Position numbers and translations under genes: made by a program
DNA from: Bacteroidaceae bacterium
Lineage (GTDB): Bacteria > Bacteroidota > Bacteroidia > Bacteroidales > Bacteroidaceae
Direction of reading: 5' to 3'
DNA: 57,589 bases
Assembly (NCBI GenBank): GCA_017541025.1
Contig: JAFXZY010000032.1
Location: 1 to 57,589 of the forward strand
Shown: positions 1 through 57,589 of the stretch, piece by piece
Layout: every line of letters begins with the position of its first letter
Numbering within the stretch: the stretch's first letter is position 1
The notes under the pieces: generated by a model
Database searches by the model: none
What the model saw: the letters and a program-made list of their open reading frames with translations, nothing else
What the model was told of the DNA's origin: nothing

Positions 1-29
1 CACTCTTCACTCTTCACTGAAAGATATTC

Positions 30-135
<106 letters not shown>

Positions 136-144
136 TTTTTAAAT

Positions 145-192
145 GAGTAAAGCCCGAGGAACGAATGTTCTTTGGGCTTTACTCGTTTATTT
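145..192 (+). terminator. rRNA operon terminator
   Basis: An 18-bp stem (arms 145-162 and 167-184, two or so wobble pairs, loop GAAT) is followed by a T-rich run. It lies 10 bases after the 5S gene and looks like the intrinsic terminator of the rRNA operon. Confidence 0.85.
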
Positions 193-200
193 TATCACGT

Positions 201-316
201 CTACTCTCCCACGGGTCCGTGGGCGAAGAGGGCCTTTAGAGGAAAGACTGAATGTCTTTCCGTGCCTGATGAGGGGAGTAATCTGTGATTACGACGGAGG
301 GGTGTAGGTAGCCGCC
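201..316. other. scrambled 5S remnant between rRNA operon and next gene
   Basis: Bases 201-215 are the exact reverse complement of 5S positions 111-125. Bases 304-316 repeat the 5S 3' end (GTAGGTAGCCGCC). In between, 208-223 and 241-261 each form small hairpins. This looks like the remains of a second 5S copy, partly inverted. It is too incomplete to make a functional 5S rRNA. No coding sequence is seen between 136 and 649. Confidence 0.55.
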
Positions 317-340
317 ATTTTTATAATTTATAAAATTTGA

Positions 341-380
341 GAAGCCTCTGCATCTTTAAGATGTGGAGGCTTTCTTATTT
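341..380 (+). terminator. hairpin terminator after 5S remnant
   Basis: Arms starting at 341 (GAAGCCTCTGCATC) and ending at 373 pair with one or two wobbles around a short TTAA loop, followed by TTATTTT. It sits about 25 bases after the 5S-like 3' fragment, as the first terminator sits after the true 5S, so the whole module seems to be a decayed duplicate. Confidence 0.65.
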
Positions 381-593
381 TATGCGGCTACCTGCTCTTC
401 CAAAAGTGGCATTTATTTTGTTTCAGTTTAAGGGAAATCATATTTTCCGTCAAATGGGTGATTACGGGATAAATTCTGATATTTTGTTCCTTTTTCATTG
501 TAATTTTTTACTATTTTAACGCCTAATCCATCGTTTTTCTGAAAAACGGACATATTTTTCTGTTATTTTTTATAGAGAAATCAAAAAGGTTGC

Positions 594-601
594 TATATTT
601 G
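594..601 (+). promoter_or_regulatory. Bacteroidetes -7 box for GLUG protein gene
   Basis: TATATTTG matches the Bacteroidetes -7 consensus TAnnTTTG and lies 48 bases before the start codon at 650. The expected -33 TTG is not clear in the A/T-rich sequence upstream. Confidence 0.6.
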
Positions 602-649
602 CGCTCGTAAACTGTTAAATCTAAAAACGAAAAACCAAACATTATTAGC

Positions 650-3600
650 ATGAAACAAAGATTACTTTATGGTATTCTTGTGCTGTGTGCATATATGGCA
701 GGCAGTATGAGAGTGTGTGCGCTGGAGCAGGATGCTAACGGCGTTTATCAGATTGGTACAGAGCAGGATCTGATTGATTTTGCTGCAGTTATCAGTGGCG
801 GAACATTTGACGCAAAAGCCGTCTTGACTTCCGACATCGCTCTTACCAGCGTTTGGGAGACTCCCATCGGAAGTGCTCAGGGCGGAGCTTTTACCGGCTT
901 CTTTGATGGTCAGGGTCATAAGATTACCGGCTTCGAAGGAGTGAGTCGGGGAAAGTTCGGTCTCTTTGGCTTCATTAAACAAGCTACTGTGCAGAATTTC
1001 AGTCTTTCCGGTAAACTGACTGCGTCGAACGCAGATGGTTCGGCAGCACATGGTGCAGGAGCCATCGGTTGGTCAGAGAGTAGCCACATCTCAGCTGTTC
1101 ACTCTGAACTGGAGATTACCATTGCCGAAACCGAGGTTCACCATGTAGGTGGTGTTGTAGGATCTTCCCAAAATGGTGGTAATGTAATCCGTTGCTGTTC
1201 ATTCAGCGGATCTTTGTCAGAGCAATTTGGCAATACTGATTGCTTTGGTGGTGTAGTGGGTTACATGGGTAGCGACAGCATCGTTAATTGCGCCAACTAT
1301 GGTAGCGTTTCATACTTTGCTTATAATGGATATGTAGGTGGTATTGTGGGTTATCTGAATAGCAGCGGTGCTACCATAATAGGCTGTTTAAACACAGGCA
1401 AGGTATCTTATATAGGTGAAGGAGAACCTACATACGGTGGTGCTATCATCGGCCGACTGAGAGATAACAACCCTGCCAGACACCAGAACAGTGTTTGGTT
1501 GGAAGGCAGTGCCCTTACAGGAAGTGGCGAGAACAGTGTGCCAACAACAGTATCGGTTACTGCTGAGCAGTTGGCAAGCGGAGAGATTTGTTACTACATG
1601 AACGCCGACCAGACTGAGATTGGATGGTATCAGACCTTGGGTACCGACGTAATGCCTGTATATGATGCTACACACGGGCAAGTTTATATGAACGGTCATC
1701 AGCATTGCAACGGCGATGCATACGAAGGTGTTATTTATTCTAACGAGAATACAGGCCTTGTGAAGGATGACCATGTTATCGTGGACGGTTTCTGTACTTA
1801 CTGTGGTCTCTTCGACGAGACTTACATGCAGCCCAATGCAGAAGGCTATTATGAAATTGCAAATGCCAAACAGTTGGCTTGGTTCGAGCGGATGGTTAAT
1901 TCCGGTAAAGACAGCCTGAATGCTGTGCTGACAGCCGATATCGATTTCGCCCCGTTGATTGAAGATCCAAAGTTTGCGTGGACAGCCATTGGCGACTGGG
2001 GAGGCATCAGTGGAACTTCCAATGCTGCCTACAGAGGTCATTTCGATGGTCGGGGACACACCATTACGAACTTCAATGTCACCTCAACCCACAACTATTA
2101 TGGTATCTTCGGTGTTGTATCAAAAGGCAGCCTTGTTGAAAACTTCGACATATACGGCACGATGAATCTCGGTCACAAGACTGGTGCTGTGGTTGCTTAC
2201 ACTCGTGATGCCACTTGTACCATCCGAAACATTCACAGTTACATGACCATTAATGTCACAGAAGCGGCAACAACTGCAGAAAGACCTGGCGGTATCGTGG
2301 GCAGTGCAAACAATGGTACAACCATTATCGAAAACTGTATTTATTCTGGCACACTCAACGTGGGAGAGCACACAGGTAACATCGGTGGTATTGTAGGCTA
2401 TATTAATAACAATTCAGCAGCAATCGTCAACATTACTAACTGCCTGTTCGATGGAGAAATTCAGAACGGAAACTCAGCAGACGGACAGTGCGGTGGTATT
2501 GTGGGTTACAACAACGGCGGCAAAGCTACGATTAAGAACTGCCTGTCCATTGGTACGATAGTCTCCAGTGACGGGAACATCGGACAACTCATTGGTCGTC
2601 TCAATGGCAGCAACACTGTCTTTGACAACAATTATTATGCAGGCGAATTTGTTAATGGTACAGCAAGCGGCAAATCAGCAGGTGGCGCAGCACCTATACA
2701 GGTTGACAATGCCCAGTTGGCAAGCGGTGAAATTGCATGGAAGTTGAACGGGGAGAACTTCCTGGATGCTGTTTGGCGTCAGTCTATTGGTGAAGATAAC
2801 TATCCAAAGCCCACCAGTGCTGGTGCACTTGTTTATCAGACTCCTGACGGATATGCCTGCATCTCTGAGGACCATCCTGAGTCATTCGATGCATTCCGTG
2901 ATGGAATAATTGCCAACGAGACTGCCTTCGTTGAGGATGAAAATTTGTTTGCTTATCGTCCATTGGTAGATGAATATAAGGAGTGCATTAAGTCTTGGGA
3001 GAAAATTGATAATATTACAGACTTCCTGACTGCTTACAAGGCTGCTGCCGAAGTAAAGGAGAACATTAAGACTTCTGCTACTAATTATGCTGTTTACGCA
3101 AAGGCATGTGAGTATGCAGCCAACTATGTTAAGGATAATGGTCTGGAAGGTGAATATACTGACTTCCTGGTAACTTATCTGGAGGAGACCATTGAACCTA
3201 ACAACGACTATCCTAATGGTAGCGCTCCTTACATCATGGAGAACTGTAATCTTAATAACGAAGCTCTTGCTGCTGAGGTTGCCTTTGTGAACAAGATGCT
3301 GGAGAATGCTCTTGCTGGTGGTGTAACTCCTGGAACAGAGATTACCCGTCTGATTGTTAATCCTGACTTTACAGAAGGCGAGGATAAGTTTGATGGATGG
3401 ACTAAGGAAGCTGGCGAGGGTGCCACCTTTGCTACTGGCGGCGTTCCTGAAATCATGCAAATTGCCCGCGGTAAGGACGGCACCTTCGATATTAAGCAGA
3501 CTGTGAACGAACTACCCAACGGTATCTACATGATGGCACTGAACGGTTTGTTCCTTGATGGTAGTGATATCTACTCTCAGTTCTATGCCGGCCAGCTCTA

Positions 3601-5500
3601 CTTGAACAATACCTATAACTACTTCATGTCTTCCAGTGAGGATATTGTTGGTGAGGGCGATGCCATAGATAAGGAGAACTGCCTGATAAATGAGGCTGAT
3701 AACATCAAAGATGAAGAATACAAGGAGGATGAAGAAATAATTGGTTATGTTCCCTCTTCGTTCAAGGGCTGCTCTTATGCTTACAATGCAGGCCGTTACC
3801 TCAACTTCTGTGCAACAGAGGTAACAGACGGAACGCTGACCATTGGTATGCGTAACCTTGGTGCAACAGGTAAGGGCGACTGGATGCCTTTCGGTAATAT
3901 GCATGTTTACTATCTGGGTAATGCAGAAGAGGCTAACGAGAAACTTGCTGAAGTATTGGAAGGCTTTGTTGCCCGTGCTCAGATTATTGTGGACTTCGAG
4001 AATAGCGATGGTTATGAGGATGTTGCCAAGAAACCCAATATCTCTGCCGATTTGAAGGCAAGCCTGATAGAGGCAATAAGTGGCGTGGCTGATGCTGCTA
4101 CTGGTGAGCAGAAAATGGCTCTCATTAACACCTTCTCAGATATCTTTAACCAGGTTCATGCTTGCCGGAAGGCTTATGTCGCAATGGCTGTGTCTGCCCA
4201 GAATCTGGCAAATGCTATTAGTGACTTGTTAGGTTTGGGTATTATTACTGAGGATGAATATGATGAATGGGATGCAGAGATTTATGATGCTATAGGTCAT
4301 TTCGTAGATGGAACCGTTTCTACCGAAGAAGCTCTTGCCATTGCAGAAAGACTGAACATTATGGATCAGATGATGCCTCAGATAGATGGTATATACCAGT
4401 TGTCAACTTCTAAGCAGGTTCAGCTCTTCTCAGTTGTAGTAAACAATGGTGAGGCTAATGCAAAGGCAGTTCTGACAAACGACATTGACATGAGCGAGGT
4501 AGAGGCTTATATACCTATTGGTACGTATGAGAGCGCTCCCTTCTCTGGCGAGTTTGATGGTCAGGGTTATAAGATTAAAGGCTTCAACCTGTCAACAACT
4601 GACAATGCTGCAGGATTCATCGGATATGCAAGTAAGGCTACCATTAAGAACTTCAAGATTGAAGGTGCCATAGAATATTCTACTGGTACAGGCGTGGGTG
4701 CTGTTGGATGGTCAACAGGTTCTACTCTCGAAAACATCCACTCTGCTCTTAACATAACTGTTATAGGTGTTGCTCACCATATTGGTGGTGTCTGCGGACA
4801 TTTGAGCGAAAACAGTTCAGCTACCAACTGTTCGTTCAGCGGAACCATTAACGAGACAGCCGGAAGTCATGACTGTATCGGTGGTATAGGTGCTTATTCT
4901 AACAATGGTGTTAAGTATGTGAATTGTGCTAACTACGGTACCATAACCTATAGTGTTGCCAATGCATACGCCGGTGGTATCTGCGGCTATGTAAACAACG
5001 ACTCCTTCACGGGTGTCTTCAACTGTCTTAACGTAGGAACTGTGCAGATGGCAAATGGCACTCCTACCTATGGTGGTGCATTCGTTGGTCGTCTGCGTTC
5101 TCATGCTAACGCTCAGTTCTTGAACAACTATTGGCTTCAGGGTAGTGCTCCAAATGCTAGTGGTGAGAATGGTATCACAGCCAATGTTGTCAATGCTGAA
5201 CAACTGGCAAGCGGTGAGGTTTGCTTCAAGCTGAATGGTGACGCAGAGGTTCCTGCATGGTATCAGACCTTAAACGAGGATGCTTATCCTGTTCTCGATT
5301 CTACTCACAAGGTAGTTCTGTATGATGAAACCAACGGCTATTACAACGAGGGCGACGAGGATCCCGACGGCATTAAAAACGTTAACGTTAACGATAACGA
5401 TAACCTCAATAATGCAGCAATCTACAACATGGCTGGTCAGCGTATGAGCAAGTTGCAGAAGGGTATCAATATTGTTGGTGGCAAGAAGGTACTTTATTGA
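650..5500 (+). CDS. giant secreted GLUG-repeat surface protein
   Basis: A 1616-residue protein with a signal peptide (about residues 1-25). It has three blocks of GLUG-type repeats (units such as GGVVGYMGSDSIVNCANYG) starting near residues 28, 392 and 1243. Each block opens with the same module: a GxYxI segment, then AVLTxDID, then an FDGQGxxI segment. Between blocks 2 and 3 there is a helical stretch (about 770-870), a carbohydrate-binding-like beta-sandwich (about 900-1085) and another helical stretch. The C-terminus (about 1588-1616, ending GINIVGGKKVLY) is a short sorting-like tail that recurs in two other proteins of this window. A low-complexity NVNVNDNDN linker made of hexanucleotide repeats precedes it. 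GLUG proteins are usually exported and often adhesive; no catalytic domain was recognised. It is monocistronic between its own promoter and a strong terminator. Confidence 0.88.
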   Translation: MKQRLLYGILVLCAYMAGSMRVCALEQDANGVYQIGTEQDLIDFAAVISGGTFDAKAVLTSDIALTSVWETPIGSAQGGAFTGFFDGQGHKITGFEGVSRGKFGLFGFIKQATVQNFSLSGKLTASNADGSAAHGAGAIGWSESSHISAVHSELEITIAETEVHHVGGVVGSSQNGGNVIRCCSFSGSLSEQFGNTDCFGGVVGYMGSDSIVNCANYGSVSYFAYNGYVGGIVGYLNSSGATIIGCLNTGKVSYIGEGEPTYGGAIIGRLRDNNPARHQNSVWLEGSALTGSGENSVPTTVSVTAEQLASGEICYYMNADQTEIGWYQTLGTDVMPVYDATHGQVYMNGHQHCNGDAYEGVIYSNENTGLVKDDHVIVDGFCTYCGLFDETYMQPNAEGYYEIANAKQLAWFERMVNSGKDSLNAVLTADIDFAPLIEDPKFAWTAIGDWGGISGTSNAAYRGHFDGRGHTITNFNVTSTHNYYGIFGVVSKGSLVENFDIYGTMNLGHKTGAVVAYTRDATCTIRNIHSYMTINVTEAATTAERPGGIVGSANNGTTIIENCIYSGTLNVGEHTGNIGGIVGYINNNSAAIVNITNCLFDGEIQNGNSADGQCGGIVGYNNGGKATIKNCLSIGTIVSSDGNIGQLIGRLNGSNTVFDNNYYAGEFVNGTASGKSAGGAAPIQVDNAQLASGEIAWKLNGENFLDAVWRQSIGEDNYPKPTSAGALVYQTPDGYACISEDHPESFDAFRDGIIANETAFVEDENLFAYRPLVDEYKECIKSWEKIDNITDFLTAYKAAAEVKENIKTSATNYAVYAKACEYAANYVKDNGLEGEYTDFLVTYLEETIEPNNDYPNGSAPYIMENCNLNNEALAAEVAFVNKMLENALAGGVTPGTEITRLIVNPDFTEGEDKFDGWTKEAGEGATFATGGVPEIMQIARGKDGTFDIKQTVNELPNGIYMMALNGLFLDGSDIYSQFYAGQLYLNNTYNYFMSSSEDIVGEGDAIDKENCLINEADNIKDEEYKEDEEIIGYVPSSFKGCSYAYNAGRYLNFCATEVTDGTLTIGMRNLGATGKGDWMPFGNMHVYYLGNAEEANEKLAEVLEGFVARAQIIVDFENSDGYEDVAKKPNISADLKASLIEAISGVADAATGEQKMALINTFSDIFNQVHACRKAYVAMAVSAQNLANAISDLLGLGIITEDEYDEWDAEIYDAIGHFVDGTVSTEEALAIAERLNIMDQMMPQIDGIYQLSTSKQVQLFSVVVNNGEANAKAVLTNDIDMSEVEAYIPIGTYESAPFSGEFDGQGYKIKGFNLSTTDNAAGFIGYASKATIKNFKIEGAIEYSTGTGVGAVGWSTGSTLENIHSALNITVIGVAHHIGGVCGHLSENSSATNCSFSGTINETAGSHDCIGGIGAYSNNGVKYVNCANYGTITYSVANAYAGGICGYVNNDSFTGVFNCLNVGTVQMANGTPTYGGAFVGRLRSHANAQFLNNYWLQGSAPNASGENGITANVVNAEQLASGEVCFKLNGDAEVPAWYQTLNEDAYPVLDSTHKVVLYDETNGYYNEGDEDPDGIKNVNVNDNDNLNNAAIYNMAGQRMSKLQKGINIVGGKKVLY

Positions 5501-5518
5501 GAGACTGTCTAATAGATG

Positions 5519-5557
5519 AAAATAAAAGCTTGGAAGTTTTTTCCAAGCTTTTATTTT
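5519..5557 (+). terminator. intrinsic terminator of GLUG gene
   Basis: A perfect 17-bp stem (5519-5535 with 5541-5557) with a 5-base T-rich loop and a T-rich 3' arm, 18 bases after the stop codon. Its 3' arm overlaps the -33 box of the truA promoter. Confidence 0.9.
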
Positions 5558-5585
5558 GTATTCTTCGTGCTTAATTGTAATTTTG
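5554..5585 (+). promoter_or_regulatory. truA promoter
   Basis: TTTTG at 5554-5558 and TAATTTTG at 5578-5585 are 19 bases apart, a good match to the Bacteroidetes -33/-7 pair. The ATG of truA follows only 15 bases later, so the leader would be very short. Confidence 0.7.
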
Positions 5586-5599
5586 TACGCAAAACGCCT

Positions 5600-6373
5600 A
5601 TGCGATACTTTATAACGCTTTCATACGATGGTACACGCTATCATGGCTGGCAGATTCAGCCTAATGGCGTTAGTGTGCAGGAGACCTTGCAGCAAAGTCT
5701 CTCTACCCTCCTGCGTTGCGAAATAGAGGTGGTAGGGGCTGGCAGAACTGATGCTGGCGTACATGCCCGTATGATGGTGGCACACTTTGATTTCAGTGAG
5801 GCGCTTGATTGCCCTCAATTGGCATACCGGCTGAACAAGATTCTTCCTCAGGATATAGCAGTGCAGAAGGTAGAACAGGTGGCTGATGATATGCATGCAC
5901 GCTTCTCAGCTACCAGTCGTACTTACCATTATTTTGTGCATACGCGCAAAGACCCTTTCTGTCGTCATTACAGTTGGCTCTTGCATGGAATGATTGATTT
6001 TCAGGCTATGAACGAGTCGGCTCAGCTATTGCTCCAGTACACTGACTTTACCAGTTTCTCCAAGGTCAATACAGATACCAAGACCAACCTCTGTACTATC
6101 ACGGAGGCGCATTGGGATGAGATAGCTCCGGGGCAATGGAGATTCACCATTACAGCCAACCGCTTTCTGCGAAATATGGTTCGTGCCATCGTTGGAACAC
6201 TTATAGAGGTAGGTCGTGGCAGAATGACCAAGGAAGAGTTCTGCAAGGTAATAGAGCAGCAAGACCGTTGCTCTGCTGGTGAGAGCGTACCAGGGAATGC
6301 GCTTTTTCTGGTCAATATTGAATGGCCCCCTCCATCTCCCCCTTTGGGGGAGTGCCTCAAAGAAAAGTGTTAA
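5600..6373 (+). CDS. truA: tRNA pseudouridine synthase A (C-terminally extended)
   Basis: TruA converts uridines 38-40 of the tRNA anticodon arm to pseudouridine. The 257-residue protein has the family motif GRTDAGVHA with the catalytic aspartate at residue 51, an early [11 protein letters not shown] segment, and the late motif [17 protein letters not shown]. An in-frame ATG exists at 5516, but the ATG at 5600 starts exactly at the conserved [12 protein letters not shown] and sits just after a good promoter, so it was chosen. The last 15 or so residues ([15 protein letters not shown]) are not family sequence. They are encoded by a G/C-rich palindromic repeat that has replaced the original stop. 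Confidence 0.95.
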
Positions 6374-6473
6374 TGTTTATTCTCCCCCAAGGGCAATCGT
6401 GCGTTATGCGTTCAAACGATTGGGGAGCTTCGCGACGGTGGGCAAAGCGGAGAGGGGGCTTTATATCGTTCCT
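6322..6473. repeat. G/C-rich palindromic (REP-like) element
   Basis: The element begins with GGCCCCCTCCATCTCCCCC and ends with GGAGAGGGGGCTT, which are imperfect inverted copies. Further CCCCC/GGGGG palindromes lie inside. Related G/C-rich palindromes occur at 26974-27008, 40377-40412, 40565-40592 and 43900-43990. The left end is translated as the C-terminus of TruA and the right end touches the 3' end of the convergent transporter gene. No transposase is nearby. Confidence 0.6.
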
Positions 6474-7339
6474 AAGAACAAGAATACCATTCCTAATAGA
6501 ACAAGGAAGAGGTCAATGGCTTTGCTCTTAAGATTCTTCTCGTGAAAGAGGAATGCACCAATCATAAAGCTGACCACTACGCTGCTTCTGCGTACCATAC
6601 TGACCACGCTTACCAGGGCTCCAGTCTCGTGCAAGGAACAGAAGTAGGCATAATCGGCAATACTCAGGAAGATACTTATCAGGGGAATGCTCCACACCCA
6701 ACGGAAAGGCGTTCCCTTTTGTCGACGCGGATACCAGAGGGTCAGTAACACAATGCCCATCATCAGGCATTGGTAAAAGTTGTAATAGCTCTGCACCGTC
6801 AGTTTGTCCAATCCTACGCCGCCATCTTGGGGAGAGGCCAGCAGGAACTTATCATATAAGCCACTCAAAGCGCCTGTTATAGCTGCGCCCACAATGCAGA
6901 AAATCCATCGGTTATGACGGAAATCAATACCCTCCTTCTTGCCGCTACGGCTAAGCAGGAAGAAACTCAGTATGGCCAATGCCACACCTATCCATTGGTA
7001 CAAGTTGAGGCGTTCACCAAATATCAGAAGCGCGCCTAACAGTACCATGACGGGCCTTGTAGCATTGATGGGGCCCACCAGCGTAAGGGGCAGATGTTTT
7101 ATACCTATATAGCCTAAAATCCAACTGCTGAGCACAATGCATGCCTTTAATATGATGTATTTTTGCACCTCCCATCCTCCAAAAGGGGCATTAAGTGCCA
7201 AAGGTAAAAAGATTAGGGAGCAGAACAGTGTGTTCAGGAATAAGACAGGAATTACGGCATTCTCCCTCAGCGAATGCTTCTTGCATACATCATAACACCC
7301 TAATAAGGTTGCTGAAAGAAAGGCGTAGACTATCCACAT
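6461..7339 (-). CDS. EamA/DMT-family inner-membrane transporter
   Basis: A 292-residue polytopic protein with about ten hydrophobic segments in two similar halves, as in the drug/metabolite transporter superfamily. The first half opens with IVYAFLSATLLGCYDVCKK and contains the typical GPINATRPVMVLLGALLIFGE. The second half ends GMVFLFLGTI. Family members export or import small metabolites, and the substrate cannot be read from sequence. It is convergent with truA, and a palindromic element spans the junction. It starts at the only good ATG before the first membrane segment. Confidence 0.85.
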   Translation of the reverse strand: MWIVYAFLSATLLGCYDVCKKHSLRENAVIPVLFLNTLFCSLIFLPLALNAPFGGWEVQKYIILKACIVLSSWILGYIGIKHLPLTLVGPINATRPVMVLLGALLIFGERLNLYQWIGVALAILSFFLLSRSGKKEGIDFRHNRWIFCIVGAAITGALSGLYDKFLLASPQDGGVGLDKLTVQSYYNFYQCLMMGIVLLTLWYPRRQKGTPFRWVWSIPLISIFLSIADYAYFCSLHETGALVSVVSMVRRSSVVVSFMIGAFLFHEKNLKSKAIDLFLVLLGMVFLFLGTI

Positions 7340-7345
7340 TTTTTA

Positions 7346-7397
7346 GTGAAGAGTGAAGAATCTGGAAGTGAAAGAGTGAAAAGTGAGAAATGAGATA
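7346..7397. repeat. GAGTGAA-type short tandem repeat
   Basis: Degenerate units of the form GTGAAGA/GTGAAAA run between the transporter gene and the next gene. The same family occurs at bases 1-19 (reverse orientation) and, translated, at 30101-30133. Confidence 0.7.
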
Positions 7398-7410
7398 ATG
7401 TTCAATGAAT

Positions 7411-7992
7411 TTACAGTTTCACTGCAATAGAATGCAAGGAATTCTCTATTGTTTTCTTCTGGTCTTTAGTCAACTCTGTGGTTTGGAGTTCCCATGTCAG
7501 TGTGGTGTCGTCAGGGCTCAGACTGGCCTTTATAAGCGGAAGTTGGCGTAGCAGACCGCAAATCTCTGAATTGGCATCAGCCTGAAAGAAATCATCAGCT
7601 TTGGGGCGTTCCAAAACATAGTCAACAGGTTGCCATTTTACATTATAGAATCGCACCTCGCTATCAGCCGCAGGCCCTTGGAAGGTATGCACCATACAAA
7701 GAAGCGAGTCGTTAAAGATTTTCATTTCCATGGTGCTTTTTTCTGATAGTTGAAGGCACAGATAATCATTGGTAAGGGCTGTCAGTTCAGAATAGGTGTC
7801 GAACTTGTTCTTTACCCTTGCCCTCATGCTGTTTTCTATAAAGTCTATGCAGTCCAGTCTGTTATTCTTGGTCATTAACGGGAATATGCTGTCAGGAGCC
7901 TGAGCAAACACATCGCGCATCTTTACCTCCTGTGCAGAAAGCGTACAGCAGAAGCCCGGAAGCATAAAAAGCAGAATCAATAATCTATTCAT
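7411..7992 (-). CDS. secreted DUF3256-like protein
   Basis: A 193-residue protein with a cleavable signal peptide (NRLLILLFMLPGFCCTLSAQ). The ATG at 7992 is preferred over one 27 bases upstream because it opens directly onto the signal peptide. The mature part starts with MRDVFAQAPDSIFPLMTKNNRLDCIDF, which resembles the Bacteroidales family DUF3256 of unknown function. The rest looks like a small beta-rich fold. No enzyme motif is visible. The minus-strand neighbours are a nuclease lipoprotein (upstream) and the transporter (downstream), and nothing ties their functions together. Assignment to DUF3256 is from memory of family sequence and is moderately sure. Confidence 0.75.
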   Translation of the reverse strand: MNRLLILLFMLPGFCCTLSAQEVKMRDVFAQAPDSIFPLMTKNNRLDCIDFIENSMRARVKNKFDTYSELTALTNDYLCLQLSEKSTMEMKIFNDSLLCMVHTFQGPAADSEVRFYNVKWQPVDYVLERPKADDFFQADANSEICGLLRQLPLIKASLSPDDTTLTWELQTTELTKDQKKTIENSLHSIAVKL

Positions 7993-8002
7993 AGTGCAAG
8001 AA

Positions 8003-8044
8003 TAATTTTCAATTTTCACTTTTCAATTTTCAATTCTCAATTGG
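8003..8044. repeat. TTTTCAA-type short tandem repeat
   Basis: Five or six degenerate TTTTCAA/TTCTCAA units fill the gap between the nuclease gene and the DUF3256-like gene. This is one of several 6-8 bp repeat families in the window's intergenic DNA. Confidence 0.7.
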
Positions 8045-8058
8045 CGCTTCTCGCCCTC

Positions 8059-8985
8059 TTACCACGTCCACTCCGTTAGATTTCTTTTTGCCTCCACCTC
8101 AGCCTCCACATCATCGGGCAGATTGGGAAAGAAATCTATGCCCGTTCTGGCTTCCAATTCATTAATGCTGATGGTGTAATCCTTAATGTTGCTAGCCTTG
8201 TTGTTCTTGTGTTCAGCCCAGAAGGCAATAGCGTGATACTTATCGTTATTGTCCTGCAGCAGTATCGCCATCCAGAAATATCTGGGCACGGGGATGTTGA
8301 TTCTGGCCCCCAGCTCTTCCTTGCTGAACAGCGGATTGGGTACGCTTTCCGTTGGGGTAGTAGTGCCGCCTTTGGAAATATAGAGCATCTTGCGTTTCGT
8401 TTTGTTATAGCCCAGATTATGCACCCAGTTCTCCATGTTCACCCAGATACCACTGTTAAAGTTGTATAGCTGAGGCTGCATGTTGGAGAGATAAAAAGTC
8501 TGTCCGTTGGCATTCTGAGACATCAGCCTGTCTGCCGAGTTTACAATATGTCCTCGCGTGTAGCCGCTGTTGAAGAAGTCTGACAAACGCGTACGATACA
8601 TCAAAGGGATGATAGAATCCTCCTGAAACGGGTCGCCATCGTAGTACGCCCCCTTCCAGATGGTGTTCTTCCAGTTGGTGCGGCTCCAGTTGCTAACGGC
8701 ATTCTGGTCCGTAATGGAGTAGGCTGCCCAGCGCTGTGTTTTCTGCTCCTTGTCCCACTCCTCGGTATAGGTGACACCATATTTATTAGTGATGTGTACA
8801 ATAAACATGCTCTGGTCCTTAACTACAGGCACCTCCATACGTTGCATGTATGCCTTAGCCTCGTTGCCTATAAGGGAAAGCAGGTAGTCCCCTTTTTGTT
8901 TTGGGGTCTCATTTTCATCCTTGTTGCATGCTGTTAGACAGGCAATGGCGCAAAGTAGAGTCAGAATGTAATAGCGTTTCTTCAT
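8059..8985 (-). CDS. DNA/RNA non-specific endonuclease, lipoprotein
   Basis: A 308-residue protein of the NucA/endonuclease G family, which cuts DNA and RNA without sequence preference using a His and an Asn-held Mg2+. The motif YTRGHIVNSADR (residues 142-153, catalytic His146) replaces the classic DRGH. NFNSGIWVNMENW (about 175-187) supplies the metal-binding Asn. The start at 8985 gives a lipoprotein signal with lipobox LTAC and Cys20, so the enzyme is probably anchored at the cell envelope. An in-frame ATG 57 bases upstream would add an odd leader. A role in nutrient DNA degradation is likely but is inference. Confidence 0.88.
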   Translation of the reverse strand: MKKRYYILTLLCAIACLTACNKDENETPKQKGDYLLSLIGNEAKAYMQRMEVPVVKDQSMFIVHITNKYGVTYTEEWDKEQKTQRWAAYSITDQNAVSNWSRTNWKNTIWKGAYYDGDPFQEDSIIPLMYRTRLSDFFNSGYTRGHIVNSADRLMSQNANGQTFYLSNMQPQLYNFNSGIWVNMENWVHNLGYNKTKRKMLYISKGGTTTPTESVPNPLFSKEELGARINIPVPRYFWMAILLQDNNDKYHAIAFWAEHKNNKASNIKDYTISINELEARTGIDFFPNLPDDVEAEVEAKRNLTEWTW

Positions 8986-9014
8986 TTTTGTGGGATTAGA
9001 GTAGGGGGAGGTAA

Positions 9015-9049
9015 AGAAAAAGAGGTGCAGACATTTGTTCATCTACACC
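9015..9049 (-). terminator. putative terminator of L31 gene
   Basis: On the minus strand GGTGTAGA pairs with TCTGCACC (one wobble) around a loop of about 11 bases, followed by a T-rich tract. It sits about 40 bases beyond the L31 stop codon. Confidence 0.45.
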
Positions 9050-9087
9050 CCTTCATCTGTTATCTTCTTGTCTGAGGCCAACTCGTA

Positions 9088-9339
9088 TTACTTCTTAGTA
9101 CGAGCATAGCGGCTCATGAACTTATCAACACGACCGGCTGTGTCAACCAGCTTGCTCTTACCGGTATAGAAGGGGTGAGAGGTGTTACTGATTTCAAGCT
9201 TAATCAGGGGGTAAGTTTCGCCCTCAAATTCAATTGTGTCATTGCTCTTAGCGGTAGAGCGGCTCAGGAACATATCGCCATTACTCATGTCCTTGAACAC
9301 TACGGGGCGATAGTTGTCTGGATGGATTCCTTCTTTCAT
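9088..9339 (-). CDS. rpmE2: 50S ribosomal protein L31 type B
   Basis: An 83-residue protein starting [15 protein letters not shown] and containing [23 protein letters not shown], the signature of L31. It lacks the CxxC zinc-binding cysteines, so it is the type B (zinc-independent) form. L31 sits at the large-subunit central protuberance and bridges to the small subunit. In many bacteria the zinc-free form is induced when zinc is scarce, but no Zur-like palindrome was recognised here. Two candidate promoters precede it: a near one (9414-9421) and an orphan one (9575-9582). Confidence 0.97.
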
Positions 9340-9413
9340 TTTTCTTTTGTTTTGTGCTCCCGAATTTCCTTAAACGGAAGGTGATAAGGAGCTGTTATTA
9401 ATAATTTTGCGTG

Positions 9414-9421
9414 CAAAGGTA
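9414..9421 (-). promoter_or_regulatory. L31 -7 box
   Basis: On the minus strand TACCTTTG matches TAnnTTTG exactly, with a TTTTGG tract about 20 bases upstream (near 9442-9446). It lies 75 bases before the L31 start codon. Confidence 0.65.
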
Positions 9422-9572
9422 CGTTTTTTTTCTATACCCACCAAAAGTTTTCCCAAATATTTCTGCAAAAAGAGTGGGCACCTTTTCAGATGTCCACCCC
9501 AAATGTTTAGTTAATTATAGGTATTTTTTTATAAAAACGGCAAAAAGCCATCTTCTTTTCCTCTTTTATTAC

Positions 9573-9619
9573 TGCAAATATATGAGGTTTTGCAATAACA
9601 TCCAAACAAAATTTAACTT
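9573..9619 (-). promoter_or_regulatory. orphan copy of an OMP-gene promoter
   Basis: This stretch is identical at 40 of 47 positions to the promoter region of the downstream paralog gene (10947-10993). It includes a TATATTTG -7 box (9575-9582) and TTTG 20 bases upstream (9603-9606). A further 12-base match, GTTTAGTTAATT, occurs at 9507-9518 and 10931-10942. No OMP gene follows it on the minus strand; the next gene is L31. The 318 bases between L31 and the first OMP gene hold nothing else recognisable. Confidence 0.6.
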
Positions 9620-9657
9620 TTTTCAAAAAAAAGTTTCTCTTGTTTGGCTAAGTTACT

Positions 9658-10146
9658 TTAGAATGTCCAACCGAATGTGGCGAAGTGAGTCTTAGAACTG
9701 CCTGCTGTCTCATATAGGAGAGTGTAGCCAACAGAGAATTTCTCCTTGAACTGCAGACCAAGTCCGTAAGTTATACCGAATGCACTTGTCTTAGCACCGC
9801 CAATGTAGCTGTAACCCATAGCCAGATTGGTGTAGCCACGCAGATTGTCGTTCCAGAAAGAGGGAGAAAACAGGCGAGCACCAGTCTTAAAGCTCATCAT
9901 CCAACCGTCACCGGGCTTCTTAAAGGGGGCATTGAACTCAAAGTTCAGCACATCCCATGCCAATGTGCAGCCTTCAAACTCGGTAATGGGTTTCTGGTAA
10001 CCAACGCCAAAGCCCCATACGCCTGTGCCGTTAGCACCACCTAACTTAATGTCAGCAATTACGTTGCCGTTAAAGAAATTCTCTGCGCTTGCATTCATGC
10101 AAAAAGTCATTGCCAATGCTGCGAAAAGTAATTTTACTGCTTTCAT
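9658..10146 (-). CDS. small outer-membrane beta-barrel protein, copy 1
   Basis: A 162-residue protein with a signal peptide (KLLFAALAMTFCMNASA) and a mature part of alternating polar and hydrophobic strands ending in the aromatic THFATFGWTF, as expected of an outer-membrane barrel of about eight strands. It is clearly paralogous to the next gene: the signal peptides are nearly identical, and WNDN, GLQFKEKFSVGYTLLYETAG and the C-terminus are shared. It lacks a roughly 20-residue loop present in the larger copy. The function is unknown. It has its own promoter (TAATTTTG at 10211-10218). Confidence 0.82.
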   Translation of the reverse strand: MKAVKLLFAALAMTFCMNASAENFFNGNVIADIKLGGANGTGVWGFGVGYQKPITEFEGCTLAWDVLNFEFNAPFKKPGDGWMMSFKTGARLFSPSFWNDNLRGYTNLAMGYSYIGGAKTSAFGITYGLGLQFKEKFSVGYTLLYETAGSSKTHFATFGWTF

Positions 10147-10210
10147 AATAAAATGATTTTAGTTAGTAATTATGTTATGTTAATGTTATACGTTATCCAC
10201 TTTATCAATG

Positions 10211-10218
10211 CAAAATTA
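10211..10218 (-). promoter_or_regulatory. -7 box of OMP copy 1
   Basis: TAATTTTG on the minus strand, 65 bases before the start codon, with a TTTTG tract about 15-20 bases upstream. The surrounding sequence is not obviously related to the promoter of copy 2. Confidence 0.55.
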
Positions 10219-10286
10219 GGTTTTTTCTGTCAAAATTCCATAAAAAAAAGGTAATTTTTGCATTTTTACCGATTTTTGAAGCAAAA

Positions 10287-10320
10287 AATAAGGGCAAGAC
10301 CATAAGGTCAAGCCCTTTTA
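10287..10320 (-). terminator. terminator of OMP copy 2
   Basis: GGGCTTGACC and GGTCTTGCCC flank a TTAT loop on the minus strand, with two internal mismatches, followed by TTATTTTTT. It lies about 20 bases after the stop codon. The plus strand could also terminate here. Confidence 0.65.
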
Positions 10321-10339
10321 TCATTGACTAAAGTTTACT

Positions 10340-10888
10340 TTAGAATGTCCAACCGAATGTGGCGAAGTGGCACTTTGTCTTACCAGCTGTCTCATATTGC
10401 AGAGTGTAGCCAAGAGAGAACTTTTCCTTGAACTGAATACCAACGCCGAAAGACAGACCAAAGCCGTGGTGAGCCTTCATAGAATCATCTACAACTATAA
10501 CCGCACCTGTTGTGGGATCATACCATGCACCAATGTTGCCCTCTCTCCATATACCACAGCTATAGCCAGGAGCCAAGTTGGTGTAAACACGGAAGTTGTC
10601 GTTCCAGAAAGTAGGAGTGAACAGACGCAAGCCAGTTCTTACAGCCAGCAGGTCGAAATCAGCAGGAGAGTTGAATGGAGCTGCATAGTCAACACTTACT
10701 ACATCCCATGCCAGATTCCAGTTGTTGAATTCCTTAATGTTCTTCTGATAGCCAAAGCCAGCGCCGAAACCGCCAGCACCAGCAACACCACCAAATTTAA
10801 CATCAAGGGTAAAGTGTCCATCTTCTGCACTTGCGTTCATAGCAAAAGTCATTGCCAATGCGGCGAAAAGTAATTTTACTGCCTTCAT
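10340..10888 (-). CDS. small outer-membrane beta-barrel protein, copy 2
   Basis: A 182-residue paralog of the 9658-10146 protein with the signal peptide KLLFAALAMTFAMNASA and the same ending (CHFATFGWTF). It carries an extra surface-loop-like segment (about residues 115-140) not found in copy 1. Strand-like segments LRLFTPTFWNDNFRVYTNLAPGY and IQFKEKFSLGYTLQYETAG match copy 1. The tandem arrangement with separate promoters suggests duplication followed by divergence of loops. The role is unknown; a structural or adhesion role is possible. Confidence 0.82.
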   Translation of the reverse strand: MKAVKLLFAALAMTFAMNASAEDGHFTLDVKFGGVAGAGGFGAGFGYQKNIKEFNNWNLAWDVVSVDYAAPFNSPADFDLLAVRTGLRLFTPTFWNDNFRVYTNLAPGYSCGIWREGNIGAWYDPTTGAVIVVDDSMKAHHGFGLSFGVGIQFKEKFSLGYTLQYETAGKTKCHFATFGWTF

Positions 10889-10948
10889 AATAAAATAAAG
10901 TTTTGTTAATAATTTTGTTAATAATAACTCGTTTAGTTAATTCTTTTG

Positions 10949-10956
10949 CAAAGATA
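10949..10956 (-). promoter_or_regulatory. -7 box of OMP copy 2
   Basis: TATCTTTG on the minus strand, with TTTG about 20 bases upstream, 60 bases before the start codon. The region 10947-10993 is the sequence duplicated as an orphan at 9573-9619. Confidence 0.7.
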
Positions 10957-11052
10957 AGAGTTTTTGCAATATGCGCCAAACAAAATTTAACTTATTTTCA
11001 TAATTATCTAAAAGGTATACTAGGGGCGCAATCTCAAATGGCGATTAACCAG

Positions 11053-11090
11053 ACAAAGGGACAGACTTGAAATCAAGCTTGTCCCTTTGT
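11053..11090 (-). terminator. strong hairpin ending the DASS operon
   Basis: ACAAAGGGACA pairs perfectly with TGTCCCTTTGT, and an inner CTTGA/TCAAG extends the stem. It lies about 35 bases beyond the stop of the minus-strand symporter gene and is probably the operon terminator. It could stop transcription from either side. Confidence 0.8.
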
Positions 11091-11124
11091 TATTTAATCT
11101 TCCCTTATGTATGCGGGGGAGTGC

Positions 11125-12534
11125 TTATAAGGGGAAAAGTAGAATCCAGCCAAAACCGAGGACGAATCCAACAATGCCAATGATGAGCCCCACAATGAGC
11201 ATGTCGCGCGTGGGAACAAAGCCGGTGGAACTGGCAATGGCATTGGGGGGTGTGGAAATAGGCAGGGTCATGGGCAGAGAGGTGTTGACTGCTACAAAAA
11301 GCAGCATTGACGTTACACCACCAAGGACTGCCAGATTGTCGCCCATAGCGGTTCCTACCAAAGCCAGAATGGGCATAAGCAAGTTGGCCGCAGAGGTGTT
11401 GGAAATGAAGGTTGAGATGGCGTAAATAACGAATCCCGACATGAGGAATACCAGCCAAACTGACCACGACTTGAAGGGTATGGCGTTGATGAACATATCG
11501 CCTAACCCCGTGTGGTGGAAGGCGGTGCCAAGGGCAAAACCACCCGCTACCATCCATAGTACAGCCCAGTCGATTTGCAGGAAATCTTCCTTGGCGAAGA
11601 TACCTGTGACAGCAAATACGGCAAAGGGCACCATGGCAACAACGTTGGAATCAATACCTGTCCATTCCTCAGTAACCCACAGCGCTATGGTAAAGAGTAG
11701 GGTGATGACCACTATCCAGTAACTACGGTCGTGGGGTTTCTTCTCGCCAAAATCAATCTCGATGGATTTCGTCTTAAACGGATATAGCAGGAGCAGCAGA
11801 CCCCATGCCAGAAGCAGCATTACCAGCACATAGGGAACCATGTGCAGCATCCAGGTACTAAAACCTACCTCGATACCCAACTGTGACAACTGTCCGATAG
11901 CTATGGCATTAGGCGGTGTTCCGATGGGGGTGCCTAAGCCTCCCAGATTGGCTGCAATGGGTATGGACAGCGTCAGGCCTATGCGCCCACGTTCATTCTG
12001 GGGCATTCTGCTGAGAACGGGTATCATGAAGGTGAACATCATGGCAGCTGTGGCTGTGTTGGACATAAACATAGACATCAGACCGTTCAGCAGCAGGAAT
12101 CCGAGCAGGACAAGTGCGGGGCGTGTGCCAAGTAGCTTGAGCATGCCTCTGGCCAAGTCTGAATCGAATCCGACTTTCGTAGCGCAGTTTGCCAGTATAA
12201 ACCCACCCAGAAACAAGATAATAATGGGGTTACCAAATGAAGCCATCAAATCAGGGTGGGGCACAGCTGTACCCTCGGCGAAACCTCCGCCAGTAAGGGG
12301 TGTAAGAAGGATAGCTTCGTCGCTAACGGTGAATAGCAATACGGCCATGGTGCAGACTGATGTGGCCCATGCCGGGATAATCTCGAATATCCACATCAGG
12401 GCTGCAAATATGAATACCGCAAGGGTACGCTGCTGCAATACGGTCATGGCATCAAGCCCCAGCCATGAAGCTGGTACGAACCAGAAAAACAGCGTTATAG
12501 CCAGTACCAGTAAGGTTTGTTTCTTCTTTTTCAT
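11125..12534 (-). CDS. DASS-family sodium:anion symporter
   Basis: A 469-residue inner-membrane protein of the SLC13/DASS family, which imports dicarboxylates, citrate, sulfate or phosphate-like anions with sodium. Both signature motifs are present: LMSMFMSNTATAAMM (Ser-Asn-Thr at 158-160) in the first half and FISNTSAANLLMP in the second, plus GTPIGTPPNAIA. About 11-12 hydrophobic segments. It is the last gene of a minus-strand set, with only five bases between it and the upstream lipoprotein gene, so co-transcription is likely. Which anion is carried cannot be read from sequence. Confidence 0.9.
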   Translation of the reverse strand: MKKKKQTLLVLAITLFFWFVPASWLGLDAMTVLQQRTLAVFIFAALMWIFEIIPAWATSVCTMAVLLFTVSDEAILLTPLTGGGFAEGTAVPHPDLMASFGNPIIILFLGGFILANCATKVGFDSDLARGMLKLLGTRPALVLLGFLLLNGLMSMFMSNTATAAMMFTFMIPVLSRMPQNERGRIGLTLSIPIAANLGGLGTPIGTPPNAIAIGQLSQLGIEVGFSTWMLHMVPYVLVMLLLAWGLLLLLYPFKTKSIEIDFGEKKPHDRSYWIVVITLLFTIALWVTEEWTGIDSNVVAMVPFAVFAVTGIFAKEDFLQIDWAVLWMVAGGFALGTAFHHTGLGDMFINAIPFKSWSVWLVFLMSGFVIYAISTFISNTSAANLLMPILALVGTAMGDNLAVLGGVTSMLLFVAVNTSLPMTLPISTPPNAIASSTGFVPTRDMLIVGLIIGIVGFVLGFGWILLFPL

Positions 12535-12539
12535 ACGTT

Positions 12540-14264
12540 TTACTTGATTCCGAAGAAGATTATGCGCTTGTCAGAGGTTACGGTAACGGTGCACGCTGTA
12601 GCCACCTCGAACTCGTACTTGTCGGCATCTGTAACGGTGAGGGTGTAGGGTGAGTTCTGATTTGCGCCATCATTCTCTTTCACCGTAATGGTCTTGATGA
12701 CTTCTTCGCCCTTCTTAAGGATTACATCGGCGGTGCCGGCTCCCTTCCATGTAACGGCATAGAAGCTGTGCTTGCCTGCAGGAACCGTGAGGGTGAAATC
12801 GCCAGCTGCCTTAGAGGTACCAATCTTAAGCACCTTGCAGTCTGCCACACCGTTAATGGTAGCTACGCCATTGTCGTAGAAGTTGGTACCACCTGTGTAA
12901 GAGAGGTCGATGCTGTATGCTGAGTCACCGCCTTGTTCGCCTCCCTGATCGCCTCCACCTTGGTCGCCGCCCTGATCGCCTTCTTCCAGAATCACCACGT
13001 TTCCGTTCTTCATCTCGGGAGTAACTTCACCATTCTTAACGTACTTCTGCAGCTGGCCGGTAAGTTTAATCTTTGTGCCAGCAACAAACTGGCTTACACC
13101 CTCGGGCAGATTGGTCCAGAAGGCATAGAATACATGACCGCCATCCTGGGTATCTGCCATCCAGAAGCTCTGCTGGTTCTTGTCGACTCTGCCTACCACT
13201 TCTGTAATGTAACCCGTAAGGGTATAGGTTTCTTTAGAGATGGCGCCATTATCCATAGCCATGATAAGTTCAACGGCCTTTGCACAAGTGACTTCTATGG
13301 CCTCGCCTTGCTCGCCACCTTCTTCTCCACCTTGCTCACCGCCACCTTCTTGTTCTCCTGTTTCGGGGTCTATACCGTAGGCCTTGTCGCCAATCTTCAC
13401 CCATGAGGTACCTTTCATACCAGCGGTTCCGAAGTACCTCTCCAGAGAGCCATAGAACGTTACTTCCTGCTTCAGAAGCTCGGGATGTGCATGGAGTTCT
13501 GCGGCATTTGTAACATCGCCAACAGGTAGCTGAATGGGCAGTGTATTGGCAGGGTCGGTCTCATCAGGTGAGTCAGCCAGCAGGACTTCGGTTTCGGGAG
13601 ATGGGGGTACATCAAATCTGGAACCACTGGCAATGCTTGCGCCATCGACCCATCCTACAATGTAGCCCTTAACATAGTTTTTGCCATTAGCCTTCTGGGC
13701 TTGAGCAACAGTGAAGGGCTTCTCCTTAGTGGATGACTGTGTTTCTTCACCGCCTCCGCCACCTTGGCCATTAATAGAATATACGTAGGCTTGACCTCTG
13801 TTGACGGTCTCGGGGGTATTGCCCTTGTAGTTGATTACCTTGCCGTAAACAATAACTTCATCGCCTGTCTTGATATCATTCACCGACGTAAACCTCTGGT
13901 TACCTGGTGCCATAACCTGCCAGGCAAGGAAGGTATTGGTGGAGTTACCCTCATCAATCATAGTAAAACTCATGTTACCATGCTGTGTGATGGTCGCCTC
14001 ATCCGTCTTGTTGGCAGCCACCTTACCCTTCACGTAAACAGGCTTGTCTGATTCTACATCGGGCTGCAGGGTGCTGATAAATTTCAGAACACCAGCCACA
14101 TTGTAAGGGTTCTCTAATGTTCCATCACCTGTAGGAATGATTTCCTGATCTGGTTTTTTCTCTTGCTTATTAGGTATCTCATACGGTGCCGGAACGTCCT
14201 CGCAGCATGTGAAGGCAAATACGCCTAACAGAGCGAGGAGAATGTTTTTAAAAGTCGTTTTCAT
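12540..14264 (-). CDS. multi-OB-fold lipoprotein (DUF6359-like)
   Basis: A 574-residue lipoprotein (signal peptide with FAFTCC and an acylatable Cys near residue 20-21). Three OB-fold-like domains of the Bacteroidetes DUF6359 type cover about 45-170, 180-310 and 325-430; the second opens KPFTVAQAQKANGKNYVKGY. They are joined by Gly/Gln/Glu linkers such as EGGGEQGGEEGGEQGE. A C-terminal beta-sandwich-like domain (about 450-574) follows. Such domains are often found with secreted nucleases and TonB receptors and probably bind a polymer or ligand at the cell surface. The exact function is unknown. Confidence 0.8.
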   Translation of the reverse strand: MKTTFKNILLALLGVFAFTCCEDVPAPYEIPNKQEKKPDQEIIPTGDGTLENPYNVAGVLKFISTLQPDVESDKPVYVKGKVAANKTDEATITQHGNMSFTMIDEGNSTNTFLAWQVMAPGNQRFTSVNDIKTGDEVIVYGKVINYKGNTPETVNRGQAYVYSINGQGGGGGEETQSSTKEKPFTVAQAQKANGKNYVKGYIVGWVDGASIASGSRFDVPPSPETEVLLADSPDETDPANTLPIQLPVGDVTNAAELHAHPELLKQEVTFYGSLERYFGTAGMKGTSWVKIGDKAYGIDPETGEQEGGGEQGGEEGGEQGEAIEVTCAKAVELIMAMDNGAISKETYTLTGYITEVVGRVDKNQQSFWMADTQDGGHVFYAFWTNLPEGVSQFVAGTKIKLTGQLQKYVKNGEVTPEMKNGNVVILEEGDQGGDQGGGDQGGEQGGDSAYSIDLSYTGGTNFYDNGVATINGVADCKVLKIGTSKAAGDFTLTVPAGKHSFYAVTWKGAGTADVILKKGEEVIKTITVKENDGANQNSPYTLTVTDADKYEFEVATACTVTVTSDKRIIFFGIK

Positions 14265-14287
14265 TGTCGTATAATGTTTTATTATTT

Positions 14288-14359
14288 GTTATCGTTATCG
14301 TTATCGTTGACGTTATCGTTGACGTTATCGTTATCGTTGACGTTGACGTTATCGTTGAC
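14288..14359. repeat. hexanucleotide repeat array (GTTATC/GTTGAC)
   Basis: Twelve head-to-tail hexamers, each GTTATC or GTTGAC, run from 23 bases before the start codon of the downstream lipoprotein gene right up to the stop codon of the upstream one. Related hexamers occur at 5379-5405 (translated), 20251-20278, 40506-40530 and 56247-56299. Confidence 0.9.
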
Positions 14360-15211
14360 TTACTCCACAATGTCGCTCATGGTACGAATACCTAACTGCC
14401 AGTCATCTACGTAACGGCTCAGCACGCCATAGATGGTATATACATGGTCTGGCTTGATGGGATAGCTGGCAAAATCGGCATAAGTACTGGTACGAACAGC
14501 CAACGTTCCGCCACCCTGCAGATGGATGGTATTGGTAACGCCGTTACCATCGTCAGCATCCTCAGGAGAAGCCAAAACCATGTGTTCTGGATTCACGGTA
14601 GTGATGGTTCCACGTACACGGACAATACAGCCTGCCCATTGGTCTTTATTGAGATTCTTAACGGCATCGAAGTCGAGTGTGTCGATGCGAGAGGGGTCTG
14701 GAGTGCCTAAGAATTTTACGCGACTCCAGAAGTCCTGTTGGCTCATACGGCCAATGCGTTCTCTTTCCTTGGCATTCTTAGTGGGATAGCCCAACTGCCC
14801 GTTTTGTCCGTATCCGCCAATAAAGGCTCCCTTCAGGCTGAAAAGAATCTCCTGCCCTGGCTGAATGTAATTGTAAAGGGCGTTCATGTTGACGCCAAGA
14901 ATGATGAATCCGGGATTCTGCTTGGTGCCATCCTGCAGCACAAGCTGCTGGGTAAGGTTTCCTCCATCATCGGTACAGATAACGGTTCCACGCAGCATAC
15001 TGTCTGTGGTAATCTCTGCAAACATATCCTGACCGGTGATATAGCCCTGGTATTTGCTCTTGAGTTCCTGAATGGAGATAACGTTATGCTCCAGGAGCGT
15101 CTTGTTCCAGATGGTGTAATTGGTGTACACATCATCTTCCCAACCGCTGTCCTGACAGGAAGAAACGGCAAGGCCCAATATAAAGGTGAACAGTATATAA
15201 CTCTTTTTCAT
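14360..15211 (-). CDS. DUF5689-like lipoprotein
   Basis: A 283-residue lipoprotein (signal peptide FTFILGLAVSSC, Cys near residue 19). The mature part contains ISIQELKSKYQG and RGTVICTDDGGN, then OB-fold-like strands, and later GCIVRVRGTITTV, matching the Bacteroidetes family DUF5689. These domains are predicted ligand- or nucleic-acid-binding modules found beside TonB receptors. It lies 34 bases downstream of the receptor gene and is probably its surface partner, in the position SusD-like proteins take elsewhere. That partnership is inference. Confidence 0.82.
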   Translation of the reverse strand: MKKSYILFTFILGLAVSSCQDSGWEDDVYTNYTIWNKTLLEHNVISIQELKSKYQGYITGQDMFAEITTDSMLRGTVICTDDGGNLTQQLVLQDGTKQNPGFIILGVNMNALYNYIQPGQEILFSLKGAFIGGYGQNGQLGYPTKNAKERERIGRMSQQDFWSRVKFLGTPDPSRIDTLDFDAVKNLNKDQWAGCIVRVRGTITTVNPEHMVLASPEDADDGNGVTNTIHLQGGGTLAVRTSTYADFASYPIKPDHVYTIYGVLSRYVDDWQLGIRTMSDIVE

Positions 15212-15245
15212 ATCTCTTTTCTTTTAATATAATAATGTATAGGGG

Positions 15246-17921
15246 TTAGAAGCGGTAGTTGATATTCAGCATAAAGTTGAATCCCTGAGCATAGAACTTC
15301 TTGGGGTTCTTCTGGAAATCGTAAATACGCTCGTTGCCTTGTGTGCCGTTCTTATTGGTGCTGTAGTTGCTTCGGCTCTGCTCGTAACCGCCTGTACAGA
15401 TGCTGCGGTTATTAAGGATGTTGGTAAGCGTGAGGTTGATGCTCATGGGGTGATGAGCAACGGTTATCTGCTTACCTATGCTGGCATCCAGCATGAAACC
15501 GCCATTGCCTCGGCTCTGTTCAGGTATGGCTCTGTCATTGGTAACCTGCAAACCTGTAACGGGGTCGGTGGTAATATAGGGGATGCCATATTCATCTTCA
15601 GGATTCAGACTCCTGAGAGCCTCGTGGTAACGCAGACAGGGGCTGTAAGAGAGGTAAATACGGTCGTAATAGTTACCAATGAGTGAGAGGTACCACCTGT
15701 TAATACGATAGTTAAGTGCTAAGCTGTACACGGATAGGGGAGTACCGCTCTCACGCATACCCTTGTTGCGACAAATGTCGTTCCCCTCTGTTCCGTAAGT
15801 ACTGATGGTATAAACACACTTGGAATCGTGGTTGTACTGGTTGTCGCTCCAGGTTCCCATAGCAGTAATATCGAAGCTGCTGGTAATCTTGAACTTAGCA
15901 CCCACTTCCACACCATAGTAGCTCTTGCTGACATCGGTCAGGGAAACGTAGGTGAAGCTGTTTACATCGTCGAAGTAGAAGTTCTGCCACTCTGTACCGT
16001 CGAAGGTGCGAGAGTAGTAACCCGTAACGTTCAGCTGTAACCAGTTGTTGTTCAGACGGTAGCCCAACTCAGCGGTAGTTATCTTCTCGTTATAGAGGTT
16101 CTTTACAAAGTTGTTGTTCATCTCAGGACTTACGAAGGCTGTGCTGGCAAAAGGAGCGCGAGTCTCGAATCCTGCACCAAGGGTAATACCATGACCCTTG
16201 CTCAAATTAAAGGTAGCCCCCAGCTTGGCTCCACCATCCAGGAAGTTGGCCTTCTTGCTCTTTCCGTATGAGAATTTCACTTCGTGTCCGTTCTCATCCA
16301 CATAGTTACGGCAAATACCATTATTCATATAACCGACACGCCACATATCCGTACCGCCAATCTTAGCAGAAGCAAAGTAGTGACCGATTCCCTTGTCCCA
16401 AGAAATAGAGGTCCATGCCTTGGCATCACGAACAGTGATGCTGTAATCATAGGCGAAACAGTCGCCCTCGGTAAGACGGTGAGGAGAGGTATAAAGCTTA
16501 TCGTACAGGTTGTAATAGGTCTCGTCAGATCCTGGCAGATAAGTACCAATAGCATAGTTGTTGACATTACTCAGGTATTTGGCTCCCATCATATCATCTA
16601 TGGTCTGATAGTGCATACCCTTATTGGTACCCAACTGAACACCTACACGCCACTTAAGGTTCTTGGTGATGCTGTAGTCGAAGGTGCTGCCAAGTCGGAA
16701 GTTCAAATGGTCGTTATGACGGGCTGTAATAAAGTAGGCAGCATCTTTACCCAGAGCGTTATTGGTACGGTTGGCAGCGTAAAGGCGGTCGAAATCGATT
16801 TGACGGTTAGCCTCGCTGCGTGTCCAGTAATCGTAGCTCTCCTGCCATGCATCTACGGCATAGTCCCAGTTTCGCCTGTTTCCTTCATCTCCTGTCTCTA
16901 CGTCAGCAACATCCCATACATCGTACTGAGCGCTGGGGAAGTTCTTCCAGTAGTCTGGGGCTGGGTTCTGAGAGTCGTTGTACTGCAGACGGGTAGCGCT
17001 GTACTTCACATACTTACCGATGAGGCTGGTGGTAAGCTTCATCTTGTCGTTTATCTTGAAGTCCCAGGTCAGCAAGGCTGTGGGTTCGAAGTTGTTGACA
17101 ACACGGCTGGAGCGCATCTTGCCATTCTGATAACCCCAATATGGGTTATACTGACGGTCGTTAGCAAGCCAATAAGCCTCGTCGGTAGAAGCACCCTGCT
17201 GAGCGCGTTCTGTGGGATTGCCCCAAGTGGCAAGGTTGAGTGAGTGCTTTTGGTTAAACACCTTCTGCACGCTCAGGAAGTAAGCGAGGCTGTTATAGAA
17301 GGTACCTCTAACGGCTGCCGTTTGCATGTTGGCCCAACGGTATCCAATGGTTCCGAAGAAAGCCCAACCCTTGTCGGTGAGTCCTGTTCCGTAAGTGTAT
17401 ATACCACGAAGGGTATAGTTACGGTTGGCTCCGGAAACGGTTACCTTATGACCTGCAGGCATTAAACTGGCTCGGAAGTCGTAGTTGTTACTGCCACCCA
17501 TGTTGGCGATGCTGAACGAGTTGTCCTCGAAGGGACTTGCCGCATCCTGGTTACGCGTGGCATCGTTCATGCCACCAATGGTAGAGTAGTTGAATCGCCC
17601 GTTCTCGATGTTGTTCACCAATACACCGTTCATGTAGACATCATTGTAACGGGAGTCGTAAGCACGGAACTTAAAGCGTACCGGGCTCCACTGATAGCCG
17701 ATGTTGCTGGTGTAAACATTGTTGGCCGAGCCAACCTGAATGATGTTAACGGTCTGGTCATCATCTTGGCCCAACTGCGACTCCGACAAGACAAACGAGG
17801 AACTCTCCTGATGGATTTCCTCCTCTAATTTACTGACGACAGTGGTGTCAGTTTCAGTCTGAGCGTAGCATAATGGCGCAGCAAGAAATGTCAAGACCAA
17901 AAGCTGATGCTTCTTTCTCAT
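15246..17921 (-). CDS. TonB-dependent outer-membrane receptor
   Basis: An 891-residue receptor with a signal peptide (QLLVLTFLAAPLCYA). A plug-like region follows (about 45-170, including VYMNGVLVNNIENGRFN), then a large barrel ending FMLNINYRF with the terminal aromatic residue that outer-membrane proteins need for insertion. It has no N-terminal carboxypeptidase-like domain, so it is not a typical SusC. TonB receptors import large or scarce substrates using energy passed from the inner membrane. It leads an operon with two OB-fold lipoproteins and an anion symporter, and a secreted EEP enzyme is divergently transcribed. This suggests uptake of something released by that enzyme. Confidence 0.92.
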   Translation of the reverse strand: MRKKHQLLVLTFLAAPLCYAQTETDTTVVSKLEEEIHQESSSFVLSESQLGQDDDQTVNIIQVGSANNVYTSNIGYQWSPVRFKFRAYDSRYNDVYMNGVLVNNIENGRFNYSTIGGMNDATRNQDAASPFEDNSFSIANMGGSNNYDFRASLMPAGHKVTVSGANRNYTLRGIYTYGTGLTDKGWAFFGTIGYRWANMQTAAVRGTFYNSLAYFLSVQKVFNQKHSLNLATWGNPTERAQQGASTDEAYWLANDRQYNPYWGYQNGKMRSSRVVNNFEPTALLTWDFKINDKMKLTTSLIGKYVKYSATRLQYNDSQNPAPDYWKNFPSAQYDVWDVADVETGDEGNRRNWDYAVDAWQESYDYWTRSEANRQIDFDRLYAANRTNNALGKDAAYFITARHNDHLNFRLGSTFDYSITKNLKWRVGVQLGTNKGMHYQTIDDMMGAKYLSNVNNYAIGTYLPGSDETYYNLYDKLYTSPHRLTEGDCFAYDYSITVRDAKAWTSISWDKGIGHYFASAKIGGTDMWRVGYMNNGICRNYVDENGHEVKFSYGKSKKANFLDGGAKLGATFNLSKGHGITLGAGFETRAPFASTAFVSPEMNNNFVKNLYNEKITTAELGYRLNNNWLQLNVTGYYSRTFDGTEWQNFYFDDVNSFTYVSLTDVSKSYYGVEVGAKFKITSSFDITAMGTWSDNQYNHDSKCVYTISTYGTEGNDICRNKGMRESGTPLSVYSLALNYRINRWYLSLIGNYYDRIYLSYSPCLRYHEALRSLNPEDEYGIPYITTDPVTGLQVTNDRAIPEQSRGNGGFMLDASIGKQITVAHHPMSINLTLTNILNNRSICTGGYEQSRSNYSTNKNGTQGNERIYDFQKNPKKFYAQGFNFMLNINYRF

Positions 17922-17953
17922 GATAATAGTTGTTTTTTGTTGATATATTTATG

Positions 17954-17983
17954 CAAACTTACAAATTTTTTTTTGTCTTCAAA
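17954..17983 (-). promoter_or_regulatory. promoter of TonB receptor operon
   Basis: On the minus strand TTTG (17980-17983) and TAAGTTTG (17954-17961) are 18 bases apart, and the start codon follows 33 bases later. It is back-to-back with the promoter of the EEP gene, so the two units share a control region of under 200 bases. Confidence 0.7.
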
Positions 17984-18046
17984 CAAGGTAATAACAAAAA
18001 AATGAGAAAAAAACCAAAATGTTATATATGTTATGTAAAAATGTCA

Positions 18047-18054
18047 TATCTTTG
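18047..18054 (+). promoter_or_regulatory. -7 box of secreted EEP gene
   Basis: TATCTTTG matches TAnnTTTG and lies 59 bases before the ATG at 18113. It supports that start over the ATG at 17930, which would place the promoter inside the gene. Confidence 0.65.
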
Positions 18055-18112
18055 CAAAGAATCAATTAATGTGAATAGCTATAGACATAAACAAGATACC
18101 ATAGAAAAAAGA

Positions 18113-19147
18113 ATGAAAAGAACAACATTAGCCCTTATGTGCGCAATGCTGCTGGCTGCATCGGCTTGTGTCAGAGCCCAGATTCAGTGCCATGCCGTGT
18201 GTTTTTACAATCTCGAGAACCTCTTTGATACGGTTCACGACTACGGCAAGAACGACTTCGACTTTCTGCCTAACGGATCGTTTCATTGGACCAGGAACAA
18301 GTATGAGAACAAACTGAAGAATATGGCTCAGGTTATCTGCGACCTGGGTACTGACAGAGTTCCGTACGGAGCCAGCATCATTGGTGTTTCTGAGATTGAG
18401 AACGACAAAGTGCTGGAAGACCTATGCGCCCAACCCAACATGAAGGAGCGTGGCTATAAGTTTGCCCACCTGGAAGGTCCCGATAAGCGAGGTGTAGATT
18501 GTGCGCTCATTTACAATCCCAAAGCCTTTCGGGTAACAAAAGTATTCCATAAATTATATGTTTACGAGAACGGAGATACAACACATGCCACCCGTCCTTT
18601 CCTTTGTGTACAAGGTGTTCTGGCGGGCGATCCGCTGACTGTGATTGTATGCCACTTGCCCAGCAGAGGCGTTGAGAGTCCCTTCCGTGAAGCGGGAGGA
18701 AGACAAGTGAGAGCACTCACAGACAGTATTCATGCTGCCGATCCAGATATGCGTATTATGGTAATGGGCGATATGAACGACGACCCCGATAACAAATCTA
18801 TGGCCAAGTGTTTGGGTGCCAGACGGAACATGAAGGATGTAAACGACGGTGACTTTTACAACCCGTGGTGGGATGTGCTGCGTAAAAAGAGTCAGGGCAC
18901 TCTTTCTTATCAGGGTGCTTGGAATCTTTTCGACCAGATTGTGTTAAGCAGGAATCTGCTGGATTTAGACGGGTCAAAAGACTACAGCCATCTTACCCTT
19001 TACAACTATCATATCTTCAAGCGTGACTATCTGATACAGCAGAAAGGAAAATACAAAGGTACGCCCAAACGTACTCATTCAGGCGGTGTGTGGCTGAACG
19101 GATACAGCGACCATTTGCCAACTGTTACCTATCTGGTAAAAAAATAA
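18113..19147 (+). CDS. secreted endonuclease/exonuclease/phosphatase-family hydrolase
   Basis: A 344-residue enzyme of the DNase I/EEP superfamily, metal-dependent phosphodiesterases and phosphatases. Catalytic landmarks are intact: FYNLENLFD (Asn33), GVSEIEN (Glu94), VCHLPS (His181), MGDMNDDP (Asp220, Asn222) and SDHLP near the C-terminus. The chosen start gives a signal peptide (ALMCAMLLAASACVRAQ); the Cys within it could make it a lipoprotein, but the lipobox is weak. It is divergent from the TonB receptor operon. The substrate may be nucleic acid or another phosphoester, and sequence alone does not decide. Confidence 0.88.
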   Translation: MKRTTLALMCAMLLAASACVRAQIQCHAVCFYNLENLFDTVHDYGKNDFDFLPNGSFHWTRNKYENKLKNMAQVICDLGTDRVPYGASIIGVSEIENDKVLEDLCAQPNMKERGYKFAHLEGPDKRGVDCALIYNPKAFRVTKVFHKLYVYENGDTTHATRPFLCVQGVLAGDPLTVIVCHLPSRGVESPFREAGGRQVRALTDSIHAADPDMRIMVMGDMNDDPDNKSMAKCLGARRNMKDVNDGDFYNPWWDVLRKKSQGTLSYQGAWNLFDQIVLSRNLLDLDGSKDYSHLTLYNYHIFKRDYLIQQKGKYKGTPKRTHSGGVWLNGYSDHLPTVTYLVKK

Positions 19148-19179
19148 GTTAAAGTTTCTGTTTATTCATAAAAAAAGTG

Positions 19180-19187
19180 TACCTTTG
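19180..19187 (+). promoter_or_regulatory. -7 box of aldolase gene
   Basis: TACCTTTG matches the Bacteroidetes -7 consensus and lies 55 bases before the aldolase start codon. Confidence 0.65.
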
Positions 19188-19242
19188 CAGCCGCAAATTT
19201 AGAATAAAATTGTAAATAGTAAATTATAAAATCGTAAATCCT

Positions 19243-20241
19243 ATGACAAGTTACAAGGAATTGGGTCTGGTAAACACCCGTGAAATGTTTGCCAAGGCAG
19301 TAGCAGGTGGCTACGCTATCCCCGCATTCAACTTCAATACACTGGAGCAGATGCAGGCTATCGTACAGGCAGCAGTAGAGACCAAGTCTCCCGTTATCAT
19401 GCAGGTTTCTAAGGGTGCCCGTAACTATGCTAACGGTACTATCCTCCGTTACATGGCTCAGGGTGCTGTTGAGTATGCTAAGGAGCTAGGTTGCGAGAAT
19501 CCTCAGATTGTTCTTCACCTGGATCACGGTGACAGCTTCGAACTCTGCAAGGACTGTATCGACAATGGTTTCTCAAGTGTAATGATCGACGGTTCTGCTC
19601 TTCCTTACGAAGAGAATATCGCTCTTACCAAGAAGGTTGTAGAGTATGCTCACAAGTATGATGTAACCGTTGAGGCTGAGCTGGGTGTATTGGCAGGTGT
19701 TGAGGATGAGGTTGCCAGCGAGGTATCTCACTATACAAAGCCCGAAGAGGTAGAGGACTTCAGCAAGCGTTCTGGTTGCGACTCTCTAGCTATCTCTATC
19801 GGTACCAGCCACGGTGCTTACAAGTTCACTCCCGAGCAGTGCACACGTGACCCCAAGACTGGCAAGTTGGTTCCTCCTCCATTGGCATTTGATATCCTGC
19901 ACGAGATTGAGAAGCGTCTTCCTGGTTTCCCCATCGTACTGCACGGTTCTTCTTCAGTTCCTCAGGACGAGGTTGATACCATCAACGCTCACGGCGGTAA
20001 GTTGCCCGATGCAGTAGGTATCCCCGAGGAGCAGCTGCGCGAGGCTTCTAAGAGCGCTGTTTGCAAGATCAACATCGACTCTGACTCTCGTTTGGCTATG
20101 ACTGCTGCTATCCGCAAGCACTTCGATGAGAAGCCCGGTGATTTCGATCCCCGTCAGTATCTGAAGCCCGCTCGCGAGAACATGAAGAAGATGTACATGC
20201 ACAAGATTATCGATGTGCTGGGCAGCAACGACAAGCTGTAA
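19243..20241 (+). CDS. fba: class II fructose-bisphosphate aldolase
   Basis: A 332-residue zinc-dependent aldolase that splits fructose-1,6-bisphosphate into dihydroxyacetone phosphate and glyceraldehyde-3-phosphate in glycolysis, and the reverse in gluconeogenesis. Seen: LHLDHGDS (Asp94, zinc ligand His95), AELG (Glu146), IGTSHG (His190) and VLHGSSSVP near the C-terminal third. Codon use looks optimised, as expected for an abundant enzyme. It is monocistronic with its own promoter and a good terminator. Confidence 0.97.
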   Translation: MTSYKELGLVNTREMFAKAVAGGYAIPAFNFNTLEQMQAIVQAAVETKSPVIMQVSKGARNYANGTILRYMAQGAVEYAKELGCENPQIVLHLDHGDSFELCKDCIDNGFSSVMIDGSALPYEENIALTKKVVEYAHKYDVTVEAELGVLAGVEDEVASEVSHYTKPEEVEDFSKRSGCDSLAISIGTSHGAYKFTPEQCTRDPKTGKLVPPPLAFDILHEIEKRLPGFPIVLHGSSSVPQDEVDTINAHGGKLPDAVGIPEEQLREASKSAVCKINIDSDSRLAMTAAIRKHFDEKPGDFDPRQYLKPARENMKKMYMHKIIDVLGSNDKL

Positions 20242-20250
20242 TCCATTGAA

Positions 20251-20278
20251 TAACGCTAACGCTAACGTTAACGATAAC
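20251..20278. repeat. hexanucleotide repeat (TAACGC/TAACGT/TAACGA)
   Basis: Four to five TAACGN hexamers lie between the aldolase stop codon and its terminator. The family is the same as at 14288-14359. Confidence 0.8.
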
Positions 20279-20280
20279 AA

Positions 20281-20310
20281 AATAAAGGAGGCAGATTTGC
20301 CTCCTTTATT
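20281..20310 (+). terminator. aldolase terminator
   Basis: AATAAAGGAGGCA pairs with TGCCTCCTTTATT around a short GATT loop, giving a 13-bp perfect stem followed by GTTTTG. Confidence 0.88.
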
Positions 20311-20394
20311 GTTTTGTATTCGCCCTGTGTCTTCGTATATTAGCAGAGTTGTGACAATTGGGACAAAGGATAGTGCATTTTTTGCACAAAAGAC

Positions 20395-20712
20395 AGATAC
20401 AGTATACAGTATACAGTTTCTTCAGTTGACAGTTGGCAGTTGACAGTTTTGTTTTTGAAAACTGGTTTTAGGAATCAGATATCAGATATCAGTTTCCAAA
20501 AATGAAAAATGAGGCCACAGCATTTGTTGTTATACATTATAGTATATATTAAATAGTAAGTAGTATGCGTGCTTTAGTCAATCCACGTCTAAAACTCAAA
20601 AAAGGAAACTGATATCTGATATAACTGATATCTGAGTCGTTTTGTGAAAAAAACTGTATACTGTATAGTGTATACATTTCCTGAAACAGAAACTGTCAAC
20701 TGTCAACTGAAG
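20395..20712. repeat. two facing sets of three short-repeat blocks
   Basis: The left set holds block A (GTATACA units, about 20397-20418), B (CAGTTGA units, 20422-20447) and C (ATATCAG units, 20474-20496). The right set holds the reverse complements in a different order: C (20603-20634), A (20651-20676), B (20688-20710). About 100 bases of non-repetitive sequence separate the sets. The whole gap 20242-21127 shows no gene. Confidence 0.75.
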
Positions 20713-20797
20713 ACAAAGAAACGTGCGAAAATGGAAATTTTTTGACAGTCGGAAAGTCGGCAGAAAGGGCATAACATGTTCTTTAGCATAAGATTTT

Positions 20798-20866
20798 TTG
20801 CCGCCTAACGTGGCGGTAAAAATTTCCTAATTAGGCAGCAATTATTTCCTAACGTGACGGTAAAAC
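20798..20866. repeat. repeated CCTAACGTGRCGGTAAAA motif
   Basis: Two copies, 20804-20821 and 20848-20865, differ at one base. The first is part of an inverted repeat (TTGCCGCC with GGCGGTAA). They lie 260-320 bases upstream of the LRR protein gene. Function unknown. Confidence 0.55.
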
Positions 20867-21067
20867 AGAATCGCAAAAGCCGTTTGAAAAATTATTTACA
20901 TGATTAGAGGAGATTGTGTATAATGCTCTAAAGGCTAATGTCTGATGGCATCTATGGTTCGGGGTTAAGCGGTTTTAGCGAAAACTCTCAATGCTTAACA
21001 TACTACTTGTTCTCCCTAAATATGATAGTTTAGCATGTGTAAGTATATATTTTTTTACCTCATTTCC

Positions 21068-21098
21068 TTGCAAGGTCATGAAAAACTCCGTACCTTTA
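21068..21098 (+). promoter_or_regulatory. weak promoter of LRR protein gene
   Basis: TTG (21068-21070) and TACCTTTA (21091-21098) are 20 bases apart; the last base deviates from the -7 consensus. The start codon is 30 bases further on. Confidence 0.45.
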
Positions 21099-21127
21099 TA
21101 GCGAAAAATTAACAAAAAGCCAATATT

Positions 21128-22711
21128 ATGAAAACAAAAATTTTATTTCTCATTCTATTTATGAGCCTCAGCATTTCACTTCCATCCTTTTCTATGGGTG
21201 ATGAGAATGTGCTGTTTACCTTGAACGGATTGGAGTATTCGTATATTCTCCCAAATCCTTTTGATATGAATCCAGAGCCGATAGACAGCTCTGTTGTAAT
21301 GGTCTGTGGCTACGAGAAGCCAGACAAATTTGACAGCAAAAAGCCGCTCCGCATTCCTGGATCAGTCATACATAATGGCAAGACATATCGGGTAAAGGAA
21401 ATCAAAAGAGGTGCCCTTGAGGGTATTCTTTCCGTCAAGGAGATTGTTGTAGAGGACGGCATAGAAAAGATTGGTGATAATGCCTTTCTCAGCTGCTATT
21501 ATCTGGAATCTCTCTACCTTCCTGCATCCGTAAAGAAAATAGGCAATAATATTTCACTAAACTGTAATAACCTGAAAAAGGTTGTGGTTGACTCCAAGAA
21601 TGAGATTTATGATTCTCGCGACAACTGTAATGCCATTATTGACACTAAGCGCAATTCTTTGGAGGAAGTTTGCCCAAGCACAACGATTCCTTCCTCTGTA
21701 AAAGAGATAGGGACTTCTGCTTTTGCAGGTTTTACACATCTGGAGAAGTTTGTGGTTCCCGAAGGAATAGAAGTCATTAGGCTTGATGCCTTTGCCTTTT
21801 GCAGTAACTTGAAAGAAATTAAAATGCCAGAATCACTCCGGGTTATTGGGGTAGATGCCTTCCGTAACTGCACTTCGTTAGAGTCCGTATTCATTCCCAA
21901 GAATGTTTACAAAATAGAGGGAAATCCATTTGCAGGGTGTTATAGCCTTACATCTATTGTTGTTGATAAGGAGAACAAGTACCTGGATTCCCGTTCAGGC
22001 TGCAATGCAATTATAGATACAAGGGATAGCAGACTTTTGGCTGCCTGTAAGACAACCCGGATAGTTGAAGGTATAAAGGACCTTTGCAGTGGTTTTGAAG
22101 GTGTTACCGTTCACGCTATAAGGATTCCCAAATCAGTAGAACATATTCATGGAGATAATTTATTCAACTGTACAGAAGTTGACACGCTTACCGTAGCTCC
22201 GGATAATCCCAAGTATATCTCGCCAGAAGGCTCCAATGCTATTCTTACCAAGGATGGAAAGGAGCTGGTCCTGGGTTGTCGCACCACAAAAATACCAGCA
22301 GGTGTTGAGGAAATTGGATTCGACGCATTCAATGGCAGGTGTACTGACATCGTTTTAACCCTGCCCGAAGGCATAAAAACCATAGACAAGGGTGCTTTCG
22401 TTAACAACAAATCAATCTGTATGGTAGCCCTTCCGTCAACTGTAACGGAAATAGGCGAAAATGCGTTCAGCAGTTGCGAAAATCTGCAAGCCGTTCAGTT
22501 TAAGGCACCAATAGAGGAAATAGCACCTTACGCCTTCTATAACTGCAAGAACCTGACAACTATTAATATACCAGAAGGTGTCAAGAAGATTTGTTCCGGA
22601 GCATTTTCATGGTGCACCAAATTAAAGAATATTCACTTGCCATCAACTTTGGAGAAAATAGAGAAGGACGCTTTTAAGGAATGTCCTTTCGAGGAAAGCA
22701 TTAGAAAGTAA
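21128..22711 (+). CDS. BspA-type leucine-rich-repeat surface protein
   Basis: A 527-residue secreted protein with a signal peptide (ILFLILFMSLSISLPSFS). Many LRR_5 repeats of about 23 residues follow; a typical unit is LKEIKMPESLRVIGVDAFRNC. They run from about residue 100 to the C-terminus and are interrupted three times by similar inserts of the form VVDxxNxxxDSRxxCNAII. The family includes Tannerella BspA, which binds fibronectin and fibrinogen. There is no C-terminal sorting tail like those of the other large secreted proteins here. The role is probably adhesion or host or partner binding, inferred from the family. Confidence 0.85.
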   Translation: MKTKILFLILFMSLSISLPSFSMGDENVLFTLNGLEYSYILPNPFDMNPEPIDSSVVMVCGYEKPDKFDSKKPLRIPGSVIHNGKTYRVKEIKRGALEGILSVKEIVVEDGIEKIGDNAFLSCYYLESLYLPASVKKIGNNISLNCNNLKKVVVDSKNEIYDSRDNCNAIIDTKRNSLEEVCPSTTIPSSVKEIGTSAFAGFTHLEKFVVPEGIEVIRLDAFAFCSNLKEIKMPESLRVIGVDAFRNCTSLESVFIPKNVYKIEGNPFAGCYSLTSIVVDKENKYLDSRSGCNAIIDTRDSRLLAACKTTRIVEGIKDLCSGFEGVTVHAIRIPKSVEHIHGDNLFNCTEVDTLTVAPDNPKYISPEGSNAILTKDGKELVLGCRTTKIPAGVEEIGFDAFNGRCTDIVLTLPEGIKTIDKGAFVNNKSICMVALPSTVTEIGENAFSSCENLQAVQFKAPIEEIAPYAFYNCKNLTTINIPEGVKKICSGAFSWCTKLKNIHLPSTLEKIEKDAFKECPFEESIRK

Positions 22712-22749
22712 CATTACCACATCAGTAGCGAGGCTGTCCTTTGAATAAA

Positions 22750-23817
22750 TTACTTCATAATATCCTTGATTCCTCCTGTACTTTGGAAGAAGGTTACCTT
22801 GGTGGTAGCTTGCTTGTCAAAAAGTGTGTTGGCAAGAATCTCTACAACACCGAACTGCCCCATGGGGAGCTCGGTAGTACAGAATTCCTGCTGGTTATTG
22901 AAGATACTAACCTTGGTGCGAGCAGGAACATTATAGAATACGCCTTTCTCCATCTTGGCTTTCTTTTTGGCAGTATCCTCGTCCATGACGGTTTTGGGTA
23001 GTGACTCCATACATTTTACACTAACATAGATAGGAGCACCGGCTAAATCATCTTCATCTACAACTCCCAACTTCTGAGAGAAGCGGAAGAGTATTTCCTT
23101 ATCGGTTTCCTGGTTTGGAAGGAAATTGAACGAGGTAACTTCAGTGCTGGTCAGTTGTGTGCCCTTGAACATAGATTCCAAGGCAGCAATCTGTTTGTCT
23201 AACTGGTTTAGCATGAGTTGCAACTGAGCACCGTCCTTGGGCATATTATCAGCTTCGCCCTTGATGAGGGAGTTACGACTGTCGCGAAGGTCGTAAATCT
23301 CCTCGGCACAAAGTTCAGCCATCTTGGCGGTACTACCTGCAGCTAACATCTCCTGTGTCATGTAAGAGCGAGGATCCTCTGGTTTTGCTGAAGGAATGAC
23401 TTTAGGCAATTCTGGCAGGAACTCTTCCTCGGCTTCTGTGTTGATGCTCAAAAGAAGACCATCGGAACTCAAGCCTACTAAAGGTGCTACTGTCTTGCTC
23501 TTAATCTTAATACTGTAGGCCTTATCCTTGTCTGGCACACCAAAAGGCTCTAATTTAATACTCTTGATGCTCCAGTCCATACTTTCCTCCGTAGGTACAT
23601 TGGGAAGGCGTAGGTAACGGTTGGCATACTTGTTGAAATCGCCAGGCTTGGTAACCGTCTTTTCTGTTATAATGGTGATGCGGAAAGCTGTTTTGGGAAG
23701 AAAGTAAGATACCCCCTCAAGGGTGCTTCCTGGTACAAAATCTGTCACATCGGTCTGTGCCTGCATCCCTAAAGTAAAGAGGCAGAGTGCAAGTCCTAAA
23801 ATGTTTCTTAGCTTCAT
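22750..23817 (-). CDS. secreted DUF4831-like protein
   Basis: A 355-residue protein with a signal peptide (NILGLALCLFTLGMQAQ). The sequence after it (GVSYFLPKTAFRITIITEKTVTKPGDFNKYA) and the late segment GVFYNVPARTKVSIF fit the Bacteroidales family DUF4831, of unknown function. A helical central part (about 150-225) has an amphipathic, coiled-coil-like pattern. It is convergent with the LRR gene and divergent from the hpt operon. A -7 box (TATCTTTG, 23837-23844 on the minus strand) lies 20 bases upstream of the start. No catalytic motif was recognised. Confidence 0.8.
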   Translation of the reverse strand: MKLRNILGLALCLFTLGMQAQTDVTDFVPGSTLEGVSYFLPKTAFRITIITEKTVTKPGDFNKYANRYLRLPNVPTEESMDWSIKSIKLEPFGVPDKDKAYSIKIKSKTVAPLVGLSSDGLLLSINTEAEEEFLPELPKVIPSAKPEDPRSYMTQEMLAAGSTAKMAELCAEEIYDLRDSRNSLIKGEADNMPKDGAQLQLMLNQLDKQIAALESMFKGTQLTSTEVTSFNFLPNQETDKEILFRFSQKLGVVDEDDLAGAPIYVSVKCMESLPKTVMDEDTAKKKAKMEKGVFYNVPARTKVSIFNNQQEFCTTELPMGQFGVVEILANTLFDKQATTKVTFFQSTGGIKDIMK

Positions 23818-23836
23818 AACTCATTTGTTTTGCATG

Positions 23837-23844
23837 CAAAGATA
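23837..23844 (-). promoter_or_regulatory. -7 box of DUF4831-like gene
   Basis: TATCTTTG on the minus strand, 20 bases before the start codon, followed immediately by TGCA as is common at these promoters. Confidence 0.65.
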
Positions 23845-23941
23845 AGGTTTTTCAATGAATGTGATAAGGATATCGTGTATTTTTTTCGCTTCTCGTGTGT
23901 AATTTATGATTTATGAATTATGAATTGTGAATTATCTTTCG

Positions 23942-23949
23942 TACCTTTG
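23942..23949 (+). promoter_or_regulatory. -7 box of hpt operon
   Basis: TACCTTTG, 20 bases before the hpt start codon. An ATTTATGA/ATTGTGA short-repeat stretch (23899-23935) covers the place of the -33 element. Confidence 0.65.
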
Positions 23950-23968
23950 TCCCCAAATAATATAAATC

Positions 23969-24508
23969 ATGCAGACAATTCAGGTTAAGGATAAGACTTT
24001 TTCCCTCTTTATTTCGGAAGAGAAGATTCTGAAGGAAGTAAAGCGTGTTGCCATGCAAATCAATAAGGATTTTGAGGGAAAGGAACCTGTAGTCCTGGCC
24101 GTTCTGAACGGTTCGTTCATCTTTGCTGCTGATTTGCTTAGAGAGGTGGATCTGCCGTGCGAGATTTCCTTTGTAAAACTGGCTTCATATCAGGGCGTTA
24201 GCACAACGGGGGAGATTCGCGAGATGATTGGCTTGAACGTCGACCTTATGGGCCGTCCTGTTATCATAGTAGAGGATATTGTAGATACGGGCCTGACTAT
24301 GGCCCACATGCTTGAGGAGCTGAAGAAGCAGAATCCGGCCAGCATAGACATTTGCTCGCTATTGTTGAAGCCTGGAAAGTTGCAGGTAGATTTGGATATT
24401 AAGTACTGCTGCCTGCAGATTCCCAACGATTTTATTGTGGGATACGGCCTTGATTACGATGGCTTCGGACGCAATACAAGAGACATTTATACGTTAGTCA
24501 CAAAGTGA
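23969..24508 (+). CDS. hpt: hypoxanthine phosphoribosyltransferase
   Basis: A 179-residue enzyme that transfers phosphoribose from PRPP to hypoxanthine or guanine, making IMP or GMP. The PRPP-binding motif VIIVEDIVDTGLT (98-110) is exact, and VLNGSFIFAADLLRE near residue 45-59 is typical of the family. First gene of a purine operon with adenylate kinase 45 bases downstream, then obg and pgeF, all in the same direction. Confidence 0.96.
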   Translation: MQTIQVKDKTFSLFISEEKILKEVKRVAMQINKDFEGKEPVVLAVLNGSFIFAADLLREVDLPCEISFVKLASYQGVSTTGEIREMIGLNVDLMGRPVIIVEDIVDTGLTMAHMLEELKKQNPASIDICSLLLKPGKLQVDLDIKYCCLQIPNDFIVGYGLDYDGFGRNTRDIYTLVTK

Positions 24509-24553
24509 AGGATGAAAAGAGTTTAAGGTAAACCAATATAAATAAAAAAAGAG

Positions 24554-25126
24554 ATGAAGAATATTATTATCTTTGGTGCTCCAGGTTCAGGTAAAGGAAC
24601 CTATAGCGATGAAATTGTAGAAAAGTACGGAATGGGCCACATCAGTACAGGTGATGTGTTGCGTGCAGAAATCAAGAACGGCACGGAATTGGGTAAGACG
24701 GCAAAGGGTTACATCGACAACGGCCAGCTGATTCCAGACGAGCTGATGATTGACATTCTGGCTAAGGTTTATGATGAGCAGCCTGCTGGTAAGGGCGTTA
24801 TCTTTGACGGTTTCCCCCGTACGATTGCCCAGGCTGAGGCTTTGAAGAAGATGCTGGCCGAGCGTAAGCACGAGATGGGTGTGATGATTGAATTAATTGT
24901 TGATGAAGATACCCTGATGAAGCGTTTGCTGAATCGTGCTATCGAGCAGGGACGTGCTGATGATAACGAGGAGACTATCAAGAAGCGTTTTTCCGTTTAT
25001 CACAGTCAGACAGAGCCTTTGGCTGCTTGGTTCCAGAAGGAAGGCATCCGCCATACTTTTACATGGGAAGGTAGCAAAGACCAGATGCTGGCCAATATTT
25101 TTGCCTTCCTCGATACATTGAAATAA
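24554..25126 (+). CDS. adk: adenylate kinase (short form)
   Basis: A 190-residue enzyme interconverting ATP + AMP and 2 ADP. The P-loop GAPGSGKGT (8-16), STGDVLR and FDGFPRT are present. The lid is the short type (GRADDNEETIKKRF) without a zinc-binding domain, as usual in Bacteroidetes. It lies between hpt and obg with tight spacing (45 and 5 bases), so co-transcription is expected. Confidence 0.97.
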   Translation: MKNIIIFGAPGSGKGTYSDEIVEKYGMGHISTGDVLRAEIKNGTELGKTAKGYIDNGQLIPDELMIDILAKVYDEQPAGKGVIFDGFPRTIAQAEALKKMLAERKHEMGVMIELIVDEDTLMKRLLNRAIEQGRADDNEETIKKRFSVYHSQTEPLAAWFQKEGIRHTFTWEGSKDQMLANIFAFLDTLK

Positions 25127-25131
25127 GATAA

Positions 25132-26292
25132 ATGGAGAGCAATTTTGTAGATTACGTTAAGATCTGCTGCCGCTCTGGTAAGGGCGGTCGCGGATCTATG
25201 CACATGCATCGTGCCAAATATGTTCCTAACGGAGGTCCGGATGGCGGCGATGGCGGTCGGGGTGGTCACGTGTTCCTTCGGGGCAACCACAACTACTGGA
25301 CGCTGTTGCACCTGCGTTATGAACGTCATGTCTTTGCCACTCATGGTGGAAACGGAGGCAAAAGCGGAAGCACAGGAGCCGATGGCGAAGACCGTTACAT
25401 AGATGTACCATGTGGCACCGTAGTCTATAATGCTGAAACCGGTGAATATATTTGCGACGTAACAGAGGACGGTCAGATTGTGATGCTGCTGAAGGGCGGC
25501 AGAGGCGGTTTGGGCAATAAGCATTTTGCCACCAGCACCAATCAGGCTCCGCGCTTTGCGCAACCTGGTGAGCCGATGCGTGAGCTGACCGTCATTCTGG
25601 AGCTGAAACTCTTGGCCGATGTGGGATTGGTAGGTTTTCCCAATGCTGGAAAAAGTACCTTGCTGAGTGCCTTGAGCAGTGCCCGTCCTAAGATTGCAGG
25701 CTATCCCTTCACTACCTTGGAACCTTCATTGGGTATCGTTTCGTACCGAGACGGTCAGTCCTTTGTGATGGCAGACATTCCTGGTATCATAGAAGGCGCT
25801 GCTGAAGGTAAGGGACTGGGCCTTCGATTCCTGAGACACATAGAGCGTAACTCGCTGTTGCTTTTTATGGTGCCGAGTGATACGGATGATATCCGTAAGG
25901 AATATGAAATTCTGCTGAACGAGGTGAAAACCTTCAATCCGGAACTGTTGGACAAACAGCGTGTGCTGGCTATCACTAAGACGGATTTGCTGGACGAGGA
26001 ATTGCAACAGATGCTGGCAGAAGACTTACCTGACGACCTCCCACACGTCTTTATCAGTGCCGTTGCCAATAAGGGACTTATGGAACTGAAGGATATCCTT
26101 TGGCTGGCCCTTAATAGCGAGAGTAACAAATTGCAGTCCATCACACAGCAGGAGACTATTGTTCACAGAAACAAAGACCTTGCCTGGTTGCGTTCCGAAA
26201 TGGAAGACGAAGGCGAGGACGAAGAGATAGAATTCATTGACGAGGATGAGATAGAGGACCTTGAGGATTTTGAATACGAGGAAGACGAATGA
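25132..26292 (+). CDS. obg: Obg-family GTPase
   Basis: A 386-residue ribosome-associated GTPase involved in large-subunit maturation and growth control. The glycine-rich Obg fold covers residues 1-158 ([18 protein letters not shown]). The G domain follows with P-loop GFPNAGKST (168-176), switch motif DIPGIIEGA and TKTD for guanine specificity. The C-terminus is strongly acidic (many Asp/Glu from about 345), as in many Bacteroidetes members. It starts five bases after adk, and its stop codon overlaps the next start (ATGA). Confidence 0.96.
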
Positions 26293-26969
26293 TTTACGAA
26301 ACACCTGCATGGCTATTGGCCTTCTCAGTGGGGAGGGGTGTACATGGTACAGAACCGGGAGTGGATGCGCGTGAAGTCGGCTTGCAAGGTGAAACATTAG
26401 AAATAAGGCCAGAACACCTGATGATTCCCCGTCAGACGCACAGTACAAACGTTAGATGGGTGAATACCTTTGGTGAAGTGCCGGATACCGATGCTGTCAT
26501 CACCTCCGAGAAGGGATTGTGCATAGCCGTAAAGACGGCAGATTGCATACCTATCCTTATATATGATGTACGTAGGTATCTTGTCGCTGCCGTTCATGCA
26601 GGATGGCGGGGAACTGTGGGACGCATCGTGGAAAAGACATTAAGGCAGATGGGTAGCAAGGCTGAAGACTTGCATGCTATCATCGGACCTGGCATTTCGG
26701 AAGAAAGTTTTGAGGTGGGCGATGAGGTTTACGAACAATTCCTGCAGGCAGATTTTCCTATGCAACGTTTGGCCAGAAAATACCCTTCTTACGATGGGGA
26801 ACGATGGCATATCAACCTGAAGAATGCCAACCGTTGGCTCTTAGAACAAAATGGGGTAAGACACATCCAGGTTTCTGATGTTGACACTATGAAGAGTCCG
26901 CTTTACTACAGCGCCCGACGAGAGACCATCAATACAGGACGTGTTATCAATGGAATAATGATTAAGTAA
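26289..26969 (+). CDS. pgeF: PgeF/LACC1-family purine nucleoside phosphorylase
   Basis: A 226-residue protein of the YfiH/LACC1 family, once annotated as polyphenol oxidase or laccase. Characterised members phosphorolyse or deaminate purine nucleosides at a Cys/His zinc site. Motifs: [27 protein letters not shown] and IIGPGIS. It overlaps the obg stop by ATGA, so translation is coupled, and it shares an operon with hpt and adk. That fits purine salvage, with nucleoside split here and the base recovered by Hpt. The purine role comes from the family and context. Confidence 0.9.
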
Positions 26970-26973
26970 AAAC

Positions 26974-27008
26974 AGCCTCACCCCTAAGCCCTCTCTGAGA
27001 GAGGGGGG
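26974..27008. repeat. G/C-rich palindromic element
   Basis: CCCTCTCT faces GAGAGGGG across a 2-base centre just after the pgeF stop codon. It belongs to the same loose family as the element at 6322-6473 and may double as a transcription terminator, although no T-run follows. Confidence 0.55.
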
Positions 27009-27071
27009 AACGAAAAGTGAAAAATAAGAATTACCAACCGTAAACCGTAAAACCTGACAAAAACCAATAAC

Positions 27072-30000
27072 ATGAAAAGATTATTCTTACTTCTTGCGCT
27101 TTGCCTTCCGCTATGCATGATGGCAGCCAACAAGAAAACCACAGTTTCAAAAGTTTCTGAGCCTGTCACCTTGACAGAGGATGTAGATTACAATATCACT
27201 AGTACAACGCCGTTCGATGCCGAGGGACTGGTGAACATTGAGAATACAGAGCATGCAGTGGTTATTCTTACTCAGGTTAAACCGTCCGTTGCCATCAGCA
27301 AATGGCTCAGTAAGATTCAGATTAATGGCGTAAGGGCTTCCAATAACAACAATTGCCAGGTGAAGCTTTACAACCGTGGCTGTATCATTATGCCCTATGG
27401 TAGGAACTTCAAACCACTGACTGTTTATGCCGAGCAGAATTTCGAGGGCGATAATTGTGATGATTATGGTACAGAGAATTCCAGTGGCTATATGAATACC
27501 CTTACCACTAAGAAACTGAACAACCGCATTCGCTCCTTCAAGTTGAAAAGGGGCTACATGGTCACGTTCTCTACACTTGCCAAAGGGCGCGGCTACAGCC
27601 GTTGCTTCATTGCGGCCAACAAGGATTTAGAGATAGCTTCCCTGCCTCCCGTTCTTGACGAGAAGATTACCTCGTATAGAATCTTCAAGTGGTATGATAC
27701 GGGCAAGCAGCAATTGGCTGCAAGGGGAGGCGACAATGCTATCTGCTCAGCCTTAAAGGTCACCAGCACTTATACTTGGGGCACCACCTCTGATATGTCG
27801 CCCGATGTGGAGAATGTTCCTCATCACATCTACGAGAACTATCCTTCGCCTGCTTCCCTCGGTACTTGCACTACTTCGCCTCACATGAAAACTAACAACG
27901 AGCCTATGAACACAGCCGATGACCCTAAGGGCAAAACCGAAGATGTGGATGCTGTGCTGGCTAACTGGGAAGACCTGATGGCTACGGGTATGCGCCTCTG
28001 CTCACCTTCTTCGTGGGACGGTAGCGATTATACCAATGGAACGGGTTATATAAAACGTTTCATTGACAGTATTGATGCCCGCGGTTGGCGTTGTGATATC
28101 ATAGACCTGCACTGTTACTGGCCAGAGAGCAACTTTGGCACCATTAAGAACTGGACCAATTCCACGGGGCGTCCTGTGTGGATTTCCGAGTGGGTATGGG
28201 GCGCATCTTGGAACAGCAACGGTGCCTTTGCCAGCGGTATTACAGAAGCACAGAATGCTGAGACGTTGAAGCGCATCTGTCCCGTACTGAACAACAACGA
28301 CTGCATAGAGCGTTATTACTATTGGAACGAGGAGCGCGACCCCTCTAAGCTCTACAAGAACAACACCCTGACCAAGGCCGGCGAGTACTACGCCACCATC
28401 AATTCCGGCGTGGGCTATAACGGCAAGTATGACTTTGTTCCCACTACACCTCCACAGTATGGCCCTTCTAAGTTCACGCAGAAAGTACTCTCCACTGGCA
28501 AGACTCGCCTTTCGTGGTACGATGCTAACGGAGAGTTCAACCAGTTGATGGAAGTTCAGATGAAGGATGCTCAGGGCCTTTGGGTGGTGCTGGATACCAT
28601 TGCACAAAAAGAGGCGGCATCAAACTATACGTACGAAATTGATAACGATGATGAGTCTGTTCTCTACCGACTTCATCTTATAGATTTGAACGGAAAGGAA
28701 TATTTCACCTCCGATGAACTGGAATTGGGCGATGCCTTTGAGATAGACGGCCAGCTTTTCTATGCTGGTGGCAATCTGTTTCCCAACGGACAGTTCGACC
28801 TCGGCTTTACCACCTGGATAAGCGGGACAGGCAAGATCCTTGCTGAGCCTCAGTTCCAGGTTGTGGGTGATGGTGGCTATCAAGGAGGGCCTTATTTGCA
28901 GTCTCACCTAACTGGAGGTAGCAGCAATGTTGCTTCCGTCAAGACTGCCGTTTCTTTGCAGGAAGGCCAACCGTATGTTTTCCGCATCGCTGCTAAGAAT
29001 GGAGGTAGCGCCATAAAGTTCTATCTTTCTGCAGATGGCTCAGCCAACAGTAAGGAGGTTGCTAAGGCAGCCAATAGTACCGACTGGGGTGTGAATACCT
29101 TCCTGTTCAATACCGATACTTACGCCTATGGCATCCTGTCATGTTATTCGTTGGCGGCTAAGGCTCAGATTGACGATGTGCAGTTACGCCAGCTTTTCCC
29201 GACCCGTGAGGAGGCCATTGCCGATGGCATAGAGAAGGCCAGGCTCAGAGTCGAGGCGCAGCAGGCCTACAATACGGAATACCCCGCCCTTAACGATGAC
29301 TTAACAGCATGTATGGCTGCCGTTACAGATATTAACGAGGCAGAAACGGTACTCTCCAATCACATGACAGCTATCAGCAAGAAGAACGAGGCCAAGGTTT
29401 TGGCTGCTACGTTGAAGGCTGTTGAGCAGAAGCCCTGCCCAGCTTACGATGAGATGCTGGCTCTTCTGAACAATGCCGATGAGGCTCAGACCTGCACCGA
29501 TGTGATAGCATCCGTTAACCAGTTGCAGGAGTTGATGGACAAATACCTCGCCTTCACCCGTTCCAGCAAGCAACCCAGAACGCCTTCGTTTGCCAACGAG
29601 AAGTCAGACGGTTGGCAGGTGAAGCAGGGAACCTATAAGGATGGCGATCAACGCACGGCTACCAAGTTCGGAAAGACCTGCTGGAATGCCTGGTGGAGTA
29701 CTACCGACAAGGGCGCTACCATGGAAATCAATCAGACACTCACCAACCTGCCCGAGGGTTACTACCAGTTGGAGTGCAAGGCTACAACGGAGCATTTCTG
29801 CATTGCTAACCAGCACGCGTTCCTTCGCAGTGGAGAGGCTGAGGCTGTATCACCCATCATGACCAAGGACTACTTTGACCTTCCTGTTTCTGATCATTGG
29901 GACATCCTCACCACCACTCCTATCTATGTGAAGGATGGCGGCTCGCTCACCGTGGGCTTCGTTGGTTCCAAGACGGGGGCTCAGAAGGGCAAATGGCACT

Positions 30001-30227
30001 CCTTCGGCAATGCCACTGCTACCAGCGACAATCGCGAGGGGTGGTGGTGCGCCACAGACTTTGTGCTGAAATATCATGCCATTGATTCCGAGGACTCTTT
30101 GAATGAAGAGTTAAGAGTGAAGAGTGAAGAATCAGATAATGCTGTATATGACCTCAGTGGGCGGTACCTAAGCAAGCCACAGAAGGGCGTGAATATCGTG
30201 AACGGGAAAAAAATGGTCAGGCCTTAA
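27072..30227 (+). CDS. secreted GH128-like glycosidase with binding domains and C-terminal tail
   Basis: A 1051-residue protein with a signal peptide (KRLFLLLALCLPLCMMAA). A (beta/alpha)8 Glyco_hydro_cc/GH128-type domain spans about 200-460. Its acid/base is in TNNEPMN (Glu277), and its nucleophile in VWISEWVWG (Glu373). GH128 enzymes cut beta-1,3-glucans. A beta-sandwich of the carbohydrate-binding type covers about 565-715, a helical stretch 715-830, and a second beta-sandwich about 840-1010. The C-terminus (VYDLSGRYLSKPQKGVNIVNGKKMVRP) is a sorting-like tail shared with two other proteins. The linker before it is a translated GAGTGAA repeat. Its stop codon overlaps that of the convergent GH95 gene. 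No clear promoter was found upstream. Confidence 0.82.
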   Translation: MKRLFLLLALCLPLCMMAANKKTTVSKVSEPVTLTEDVDYNITSTTPFDAEGLVNIENTEHAVVILTQVKPSVAISKWLSKIQINGVRASNNNNCQVKLYNRGCIIMPYGRNFKPLTVYAEQNFEGDNCDDYGTENSSGYMNTLTTKKLNNRIRSFKLKRGYMVTFSTLAKGRGYSRCFIAANKDLEIASLPPVLDEKITSYRIFKWYDTGKQQLAARGGDNAICSALKVTSTYTWGTTSDMSPDVENVPHHIYENYPSPASLGTCTTSPHMKTNNEPMNTADDPKGKTEDVDAVLANWEDLMATGMRLCSPSSWDGSDYTNGTGYIKRFIDSIDARGWRCDIIDLHCYWPESNFGTIKNWTNSTGRPVWISEWVWGASWNSNGAFASGITEAQNAETLKRICPVLNNNDCIERYYYWNEERDPSKLYKNNTLTKAGEYYATINSGVGYNGKYDFVPTTPPQYGPSKFTQKVLSTGKTRLSWYDANGEFNQLMEVQMKDAQGLWVVLDTIAQKEAASNYTYEIDNDDESVLYRLHLIDLNGKEYFTSDELELGDAFEIDGQLFYAGGNLFPNGQFDLGFTTWISGTGKILAEPQFQVVGDGGYQGGPYLQSHLTGGSSNVASVKTAVSLQEGQPYVFRIAAKNGGSAIKFYLSADGSANSKEVAKAANSTDWGVNTFLFNTDTYAYGILSCYSLAAKAQIDDVQLRQLFPTREEAIADGIEKARLRVEAQQAYNTEYPALNDDLTACMAAVTDINEAETVLSNHMTAISKKNEAKVLAATLKAVEQKPCPAYDEMLALLNNADEAQTCTDVIASVNQLQELMDKYLAFTRSSKQPRTPSFANEKSDGWQVKQGTYKDGDQRTATKFGKTCWNAWWSTTDKGATMEINQTLTNLPEGYYQLECKATTEHFCIANQHAFLRSGEAEAVSPIMTKDYFDLPVSDHWDILTTTPIYVKDGGSLTVGFVGSKTGAQKGKWHSFGNATATSDNREGWWCATDFVLKYHAIDSEDSLNEELRVKSEESDNAVYDLSGRYLSKPQKGVNIVNGKKMVRP

Positions 30228-32602
30228 CTGAATGTCACCACATCTCCCTTATGTAAGGTTACACGGATAATATCGTTCGTGAAACCTTTCATTTTCTTCC
30301 CCTTCACCTTTATTACTTGTATTCCGTCTGGGATTTTAATTTTGAATTCGCCGTTGCTGGTAGCTTTCAGTTTGGCATTAAGCACTTTACCTGAAGCCCA
30401 TTTGGCAGAAACCTCAGCACCTCCGCGAACGCAAAGACCCGTGAACTGTCCTTCGCTCCACGCTTTTGGAAGGGTGGGTAGGTATTCTATGTATCCTGCA
30501 TGTGATTGAACCAACATTTCTGCCATACCTGCAGCCCCAGCCATATTTCCGTCTATCGCAAAGATATCCCAAGGTGCTCCTGCAATACCCTTAGGAGAGA
30601 CGGTAAACAGGTTTTCGCGTGAAAGATTTCCTATGAGTTGATTGATGCTGTTATAGGCTTCCTGACTGTGACGGAGTCTGGCAAAATAGCAGATAGCCCA
30701 TGCACGGCTCCACTCCACATCTTCCCATCCCTGGGCTGTAAGACGGCGTTCTAAGGTATTGTAGGCTGCCTTTGCCAGCTCGGGCGTGTTCTGTGTAGTA
30801 ATCTGGTAATAGGGATAGAGTGCCAAAAGATGGCTGGTGTGCCTATGGTTTACGTTCACATCGTCGTAGTCCTCTAACCATTCACGCACTCCTCCGTATT
30901 TATTTATGCGCAATGGGGGCAGCAGGCTTAATACCTTACGCAGTGAATCAGCGAATGCAGCATCTGTATTTAAAAGTTCTGTGCTCCTGAGACAATCCTG
31001 AAATACTTCACGTGCAAGTACCAAATCCACTGTCGGCATCATACTGGCACTATGAGTTTGACCCTCATAGCCGAAAGAGTTCTCGGGTGATATGCTTGGC
31101 CCTGTTACAAAATACCCTGTGTTGGGGTCTATGCACATATAGCTTAGCAGGAACTGAGCATTTCCCTTCAAGAGGGGATAGGCTGTATGACGTAGGAAAT
31201 CCAGGTCCTGAGTGTATTCCCATTGTGTCCATAAGTGAGTAGCCATCCAGCTTCCTGCTGTTGGGAACAGGCCCCATGCTATGCAGTTACAAGGGGCGGT
31301 GAAGCCCCAAATGTTTGCCGTTGTGTGTGCAGTCCAACCTTGTGCTCCATATACCGTCTTGGCTGTATTCCGACCTGCTTCTGCAAGTGATGCAATGTAT
31401 GTAAAGAGCGGTTTGTTGCATTCAGCCAAATTACCTACATTGGTCAGCCAATAGTTCTGCTGGGTATTGATGTCCAGGTGATAGTCGTTGTTCCACCCCA
31501 TGTTACAGGCCAGATTGTCATTAAAGAACCCCTGCAAGGCTACCGGCAAAGGTGAATCCTCCCTTGAGGAAATGATGGTCAGATATCGACCGTATTGGAA
31601 GAAAATAGCCTGCAAGTCGGCATCGTCACGTCCTTTTTTTACTGCCATCCAACGTTTGTCTGTAGGTTCTTTGGTTGCTTCTGGATTAGAGCCAAGCGTG
31701 AGGCTTACCCTCTTGAAGAGAGGTGTATAATCTGTCTCATGTTCGTTCTGAATGCTGACGAATGTCCGCGCCGAAGCCTTTTCTGTTGTTTCCCTGCAGA
31801 GATTCAGGTAATCAGGTTGCTTGTAGTCGGTTCGTAAATCGGCATATATGGTAACCTCGTTGGCATTGCGGACAGAGAGAATGCTGTCCCCAGTTGTAAT
31901 TTCTCCATCCTTTGCCACTACTTTCAGTCGGACAACAAAAAGAACGCCCTTGTCTGTTCTTCCTGGCTGGGAAGCCTTTCCTGTAATGACTAATGTGTTC
32001 TGCTCTGTTCGTACAGTTGCTTCAGGGCGCAGCAGCTTGGCTCCCATATCAAAGCTGATGGCATTTTTCCGGTTTGCCGTATAGTGTGCCGCCATTACCT
32101 GCTGTGGATGGCTACAAACATATTCTCGCGTGTACCTTATGTTGTTTATGGAATAGTTCACCCTCACCTGTGCCTTCTGCAAATCCAGTTTACGCCTGTA
32201 ATTGGTATATGTTGTGCCTGAAGGATGAAGGAACATTAACTCGATGTCGCCCAGTGGGACATGAGAGCCAAAGTCCTGCTCGTTGCCTATCAGATTGTTC
32301 CAGGCAATGCTGTTTCCTTCAGCAATTTTATTGGCAAAGAACATCTGTCGCAGGGAGTCCAGGCGTTCCCTTCCAAAGGGTATATTCTGGTTGGGATTCA
32401 CGCTGCCACTCCACATCGAACTCTCGTTTAGGGCAATGGTTTCTGTTGTTACGCCGCCATATATCATAGCTCCCAATCTGCCGTTTCCTATGGGGAGGGC
32501 TTTCATCCATTCGTCTGCCGGAGTTTCGTACCACATATTTTGCGAGAAAGAACAAACTGATATTACAAACGACAATGTAATGAGGAGTATTTCCTGTTTC
32601 AT
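30224..32602 (-). CDS. GH95-family glycosidase (alpha-L-fucosidase type)
   Basis: A 792-residue secreted enzyme (signal peptide LLITLSFVISVCSFS). Family GH95 acts mostly as inverting alpha-1,2-L-fucosidase; some members are alpha-L-galactosidases. Landmarks: an opening of WYETPADEWMKALPIGNGRLGAM, the Asn-rich GWNNDYHLDINTQQNYW, a WGLFPTAGSWMATHLWTQWEY segment, and HRHTSHLLALYPY towards the C-terminus. Length and domain order (beta-sandwich, helical barrel, beta C-terminus) fit the family. It is transcribed towards the GH128-like gene with stops sharing TTAA, and divergently from the GH36 gene. Confidence 0.93.
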   Translation of the reverse strand: MKQEILLITLSFVISVCSFSQNMWYETPADEWMKALPIGNGRLGAMIYGGVTTETIALNESSMWSGSVNPNQNIPFGRERLDSLRQMFFANKIAEGNSIAWNNLIGNEQDFGSHVPLGDIELMFLHPSGTTYTNYRRKLDLQKAQVRVNYSINNIRYTREYVCSHPQQVMAAHYTANRKNAISFDMGAKLLRPEATVRTEQNTLVITGKASQPGRTDKGVLFVVRLKVVAKDGEITTGDSILSVRNANEVTIYADLRTDYKQPDYLNLCRETTEKASARTFVSIQNEHETDYTPLFKRVSLTLGSNPEATKEPTDKRWMAVKKGRDDADLQAIFFQYGRYLTIISSREDSPLPVALQGFFNDNLACNMGWNNDYHLDINTQQNYWLTNVGNLAECNKPLFTYIASLAEAGRNTAKTVYGAQGWTAHTTANIWGFTAPCNCIAWGLFPTAGSWMATHLWTQWEYTQDLDFLRHTAYPLLKGNAQFLLSYMCIDPNTGYFVTGPSISPENSFGYEGQTHSASMMPTVDLVLAREVFQDCLRSTELLNTDAAFADSLRKVLSLLPPLRINKYGGVREWLEDYDDVNVNHRHTSHLLALYPYYQITTQNTPELAKAAYNTLERRLTAQGWEDVEWSRAWAICYFARLRHSQEAYNSINQLIGNLSRENLFTVSPKGIAGAPWDIFAIDGNMAGAAGMAEMLVQSHAGYIEYLPTLPKAWSEGQFTGLCVRGGAEVSAKWASGKVLNAKLKATSNGEFKIKIPDGIQVIKVKGKKMKGFTNDIIRVTLHKGDVVTFS

Positions 32603-32628
32603 AATGGGATATGCTTGTTAAACAAACG

Positions 32629-32636
32629 CAAAGATA
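32629..32636 (-). promoter_or_regulatory. -7 box of GH95 gene
   Basis: TATCTTTG on the minus strand, 27 bases before the start codon. It is back-to-back with the GH36 promoter, about 43 bases away. Confidence 0.65.
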
Positions 32637-32655
32637 GAGTTTTTATTGGAATATC

Positions 32656-32686
32656 TTGTGCGCATGGCTTAAAATAATTATTTTTG
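32656..32686 (+). promoter_or_regulatory. promoter of GH36/DUF4838 pair
   Basis: TTG (32656-32658) and TATTTTTG (32679-32686) are 20 bases apart; the GH36 start codon is 24 bases further on. Confidence 0.7.
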
Positions 32687-32709
32687 CAGCAAATAACACC
32701 TAATTTGAT

Positions 32710-34860
32710 ATGAAAACTAAAACCATTTTTTCATTATGCCTGATGGCATTTTCGATGGCAGTAAATGCCCAAAGCATTATCAGAGTGAGTACCAACCAGA
32801 CAGACCTGGTCTTCCGTGTGGCAGACAATGGGCGCTTGTATCAGAACTATTTGGGCCGTCACCTTAATCATGAAAGTGACCTGAAGCACCTTCCTGATGG
32901 AACAGAGGCTTATCTGACGCATGGCATGGAAGATTACTTTGAGCCCGCGTTGGATGTCCGTCATACAGATTTCAACCCCAGCACCTTGCTTAAATATGCG
33001 CGTCATGAACAGCGTAAAGCCGGTGATGGTGCCACAGAAACTGTTATCTGGCTGAAAGACCCTGTTTTCGGGACGCAGGTAGCCATGCATTTTGTTGCAT
33101 ATACTCAGGAGAATATCATCAAGGCTTGGACGGAAATCACCAATACGGAAAAGAAGTCTGTCTCGCTGGTGAAGTATGCTAGCGCCATGTTGCACCTTAC
33201 TGGCGGCAAGTATTTCCTGAGTGAGTTCTCTGGCAACTGGGCGGACGAGGCTCATATCACAACCACTCCGCTTAGTTTTGGCAAGAAGGTGATGGACACG
33301 AAACTGGGCACACGTGCCAATCTGTTCACACCTCCCATGTTTATACTCTCCCTTGGTGCTCCTGCCACAGAAGATGCCGGACAGGTGTTATTGGGACAGT
33401 TAGGCTGGACGGGCAACTTCCGTTTTACCTTTGAGATGGACGAGAAGGATAACCTGCGCATCATCTCAGGTATAAATCCCTATTTCTCGGAATATGAACT
33501 GAAGGCAGACGAGACCTTCCGTACGCCCGATTTCTTCTTTACGCTTAGTCAGGAAGGTTTGAGTCGTGCCAGTCGTGACTTCCATGATTGGGCTCGCAAG
33601 TATCAGTTAAAGGATGGGTCTGAGGATCGTCTGACGTTGCTCAACAACTGGGAGGCAACGTATTTCGACTTCAACCAAGATAAATTGATAGGTCTGATGG
33701 ACGATGCCGTGAAATTGGGTGTAGATATGTTCTTGCTTGATGATGGCTGGTTCGGAAACAAATACCCACGTCATAGCGATACACAAGGCTTGGGCGATTG
33801 GGAAGAGACCCGCGACAAACTGCCTGGTAAGGTAAAGGCTTTGGTAGATGCAGCTAAACAGAAAGGCATCAGGTTTGGTATTTGGATTGAGCCCGAGATG
33901 GTGAATCCCAAGAGCGAGTTGTATGAGAAGCACAAGGACTGGGTCATTACGTTGCCCAACCGCGATGAATATTACTTCCGTAATCAACTGGTGCTTGACC
34001 TCAGCAATCCCAAGGTACAAGACTTTGTGTATGGCGTTGTGGATAACCTGATGACGCAATATCCTGGCATAGCCTTCTTTAAGTGGGATTGCAATTCGCC
34101 CATCACCAACATCTATTCTCCATACCTGAAGGAAAAGCAGCAGCACCTGTATGTGGATTATGTTCGCGGACTTTATAAGGTGCTTGACCGCATCAAGTCC
34201 AAATATCCCCGTCTACCCATGATGCTTTGTTCTGGTGGTTCTGGCCGAATTGATTACCAGGCTTTGAACTATTTTACCGAATTCTGGGCAAGCGACAATA
34301 CAGATCCTCTGGAGCGCCTTTATATTCAGTACGCCTATTCTTATTTCTATCCTGCCAAGGCAACCTGTTGCCATGTTACCACATGGAATAGTAATACCAG
34401 CATCAAGTTCCGCACGGATGTTGCCATGATGGGAAAGATGGGCTTTGACATCAAACTCTCTGATATGAGTGCTGATGACCTGAAGTATTGCCAGCAGGCT
34501 GTCAAGAACTTCAAGCGTTTGCGTCCTGCTATCATGGAGGGCGATATGTTCCGCCTGTATTCTCCATACGATGGTCCCCATGCCGCCACGCAGTTTGTCA
34601 GCAAGGACCGCAAGCAGAGCGTGATGTTCACCTTCAATACCTATCCCCGCTACGCTGAGCGTAATGTGCCCGTTACCCTTCGCGGACTGGAGCCCAATCA
34701 GATGTATCGCATCAGGGAAATTAATATGATGCCAGGCAAGCAAAGTTGGTTACGATGTAACGATAAGGTATATAGTGGTCAGTTCTTGATGACCGTAGGT
34801 TTGGATGTTCTCACTACTCACAAACTTGAGAGTCATGTGTTAGAGATCACAGCAGAGTAG
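32710..34860 (+). CDS. GH36 alpha-galactosidase
   Basis: A 716-residue secreted enzyme (signal peptide TIFSLCLMAFSMAVNAQ) that releases terminal alpha-linked galactose. The GH36 barrel is complete: NNWEATYFDF, FLLDDGWFG, GIWIEPEMVNP, nucleophile in FFKWDCNS (Asp460), acid/base in ASDNTDPLER (Asp529) and CSGGSGRID. The N-terminal beta-sandwich (about 25-290) and C-terminal domain (about 640-716) are as usual. It lies 35 bases upstream of the DUF4838 gene and probably in the same transcript. Confidence 0.95.
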   Translation: MKTKTIFSLCLMAFSMAVNAQSIIRVSTNQTDLVFRVADNGRLYQNYLGRHLNHESDLKHLPDGTEAYLTHGMEDYFEPALDVRHTDFNPSTLLKYARHEQRKAGDGATETVIWLKDPVFGTQVAMHFVAYTQENIIKAWTEITNTEKKSVSLVKYASAMLHLTGGKYFLSEFSGNWADEAHITTTPLSFGKKVMDTKLGTRANLFTPPMFILSLGAPATEDAGQVLLGQLGWTGNFRFTFEMDEKDNLRIISGINPYFSEYELKADETFRTPDFFFTLSQEGLSRASRDFHDWARKYQLKDGSEDRLTLLNNWEATYFDFNQDKLIGLMDDAVKLGVDMFLLDDGWFGNKYPRHSDTQGLGDWEETRDKLPGKVKALVDAAKQKGIRFGIWIEPEMVNPKSELYEKHKDWVITLPNRDEYYFRNQLVLDLSNPKVQDFVYGVVDNLMTQYPGIAFFKWDCNSPITNIYSPYLKEKQQHLYVDYVRGLYKVLDRIKSKYPRLPMMLCSGGSGRIDYQALNYFTEFWASDNTDPLERLYIQYAYSYFYPAKATCCHVTTWNSNTSIKFRTDVAMMGKMGFDIKLSDMSADDLKYCQQAVKNFKRLRPAIMEGDMFRLYSPYDGPHAATQFVSKDRKQSVMFTFNTYPRYAERNVPVTLRGLEPNQMYRIREINMMPGKQSWLRCNDKVYSGQFLMTVGLDVLTTHKLESHVLEITAE

Positions 34861-34895
34861 TTAATGATAATCACCTAAACTCTAACCCAAATATT

Positions 34896-36638
34896 ATGAA
34901 AACAAGAACTTTTTTGGCATTATGTCTGATGGCATTTGCAGCCAATGCCAATGCTGCCGGCTGGCTTTTCCGCAACGGCAAGAGTAATTATCAGATAGTT
35001 GTCTTGGCAGAGGCTTCTTCGTCGGAACAAACAGCAGCGCGTGAGTTACAGCAGTATATTCAGCAAGTGAGTGGGGTAAAGTTGCCTATCACTTCCGACT
35101 TGAAGGCTAAAGGGTGCCACATCTTTGTAGGATACAACGAGAAGGTGGCCAATTTGAGTGGAGCGCGGAAGCCGGAAAAGGACGACGAGAGTTTCACCTA
35201 CTGCACTATAGGGCACGACCTCTGTATCTGGGGCGGCTCGCAGCGCGGCACCATGTATGGCGTCTTCACATTCTTGGAGAGGGAGTTGGGCATTCATTGG
35301 CTTACGCCCAAGTGTACCGTGGTGCCGAAGCTCACGGAATGGAAAATGCCTAAGTTGAATCATTCCGAGTGTCCCTTCATCGGCTACCGATACAGCAATT
35401 ACTTTGTGGCAAGGGTGCCCCAGTGGAGTGCCCACACGAAGGAGAACACCAAGTGGGATCCCGTACAGAACGAGTACGGCAACATGGAGGCTTACTGGGG
35501 GGCTCACACCATGGGAGAGTTTGTCCCCACCAAGGAGTTCTACCAGTCGCACCCCGAGTACTTCTGCCTGCGCGACGGCAAGCGATACAGCGGCTACGGC
35601 CAGCTTTGTCTCTCCAATCCCGAGGTGCTGGAGTTGTGTAAGACCCGGCTTTCGAACTTCATGCGTGAGCATCCGGACTATCGCATCTACAGCCTCTCGC
35701 AGAACGATAACTTCCTGTTCTGCCAGTGCGAGAAATGTGTGGCCATAGAGCAGCAGTACGGAGGACACAGCGGCATCATCGTCTGGTTTGTTAATCAGGT
35801 GGCCGATGCCGTAAGGGATGAGTTCCCCGACAAGTACGTGGGCACCTTTGCCTATCAGTATTCACGCCAGCCGCCCACCGGCATCAAGCCCCGTGAGAAT
35901 GTGGTCATCCGCCTCTGTAGCATAGAGTGCTGCTTTGCCCACCCTTTGGATGCCGGCTGTCCGCAGAACGAGGCGTTCATGCGCGACCTGAAGGGTTGGG
36001 CCGAACTGGCACCGCATCTTTTCATCTGGGATTACATTGTAGATTATGCCCAGTACATGGCTCCCTGGCCCAACTTCCAGGTTTTGGGGCCCAACATTCG
36101 CGTGTTTGGCGAGAACAAGGCCATTGGCGTTTTCGAGGAAGCGCAGTATCAATCGGCAGGAGCCGAGTTCGATGAGATGAAGGCTTGGACGGTGAACCAG
36201 CTCCTCTGGAACCCCGATCAGAACGTCGATTCGCTGGTCAACATCTTTATCAGCAATTATTACGGAAAGGCCGCGCCTCGTATCATGGACTATTACCGCC
36301 TGTGCCAGAGCTTGGTGAAGCCCGATGTACATTACGGCATTTACATCCGCGAGGATCACCAGATTTATTCCGATGATTTCATCCAGCAGGCTTTCTCCCT
36401 GCTGAGCGAGGCATTGGAGGCTGCTGAGTCGGATGAGGTTCGTGAGCGTGTGGACCGTGTAAGGATGCAGCCCCTTTATCTGCACTGTATGCGCCACAAG
36501 GCAGCGTCCTTGCAGGATGGAACGTGGTCCGATCTCCTCCGCCTGATGAAGCAATACAAGGCGATGCACCGTGAGGGGCATCCACAGGACCGCTTCATCC
36601 GCGAGTTTGAAGCCGCTGCCTCGGGGCAGCAGAAATGA
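34896..36638 (+). CDS. secreted DUF4838-family putative glycoside hydrolase
   Basis: A 580-residue secreted protein (signal peptide TFLALCLMAFAANANA). An alpha-glucuronidase/GH20-like N-terminal domain covers about 25-135 (SSSEQTAARELQQYIQQVSG, typical of that accessory domain). It is followed by a DUF4838 domain with a barrel-like pattern (GMYGVFTFLERELGIHWLTP, YSLSQNDNFLFC, CEKC). DUF4838 proteins sit in carbohydrate loci and are thought to be hydrolases, but the reaction is unsettled. The 35.4-36.6 kb part is visibly richer in G+C than neighbouring genes. The signal peptide coding sequence resembles that of the GH36 gene. Confidence 0.8.
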   Translation: MKTRTFLALCLMAFAANANAAGWLFRNGKSNYQIVVLAEASSSEQTAARELQQYIQQVSGVKLPITSDLKAKGCHIFVGYNEKVANLSGARKPEKDDESFTYCTIGHDLCIWGGSQRGTMYGVFTFLERELGIHWLTPKCTVVPKLTEWKMPKLNHSECPFIGYRYSNYFVARVPQWSAHTKENTKWDPVQNEYGNMEAYWGAHTMGEFVPTKEFYQSHPEYFCLRDGKRYSGYGQLCLSNPEVLELCKTRLSNFMREHPDYRIYSLSQNDNFLFCQCEKCVAIEQQYGGHSGIIVWFVNQVADAVRDEFPDKYVGTFAYQYSRQPPTGIKPRENVVIRLCSIECCFAHPLDAGCPQNEAFMRDLKGWAELAPHLFIWDYIVDYAQYMAPWPNFQVLGPNIRVFGENKAIGVFEEAQYQSAGAEFDEMKAWTVNQLLWNPDQNVDSLVNIFISNYYGKAAPRIMDYYRLCQSLVKPDVHYGIYIREDHQIYSDDFIQQAFSLLSEALEAAESDEVRERVDRVRMQPLYLHCMRHKAASLQDGTWSDLLRLMKQYKAMHREGHPQDRFIREFEAAASGQQK

Positions 36639-36725
36639 TGTAAATAAATCTACCTCGCGTACCCTATTATAATCACCATTATTGATCTTTTCCTGTCGGT
36701 CCGACGGGCACAGTTATAGTTTTCG

Positions 36726-37514
36726 TTACAAAGAGACTTTTGCCATTACGGGGAAATGTGTGGAAGGGAGGCGACGTTTATAAGAACCATCAGATTCCTT
36801 TGTAAAATATCCGTACTGCAATTGTCCATAAGCGTTGATGGTGACAGTCTTGGAAGCAAAAACAAAATCGAAACGGTCTGCAGCGTGGTTAGCCTCAAGG
36901 TCGAAGTTATTCACAGTTCCGTATTCCGCGCTTGCGACAGGTGCTTTCTTATAGCAGTCAAGATAACGGCTACTCAGTTTGGTGTAAGCTGATTTCTTCT
37001 CGTTCCCGCCCAGATTGCCAATAACAAAGAAGGGTAAACCTTCAGTATTTATCTCATCAACAGCAGCAAGGATACGTGTTGCCGATGTGCTGGCATTGCT
37101 GTTATCTGTAGAGAAGCATACATTAAAAACGAAGAAGGAAGCCTCTTCCTTTTTCAGCTTTACCCAAAAGCATGTGCTGCCCTCCGGCATGTCACTGACC
37201 TGACCGCTATCTGCCAGTTCAAGAGTCTTGCTGTATAGAATATCTCTAGCAGCTTTGTATGTTGACATTCGTTGAGTTAAATTATTAATCTGAACCTGTG
37301 TTGCGGACTGCAATCCCAGTACATCGGGTTGTTCAAAATTAAACATGTCGCTGATGTAGTTTCGACGGGTTGCCCACTTGTCACCTCCATCTCCGTATTG
37401 TTTTTCCTCGTCGGTTGAGGTAACGTAAAAACTGCCTATGTAAAGGTTCTGAGCAAAAGCGCAGAACGCAACCATAGATATGATGATGAATGATATTGTC
37501 CTTTTCATTGCCAT
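36726..37514 (-). CDS. EEP-family pseudoenzyme, secreted
   Basis: A 262-residue secreted protein (signal peptide SFIIISMVAFCAFAQ) with the fold pattern of an endonuclease/exonuclease/phosphatase domain. It is a close relative of the N-terminal domain of the upstream protein (shared WATRRNYISDMFNFEQPDVLGLQ; partner WATRKTYLINLVNFQQPDLFGVQ). Most catalytic residues are lost. Relative to the partner: Asn29 to Tyr30, Glu67 to Ser70, His163 to Cys133, Asp198 to Asn167, Asn200 to Gly169, Asp289 to Thr252. Only the RFDF aspartate (216) and the last His (253) remain. It begins 15 bases after the partner's stop, so the two are probably co-transcribed. A binding or regulatory role is more likely than catalysis. 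Confidence 0.8.
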   Translation of the reverse strand: MAMKRTISFIIISMVAFCAFAQNLYIGSFYVTSTDEEKQYGDGGDKWATRRNYISDMFNFEQPDVLGLQSATQVQINNLTQRMSTYKAARDILYSKTLELADSGQVSDMPEGSTCFWVKLKKEEASFFVFNVCFSTDNSNASTSATRILAAVDEINTEGLPFFVIGNLGGNEKKSAYTKLSSRYLDCYKKAPVASAEYGTVNNFDLEANHAADRFDFVFASKTVTINAYGQLQYGYFTKESDGSYKRRLPSTHFPVMAKVSL

Positions 37515-37529
37515 TTTTCGAATTAAGAA

Positions 37530-40151
37530 TTAATAGAGAACTTTCTTTGCGTTTACGATGTTTACACCTTTCTGCATTTTGCTCAAGCGTTGGCCTACAA
37601 GGTTGTAAATATCATTTTTCTCTTTTATCTTTTCATTTTTAATTGTATTGATTCCATCTTCCTCGCTGATGAACAATTTGACTTCCTGCGGTGTGCCGTT
37701 GTCGGTTGTCAAAGCGGCTTCAAATGCATTTGTAACGACGTTATCGGTAGTGTATTGAAAAGCATCGCCGTTAAGCACATAACCTCCGCTATAGCTGGTC
37801 TTCTTACCGAGGGTTCCTGTCAGTATGTAATCACCATATGTAAAGGCAGTTTTGGTGGGTGGAACGGCAATGGTAACATCGGATGCTTCAACATTAAATT
37901 CGTTTCCGGTGAGGTGATATAAACCAGGTGTGTAGGCTTGAAGCGAGGCACATGGCGTAATGGTGATAACAGTGTTACTTGTTTGCTCGGGAACAACCTC
38001 ATAGAACTGCAAATCCTCTGAAGATTCCACAGAGAATGGCAAGTATATGGTTCCCCACGCGTTGGCGGGTTCAAAACGATAGCTGACGTGGTCAGCAATA
38101 AACGCCACAGAAGAAGTGAAAGCATCAATGAGGGCAAGTTCGGGAAGATGACCACCCGCGTTGACATAGAAATTATAATTTGTAATATCGGAAGATGACT
38201 TCTTCTTTCCGAACGTTCCTTGGTATACGACCTTATGCTCTGGATTTCCGCCAAAGAGGGGATATGGGTCAGACAGTTCGCCTTCATTGATGTTCTGGAA
38301 GAAAATCATGTTGGAGACGCTCTTTCCTCGGTTAAGCATGGCAGTTAGTTCTCCGCGAGCTACATCGTTCAGAGTAAGCGCTGTAGCACCTTTTGCAGAG
38401 GTGGCATCTGATGCTGACCCGAAACCTGCTAACTGTTCTCCCTCCAGATAATAAATATACGAAGGAATGGCACTCATAGCCTTCACTTGTCTGCCCACAA
38501 TCTGTCCTGCATATTCCTTGTTCCCGCTGACGATTCCTACGTTGGCACAATAAGAAATCTTAAAGCCATCGTGGTTTACATATCCCAGGATACCTCCTGT
38601 ATTGGTGGTAGCACCATCTGAATGAACAGTTCCGTAATTGAGGCAATAAGAGATATTGTTTGCTGTTTGGTCGGCATATCCCGTAATTCCGCCTACGCTG
38701 TTGGTACCAGCATCGGAAAGTGTCCCAGTGAATGAACATCTTGTTACGGTAGAACTATTAAACAATGAACCTGCAATACCGCCCACGTGTTTGGTGTCTG
38801 CATTTGCCTTGCCAGTGTTGATATTTAAAGAAGAGTGCACATCCTTGATGGTAGAGCTGGAAGCATATCCTACAATACCATGCTCGCCAGTTCCCTCCTT
38901 AACGTTAAGTGTACCACTGAGACAGAATTCTTTGATAATAGCACCTGATGTAACACCGAATAGACCGGAATAACTCTTACCAGTATCTATGAGAAGATTC
39001 AGAATGGAATAACCTTGACCGTTAAACGTACCGGTATAGGGGTTACCACTTGTTCCTATGGGATTCCAATCAGTAACGTCGGTCATATCTATGTTATTCA
39101 ACAGAACTGCCTTAGCTGCGGAGTTCTGTCCAAATATTGACAATCCATTGACAATGCTTGCAAAAGCTTTCAGTTCACGTGCTGTAGAGATCTGGTATAT
39201 TCCGTTAACAATGGGTGGCTGTACGGTATCAAGGTCAGCCATATCAGGAATTCTTATGGAAAGTTTTGCTACCACGGGACTGTGGTCGGAATAAGCCCTC
39301 TGATGATAATCTGCTGTTCCTGCGGTGGAGAAGTAGCAAGGATTCAGTACACCATAATGGTTGACATCGAAGTTCTTGGTGACGAAAACGTGGTCGATAC
39401 GGCGCAACTCTCCGGAAACTGTACTGTAGCTGCCTGCATTGAAACCAGGACAAGTTCCATTGGTCATGAATTTCTGCTTGGCACGATGGAAACAATCATA
39501 GAGGAATCCTGAATTGTAGAACAACTTGTATGCATCCCCTGTCTGCACAGCATTATAGTCACCTGAAATGATGACAGGGACATTCAGGGTTCCGGCAATC
39601 TCCATAATCTTTTTCCTTATCAGGTAATAAGACTGCTGACGGTTTGTCTCGTCGAGGTCCATGTGCGTGTTGAAGTAATAGATGTACGAACCTATGACTT
39701 TGTCTATGAACTTGCCCCAGGTGCAAATACGATAGTATGTGGTGGAACCACCTTTGCTGGGGAAACCCTTAGATGGACTGTCTGGGGTATCACTCAACCA
39801 GAAGTCTCCATGATCTATAAGCATCATTCTCTCCTTTTTGTAGAAAATAGCAGAATGCTCACCGTTGTCTTTTCCATCGTTTCGACCAACGCCTATTCGT
39901 CCGTAGGCTTTCAGCCCGGCGTCCAAATCTGACATCTGTCCTTTAGTGGCTTCTTGTACACCAAACAGGTCGGGCTGTTGAAAATTCACCAAATTAATGA
40001 GGTATGTTTTTCTGGTGGCCCAACCATTGCCAGCGTCTGTGTCGCCGGAATTGCTGTACCTGACGTTATAGGTGATGACGCTGAATTCCTGGGCATGTGC
40101 CGAAATGTATGTCATCAGAATAACGAAAGAAAGAAATAATTTTTGTTTCAT
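37530..40151 (-). CDS. secreted EEP hydrolase fused to GLUG repeats and C-terminal tail
   Basis: An 873-residue protein with a signal peptide (LFLSFVILMTYISAHA). An intact EEP catalytic domain covers residues 23-300: TYNVR (Asn29), GVQEATK (Glu67), FNTHMDLDE (His163), SGDYNA (Asp198, Asn200), RIDHVF (Asp253), YSDHSPV (Asp289, His290). One GLUG block (about 313-620) opens with the same GIYQIS and AVLLNNIDM module as the giant GLUG protein. A beta-rich region (about 650-830) and a C-terminal tail (YNLVGQRLSKMQKGVNIVNAKKVLY) follow. It probably acts at the cell surface as a phosphodiesterase, such as a DNase or sphingomyelinase-like enzyme. The substrate is undetermined. No clear promoter was found upstream. 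Confidence 0.85.
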   Translation of the reverse strand: MKQKLFLSFVILMTYISAHAQEFSVITYNVRYSNSGDTDAGNGWATRKTYLINLVNFQQPDLFGVQEATKGQMSDLDAGLKAYGRIGVGRNDGKDNGEHSAIFYKKERMMLIDHGDFWLSDTPDSPSKGFPSKGGSTTYYRICTWGKFIDKVIGSYIYYFNTHMDLDETNRQQSYYLIRKKIMEIAGTLNVPVIISGDYNAVQTGDAYKLFYNSGFLYDCFHRAKQKFMTNGTCPGFNAGSYSTVSGELRRIDHVFVTKNFDVNHYGVLNPCYFSTAGTADYHQRAYSDHSPVVAKLSIRIPDMADLDTVQPPIVNGIYQISTARELKAFASIVNGLSIFGQNSAAKAVLLNNIDMTDVTDWNPIGTSGNPYTGTFNGQGYSILNLLIDTGKSYSGLFGVTSGAIIKEFCLSGTLNVKEGTGEHGIVGYASSSTIKDVHSSLNINTGKANADTKHVGGIAGSLFNSSTVTRCSFTGTLSDAGTNSVGGITGYADQTANNISYCLNYGTVHSDGATTNTGGILGYVNHDGFKISYCANVGIVSGNKEYAGQIVGRQVKAMSAIPSYIYYLEGEQLAGFGSASDATSAKGATALTLNDVARGELTAMLNRGKSVSNMIFFQNINEGELSDPYPLFGGNPEHKVVYQGTFGKKKSSSDITNYNFYVNAGGHLPELALIDAFTSSVAFIADHVSYRFEPANAWGTIYLPFSVESSEDLQFYEVVPEQTSNTVITITPCASLQAYTPGLYHLTGNEFNVEASDVTIAVPPTKTAFTYGDYILTGTLGKKTSYSGGYVLNGDAFQYTTDNVVTNAFEAALTTDNGTPQEVKLFISEEDGINTIKNEKIKEKNDIYNLVGQRLSKMQKGVNIVNAKKVLY

Positions 40152-40184
40152 TTGTGTTTAGGTTTTAAGGATAACTAGGTTGTG

Positions 40185-40355
40185 TTATTTATGTCGGTTT
40201 GCGCGCTTTCTGCGGATGTCGGCCTTCATTTTGGCCGACCCGCTTCCGTGCGCTCCTGTAATGTACTGTTTCTTTTTGGCTTTGGTTTTTACCTTGCCCT
40301 GCTCTTCTCGCTTAGGGCCCTTGCCTCCGCCTGATTTGAAAGTGATACCATTCAT
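40185..40355 (-). CDS. possible small basic protein
   Basis: A 56-residue open frame (start at 40355, MNGITFKSGGGKGPKREEQG) with about one-third Lys/Arg and a Gly-rich start; predicted pI is very high. Varied third codon positions look coding. A longer start at 40430 would include a G/C-rich palindromic repeat (40377-40412), so the inner ATG was chosen. It lies between the AICAR formyltransferase gene and the EEP-GLUG gene, same strand as both. No family was recognised. It could bind nucleic acid or be a chance frame. Confidence 0.35.
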   Translation of the reverse strand: MNGITFKSGGGKGPKREEQGKVKTKAKKKQYITGAHGSGSAKMKADIRRKRANRHK

Positions 40356-40376
40356 AATAACAGAGGCAATGTCATC

Positions 40377-40412
40377 GGACCCACCTCCAGCCCCTCCCGA
40401 CATAGAGGGGAG
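40377..40412. repeat. G/C-rich palindromic element
   Basis: CCCCTCCCGACATAGAGGGG and flanks form a member of the same loose palindromic family as at 6322-6473. It is followed at 40440-40560 by AGTTGAC-type and GTTTTCG-type short repeats and by a further element at 40565-40592. Apart from these and the small frame, 40152-40590 is empty. Confidence 0.55.
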
Positions 40413-40564
40413 ATTTTCATTTTTCTTCACTTTTTTTAGTTGATAGTTGACAGTTGATTCTTTTTAGTTAACGAGTTGACAAGTTGATGAGTTGACGAGT
40501 TGGTTGTTTTCGTTTTCGTCTTTCGTTTTCAACTCTAAACTCTATACTTTCAACTCTCAACTAA

Positions 40565-40592
40565 CCTTCCCCTTTAGGGGGACGGGGGGCTT
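40565..40592. repeat. G/C-rich palindromic element
   Basis: CCCCTTTAGGGGGACGGGGGG lies immediately after the stop codon of the AICAR formyltransferase gene, in the position of a 3'-end hairpin. Confidence 0.55.
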
Positions 40593-41772
40593 AATGGTGG
40601 AACAGACGGACACCAGTAAAGGTCATAGCAATGCCATACTTGTCGCAAGTGTCAATAACATGGTCGTCGCGAACACTACCACCAGCCTGTGCAATGTACT
40701 GAACGCCACTCTTGTGGGCGCGTTCTACATTGTCACCGAAGGGGAAGAAAGCATCGCTTCCCAGACAAACGTTTGTATTCTTTCCAATCCATTCCTTCTT
40801 CTCCTCTCGGGTGAGTGGCTCGGGCTTCTCTGTGAAGAACTTCTGCCATTCTCCGTCGGCCAGTACATCCATATAGTCATCGCTGATGTAGATGTCAATG
40901 GTATTGTCGCGGTCGGCACGGCGGATATTGGGTAGGAAGGGCAGGTTCATTACCTTTGGGTTCTGACGCAACCACCAGATGTCGGCCTTGTTTCCTGCTA
41001 AGCGGGTACAATGGATACGACTCTGCTGACCGGCTCCGATACCAATGGCCTGGCCGTCCTTAACGTAACATACACTGTTGCTTTGGGTGTACTTTAGAGT
41101 GATGAGGGCGATAATGAGGTCGCGCTTAGCATCAGCAGGGAAGTTCTTGTTTTGGGTGGGGATGTTCTCAAAGAGAGCGGGATCATCTAACTTAACCTCG
41201 TTCCGACCCTGCTCAAAGGTAATGCCAAAGACCTGCTTGCGTTCTATGGGCTCGGGCTTGTAAGTGGGATCAATTTTGATAACGTTGTAAGTACCCTTAC
41301 GCTTCTCACGCAGAATCTGCAAAGCCTCCTCGGTAAATTCAGGAGCAATCACGCCATCGCTAACTTCAGGTTTGATGAGTAAGGCTGTTGCCTTGTCGCA
41401 GCAATCGGATAGAGCAATAAAATCGCCATAACTACTCATACGGTCAGCACCACGGGCTCTGGCGTATGCACAAGCCTGGGCACTTAGCTCACCAATACTT
41501 TCAGGAACGAAATAGATGTGACGTAATGTATTGGAAAGTGGAAGACCTACGGCAGCTCCGGCAGGACTAACATGCTTGAAACTGGCAGCAGAAGGAATAC
41601 CGGTAGCAGCCTTCAGTTCCTTAACCAACTGCCAAGCATTCAGGGCATCAAGGAAATTGATGTAGCCAGGACGGCCATTCAACACTTCAATGGGGAGTTC
41701 ACCTGCCTCTATATAAACACGAGAAGGCTTCTGATTGGGATTGCATCCGTACTTAAGTTGTAATTCTTTCAT
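40591..41772 (-). CDS. stand-alone AICAR formyltransferase
   Basis: A 393-residue protein covering only the C-terminal half of bifunctional PurH. It formylates AICAR with 10-formyl-tetrahydrofolate in purine synthesis. The catalytic Lys66-His67 pair lies in SFKHVSPAG; MSSYGDFIALSD, NSVCYVKDGQAIGIGAGQQSR and QAGGSVRD are typical. There is no IMP cyclohydrolase domain, and none is encoded next to it, so that step must be encoded elsewhere. This single-domain form is known in Bacteroidales and some Firmicutes. A heptamer repeat array stands directly in front of the start codon. Confidence 0.93.
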   Translation of the reverse strand: MKELQLKYGCNPNQKPSRVYIEAGELPIEVLNGRPGYINFLDALNAWQLVKELKAATGIPSAASFKHVSPAGAAVGLPLSNTLRHIYFVPESIGELSAQACAYARARGADRMSSYGDFIALSDCCDKATALLIKPEVSDGVIAPEFTEEALQILREKRKGTYNVIKIDPTYKPEPIERKQVFGITFEQGRNEVKLDDPALFENIPTQNKNFPADAKRDLIIALITLKYTQSNSVCYVKDGQAIGIGAGQQSRIHCTRLAGNKADIWWLRQNPKVMNLPFLPNIRRADRDNTIDIYISDDYMDVLADGEWQKFFTEKPEPLTREEKKEWIGKNTNVCLGSDAFFPFGDNVERAHKSGVQYIAQAGGSVRDDHVIDTCDKYGIAMTFTGVRLFHH

Positions 41773-41788
41773 TCTTGTATATTTTCAG

Positions 41789-41867
41789 TTTACTGTTTAC
41801 TGTTTACTGTTTATCGTTTACTGTTTATCGTTTACTGTTTATCGTTTACTGTTTACTGTTTACCGTT
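41789..41867. repeat. heptamer tandem repeat TTTACTG/TTTATCG
   Basis: Eleven contiguous 7-base units (TTTACTG, TTTATCG and one TTTACCG) start 16 bases upstream of the formyltransferase start codon, filling its leader or promoter region. No TAnnTTTG box is visible between the array and the gene. Confidence 0.9.
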
Positions 41868-41908
41868 GGTAACTCTTATTCTTCACTCTTTATTTTAAAA
41901 TCTTTATT

Positions 41909-43318
41909 TTAAAAGTTGTAATATAGGAACGGGGTGATGTTACTACTGTGAAACTCTATAGCCAGTTGGACAACAAAGGCGAATGCCATTAATTTCATAA
42001 GCCAGGGAGAGTAGATGAACTTTATCATCATCCTATTATAACACCTTTCTCTTATGCATAGCAGCAGAACACAACAAGCCATCATCAGCAGCCATGCTGG
42101 ACGCATTGTCCAGAAAGCAATGATGCTCTCTGGTTTGAAATGGGTATATATCTGCTTGAAAATAATTATGAGTGTTTCAATGTCCGGTGAGCGGAATACG
42201 GCCCAACTGCACACAATAAAGATGTCGGTAATGAGAATGCAAAACAGTTTTGTGAACCATGTGTCGGGAATTCTCTGAAGCAGGCATTGTATACTCTTGT
42301 GCAGCACCAGAGCCATCCCGTGCAGCAATCCCCACAAAGCAAACATGATTTTGCTTCCGTGCCAGATTCCCACCAGTAGGAAAGTAATGAGACAGTTGAT
42401 GCCTGTTATGATCTTTCCGTGTTTGTTGCCTCCCAATGGGATATATACATAATCCCTGAACCAAGTGGAAAGAGAGATGTGCCATCTGTGCCAGAATTCT
42501 GTAACATTCAAACTCTGATAGGGGAAACGGAAGTTCTCCCTCAGCCGTATACCCATCAAGGCTGCCATACCAATGCTGATATCGGTATATCCTGAGAAAT
42601 CAAGGTAAATCTGCATGGAGAAACCCAGCAGGCCCATGAGGTTCTCAAAGCCAGAATAGGTGAGGGGCGAATCGAAAATCCAGTTGTTGTACTGAGCAAT
42701 GTAGTCGGCCACGACAGCCTTCTTGAGTATTCCCATGATGATGAGCCAAAGGCCGGAGTACATTAATCGTTCACTTATCGTTTGCTGGCGGCGAATCTGC
42801 GGAAAGAATGTCTCTGCCCGTGTGATGGGACCCGCAAAAAGGAGAGGGAAGAATGACAGATAGAAGATATATTCAAGAAAACTGACATCAAGGGTAAACT
42901 TTTTTCTGTAAACATCTACCGAGTAGCTGATAGCTTGGAAGGTATAGAACGACAAGCCAACGGGCAGTGCGATATCCACAAACGGAAAGTTGCCGGCTAT
43001 GAGGTGGTTCAGGCTGGAAATAGCAAAGTTAGCATACTTGAAGTAAGTCAAGGGAGTCAAGTCCAACAAGATAATACCTATAAGGAAGGCCTTCCGCTTT
43101 GTGCCTGAGTACTGATTCATGATTTTCGTCAGCGACCACGATATGAGTGCCGTCAGCGGAAGCAACTGCATGAGCCATCCGTTGGTATAGTAGAATAGTC
43201 CCATACTTATGATGGTTACATAAAGCATCATTCCTGTCCGTGTGGAACGGCGGAGAAGGGCAAACATTATTAGGAAAATGATAAATACAGCCCAGAATGA
43301 AATGCTTGTGAACATCAT
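41909..43318 (-). CDS. MBOAT-family O-acyltransferase
   Basis: A 469-residue polytopic membrane protein of the AlgI/DltB type, which moves acyl groups across the inner membrane for polysaccharide O-acetylation. Seen: PVGLSFYTFQAISYSVDVYR, LDFSGYTDISIGMAALMGIRL, WHRWHISLSTWFRDYVYIPLGGN and GIWHGSKIMFALWG with the catalytic histidine. It starts four bases after the SGNH gene stop. The pair matches the known AlgI/AlgX-J-like or PatA/PatB division of labour. Confidence 0.94.
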   Translation of the reverse strand: MMFTSISFWAVFIIFLIMFALLRRSTRTGMMLYVTIISMGLFYYTNGWLMQLLPLTALISWSLTKIMNQYSGTKRKAFLIGIILLDLTPLTYFKYANFAISSLNHLIAGNFPFVDIALPVGLSFYTFQAISYSVDVYRKKFTLDVSFLEYIFYLSFFPLLFAGPITRAETFFPQIRRQQTISERLMYSGLWLIIMGILKKAVVADYIAQYNNWIFDSPLTYSGFENLMGLLGFSMQIYLDFSGYTDISIGMAALMGIRLRENFRFPYQSLNVTEFWHRWHISLSTWFRDYVYIPLGGNKHGKIITGINCLITFLLVGIWHGSKIMFALWGLLHGMALVLHKSIQCLLQRIPDTWFTKLFCILITDIFIVCSWAVFRSPDIETLIIIFKQIYTHFKPESIIAFWTMRPAWLLMMACCVLLLCIRERCYNRMMIKFIYSPWLMKLMAFAFVVQLAIEFHSSNITPFLYYNF

Positions 43319-43322
43319 AATC

Positions 43323-44108
43323 TTATTCTTTAACGGGTTGAAGCAGATGTAAAGGATATTTTTTAGTAGCTTTATTGGTGGGTTCCAGCATCTTTATTGG
43401 ATGCTGAGCATTAGGGCTTCGCATCCATGTGGCTATGCTATCCATCCATAGACTAGCTGCACCAAAAGTAGGGTGAATGCGGTCTGAACCACGTTTAAGT
43501 GAAAGGCTTCTGCTGTCAAAGAACCTTTTTTCTCCCACACATTTCTGTATCAGGTTGTTAAGCCCCGTGTCTTCTTTCCAGGAAGGAACACCAATCCAGA
43601 TGTATGGTGTGTTTCCGAAAGTACCAATAATCTTGTGTATGTATTCTTCTCTATTGGAGGGGTCTCTCAGAAATTGTTCATTTCCTCCCATGCAGACCAC
43701 AAAGAAGGTTGGCTGATATTTTCGGATAAAAAAATGAAGTGTATCTGAAGTTGCCCATAACTTTGTAGTGGAATTGTACCAGATTATACCTGATAAGTTG
43801 TGCCCGTTCTCTTGAGCATAATCGGCCATACGTCGTATCAAGCCTTCTGCCATAGAATCTCCCAAAAACAAAATGTTTTGGGTTGATGTATCAGGAAAAG
43901 CCTCCTCTTCACCCTCTAAAAGAAGGGAAATGGAGTCCGAGACAACTTGTACAACCTCCTCTCCTTGGGAGGAGTTGGGGGAGGCGGTTAAAACAATTTT
44001 GCTGAGTTTCCAACCCGGAGGTGGGAGTTGGATAGGGCATAGTGCATAAGCAACCACAAAAATAAGTGGCAACGCTAATATGGCAATTACCTTAGCATAC
44101 AACTTCAT
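43323..44108 (-). CDS. SGNH-type acetyl transferase/esterase with membrane anchor
   Basis: A 261-residue protein with an N-terminal membrane anchor (about 6-24) and an SGNH hydrolase domain: FLGDSMAEG (Ser85), CMGGNE (block III, Asn143) and SDRIHPT (Asp209, His212). Its partner MBOAT follows at once, so it probably transfers acetyl groups onto an exported polysaccharide in the periplasm. Residues about 42-70 are not family sequence. They are encoded by a G/C-rich palindromic repeat (43900-43990) that has become part of the protein as a linker. The start codon lies 25 bases from the 3' end of the tmRNA gene. Confidence 0.88.
   Translation of the reverse strand: MKLYAKVIAILALPLIFVVAYALCPIQLPPPGWKLSKIVLTASPNSSQGEEVVQVVSDSISLLLEGEEEAFPDTSTQNILFLGDSMAEGLIRRMADYAQENGHNLSGIIWYNSTTKLWATSDTLHFFIRKYQPTFFVVCMGGNEQFLRDPSNREEYIHKIIGTFGNTPYIWIGVPSWKEDTGLNNLIQKCVGEKRFFDSRSLSLKRGSDRIHPTFGAASLWMDSIATWMRSPNAQHPIKMLEPTNKATKKYPLHLLQPVKE
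43900..43990. repeat. G/C-rich palindromic element inside a coding region
   Basis: CCTCCTCTCCTTGGGAGGAG plus the adjoining TTGGGGGAGGCGG, and a second CCCTC/GAGGG-type pair, lie within the SGNH gene in frame. Related elements are otherwise between genes in this window. Confidence 0.6.
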
Positions 44109-44133
44109 TGCTTTACCCTATCCTCCTAATGAG

Positions 44134-44531
44134 TGGAGCTGGAGGGGATTGAACCCTCGTCCAAACAGGGACGTCCTGTGCTTTCTACACGCTTATCCCA
44201 GCCTTTGTTTTTCGAGTGCAGACAAGACCTGGGCCACCAATCCGTACTTTATCCTCTAAGTTTCACCAATACCGCGAGGCCGATATAGGCTATCCCCGAT
44301 TTAGCTGTGCCACTTTGCCTGGACGCTTCGGAGCAACAGCTCCAGAGTGACATCTCGTCTCAGCACCTGGTGCCGAGATAAAGCCAGAAATCTACTGTAC
44401 TTCGATTAGGCAGCGAGAGCGTAGTTTCTTTCGCCAGATAATTTTTGGCAATCATTGATTAAAGAGAGCGGTCGCCAACTCTCTGCGTGCTTACACAACA
44501 CCTCATCCTGCTGTCAAATCCAGTCAGCCCC
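44134..44531 (-). ncRNA. ssrA: tmRNA (transfer-messenger RNA)
   Basis: The minus strand starts GGGGCTGACTGGATTTGACA and ends GTTCAATCCCCTCCAGCTCCA, the conserved tRNA-like ends; GGGGCTG pairs with CAGCTCC. CCA is not encoded. tmRNA rescues stalled ribosomes and tags the unfinished protein for degradation. The tag frame lies at 44406-44435 and reads GERNYALAA then stop, like the Bacteroides GENNYALAA. The promoter is TACTTTTG at 44556-44563. There is no visible terminator before the SGNH gene. Confidence 0.97.
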
Positions 44532-44555
44532 GGTGTGCTTACGCTTTACAGACTG

Positions 44556-44563
44556 CAAAAGTA
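44556..44563 (-). promoter_or_regulatory. ssrA -7 box
   Basis: TACTTTTG on the minus strand fits TAnnTTTG; transcription would begin close to the mature 5' end at 44531. Confidence 0.65.
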
Positions 44564-44585
44564 GATAAAAATATTTCGTTTTTTG

Positions 44586-44616
44586 TTGGGAAACAGAAAA
44601 AAAGTATGTTATTTTG
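44586..44616 (+). promoter_or_regulatory. possible promoter of exopolysaccharide operon
   Basis: TTG (44586-44588) and TTATTTTG (44609-44616) are 20 bases apart; the -7 box deviates in its first bases. It lies 56 bases before the first gene of the cluster and is divergent from ssrA. Confidence 0.4.
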
Positions 44617-44672
44617 CAATAATTTAACGTAATGTGCAGTTTTTATATTAAAATATAATAAAGTTATAGGCT

Positions 44673-47240
44673 ATGACATCAAAATACGGAGTGATCTCCA
44701 AGATTCTTCTTGTTGTTTTTCTGATGACTGTTTCTTCAAGTGCTTTTGCCCAGTCAATGACGGATAATCAGGTTATCCAGTTTGTTCTGCAAGAACAACA
44801 AAAAGGTTCTGATCAACAGACCATTGTTACTAAACTTCTTCAGAAGGGTGTAACGGCAGAACAGTTAAGAAGGATTCGGAAGAAATATGAAGCTCAGAAG
44901 ACCCAAATGGGAGCAGTAGACTTACAGGATCAGGATATCACTACCAACAATACTGCCAACAGAATGCGCACAAATAAGGAGAAGGCTTTGGAGAAACTGA
45001 ATCAGCAGAACGGTTATATGATTCGTTCCCAGCGTGAGGAGATGGAGGAAAAGCTGAAGTCGAGAACCGACAGACAGAACGAGTTGAATGATGAAATCGG
45101 ATTCATGGACATCGATTCTCTAATCTACTATCAGAATTTTTTTCGTGATGAGAGTCAGGTATTCGGACGAAATATTTTCAACAACAAGCTCCTTACTTTC
45201 GAGCCTAACCAGAATATGGCAACACCTGCCAACTATTGTCTGGGTGCCGGTGATATGGTAGTAATTGACGTATGGGGGGCAAGCCAACAGACTTTTGAAG
45301 GAACTATCTCGCCAGATGGCGTAGTGGTTATTGATGGCGTAGGTCCAATAAAACTGGCAGGCTTGACGGTTAAACAGGCAACCCAAACGGTAAAGAGCCG
45401 TTTAAGTAAATTCTATTCCGATTGCAGTTTCAGCCTTTCTGTGGGTGATACTCGCAGTATCCAAGTTCAGGTGGTGGGCGATGTGGTTATGCCGGGAACC
45501 TACACATTAAGTAGCCTAAGCAGCGCTTTTAATGCATTATACGCAGCAGGAGGTATCAATGAGATTGGAACGTTACGTGATATTAAGGTTTACAGAGGAG
45601 GTCGCCAAGTGGCAACCATTGATGTTTATGACTATCTCTTGAACGGAAATCAGAATGGTGATATCCGTTTACAGGACAATGATATTGTTCAGGTAGGTCC
45701 TTATGAATGCCTGGTGAATGTAAGAGGAAAAATCAAACGCCCCATGTTCTATGAGATGAAGCGCTCTGAGAGCGTGAAGCAGTTGCTCAGTTATGCAGGA
45801 GGCTTTTCGGGTGATGCTTATACCAAAAATGTCAGATTGAGTCGAAAATCAGGCCAAGAGTATAGCATGTATACGATAGATGAGTTCCAGATGGGCAACT
45901 TTAATGTGATGGATGGCGACTCTTTGTATGTGGACAGCGTGATAGCTCGATACAACAACATGGTAGAGGTTAGAGGTGCTGTTAAGCATGCTGGTCAGTA
46001 TCAGTTGGGAGGTGAGATCCAGACAGTACGTGGATTGTTACAAGTTGCCGAAGGACTACGTGAGGATGCCTTCCGTAATCGTGCTGTCATGCACAGAGAG
46101 AAAGACGACCTTACGCTCGAAATGGTTTCTGTGGATATTGATGGTATCCTCAATGGTACTGTTGCAGATATTCCCTTAAAGAAAGGAGATGTACTTTATG
46201 TTCCCAGTCAAGTGGATATGAAAGGTGAACAAGTACTGAAGATAAGTGGAGAAGTTATTTACCCGGGTACATACCAGTATGCTGAAAATACAACAGTTGA
46301 GGACCTTATTCTGCAGGCTGGCGGCTTGACAGAAGCAGCTTCAATGGCTAAGGTGGATGTATTCCGCCGTATCAACGATATCAACTCAACCGAGAATACC
46401 GGACAAATGGCAGAGTCGTTCAGTTTTGCCATTGAAGACGGATTCCGTATTAACGAGGGTAGTTTTAAACTGCTTCCTTATGATGAAGTGGTTGTACGCC
46501 GGAGTCCATCATATAGTGAACAGAAGAACGTATCCATTACAGGTTGTGTGAATTTTGAGGGGCGATACTCAATGACCAGTAAAAATTTCCGTCTGAGCGA
46601 TCTTGTCAAGGCCGCTGGAGGCGTTACCTCTTTGGCTTATACCAAGGGAGCCAGATTGAACCGTGTAATGACACCAGACGAACGTCTTCAGCGTGAAAGT
46701 TCATTGCGTGCTGCACAGATTCAGTTGTACGAAGAGTCTCTTTCGAGCGATAAGGAGTTTAATAAAGCGAATGCAGATACCCTGTTGCAGATGAAAATGG
46801 ATTTGGGAACAACCTATCCTGTAGCGGTGAATCTGGAAAAGGCAATGGCTAATCCCGGTTGTCCCGAAGATATTGTGTTGCGTGAGGGCGATCAGGTGAC
46901 GATACCCCAGTTCAGTAATACCGTCAAGGTAAGTGGTGAGGTTAGTTATCCCATCAGTATGAATTACAAAAAGGGTGAGCGATTGAGCTATTATATCAAA
47001 CGTGCCGGCGGTTATGGCAATAGAGCCAAGAAGAACGGTGTCTATGCCATTTATATGAATGGTGCAGTACAAAAGATTAACAAAGCGGGCACCAAGAGCA
47101 TAGAGCCTGGTTGCGAGATTGTTGTGCCTACCAAGAAACAAGGCAAGAAGATGAGTTCTGCCGAGATTGTTGCCCTTACCTCGGGTGCAGCATCCTTGTC
47201 CAGTGTAATCATTGCCATTATCAGCTTAATCAAAAAATAA
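44673..47240 (+). CDS. Wza-like polysaccharide export protein with six SLBB repeats
   Basis: An 855-residue envelope protein with a signal peptide (ILLVVFLMTVSSSAFAQ). An N-terminal helical region (about 25-140) is rich in Gln/Lys/Glu. A polysaccharide-export domain follows (YCLGAGDMVVIDVWGA, then GTISPDGVVVIDGVGPIKLAGLT). Six SLBB repeats have openings VQVVGDVVMPGTY, VNVRGKIKRPMFY, VEVRGAVKHAGQY, LKISGEVIYPGTY, VSITGCVNFEGRY and VKVSGEVSYP. A C-terminal membrane segment (SGAASLSSVIIAIISLI) ends the protein. It would form the outer-membrane or periplasmic export channel. It leads a co-directional cluster of nine genes. Confidence 0.93.
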   Translation: MTSKYGVISKILLVVFLMTVSSSAFAQSMTDNQVIQFVLQEQQKGSDQQTIVTKLLQKGVTAEQLRRIRKKYEAQKTQMGAVDLQDQDITTNNTANRMRTNKEKALEKLNQQNGYMIRSQREEMEEKLKSRTDRQNELNDEIGFMDIDSLIYYQNFFRDESQVFGRNIFNNKLLTFEPNQNMATPANYCLGAGDMVVIDVWGASQQTFEGTISPDGVVVIDGVGPIKLAGLTVKQATQTVKSRLSKFYSDCSFSLSVGDTRSIQVQVVGDVVMPGTYTLSSLSSAFNALYAAGGINEIGTLRDIKVYRGGRQVATIDVYDYLLNGNQNGDIRLQDNDIVQVGPYECLVNVRGKIKRPMFYEMKRSESVKQLLSYAGGFSGDAYTKNVRLSRKSGQEYSMYTIDEFQMGNFNVMDGDSLYVDSVIARYNNMVEVRGAVKHAGQYQLGGEIQTVRGLLQVAEGLREDAFRNRAVMHREKDDLTLEMVSVDIDGILNGTVADIPLKKGDVLYVPSQVDMKGEQVLKISGEVIYPGTYQYAENTTVEDLILQAGGLTEAASMAKVDVFRRINDINSTENTGQMAESFSFAIEDGFRINEGSFKLLPYDEVVVRRSPSYSEQKNVSITGCVNFEGRYSMTSKNFRLSDLVKAAGGVTSLAYTKGARLNRVMTPDERLQRESSLRAAQIQLYEESLSSDKEFNKANADTLLQMKMDLGTTYPVAVNLEKAMANPGCPEDIVLREGDQVTIPQFSNTVKVSGEVSYPISMNYKKGERLSYYIKRAGGYGNRAKKNGVYAIYMNGAVQKINKAGTKSIEPGCEIVVPTKKQGKKMSSAEIVALTSGAASLSSVIIAIISLIKK

Positions 47241-47289
47241 TTTTATCTCTATCCTGTTAAGATTCTATTAAAAGTAATTCGATACCCGC

Positions 47290-48345
47290 ATGGAAGAAAA
47301 AAAATATCAGCAGCAGCAAATTATAGACCTAAAGAAAATTGTTAGTATTCTTTGGGAAAAGAAAAAAACCTTTTTAAAAGTGTGGGTGGTGACATTTATT
47401 CTTTCATGCATTTGGATATTACCACAACCAAGATATTATGTTTGTGAGGTTAAATTGGCCCCAGAGATGAATGGCGAAGATGTTGGCGGAAGTCTTTCTA
47501 GTATAGCTTCTTCATTTGGGTTTAACATTGGTGGAATGGCAGGGCAGGATGCAATTTATCCAGAACTATATCCGGAACTTTTTGAAAACCCAGAGTTCGT
47601 TGTTGGTCTTTATGGCATAAAAGTAGCCACGAAAGATGGTAATCTTGCTACAGACTACTTCACATACATGAAATCTCATCAAAAAAAGAATCCTCTTACG
47701 TATCCTTTTCTTTGGGTTAAGTCAAAAATATCTGCTTTCTTTGAGGCGGAAGATAATATCCCCAGAGGCAAAGGTTGTGACATAAATCCTTTCATGATGA
47801 ATCGTAAGGATTTTCTCTTGATGCAGAAAGTAATGAAGAATATCAACTGTGCGGTGGATAGGAAGACAAGTGTCATTACTATTAATGTGAAAGATCAAGA
47901 CCCTCTCGTATGTGCCACCATGGCAGATAGCGTGAAGAATCATTTGCAGGATTTTATCATACGTTATCGTACTAGCAAAGCTAGTGAAGACATTATTCAT
48001 TATCAAGAGATGAGAGACAGTGCTGAGCGCGAATACGATGCTGCCATGGCATCATATAGCCGTTTCTGTGACGCGCACCAAAATGTCATTCTACAAAGTA
48101 TCCAAAGTGAGCGTGACAAACTGGAAAAAGACTTGGAGCTAAAACAGAATTCTCTTGTTGCAATGGAAACCCAGTTGCAAAGTACTAAAGTCAAATTACA
48201 GGAGAAAACTCCAGCTTTTACTACTTTGAAAAGTGCAATGGTACCAGTTTTGCCAGAAGGCCCCAAAAGAATGCTTTTTGTTATTGGTATGATGATACTT
48301 GCTTTTGTTTTAACCTCTGTTTATGTTCTTCGGAAACAGCAATGA
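47290..48345 (+). CDS. wzz: Wzz-type chain-length regulator
   Basis: A 351-residue inner-membrane protein with two flanking membrane segments (about 30-46, WVVTFILSCIWILPQP, and 328-345) and a long periplasmic helical part between them (about 225-305, coiled-coil-like). It sets polymer length with the Wzy polymerase. The C-terminus stops at LRKQQ with no kinase domain. Its last 23 bases overlap the start of the flippase gene, which implies coupled translation. Confidence 0.88.
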   Translation: MEEKKYQQQQIIDLKKIVSILWEKKKTFLKVWVVTFILSCIWILPQPRYYVCEVKLAPEMNGEDVGGSLSSIASSFGFNIGGMAGQDAIYPELYPELFENPEFVVGLYGIKVATKDGNLATDYFTYMKSHQKKNPLTYPFLWVKSKISAFFEAEDNIPRGKGCDINPFMMNRKDFLLMQKVMKNINCAVDRKTSVITINVKDQDPLVCATMADSVKNHLQDFIIRYRTSKASEDIIHYQEMRDSAEREYDAAMASYSRFCDAHQNVILQSIQSERDKLEKDLELKQNSLVAMETQLQSTKVKLQEKTPAFTTLKSAMVPVLPEGPKRMLFVIGMMILAFVLTSVYVLRKQQ

Positions 48346-49648
48346 AATATCTAAGAAGGATAAGGCTCTAAGAAATATAATGTGGGCCGTCTGCGGCAAG
48401 ATTGTCAGTTTGCTGGGAGTTCTTGTCGGCGCTATCATTGTTGCCAGATATCTCGGTCAGGAACAATATGGTATAATGAATTATGTGGTGAGCTATGTAG
48501 CAATATTTCAGGTGTTTGCAGATTTTGGATTAGATCTTATTCAGATACGCGAAGAGTCTAAGAATCCAAGCCTACGTAACAAAATTATCGGTACGGTATT
48601 CACCCTGAAACTCATTTTTGCAGTCATAACACTAATTGCCATTCCTATTACACTTTTCTTTTTCGAAACGAGTGCAGAGGTTAGTTGCTTTATCATGATA
48701 TATGCCTTCTCTGTTGTCTTGAACACCACATGGGTCTGTCGAAACCATTTTACTTCTATTGTATGGAATGAGTATATGGTAAAGACAGAGATCTCCAGAA
48801 CGCTAATCGGTATAACGGTGAAAGTGGCATTGGTATTTTTGCATATGCCCCTTATATGGTTTATTCTCTCTTTGCTCTTGGATTCATTATTGCTGGCCAT
48901 GGGTTACACAATTTCGTATTCCAAAATGATTGACAGCATACGTAAGTGGTCGTTTGACAAGGAATTGGCCAAGTACTTTGTCAAACAGTCTTTTCCTTTG
49001 CTATTGTCGGGTGCGGCCATCGTCATCTATAATCGTATAGATCAGGTGATGATAGGCAATATCATAGACAAAAGTCATCTGGGAATCTATTCGGTAGCCG
49101 TCAGGTTTGTGGAACTTTTGGTATTTGTGCCGACAATCATCTCTCAAACTATTAGTCCTATGCTTGTAGAGATACATCAGAAAGACGGTCAGCAATATGA
49201 AAGGTTATCTCAGGTTTTCTTAAATATCACCGTGTCAGGGTGTTTCATATTGGCAATAGTCGTTAGCCTCTTATCATATCCTGTCGTATATCTTACTTTT
49301 GGACAGGAATACATTGGTGCTGCCTCTGTGCTGGCCATTTTATCCTTCAAGGTTATTGGTGATGCACTGTCCCAAACATCAGGACAACTCATAATTATCG
49401 AAGGTATTCATCGATATGCCTCTGTGAGGAATATTATTGGATGTGTTACATGTGTTGTTTTAAATCTGATAGTTATTAAACACTTTGGTATTCGAGGGGT
49501 GGCATATGTGGCGGTTATAACCATTTTTGTATCGGGAACATTAGCAGACTTTATCATTCCACCTTATAGAAAAATCTTCTGTAAACAGATGCAATCACTT
49601 TTTATGGGTTGGAAGGACATTATACATATAAGAACTCTACTTCAATGA
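48323..49648 (+). CDS. wzx: Wzx-type polysaccharide flippase
   Basis: A 441-residue protein with about 12 membrane segments of the MOP/PST superfamily that moves lipid-linked repeat units across the inner membrane. Typical starts: KALRNIMWAVCGKIVSLLGV, ARYLGQEQYGIMNYV and FADFGLDLIQIREESK; later IYNRIDQVMIGNI. It overlaps wzz by 23 bases at its start and the nitroreductase-like gene by ATGA at its end. Confidence 0.92.
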   Translation: MFFGNSNEISKKDKALRNIMWAVCGKIVSLLGVLVGAIIVARYLGQEQYGIMNYVVSYVAIFQVFADFGLDLIQIREESKNPSLRNKIIGTVFTLKLIFAVITLIAIPITLFFFETSAEVSCFIMIYAFSVVLNTTWVCRNHFTSIVWNEYMVKTEISRTLIGITVKVALVFLHMPLIWFILSLLLDSLLLAMGYTISYSKMIDSIRKWSFDKELAKYFVKQSFPLLLSGAAIVIYNRIDQVMIGNIIDKSHLGIYSVAVRFVELLVFVPTIISQTISPMLVEIHQKDGQQYERLSQVFLNITVSGCFILAIVVSLLSYPVVYLTFGQEYIGAASVLAILSFKVIGDALSQTSGQLIIIEGIHRYASVRNIIGCVTCVVLNLIVIKHFGIRGVAYVAVITIFVSGTLADFIIPPYRKIFCKQMQSLFMGWKDIIHIRTLLQ

Positions 49649-50640
49649 TTTTAAGACGCATATTTCATAGCTTGAAGGCTCGCATGCCGCTTCCTATTCA
49701 GTTTCTGTTAGAGGTACTGGGGTATTGGCGTCGTCTTTGCAAATATAACGCAAGCAGAAATACTGACAGAGATATGCAGAAGATGCAGTACACGCTTCTG
49801 AGAGAAAATCATATCATTGAAAAAGGTATGTCAATCCGCCAGACACATCATGCTTTTGGACAAGCAAAAGTGGCTGTTCTTATAAAGAGATTACGGAAGT
49901 ATCAACGTCTTTACGGTCAAACAGACAGGGCGTTCTTATATTATCCAATATCAACAATCAAGGCTTATATAGACTACCAGCATAATGATAATGTAGAAAT
50001 TCCCGATATCGAACATTCTTTTACTCTTCTATGTGAAGAGGCAGGGTTTTCACCTAAAGACATTGTTCTTCCTGCTGGCATAAAAAACGGAAGTGCCAGA
50101 TATTTACAGGAGCAGGCAAAGTCAAATTTCAAGGATTTGCTTTACAGTCGGCACTCTATTCGTTATTTCCAAGATACTCTACCGTCACGGGCACTTATTG
50201 ATGATGCGTTGTTACTTGCTTCACGCACCCCTTCAGCATGCAATCGTCAAGCATGGCATACTCATATTTATTTTGGAAACGATTCACACGAGATACTGCG
50301 TATGCAGGATGGATGCAAAGGCTTTTACAACGACATACATTGTTGCATTGTTGTTACGGCAGATATGAAAGGATTTTTGGGACACGAACCTTTCCAGTGC
50401 TATGTTGATGGCGGACTTTATGCACAAAATCTCATCAATGCTCTCCATTACGTTGGTCTTGGTTCTATCCCTTTATCTTGCGGCTTCATGAATGACAAAT
50501 TGCAGAAAATACAGAATTGCTTTGGTATTCCGGAAAACGAAGTTATGATTCTTATCATTGGAGTCGGCGTCATGTGTGCAGACATGAAAATTGCGATTTC
50601 TACGCGTAAACCAATAACTCAAACAAATAAGTATCACTAA
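49645..50640 (+). CDS. nitroreductase-family flavoprotein of the polysaccharide cluster
   Basis: A 331-residue protein. The C-terminal half (about 155-331) is a nitroreductase-type FMN domain: LYSRHSIRYFQD, ASRTPSACNRQAWHTHIYFG, and GGLYAQNLINALHYVGLGS. The N-terminal 150 residues are a basic helical extension not usual for the family. The start at 49645 overlaps the wzx stop as ATGA and is preferred over an ATG 36 bases earlier. Such proteins recur in capsule clusters, often near pyruvyltransferase-like genes as here, but their substrate is not established. Confidence 0.85.
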   Translation: MILRRIFHSLKARMPLPIQFLLEVLGYWRRLCKYNASRNTDRDMQKMQYTLLRENHIIEKGMSIRQTHHAFGQAKVAVLIKRLRKYQRLYGQTDRAFLYYPISTIKAYIDYQHNDNVEIPDIEHSFTLLCEEAGFSPKDIVLPAGIKNGSARYLQEQAKSNFKDLLYSRHSIRYFQDTLPSRALIDDALLLASRTPSACNRQAWHTHIYFGNDSHEILRMQDGCKGFYNDIHCCIVVTADMKGFLGHEPFQCYVDGGLYAQNLINALHYVGLGSIPLSCGFMNDKLQKIQNCFGIPENEVMILIIGVGVMCADMKIAISTRKPITQTNKYH

Positions 50641-50656
50641 ATTACATAATAAACAC

Positions 50657-51949
50657 GTGTATTTTATTCCACTCGTATATTTCAGCGCTCTCACATATTA
50701 CTTCTGGCAAAAGCACAGGGTAATAGACCTTGCTGTGTATATGTCTGGGCTCTTCGTCATCACATCATTATGTTGCGTGCTGATGGTTACTGGCGGTTAT
50801 CTATCTGCTGATGGTGGCGTGTTGTTTGATGGATGGGAACCAACTTTCGGTATTGTGCCCACACTACTCTACTGTGGACTTGTTACACTTACAATCTTTC
50901 CTTTTTCATTTATTCGTCCCGAGAAATTGGAGAATATCAGCAATGTACATAGGTTTATCTTATATGGTTTTACTTTGTTCATTATTGTTCAGGGAGTTAT
51001 CATGTATTACCTAGTTGGGGGCTTTATTTCAGACCTTTTAAATGGCGACTTCAAGTTCTTGAAGAATTCGTATTACTCTGGCGACATATCACCTGCGGAT
51101 GCAAAGATGCTCACAATGCCTTTGCCATTTCAGATGATGTTCTTACTGAGTTTTATGACATTGTTGGCTCTTCCCCTCTTTTTTTATTATTCATGTATCG
51201 AAAAGAGAAGTTTATGGCTCACATCACCCTTATTAGCAGTATCCATCAGTCCTATTTTGCGTGGTGTTCTTATTGCTGACCGCACGGAAATAATACATTA
51301 CGGCTTGATGTTCTTCTTCTGCTTAGTGTTTTTCCAGAAGTTCATAACCAAGAAAGTCCGTAATTTCTTCTTTGTCGGAAGTGTTCCAGTGATAGCCGTA
51401 GGTCTAATTTATTTTATTGCAGTTTCTGTATCAAGATTTGAAGATCAGGATGAGGGAACAGGAGGCAATATGATTGAATATGCTGGGCAATCTTATGCAA
51501 ATTTCTGCTATTTCTTTGAGAATCACAATCCAGAACTTTTTTATTTAGAACGCGAACTTCCTATAACTTCTTTTTTTATCTTCAACAATCAGTATGTTGA
51601 TACAAAGGGAGAACGAACAGCTAGGGAAGGTTTTTTTATTGGTGTTTTTGCATCACACATTGGATCGTGGCTTCTTGATACGGGTGTTGTGGGAGCAATA
51701 TTAATAAGCTCTTTATTCGCTTTGGTATGCTGTATTGTGATAGGTAGGTACAATCGTACGGATTTTGATATTGGTGAGGTTTTTATGATATTCGCGCTTG
51801 GTGCAATACCTACATTTGGCATCTTTTACTATAGGTACTATACTGTAGCAACGGCTTTTGTCTATGTTGCTGCCATTTGTTTTTATATTCTCTCCAAATA
51901 TGTTTTTGTTTTGGGGCATAATGACGTTAAAGAAACAGAAGAGGCATGA
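50657..51949 (+). CDS. wzy: Wzy-like O-antigen/exopolysaccharide polymerase
   Basis: A 430-residue protein with ten or more membrane segments and one large soluble loop (about 280-340), the pattern of Wzy polymerases that join flipped repeat units. It starts with GTG at 50657; no ATG lies before the first membrane segment. Its stop codon overlaps the next start (ATGA). Primary sequence of Wzy proteins is poorly conserved, so the call rests on topology and position in the cluster. Confidence 0.78.
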   Translation: MYFIPLVYFSALTYYFWQKHRVIDLAVYMSGLFVITSLCCVLMVTGGYLSADGGVLFDGWEPTFGIVPTLLYCGLVTLTIFPFSFIRPEKLENISNVHRFILYGFTLFIIVQGVIMYYLVGGFISDLLNGDFKFLKNSYYSGDISPADAKMLTMPLPFQMMFLLSFMTLLALPLFFYYSCIEKRSLWLTSPLLAVSISPILRGVLIADRTEIIHYGLMFFFCLVFFQKFITKKVRNFFFVGSVPVIAVGLIYFIAVSVSRFEDQDEGTGGNMIEYAGQSYANFCYFFENHNPELFYLERELPITSFFIFNNQYVDTKGERTAREGFFIGVFASHIGSWLLDTGVVGAILISSLFALVCCIVIGRYNRTDFDIGEVFMIFALGAIPTFGIFYYRYYTVATAFVYVAAICFYILSKYVFVLGHNDVKETEEA

Positions 51950-53124
51950 AATATTTTTTTCCAATACATCTCGATGGCGGCAATCGTGGTTGCGAAGCTA
52001 TAGCTAAAGGGTCTGCTCTTCTTATAAGTGAAGATAAGGAAAATCTCTTTGGTTACTGTCGTGATGTAAAATTAGATACTCATTTGGGGGTGGATAAGTT
52101 TTTTTCTTTAATTCCTGCCAAACGAGACTCTTATGTCATTGACCGCTGCCTTGGTTTATTGAATAAAATATTTCATTCCAAGAAAACAAAAGCGTGGCGT
52201 GAGTTGTACCCTTACCGAAGTTTCCTTCGTCTTATCCACTCTGATGATGTTATGATTTCCACCGGTGGGGATATGATGTGCTATGATGACAATGTGGCAG
52301 TTTATACAAATATCTATTTACATCAGAAAGGAATTAAGACGGTCTTATGGGGCTGTTCCATGGGACCGGAGAATCTCACCTCAGCAAAACTTAAGTCGCT
52401 ATTCTGCTTTTCACTTATTTATGCCCGTGAGTCACTTACATATGAATATTTCAAGCAACTCGGGTTAAAGAACATTTGCCTTTGTCCGGATCCTGCGTTT
52501 ATTCTTCCTGCAGAGGAATTCCCTTTACAGGAATGTTTCAAAAAAGACAACGTGGTGGGACTTAATATAAGCAATTTTGTGGTTGGTGGAATGTCGTTAG
52601 ATAGTGATTTTGGCAAGGAAATAACCGAGTTGATAGGTCATATCCTTAAAAACACGGAGCATGACATTCTTCTTGTACCTCATGTTACTTGGAACCGGGA
52701 TAAAGTGAATCAAGATGACCGTCAAATGGCACGGATTATAAAAAGTCGTTTCGGAAATGACAAAAGAATAAGTATCCTTGACATTGACCACATGAACTAT
52801 TGCCAGATACGCTACGTAATATCCAAATGTAAAATGTTTATTGGCGCAAGAACCCATGCCGTAATTTCCGCATATGCGATGTGTGTGCCAACAATCGCAC
52901 TTGGCTATTCTATTAAATCCCGTGGTATAGCCAAGGATTTAGGGCTTGATGAAGCTCTTGTTGTTAACAGCAAGAATTTCATTAAGGGAAGTCTGCTGCA
53001 ATCCTTCAACTATTTAAAAGAGCACGAAAACGAGATACGTCAACACCTCTCAGAGATTATGCCTGTTTATAAACAGCGCACTTATCTTATACGAGAGCAT
53101 TTGGCACTCCTCAATACACAGTAA
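51946..53124 (+). CDS. polysaccharide pyruvyltransferase-family protein
   Basis: A 392-residue soluble protein of the CsaB/WcaK family, which adds pyruvate ketals to sugars. Seen: an opening of NRGCEAIAKGSALLI, STGGDMMCYDD, LWGCSMGPE, YARESLTYEYFKQLGL, CPDPAFIL, and FIGARTHAVISAYAMCVPTIALGYSIKSRGIAKDLG at the C-terminal side (typical GxRxHAxI motif). ATGA overlap with the polymerase gene. Family members have several acceptor sugars; which applies here is unknown. Confidence 0.9.
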   Translation: MKYFFPIHLDGGNRGCEAIAKGSALLISEDKENLFGYCRDVKLDTHLGVDKFFSLIPAKRDSYVIDRCLGLLNKIFHSKKTKAWRELYPYRSFLRLIHSDDVMISTGGDMMCYDDNVAVYTNIYLHQKGIKTVLWGCSMGPENLTSAKLKSLFCFSLIYARESLTYEYFKQLGLKNICLCPDPAFILPAEEFPLQECFKKDNVVGLNISNFVVGGMSLDSDFGKEITELIGHILKNTEHDILLVPHVTWNRDKVNQDDRQMARIIKSRFGNDKRISILDIDHMNYCQIRYVISKCKMFIGARTHAVISAYAMCVPTIALGYSIKSRGIAKDLGLDEALVVNSKNFIKGSLLQSFNYLKEHENEIRQHLSEIMPVYKQRTYLIREHLALLNTQ

Positions 53125-53127
53125 ACA

Positions 53128-54285
53128 ATGAGTACACCCAGAATAATTGCATTATATTTGCCACAGTTTCACCCTATACCAGAGAATGATAAATGGTGGG
53201 GACCTGGTTTCACAGAATGGACTAATGTGGTAAAGGCTAAACCTCTTTTCAAGGGACATGTTCAGCCAAAATTGCCTGCCGATTTAGGCTTTTATGACCT
53301 GCGTTTACCTGAGACACGTGAAGCACAGGCTACATTGGCTCGGGAGGCTGGTATTGAGGGATTTTGCTACTACCATTATTGGTTTGGCGGAAAACAGTTG
53401 TTAGAACGTCCTTTCAACGAGGTTTTAGCAAGTGGAAAACCGGATTATCCTTTCTGTTTATGCTGGGCAAATCATTCATGGAGTAACAAGACATGGAATA
53501 GGAAGTCTTATCTTCAGTCGAACTCTATGCTGATGGAACAGACCTATCCGGGTGAAGAAGATGACACGCAACATTTCTATTCTCTTCTTCCGGCATTCAA
53601 AGACCCTCGCTATATCACCATAGACGGGAATCCATTATTCTTTTTGTTTAATCCATGGGAGCATACTCGTGTACGGGAATGGATAAGTCTATGGAAAAAA
53701 CTTGCTAAGGAGAATGGCTTGGAAGGAATCCATCTAGTGGCTATGTGTGACTCTACACTTACCTTCAAGTTGCAGGCCGATGGTACTCGAACACGTGCTG
53801 TCCCCAATCTTGACAGTAGTGCAGACCTTTTTCAATCAGTACTTGATATGGGTTTTGATGCCGTCAATTCTTTCGGACGTCGTCGGGGTGAGATGCTGTG
53901 TAGAGGTAAATATGCTGACTTGTTTAAGACAATCCTTCGCAAGTTAGGTATTCCTATGGGTGCTTCTTGTTATGACTATGCAAAGACGGTTAAGGGTTTC
54001 TTTGCTCCGGAAGACAAATGGGAAAATGTCTATCCCACCATCATGCCCAACTGGGATCGCAGTCCACGTGCCACCTCATGGGATGGTATATATGTCGGAG
54101 CTTCACCAGAGTCTTTTAAAAAGCATATTTTGCAGGCTTTAGATATTGTCCGGGGAAAAAAACAGGAACACCAGATTATTATCCTGAAGTCATGGAACGA
54201 ATGGGGTGAGGGCAATTATGTTGAGCCAGACGAGCAGTTTGGACACGGATGGCTGACTGCTGTTAAAGAGGCGCTCAATGCATAA
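53128..54285 (+). CDS. WbsX-like GH99-related protein
   Basis: A 385-residue protein of the WbsX family found in O-antigen and capsule clusters, related to glycoside hydrolase family 99. Seen: IALYLPQFHPIPENDKWWG, GFTEWTNVVKAKPLFKGH, GIEGFCYYHYWFGGK, CWANHSWSNKTW and LKSWNEWGEGNYVEPD near the end. It lacks a signal peptide, so it acts in the cytoplasm and may work as a glycosyltransferase or mannosidase-like enzyme. Three bases separate it from the previous gene. Confidence 0.9.
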   Translation: MSTPRIIALYLPQFHPIPENDKWWGPGFTEWTNVVKAKPLFKGHVQPKLPADLGFYDLRLPETREAQATLAREAGIEGFCYYHYWFGGKQLLERPFNEVLASGKPDYPFCLCWANHSWSNKTWNRKSYLQSNSMLMEQTYPGEEDDTQHFYSLLPAFKDPRYITIDGNPLFFLFNPWEHTRVREWISLWKKLAKENGLEGIHLVAMCDSTLTFKLQADGTRTRAVPNLDSSADLFQSVLDMGFDAVNSFGRRRGEMLCRGKYADLFKTILRKLGIPMGASCYDYAKTVKGFFAPEDKWENVYPTIMPNWDRSPRATSWDGIYVGASPESFKKHILQALDIVRGKKQEHQIIILKSWNEWGEGNYVEPDEQFGHGWLTAVKEALNA

Positions 54286-54303
54286 ACTTGGGGGAAAAGT
54301 TGT

Positions 54304-55116
54304 ATGGATATTAGTGTAATTATTCCAACATATAAGCCAGAAAGTTTTTTGTTTGATTGTTTATTAGCACTTGATAATCAAACACTTGACCATTCTCTCT
54401 TTGAGGTCCTCCTAATTTTGAATGGGCCAAAAGAGCCATATATGACCCAAATAGAAGATTTCATAAAGAAACGGCCAAATCTTTGCTGTAGACTTTTATA
54501 CAACGATATTAATGGTGTTAGTTTAGCCAGAAACAGAGGATTAGATGAGGCAAAAGGCAAATATATCTGTTTTATCGATGATGATGATCTTGTTACGGAT
54601 AGTTATCTTGAGGAATTATTGGCAATAGCAACACCTGACACAATAGCATTATCGTACGTCTGTGCCTTTGAGGACGGGAATAAGACCTTGCGCCCAATTT
54701 ATATAACAGCGGATTTCAGGGAGAAAATGAGAAACGTACCCTTCTTGACTGTCCGTAGATATTTTTATGTATGCTGGGGTAAACTAATACACAGATCTGT
54801 TATAGGGAATCGCCGTTTTGATATTTCTCTCAGAAACGGTGAAGATTGTCAGTTCATGCTACTGATTTCTGATTGCATACGGAATGCCAGTTTTACAAGC
54901 GGCAATGTTAAATATATGTACAGACAGCGTCCAAATAGTGCTTTCTATGTGAATAAGTCTGTTTGGTACCATTTCTCTAATATGATTATTCGACTTTTCA
55001 AAGCCTCAAAGGTATATCTGTCTGGTCCTTGTAGGTATTCATTCCACTTTTATGTTACATATATGTTGGCTACCATAATGGGAGGAATCCGTCAGATGCT
55101 CCACAGAAAACAATAA
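54304..55116 (+). CDS. family 2 glycosyltransferase
   Basis: A 270-residue GT-A enzyme. The N-terminus SVIIPTYKPESFLFDCLLAL, VSLARNRGLDEAKGKY, metal-binding CFIDDDDLV and the acceptor-site motif RNGEDCQFML are present. A basic amphipathic C-terminus may sit on the membrane. It is the only clear Leloir glycosyltransferase in the visible cluster and adds one sugar to the repeat unit from a nucleotide-sugar donor. Confidence 0.93.
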   Translation: MDISVIIPTYKPESFLFDCLLALDNQTLDHSLFEVLLILNGPKEPYMTQIEDFIKKRPNLCCRLLYNDINGVSLARNRGLDEAKGKYICFIDDDDLVTDSYLEELLAIATPDTIALSYVCAFEDGNKTLRPIYITADFREKMRNVPFLTVRRYFYVCWGKLIHRSVIGNRRFDISLRNGEDCQFMLLISDCIRNASFTSGNVKYMYRQRPNSAFYVNKSVWYHFSNMIIRLFKASKVYLSGPCRYSFHFYVTYMLATIMGGIRQMLHRKQ

Positions 55117-55141
55117 ATCTGTTAATTGATACTGTATAATC

Positions 55142-56206
55142 ATGATGAGAGTCTTATTGCTATTTACATGTTTGTTCAGTTTAGCATTTCCTGCGAAGGC
55201 AAAATCTTGGAAGAAGGATTTTGAGAGAATATTGCAGGAAAATACGCAAAAAGGTATTATGTTTGGTCATCATGATGACACAATGTATGGATACAACTGG
55301 AGGTATGACAATAGCGATAGAAGCGACACCAAAGATGTTGTAGGTTTATATCCCGCAATGATGTCGTTTGATCTTTCCGATATTGATAAGGGTACAAGGA
55401 ACCGTACGGAGTACGAAAGGATGCGTGTAGAAATACGGAAACAGCATGCACGTGGTGGCTTTGTTACTATTAGTTGGCATGCCACGAACTTAGTGACGGG
55501 TAAAAATGCATGGGATGTCTCAACCCATAATACTGTTAGAAGAGTACTTCCCCGCGGAGACAAAGCCAACGAGTTTCTTGCTTGTCTCGATACCTTGGCA
55601 GCTTTTTTTAACTCTTTGAAAGATGCCGAAGGTAAGTCAATACCTGTCATTTTCCGTCCTTGGCACGAATGTAACGGAACATGGTTCTGGTGGGGGAGTA
55701 ACCAGTGTACGCCAAAGGAATATAAGGCACTTTGGAAATTGATGGTTGGGCATTTGAAGAAAAGAGGAGTCAGCAATGTCATATATGCATATTCGCCAGG
55801 GGACAACATCAAGACTGCCGCCGATTTTCTTGGACGTTATCCTGGTGATAAGATTATCTCTGTATTTGGGGTTGAAGGATATTCCATCAGGACGTCTGCT
55901 TCCACAGCAGATAGGAATAGTTTTATTGCAAGAATAAGACGATCGTTCAACGTCGTTGCACCTTTGGTAGAAAAAAGGAAAAAGATTCTAGCCTTTACAG
56001 AAACTGGCGTGAAACACAATTCAGATGCACAGTGGTGGACAAAGGCTCTCCTTCCTGCCATCGAGGGTTATCCTGTCTGCTTCCTTGTGACATGGAGGAA
56101 TGCTACAAAAGACGATAATGAGTGCTATGGTATCTACAAGGGGCATCCCTCAGAGAGCGACTTTAAGCGTTTTGCTGCTGACCCACGAATAATCTTTAGG
56201 AAGTAA
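55142..56206 (+). CDS. secreted GH26 beta-mannanase
   Basis: A 354-residue secreted enzyme (signal peptide VLLLFTCLFSLAFPAKA) of family GH26, which hydrolyses beta-1,4-mannosyl links. The acid/base is Glu176 in FRPWHECNGTWFWWG, and the nucleophile Glu287 in AFTETGV; GHHDDTMYG and DLSDIDKG also fit. It is the last gene of the exopolysaccharide cluster, 25 bases after the GT2. It may trim or release the polymer made there rather than digest food mannan. That is inference from position. Confidence 0.93.
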   Translation: MMRVLLLFTCLFSLAFPAKAKSWKKDFERILQENTQKGIMFGHHDDTMYGYNWRYDNSDRSDTKDVVGLYPAMMSFDLSDIDKGTRNRTEYERMRVEIRKQHARGGFVTISWHATNLVTGKNAWDVSTHNTVRRVLPRGDKANEFLACLDTLAAFFNSLKDAEGKSIPVIFRPWHECNGTWFWWGSNQCTPKEYKALWKLMVGHLKKRGVSNVIYAYSPGDNIKTAADFLGRYPGDKIISVFGVEGYSIRTSASTADRNSFIARIRRSFNVVAPLVEKRKKILAFTETGVKHNSDAQWWTKALLPAIEGYPVCFLVTWRNATKDDNECYGIYKGHPSESDFKRFAADPRIIFRK

Positions 56207-56246
56207 GAATTGGACTTTACTTCCTTCTTCCATCATTTTGTTTTTT

Positions 56247-56299
56247 GTTATCGTTTTCGTGCGAAGTCTGCTTAACGTTTTCGTCATCGTTTTCGTATG
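56247..56299. repeat. GTTTTCG/GTTATCG short repeat
   Basis: Degenerate hexamers GTTATC, GTTTTC, GTCATC and related forms, interrupted once, follow the GH26 gene. They belong to the family at 14288-14359. Confidence 0.7.
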
Positions 56300-56442
56300 T
56301 GGAAATTCAGTGGGAGCAAGAAATAGCTTTAATAAAGATTTTTCTAAGTTACTATTCCTTTTCCTGAATAAAGCCGAATTGACTGATGATGTAAGAGGGA
56401 AGGAGTAAGATGTTTTTAGTGCCTTTTAGGTTATACCCAAAA

Positions 56443-56498
56443 TGGCTCGAGCCATTTCCCCTTTTGGCTCGAACCAATGCCCTATTTGGCTCGAGCCA
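56443..56498. repeat. three TGGCTCGAGCCA palindromes at 22-bp spacing
   Basis: Copies start at 56443, 56465 and 56487, exactly 22 bases apart. The outer two are perfect 12-base palindromes; the middle one has one changed base (TGGCTCGAACCA). A T-run and AGGACC follow. They lie between two convergent genes. The rest of 56207-56666 shows no gene. Confidence 0.85.
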
Positions 56499-56666
56499 GC
56501 TTTTTTAGGACCTTTTGGCGACGAAAAACTTCTTGCCCTAAAAAACGTATTGGTGACCTTGATCAACAATCAACTTAAATAATTATTGCTGTCCGCTAAA
56601 ATTTGAAAAGCGACAAATCAAGTGTCCGCATTGTCGATTGAAAAGAAAAATAGAAATGCAATGGAA

Positions 56667-57589
56667 TTAAACAGCAATTCTCTTTTTCATTATTTTATTG
56701 ATATAAACAAGAATTATTGTTAAAATTACTTGAGATGTAACATACATGATTAAACGGGAATATACCGATAGGGTGCTTGAGCTAAGCAAGGATAATGTAA
56801 TCATGTTGGCAACATACATCTCAAGTGTGATTTTGCCAAAATATGAGAATACTTGATAGACATAATTTTGTTTCTCTGTTATTCTTTTGCTTATATATGA
56901 TAGACACATTATAAATAAGGGTGCGCACATATATACAATCTCGTATTTCTCTGCTTTCTGTGTTATAAACATGTATGAAACAAATAATGCGGCAATGACG
57001 AAGAATATACTCATGATGACATAATGGTATGTCTTCCGATTACTTATGAAACATAATATTCCCAACACAAAAACCGGTATCCTGGAAAATGCTGCATCTA
57101 TATTCCATCTCCAATCGGCAAGATATTGCATTGCCAAAACACAAACAAGAAGGATTGCGGGAAATACCATGCCAATCTTGCGGGTCATGCCATAGAGAAT
57201 GGGAAATAGCAGATAAAGATATAAAAGAAAACTTAGGTACCACTCAAGACAAAGACCACCAACACTCCAAAAGGATAATGTTGTCAGGTTGCAAAAGGCA
57301 TCATAAAAGGATAAACCGTTCTCTGTGATATATTGGTAGAAACATACATAGATTTGGAATAGCAGAAACATTGGTAATATCCGATGCAACCTTCTAGCAT
57401 AAAACTCTTTTGGCGAGTTTTTCTTCCATGAGTTACATAAGCCATAACCACTTAAGAATAAAAAGATATCCACACCTATAAATCCAGGATAAAATGCCCA
57501 TAACAAACGTATTTCCTTACATGTGGCAAGCAGATGGGAAAGGATTATCAGTATCATGGCAATTCCCATGAAATATTGCCGATGTGTAA
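56667..57589 (-). CDS. acyltransferase 3 family membrane protein (partial, start outside window)
   Basis: The frame stays open through the right edge; residues before the first in-window Met (THRQYF) fit the usual family start RxxxMGIAMxxIxxSHL, so the real start lies outside. At least ten membrane segments are seen, with GFIGVDIFLFLSGYGLCNSW, YARRLHRILPMFLLF and LTLEMYVANMI-like motifs of OafA-type O-acyltransferases. It is convergent with the exopolysaccharide cluster and may acetylate its product. Low G+C like its neighbours. Confidence 0.88.
   Translation of the reverse strand, partial: THRQYFMGIAMILIILSHLLATCKEIRLLWAFYPGFIGVDIFLFLSGYGLCNSWKKNSPKEFYARRLHRILPMFLLFQIYVCFYQYITENGLSFYDAFCNLTTLSFWSVGGLCLEWYLSFLLYLYLLFPILYGMTRKIGMVFPAILLVCVLAMQYLADWRWNIDAAFSRIPVFVLGILCFISNRKTYHYVIMSIFFVIAALFVSYMFITQKAEKYEIVYMCAPLFIMCLSYISKRITEKQNYVYQVFSYFGKITLEMYVANMITLSLLSSSTLSVYSRLIMYVTSQVILTIILVYINKIMKKRIAV

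Follow-up and report, generated by a model that had tools for sequence, protein, structure and literature searches.

The Locus

The window analysed here is a whole stretch of 57,589 nucleotides (contig JAFXZY010000032.1, assembly GCA_017541025.1) from a gut bacterium of the Bacteroidaceae. On its reverse strand, a gene for a large, active-looking protein with an EEP domain is followed directly by a gene for a small protein of the same predicted fold. The features of this gene pair are the following, in window coordinates:

36726..37514, minus strand: EEP-fold pseudoenzyme, 262 aa (fold by prediction)
37452..37514, minus strand: signal peptide of the pseudoenzyme, cleavage expected before Gln22 (read from the sequence by eye)
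37515..37529, minus strand: intergenic spacer of 15 bases between pseudoenzyme and partner
37530..40151, minus strand: active-looking partner, 873 aa, with signal peptide, EEP domain, GLUG-type repeats, a further C-terminal region and a tail (PF03372, 1.6e-14; PF07581, 5.5e-4)
39237..40088, minus strand: EEP domain of the partner, aa 22-305 (PF03372 and 4c1r match)
38232..39224, minus strand: GLUG repeat region of the partner, aa 310-640, limits approximate (Pfam Glug; common to long and short partner forms)
37533..37652, minus strand: last 40 aa of the partner, a tail similar to type IX sorting tails (genome-wide tail matches)

The EEP part of the partner matches PDB entry 4c1r in sequence at 9.7e-59, and the nearest relative of the protein by sequence is a sugar phosphatase. 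All 11 signature residues expected of an active EEP enzyme (see below) are kept in the partner in each of the 28 genomes that carry the pair. As a first-pass annotation of the window had noted, the small gene lies 15 bases behind a paralog that, judged by these residues, looks active. The partner has a long form of about 870-895 aa in 10 of the 28 genomes, with an extra segment ahead of the tail; in the other 18 it is shorter, at about 600-720 aa, and two of these are frame-broken. The partners of L059 and L060 lose their reading frame close to the 3′ end and terminate ahead of the tail, either through a real change or through an assembly error; both partners are included in every count given here.

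Conservation of the Gene Pair

Among the 139 genomes of the genus that were searched, the pseudoenzyme was found in 28, the source genome included. In every one of these it immediately follows the partner and is transcribed in the same direction. A search of the same 139 genomes with the EEP domain of the partner gave full-domain matches of at least 64% identity in these 28 and in no others, the next-best full-length match in the genus being at 45%. The pair is therefore conserved as a unit, as a functional reading of the first-pass annotation demanded. Many of the genomes are incomplete, so that absences of the pair are soft. G052, for instance, holds only the start of the partner, at a contig end. 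In G031, a 65-codon stub of the partner start (L070:6533-6760) lies between a phosphofructokinase and a GH2-like gene, both named by reading the sequences, and the pseudoenzyme was not found in this genome; this looks like a joint loss of both genes.

The paired genes overlap by 4 nt in 15 of the 28 genomes according to our script, or in 16 when the start of L058 is corrected, and these overlaps suggest translational coupling. The surroundings of the pair differ. With marker names assigned partly by reading of sequences, the nearest upstream marker gene is rnhB for 16 pairs, purH-like for six, PFK for three (two of them still near rnhB), M48-like for two and another gene for one. The constant element across these differing neighbourhoods is the pair itself. 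The pair of L056 occupies a purH-like site, like the window group, and its sequences cluster with those of rnhB-site pairs, possibly reflecting repeated use of a site. The 27 named carrier records, assigned to Bacteroidaceae, Prevotellaceae or Bacteroidales, come from MAGs or from uncultured assemblies, and many of their titles point to ruminants.

The search was widened to 399 genomes sampled from the family and 393 sampled from the order, scoring at most six candidates in each genome after a permissive initial screen, a procedure by which weaker relatives could be missed. Strong matches (E<1e-100) were confined to the genus: seven genomes of the family sample, the source genome among them, and the source genome alone in the order sample. 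Within these 399 and 393 genomes, the pseudoenzyme family was not found beyond the genus, where the best match had an E-value of 1.7e-35 vs. at most 1.3e-130 for the seven strong ones. The weaker matches that were inspected, 12 EEP open reading frames at 11 loci (10 outside the genus, one inside), look active: by eye, all 12 keep Asn29, Glu67, Asn161, His163, Asp165, Asp198, Asn200, Asp253, Asp289, and His290. His254 is kept in nine of them and is Tyr in three.

A Predicted EEP Fold Without the Active-Site Signature

The product of 36726..37514 is predicted to fold as a DNase I/APE1-type sandwich, which would make it a member of the EEP superfamily and agrees with the earlier claim that fold-defining segments are kept. 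Its C-terminal end corresponds to the last EEP strand, and a tail is absent in 28/28 orthologs. In profile searches, the window pseudoenzyme had no match to PF03372 even at E<=1, and thus did not reach the curated Pfam cut-off; the ortholog L046 had no match at 0.001. Being invisible to Pfam, similar dead EEP proteins may go unannotated in gut Bacteroidales. Chance similarity to EEP proteins was considered as an explanation and rejected.

Active EEP enzymes carry a signature made up of Asn, Glu, His, Asp-x-Asn, and Asp-His. We scored 11 signature positions, whose choice and roles we assume to carry over from DNase I and APE1, on a joint alignment of the 28 pseudoenzymes and the 28 partners. 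Six catalytic or metal-binding residues had been reported as replaced in the first-pass annotation. The replacement is real and the loss is larger than claimed, eight of the 11 positions being altered in the window pseudoenzyme, which consequently lacks the residue set of an active EEP enzyme. Across the orthologs, the Asn29 position holds Tyr (27 of 28) or Phe (one), the Glu67 position Ser (25) or Gly (three), and the Asp289 position Thr (24), Ala (three) or Ser (one). The His163 position is Cys in 22 pseudoenzymes and His in one; Asp is found at the Asp165 position in none. At the Asp198 position, Asn occurs in 10 proteins, Phe in six, Tyr in six, Asp in five, and Lys in one. The Asn200 position is invariably Gly and the His254 position invariably Phe, the latter being a weak marker because three of the 12 other EEP frames carry Tyr there. 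Finally, at least 27 of the 28 pseudoenzymes have gaps opposite residues 89-101 and most of residues 125-142 of the partner; these missing stretches may line the cleft.

Only Asn161, Asp253, and His290 are retained in all 28 proteins. The invariant Asp-His pair (Asp216 and His253 of the pseudoenzyme) leaves room for a protein that is still an enzyme and uses altered chemistry without the usual metal, and some supposed pseudoenzymes can catalyse reactions (PMC10211241). For the present protein we consider this improbable. The substitutions at the Glu, the second Asn, and the last Asp positions affect every ortholog, and these three positions are presumably metal or substrate ligands.

Selection and Origin

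The first-pass annotation described the frame of the pseudoenzyme as fully open, and this extends to all 28 orthologs, none of which has a stop or a frame-shift. It also proposed dN/dS as a check. By the Nei-Gojobori method, 378 pairs were compared, of which 202 are unsaturated in both genes. In these 202 pairs, the dN/dS of the pseudoenzyme has a median of 0.20 and a largest value of 0.47, indicating purifying selection, vs. 0.11 and 0.28 for the EEP domain of the partner. Among close pairs, the pseudoenzyme values are 0.078 (window/L042), 0.13 (L052/L055), and 0.25 (L057/L059).

The pseudoenzyme does change faster than its neighbour, the ratio of its dN to that of the partner EEP domain having a median of about 1.6 over the 378 pairs, and this could be read as the mark of a functionless, decaying copy. 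Such a reading is hardly credible and was rejected in view of the open frames, of dN/dS values of 0.05-0.28 in six pairs, of the 54 residues that are invariant in the mature protein, and of a simulation of neutral point changes in 300 frames, where 0.11 changes per site left 3% undamaged, and 0.28 and 0.5 left none. As far as sequences and a predicted model can tell, the product of 36726..37514 hence qualifies as a pseudoenzyme, with its fold kept, its catalytic motif lost, and selection maintained.

In a tree of the 28 orthologs (in which the rows L006_own and L007_own are worthless, being in the wrong frame or strand, with stops visible in L006), the pseudoenzymes form a single clade and so do the partners. 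The stem of the pseudoenzyme clade is long, at 2.1-2.2 changes per column. An AU test did not favour an origin of the pseudoenzyme from the partner over one from another EEP protein (p 0.41); the tree used had 10 of the 28 rows per group, and own-genome EEP rows other than the pair were left out. Between the window and L042, dS is 1.23 for the EEP domain of the partner and 0.37 for the pseudoenzyme, a hint of recombination within the pair.

Export Signals

In Bacteroidetes, an N-terminal Gln is the usual product of signal peptidase I (Q-rule; PMC5837995). The expected first residue of the mature pseudoenzyme is Gln in 28/28 orthologs; together with the signal read from the sequence, the fit to this rule indicates a putatively exported protein. 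The tail of the partner gives 24 matches at E<0.01 in its own genome, itself included and irrespective of position, and the same genome encodes a SprA_N protein (5.9e-216). The repeated occurrence of the tail and the SprA_N protein point to a probable role in type IX sorting, although none of the C-terminal sorting domain (CTD) models of Pfam and NCBIfam scored on it. By eye, the tail is present in 26 of the 28 partners, the exceptions being L059 and L060. At many loci of the rnhB type, large exported-looking proteins (about 850-1,900 aa) are encoded downstream of the pair. One of these, L053:813-6491 (minus strand), has no Pfam match at 0.001 and ends with the same kind of tail.

A Putative Partner of the Live Enzyme

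As the dead and the live genes are kept together in related species, the dead protein probably serves the live one. A role that depends on the partner, with binding as the simplest option, is favoured by the fixed pairing, the close spacing, and the export signals common to both proteins. We therefore lean, by a modest measure, toward the view that the exported EEP-fold pseudoenzyme is devoted to the phosphatase-like EEP enzyme of the preceding gene, with which it would work as a protein partner without being catalytic itself. The first-pass interpretation is partly supported, in that an exported EEP protein devoid of the catalytic set is maintained by selection beside an active-looking paralog; regulator, inhibitor, binder, and decoy are candidate roles. 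According to this model, translation of the two genes would be coupled and the two products would bind each other. Since only the enzyme carries a sorting-like tail, contact is placed in the periplasm, where the pseudoenzyme may hold the enzyme, stabilise it or tune it, either ahead of its export or in the course of it; alternatively, it may ride along with the enzyme to the surface. Pairwise identities of the pseudoenzyme and of the partner are correlated (r 0.44), a modest value that is confounded by species history. Against the partner reading, adjacent genes tend to be co-inherited anyway.

The order of the genes, enzyme then small protein, and their tight spacing are also what would be expected if the small protein were an immunity protein, a decoy or an antitoxin for a toxic nuclease. 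In a typical toxin-immunity pair, the toxin domain is C-terminal, and the immunity gene behind it is variable and unrelated to it. Here, the EEP part lies at the N-terminus of the partner, whose nearest sequence relative is a sugar phosphatase, and the small protein is itself an EEP homolog that is conserved, rather than variable, in 28/28 genomes. The immunity-like role put forward in the first-pass annotation is not supported by this arrangement, and we hold the whole group of explanations to be very unlikely.

The main rival to the partner role is a free-standing ligand binder, whose remodelled cleft would bind, but not cut, a phosphorylated glycan or lipid and pass it to the enzyme or to uptake, with no need for contact with the enzyme. 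Asn131, Asp216, and His253 in the cleft are invariant whereas most of the signature has otherwise been lost, the 11 former site positions as a whole exceed random sets in conservation (p 0.037), and glycoside hydrolase genes adjoin the pair in the window. However, the eight lost positions alone show no extra conservation relative to random positions (p 0.22), the two partner stretches are missing from the pseudoenzyme, and the neighbouring genes vary between genomes, which argues against a fixed glycan pathway. We regard the ligand binder as a possible but rather doubtful alternative. Invariant residues are not significantly enriched around the former active site (12 of 39 close to it vs. 37 of 191 distant from it, p 0.13, judged without coordinates); with p values of 0.13 and 0.22, no conserved patch marks an interface or a pocket.

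A stronger form of the partner role is a two-protein enzyme that cannot do without its dead EEP subunit. This subunit would bind the live EEP domain in the periplasm and keep it silent or folded until the tail engages the type IX system, and would then stay behind as an export chaperone or travel untagged. We consider this version unlikely; were it true, it would represent a homologous, pseudoenzyme-based checkpoint for a secreted phosphatase. More generally, if the asymmetry of the tail matters, the pair could show how a cell controls an enzyme that leaves via the type IX system.

Relation to Known Proteins

Among the closest known systems is BT3783, a mannosyl-6-phosphatase of Bacteroides thetaiotaomicron (PDB 4c1r; 3mpr gives nearly the same sequence match). 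In a structural alignment, the pseudoenzyme is 22% identical to BT3783, from which it differs by the lack of eight of the 11 signature residues and of the two partner stretches. The sphingomyelinase-like proteins of Leptospira also belong to the EEP superfamily. There, Sph1, Sph3, and Sph4 are paralogs of the active sphingomyelinase Sph2 in which some catalytic residues are absent (PMC4537108). In the accessible part of that source, a few residues are missing, some of the paralogs have reported activity and no fixed two-gene pair is described, whereas here most of the set is gone and the pair is fixed. MTMR13, a dead homolog, binds the live MTMR2 and raises its activity (PMC10211241). That is another setting, and in the present case binding is proposed from genomic evidence. 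The MTMR13-MTMR2 fold differs from that of EEP proteins.

Dead homologs that tune live ones and sphingomyelinase-like paralogs with some catalytic residues missing were hence already known. What appears to be new, on sequence grounds, is a fixed dead/live EEP pair in Bacteroidales, none being apparent by title among the literature matches listed. It offers a compact bacterial case of a pseudoenzyme, with 28 natural replicates in one clade, a fixed pair, and an active-looking partner from a structurally known family, features that make the role of the dead EEP domain directly testable with two purified proteins.

Other EEP proteins were also observed. A separate one (about 37-45% identity, E 1e-50 to 1e-66) was counted by hand in 46 of the 111 pair-less genomes vs. 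one of the 28 with the pair (G043); it perhaps acts as a replacement, or only reflects kinship. Tandem EEP genes occur three in a row at G070:C164:2347-4803 and two in a row at L129:4343-6076, both of the latter being active-looking by their motifs. Finally, the window itself holds a further EEP-like domain at 18368-18874 (plus strand), within a 405-aa frame and near the Pfam cut-off.
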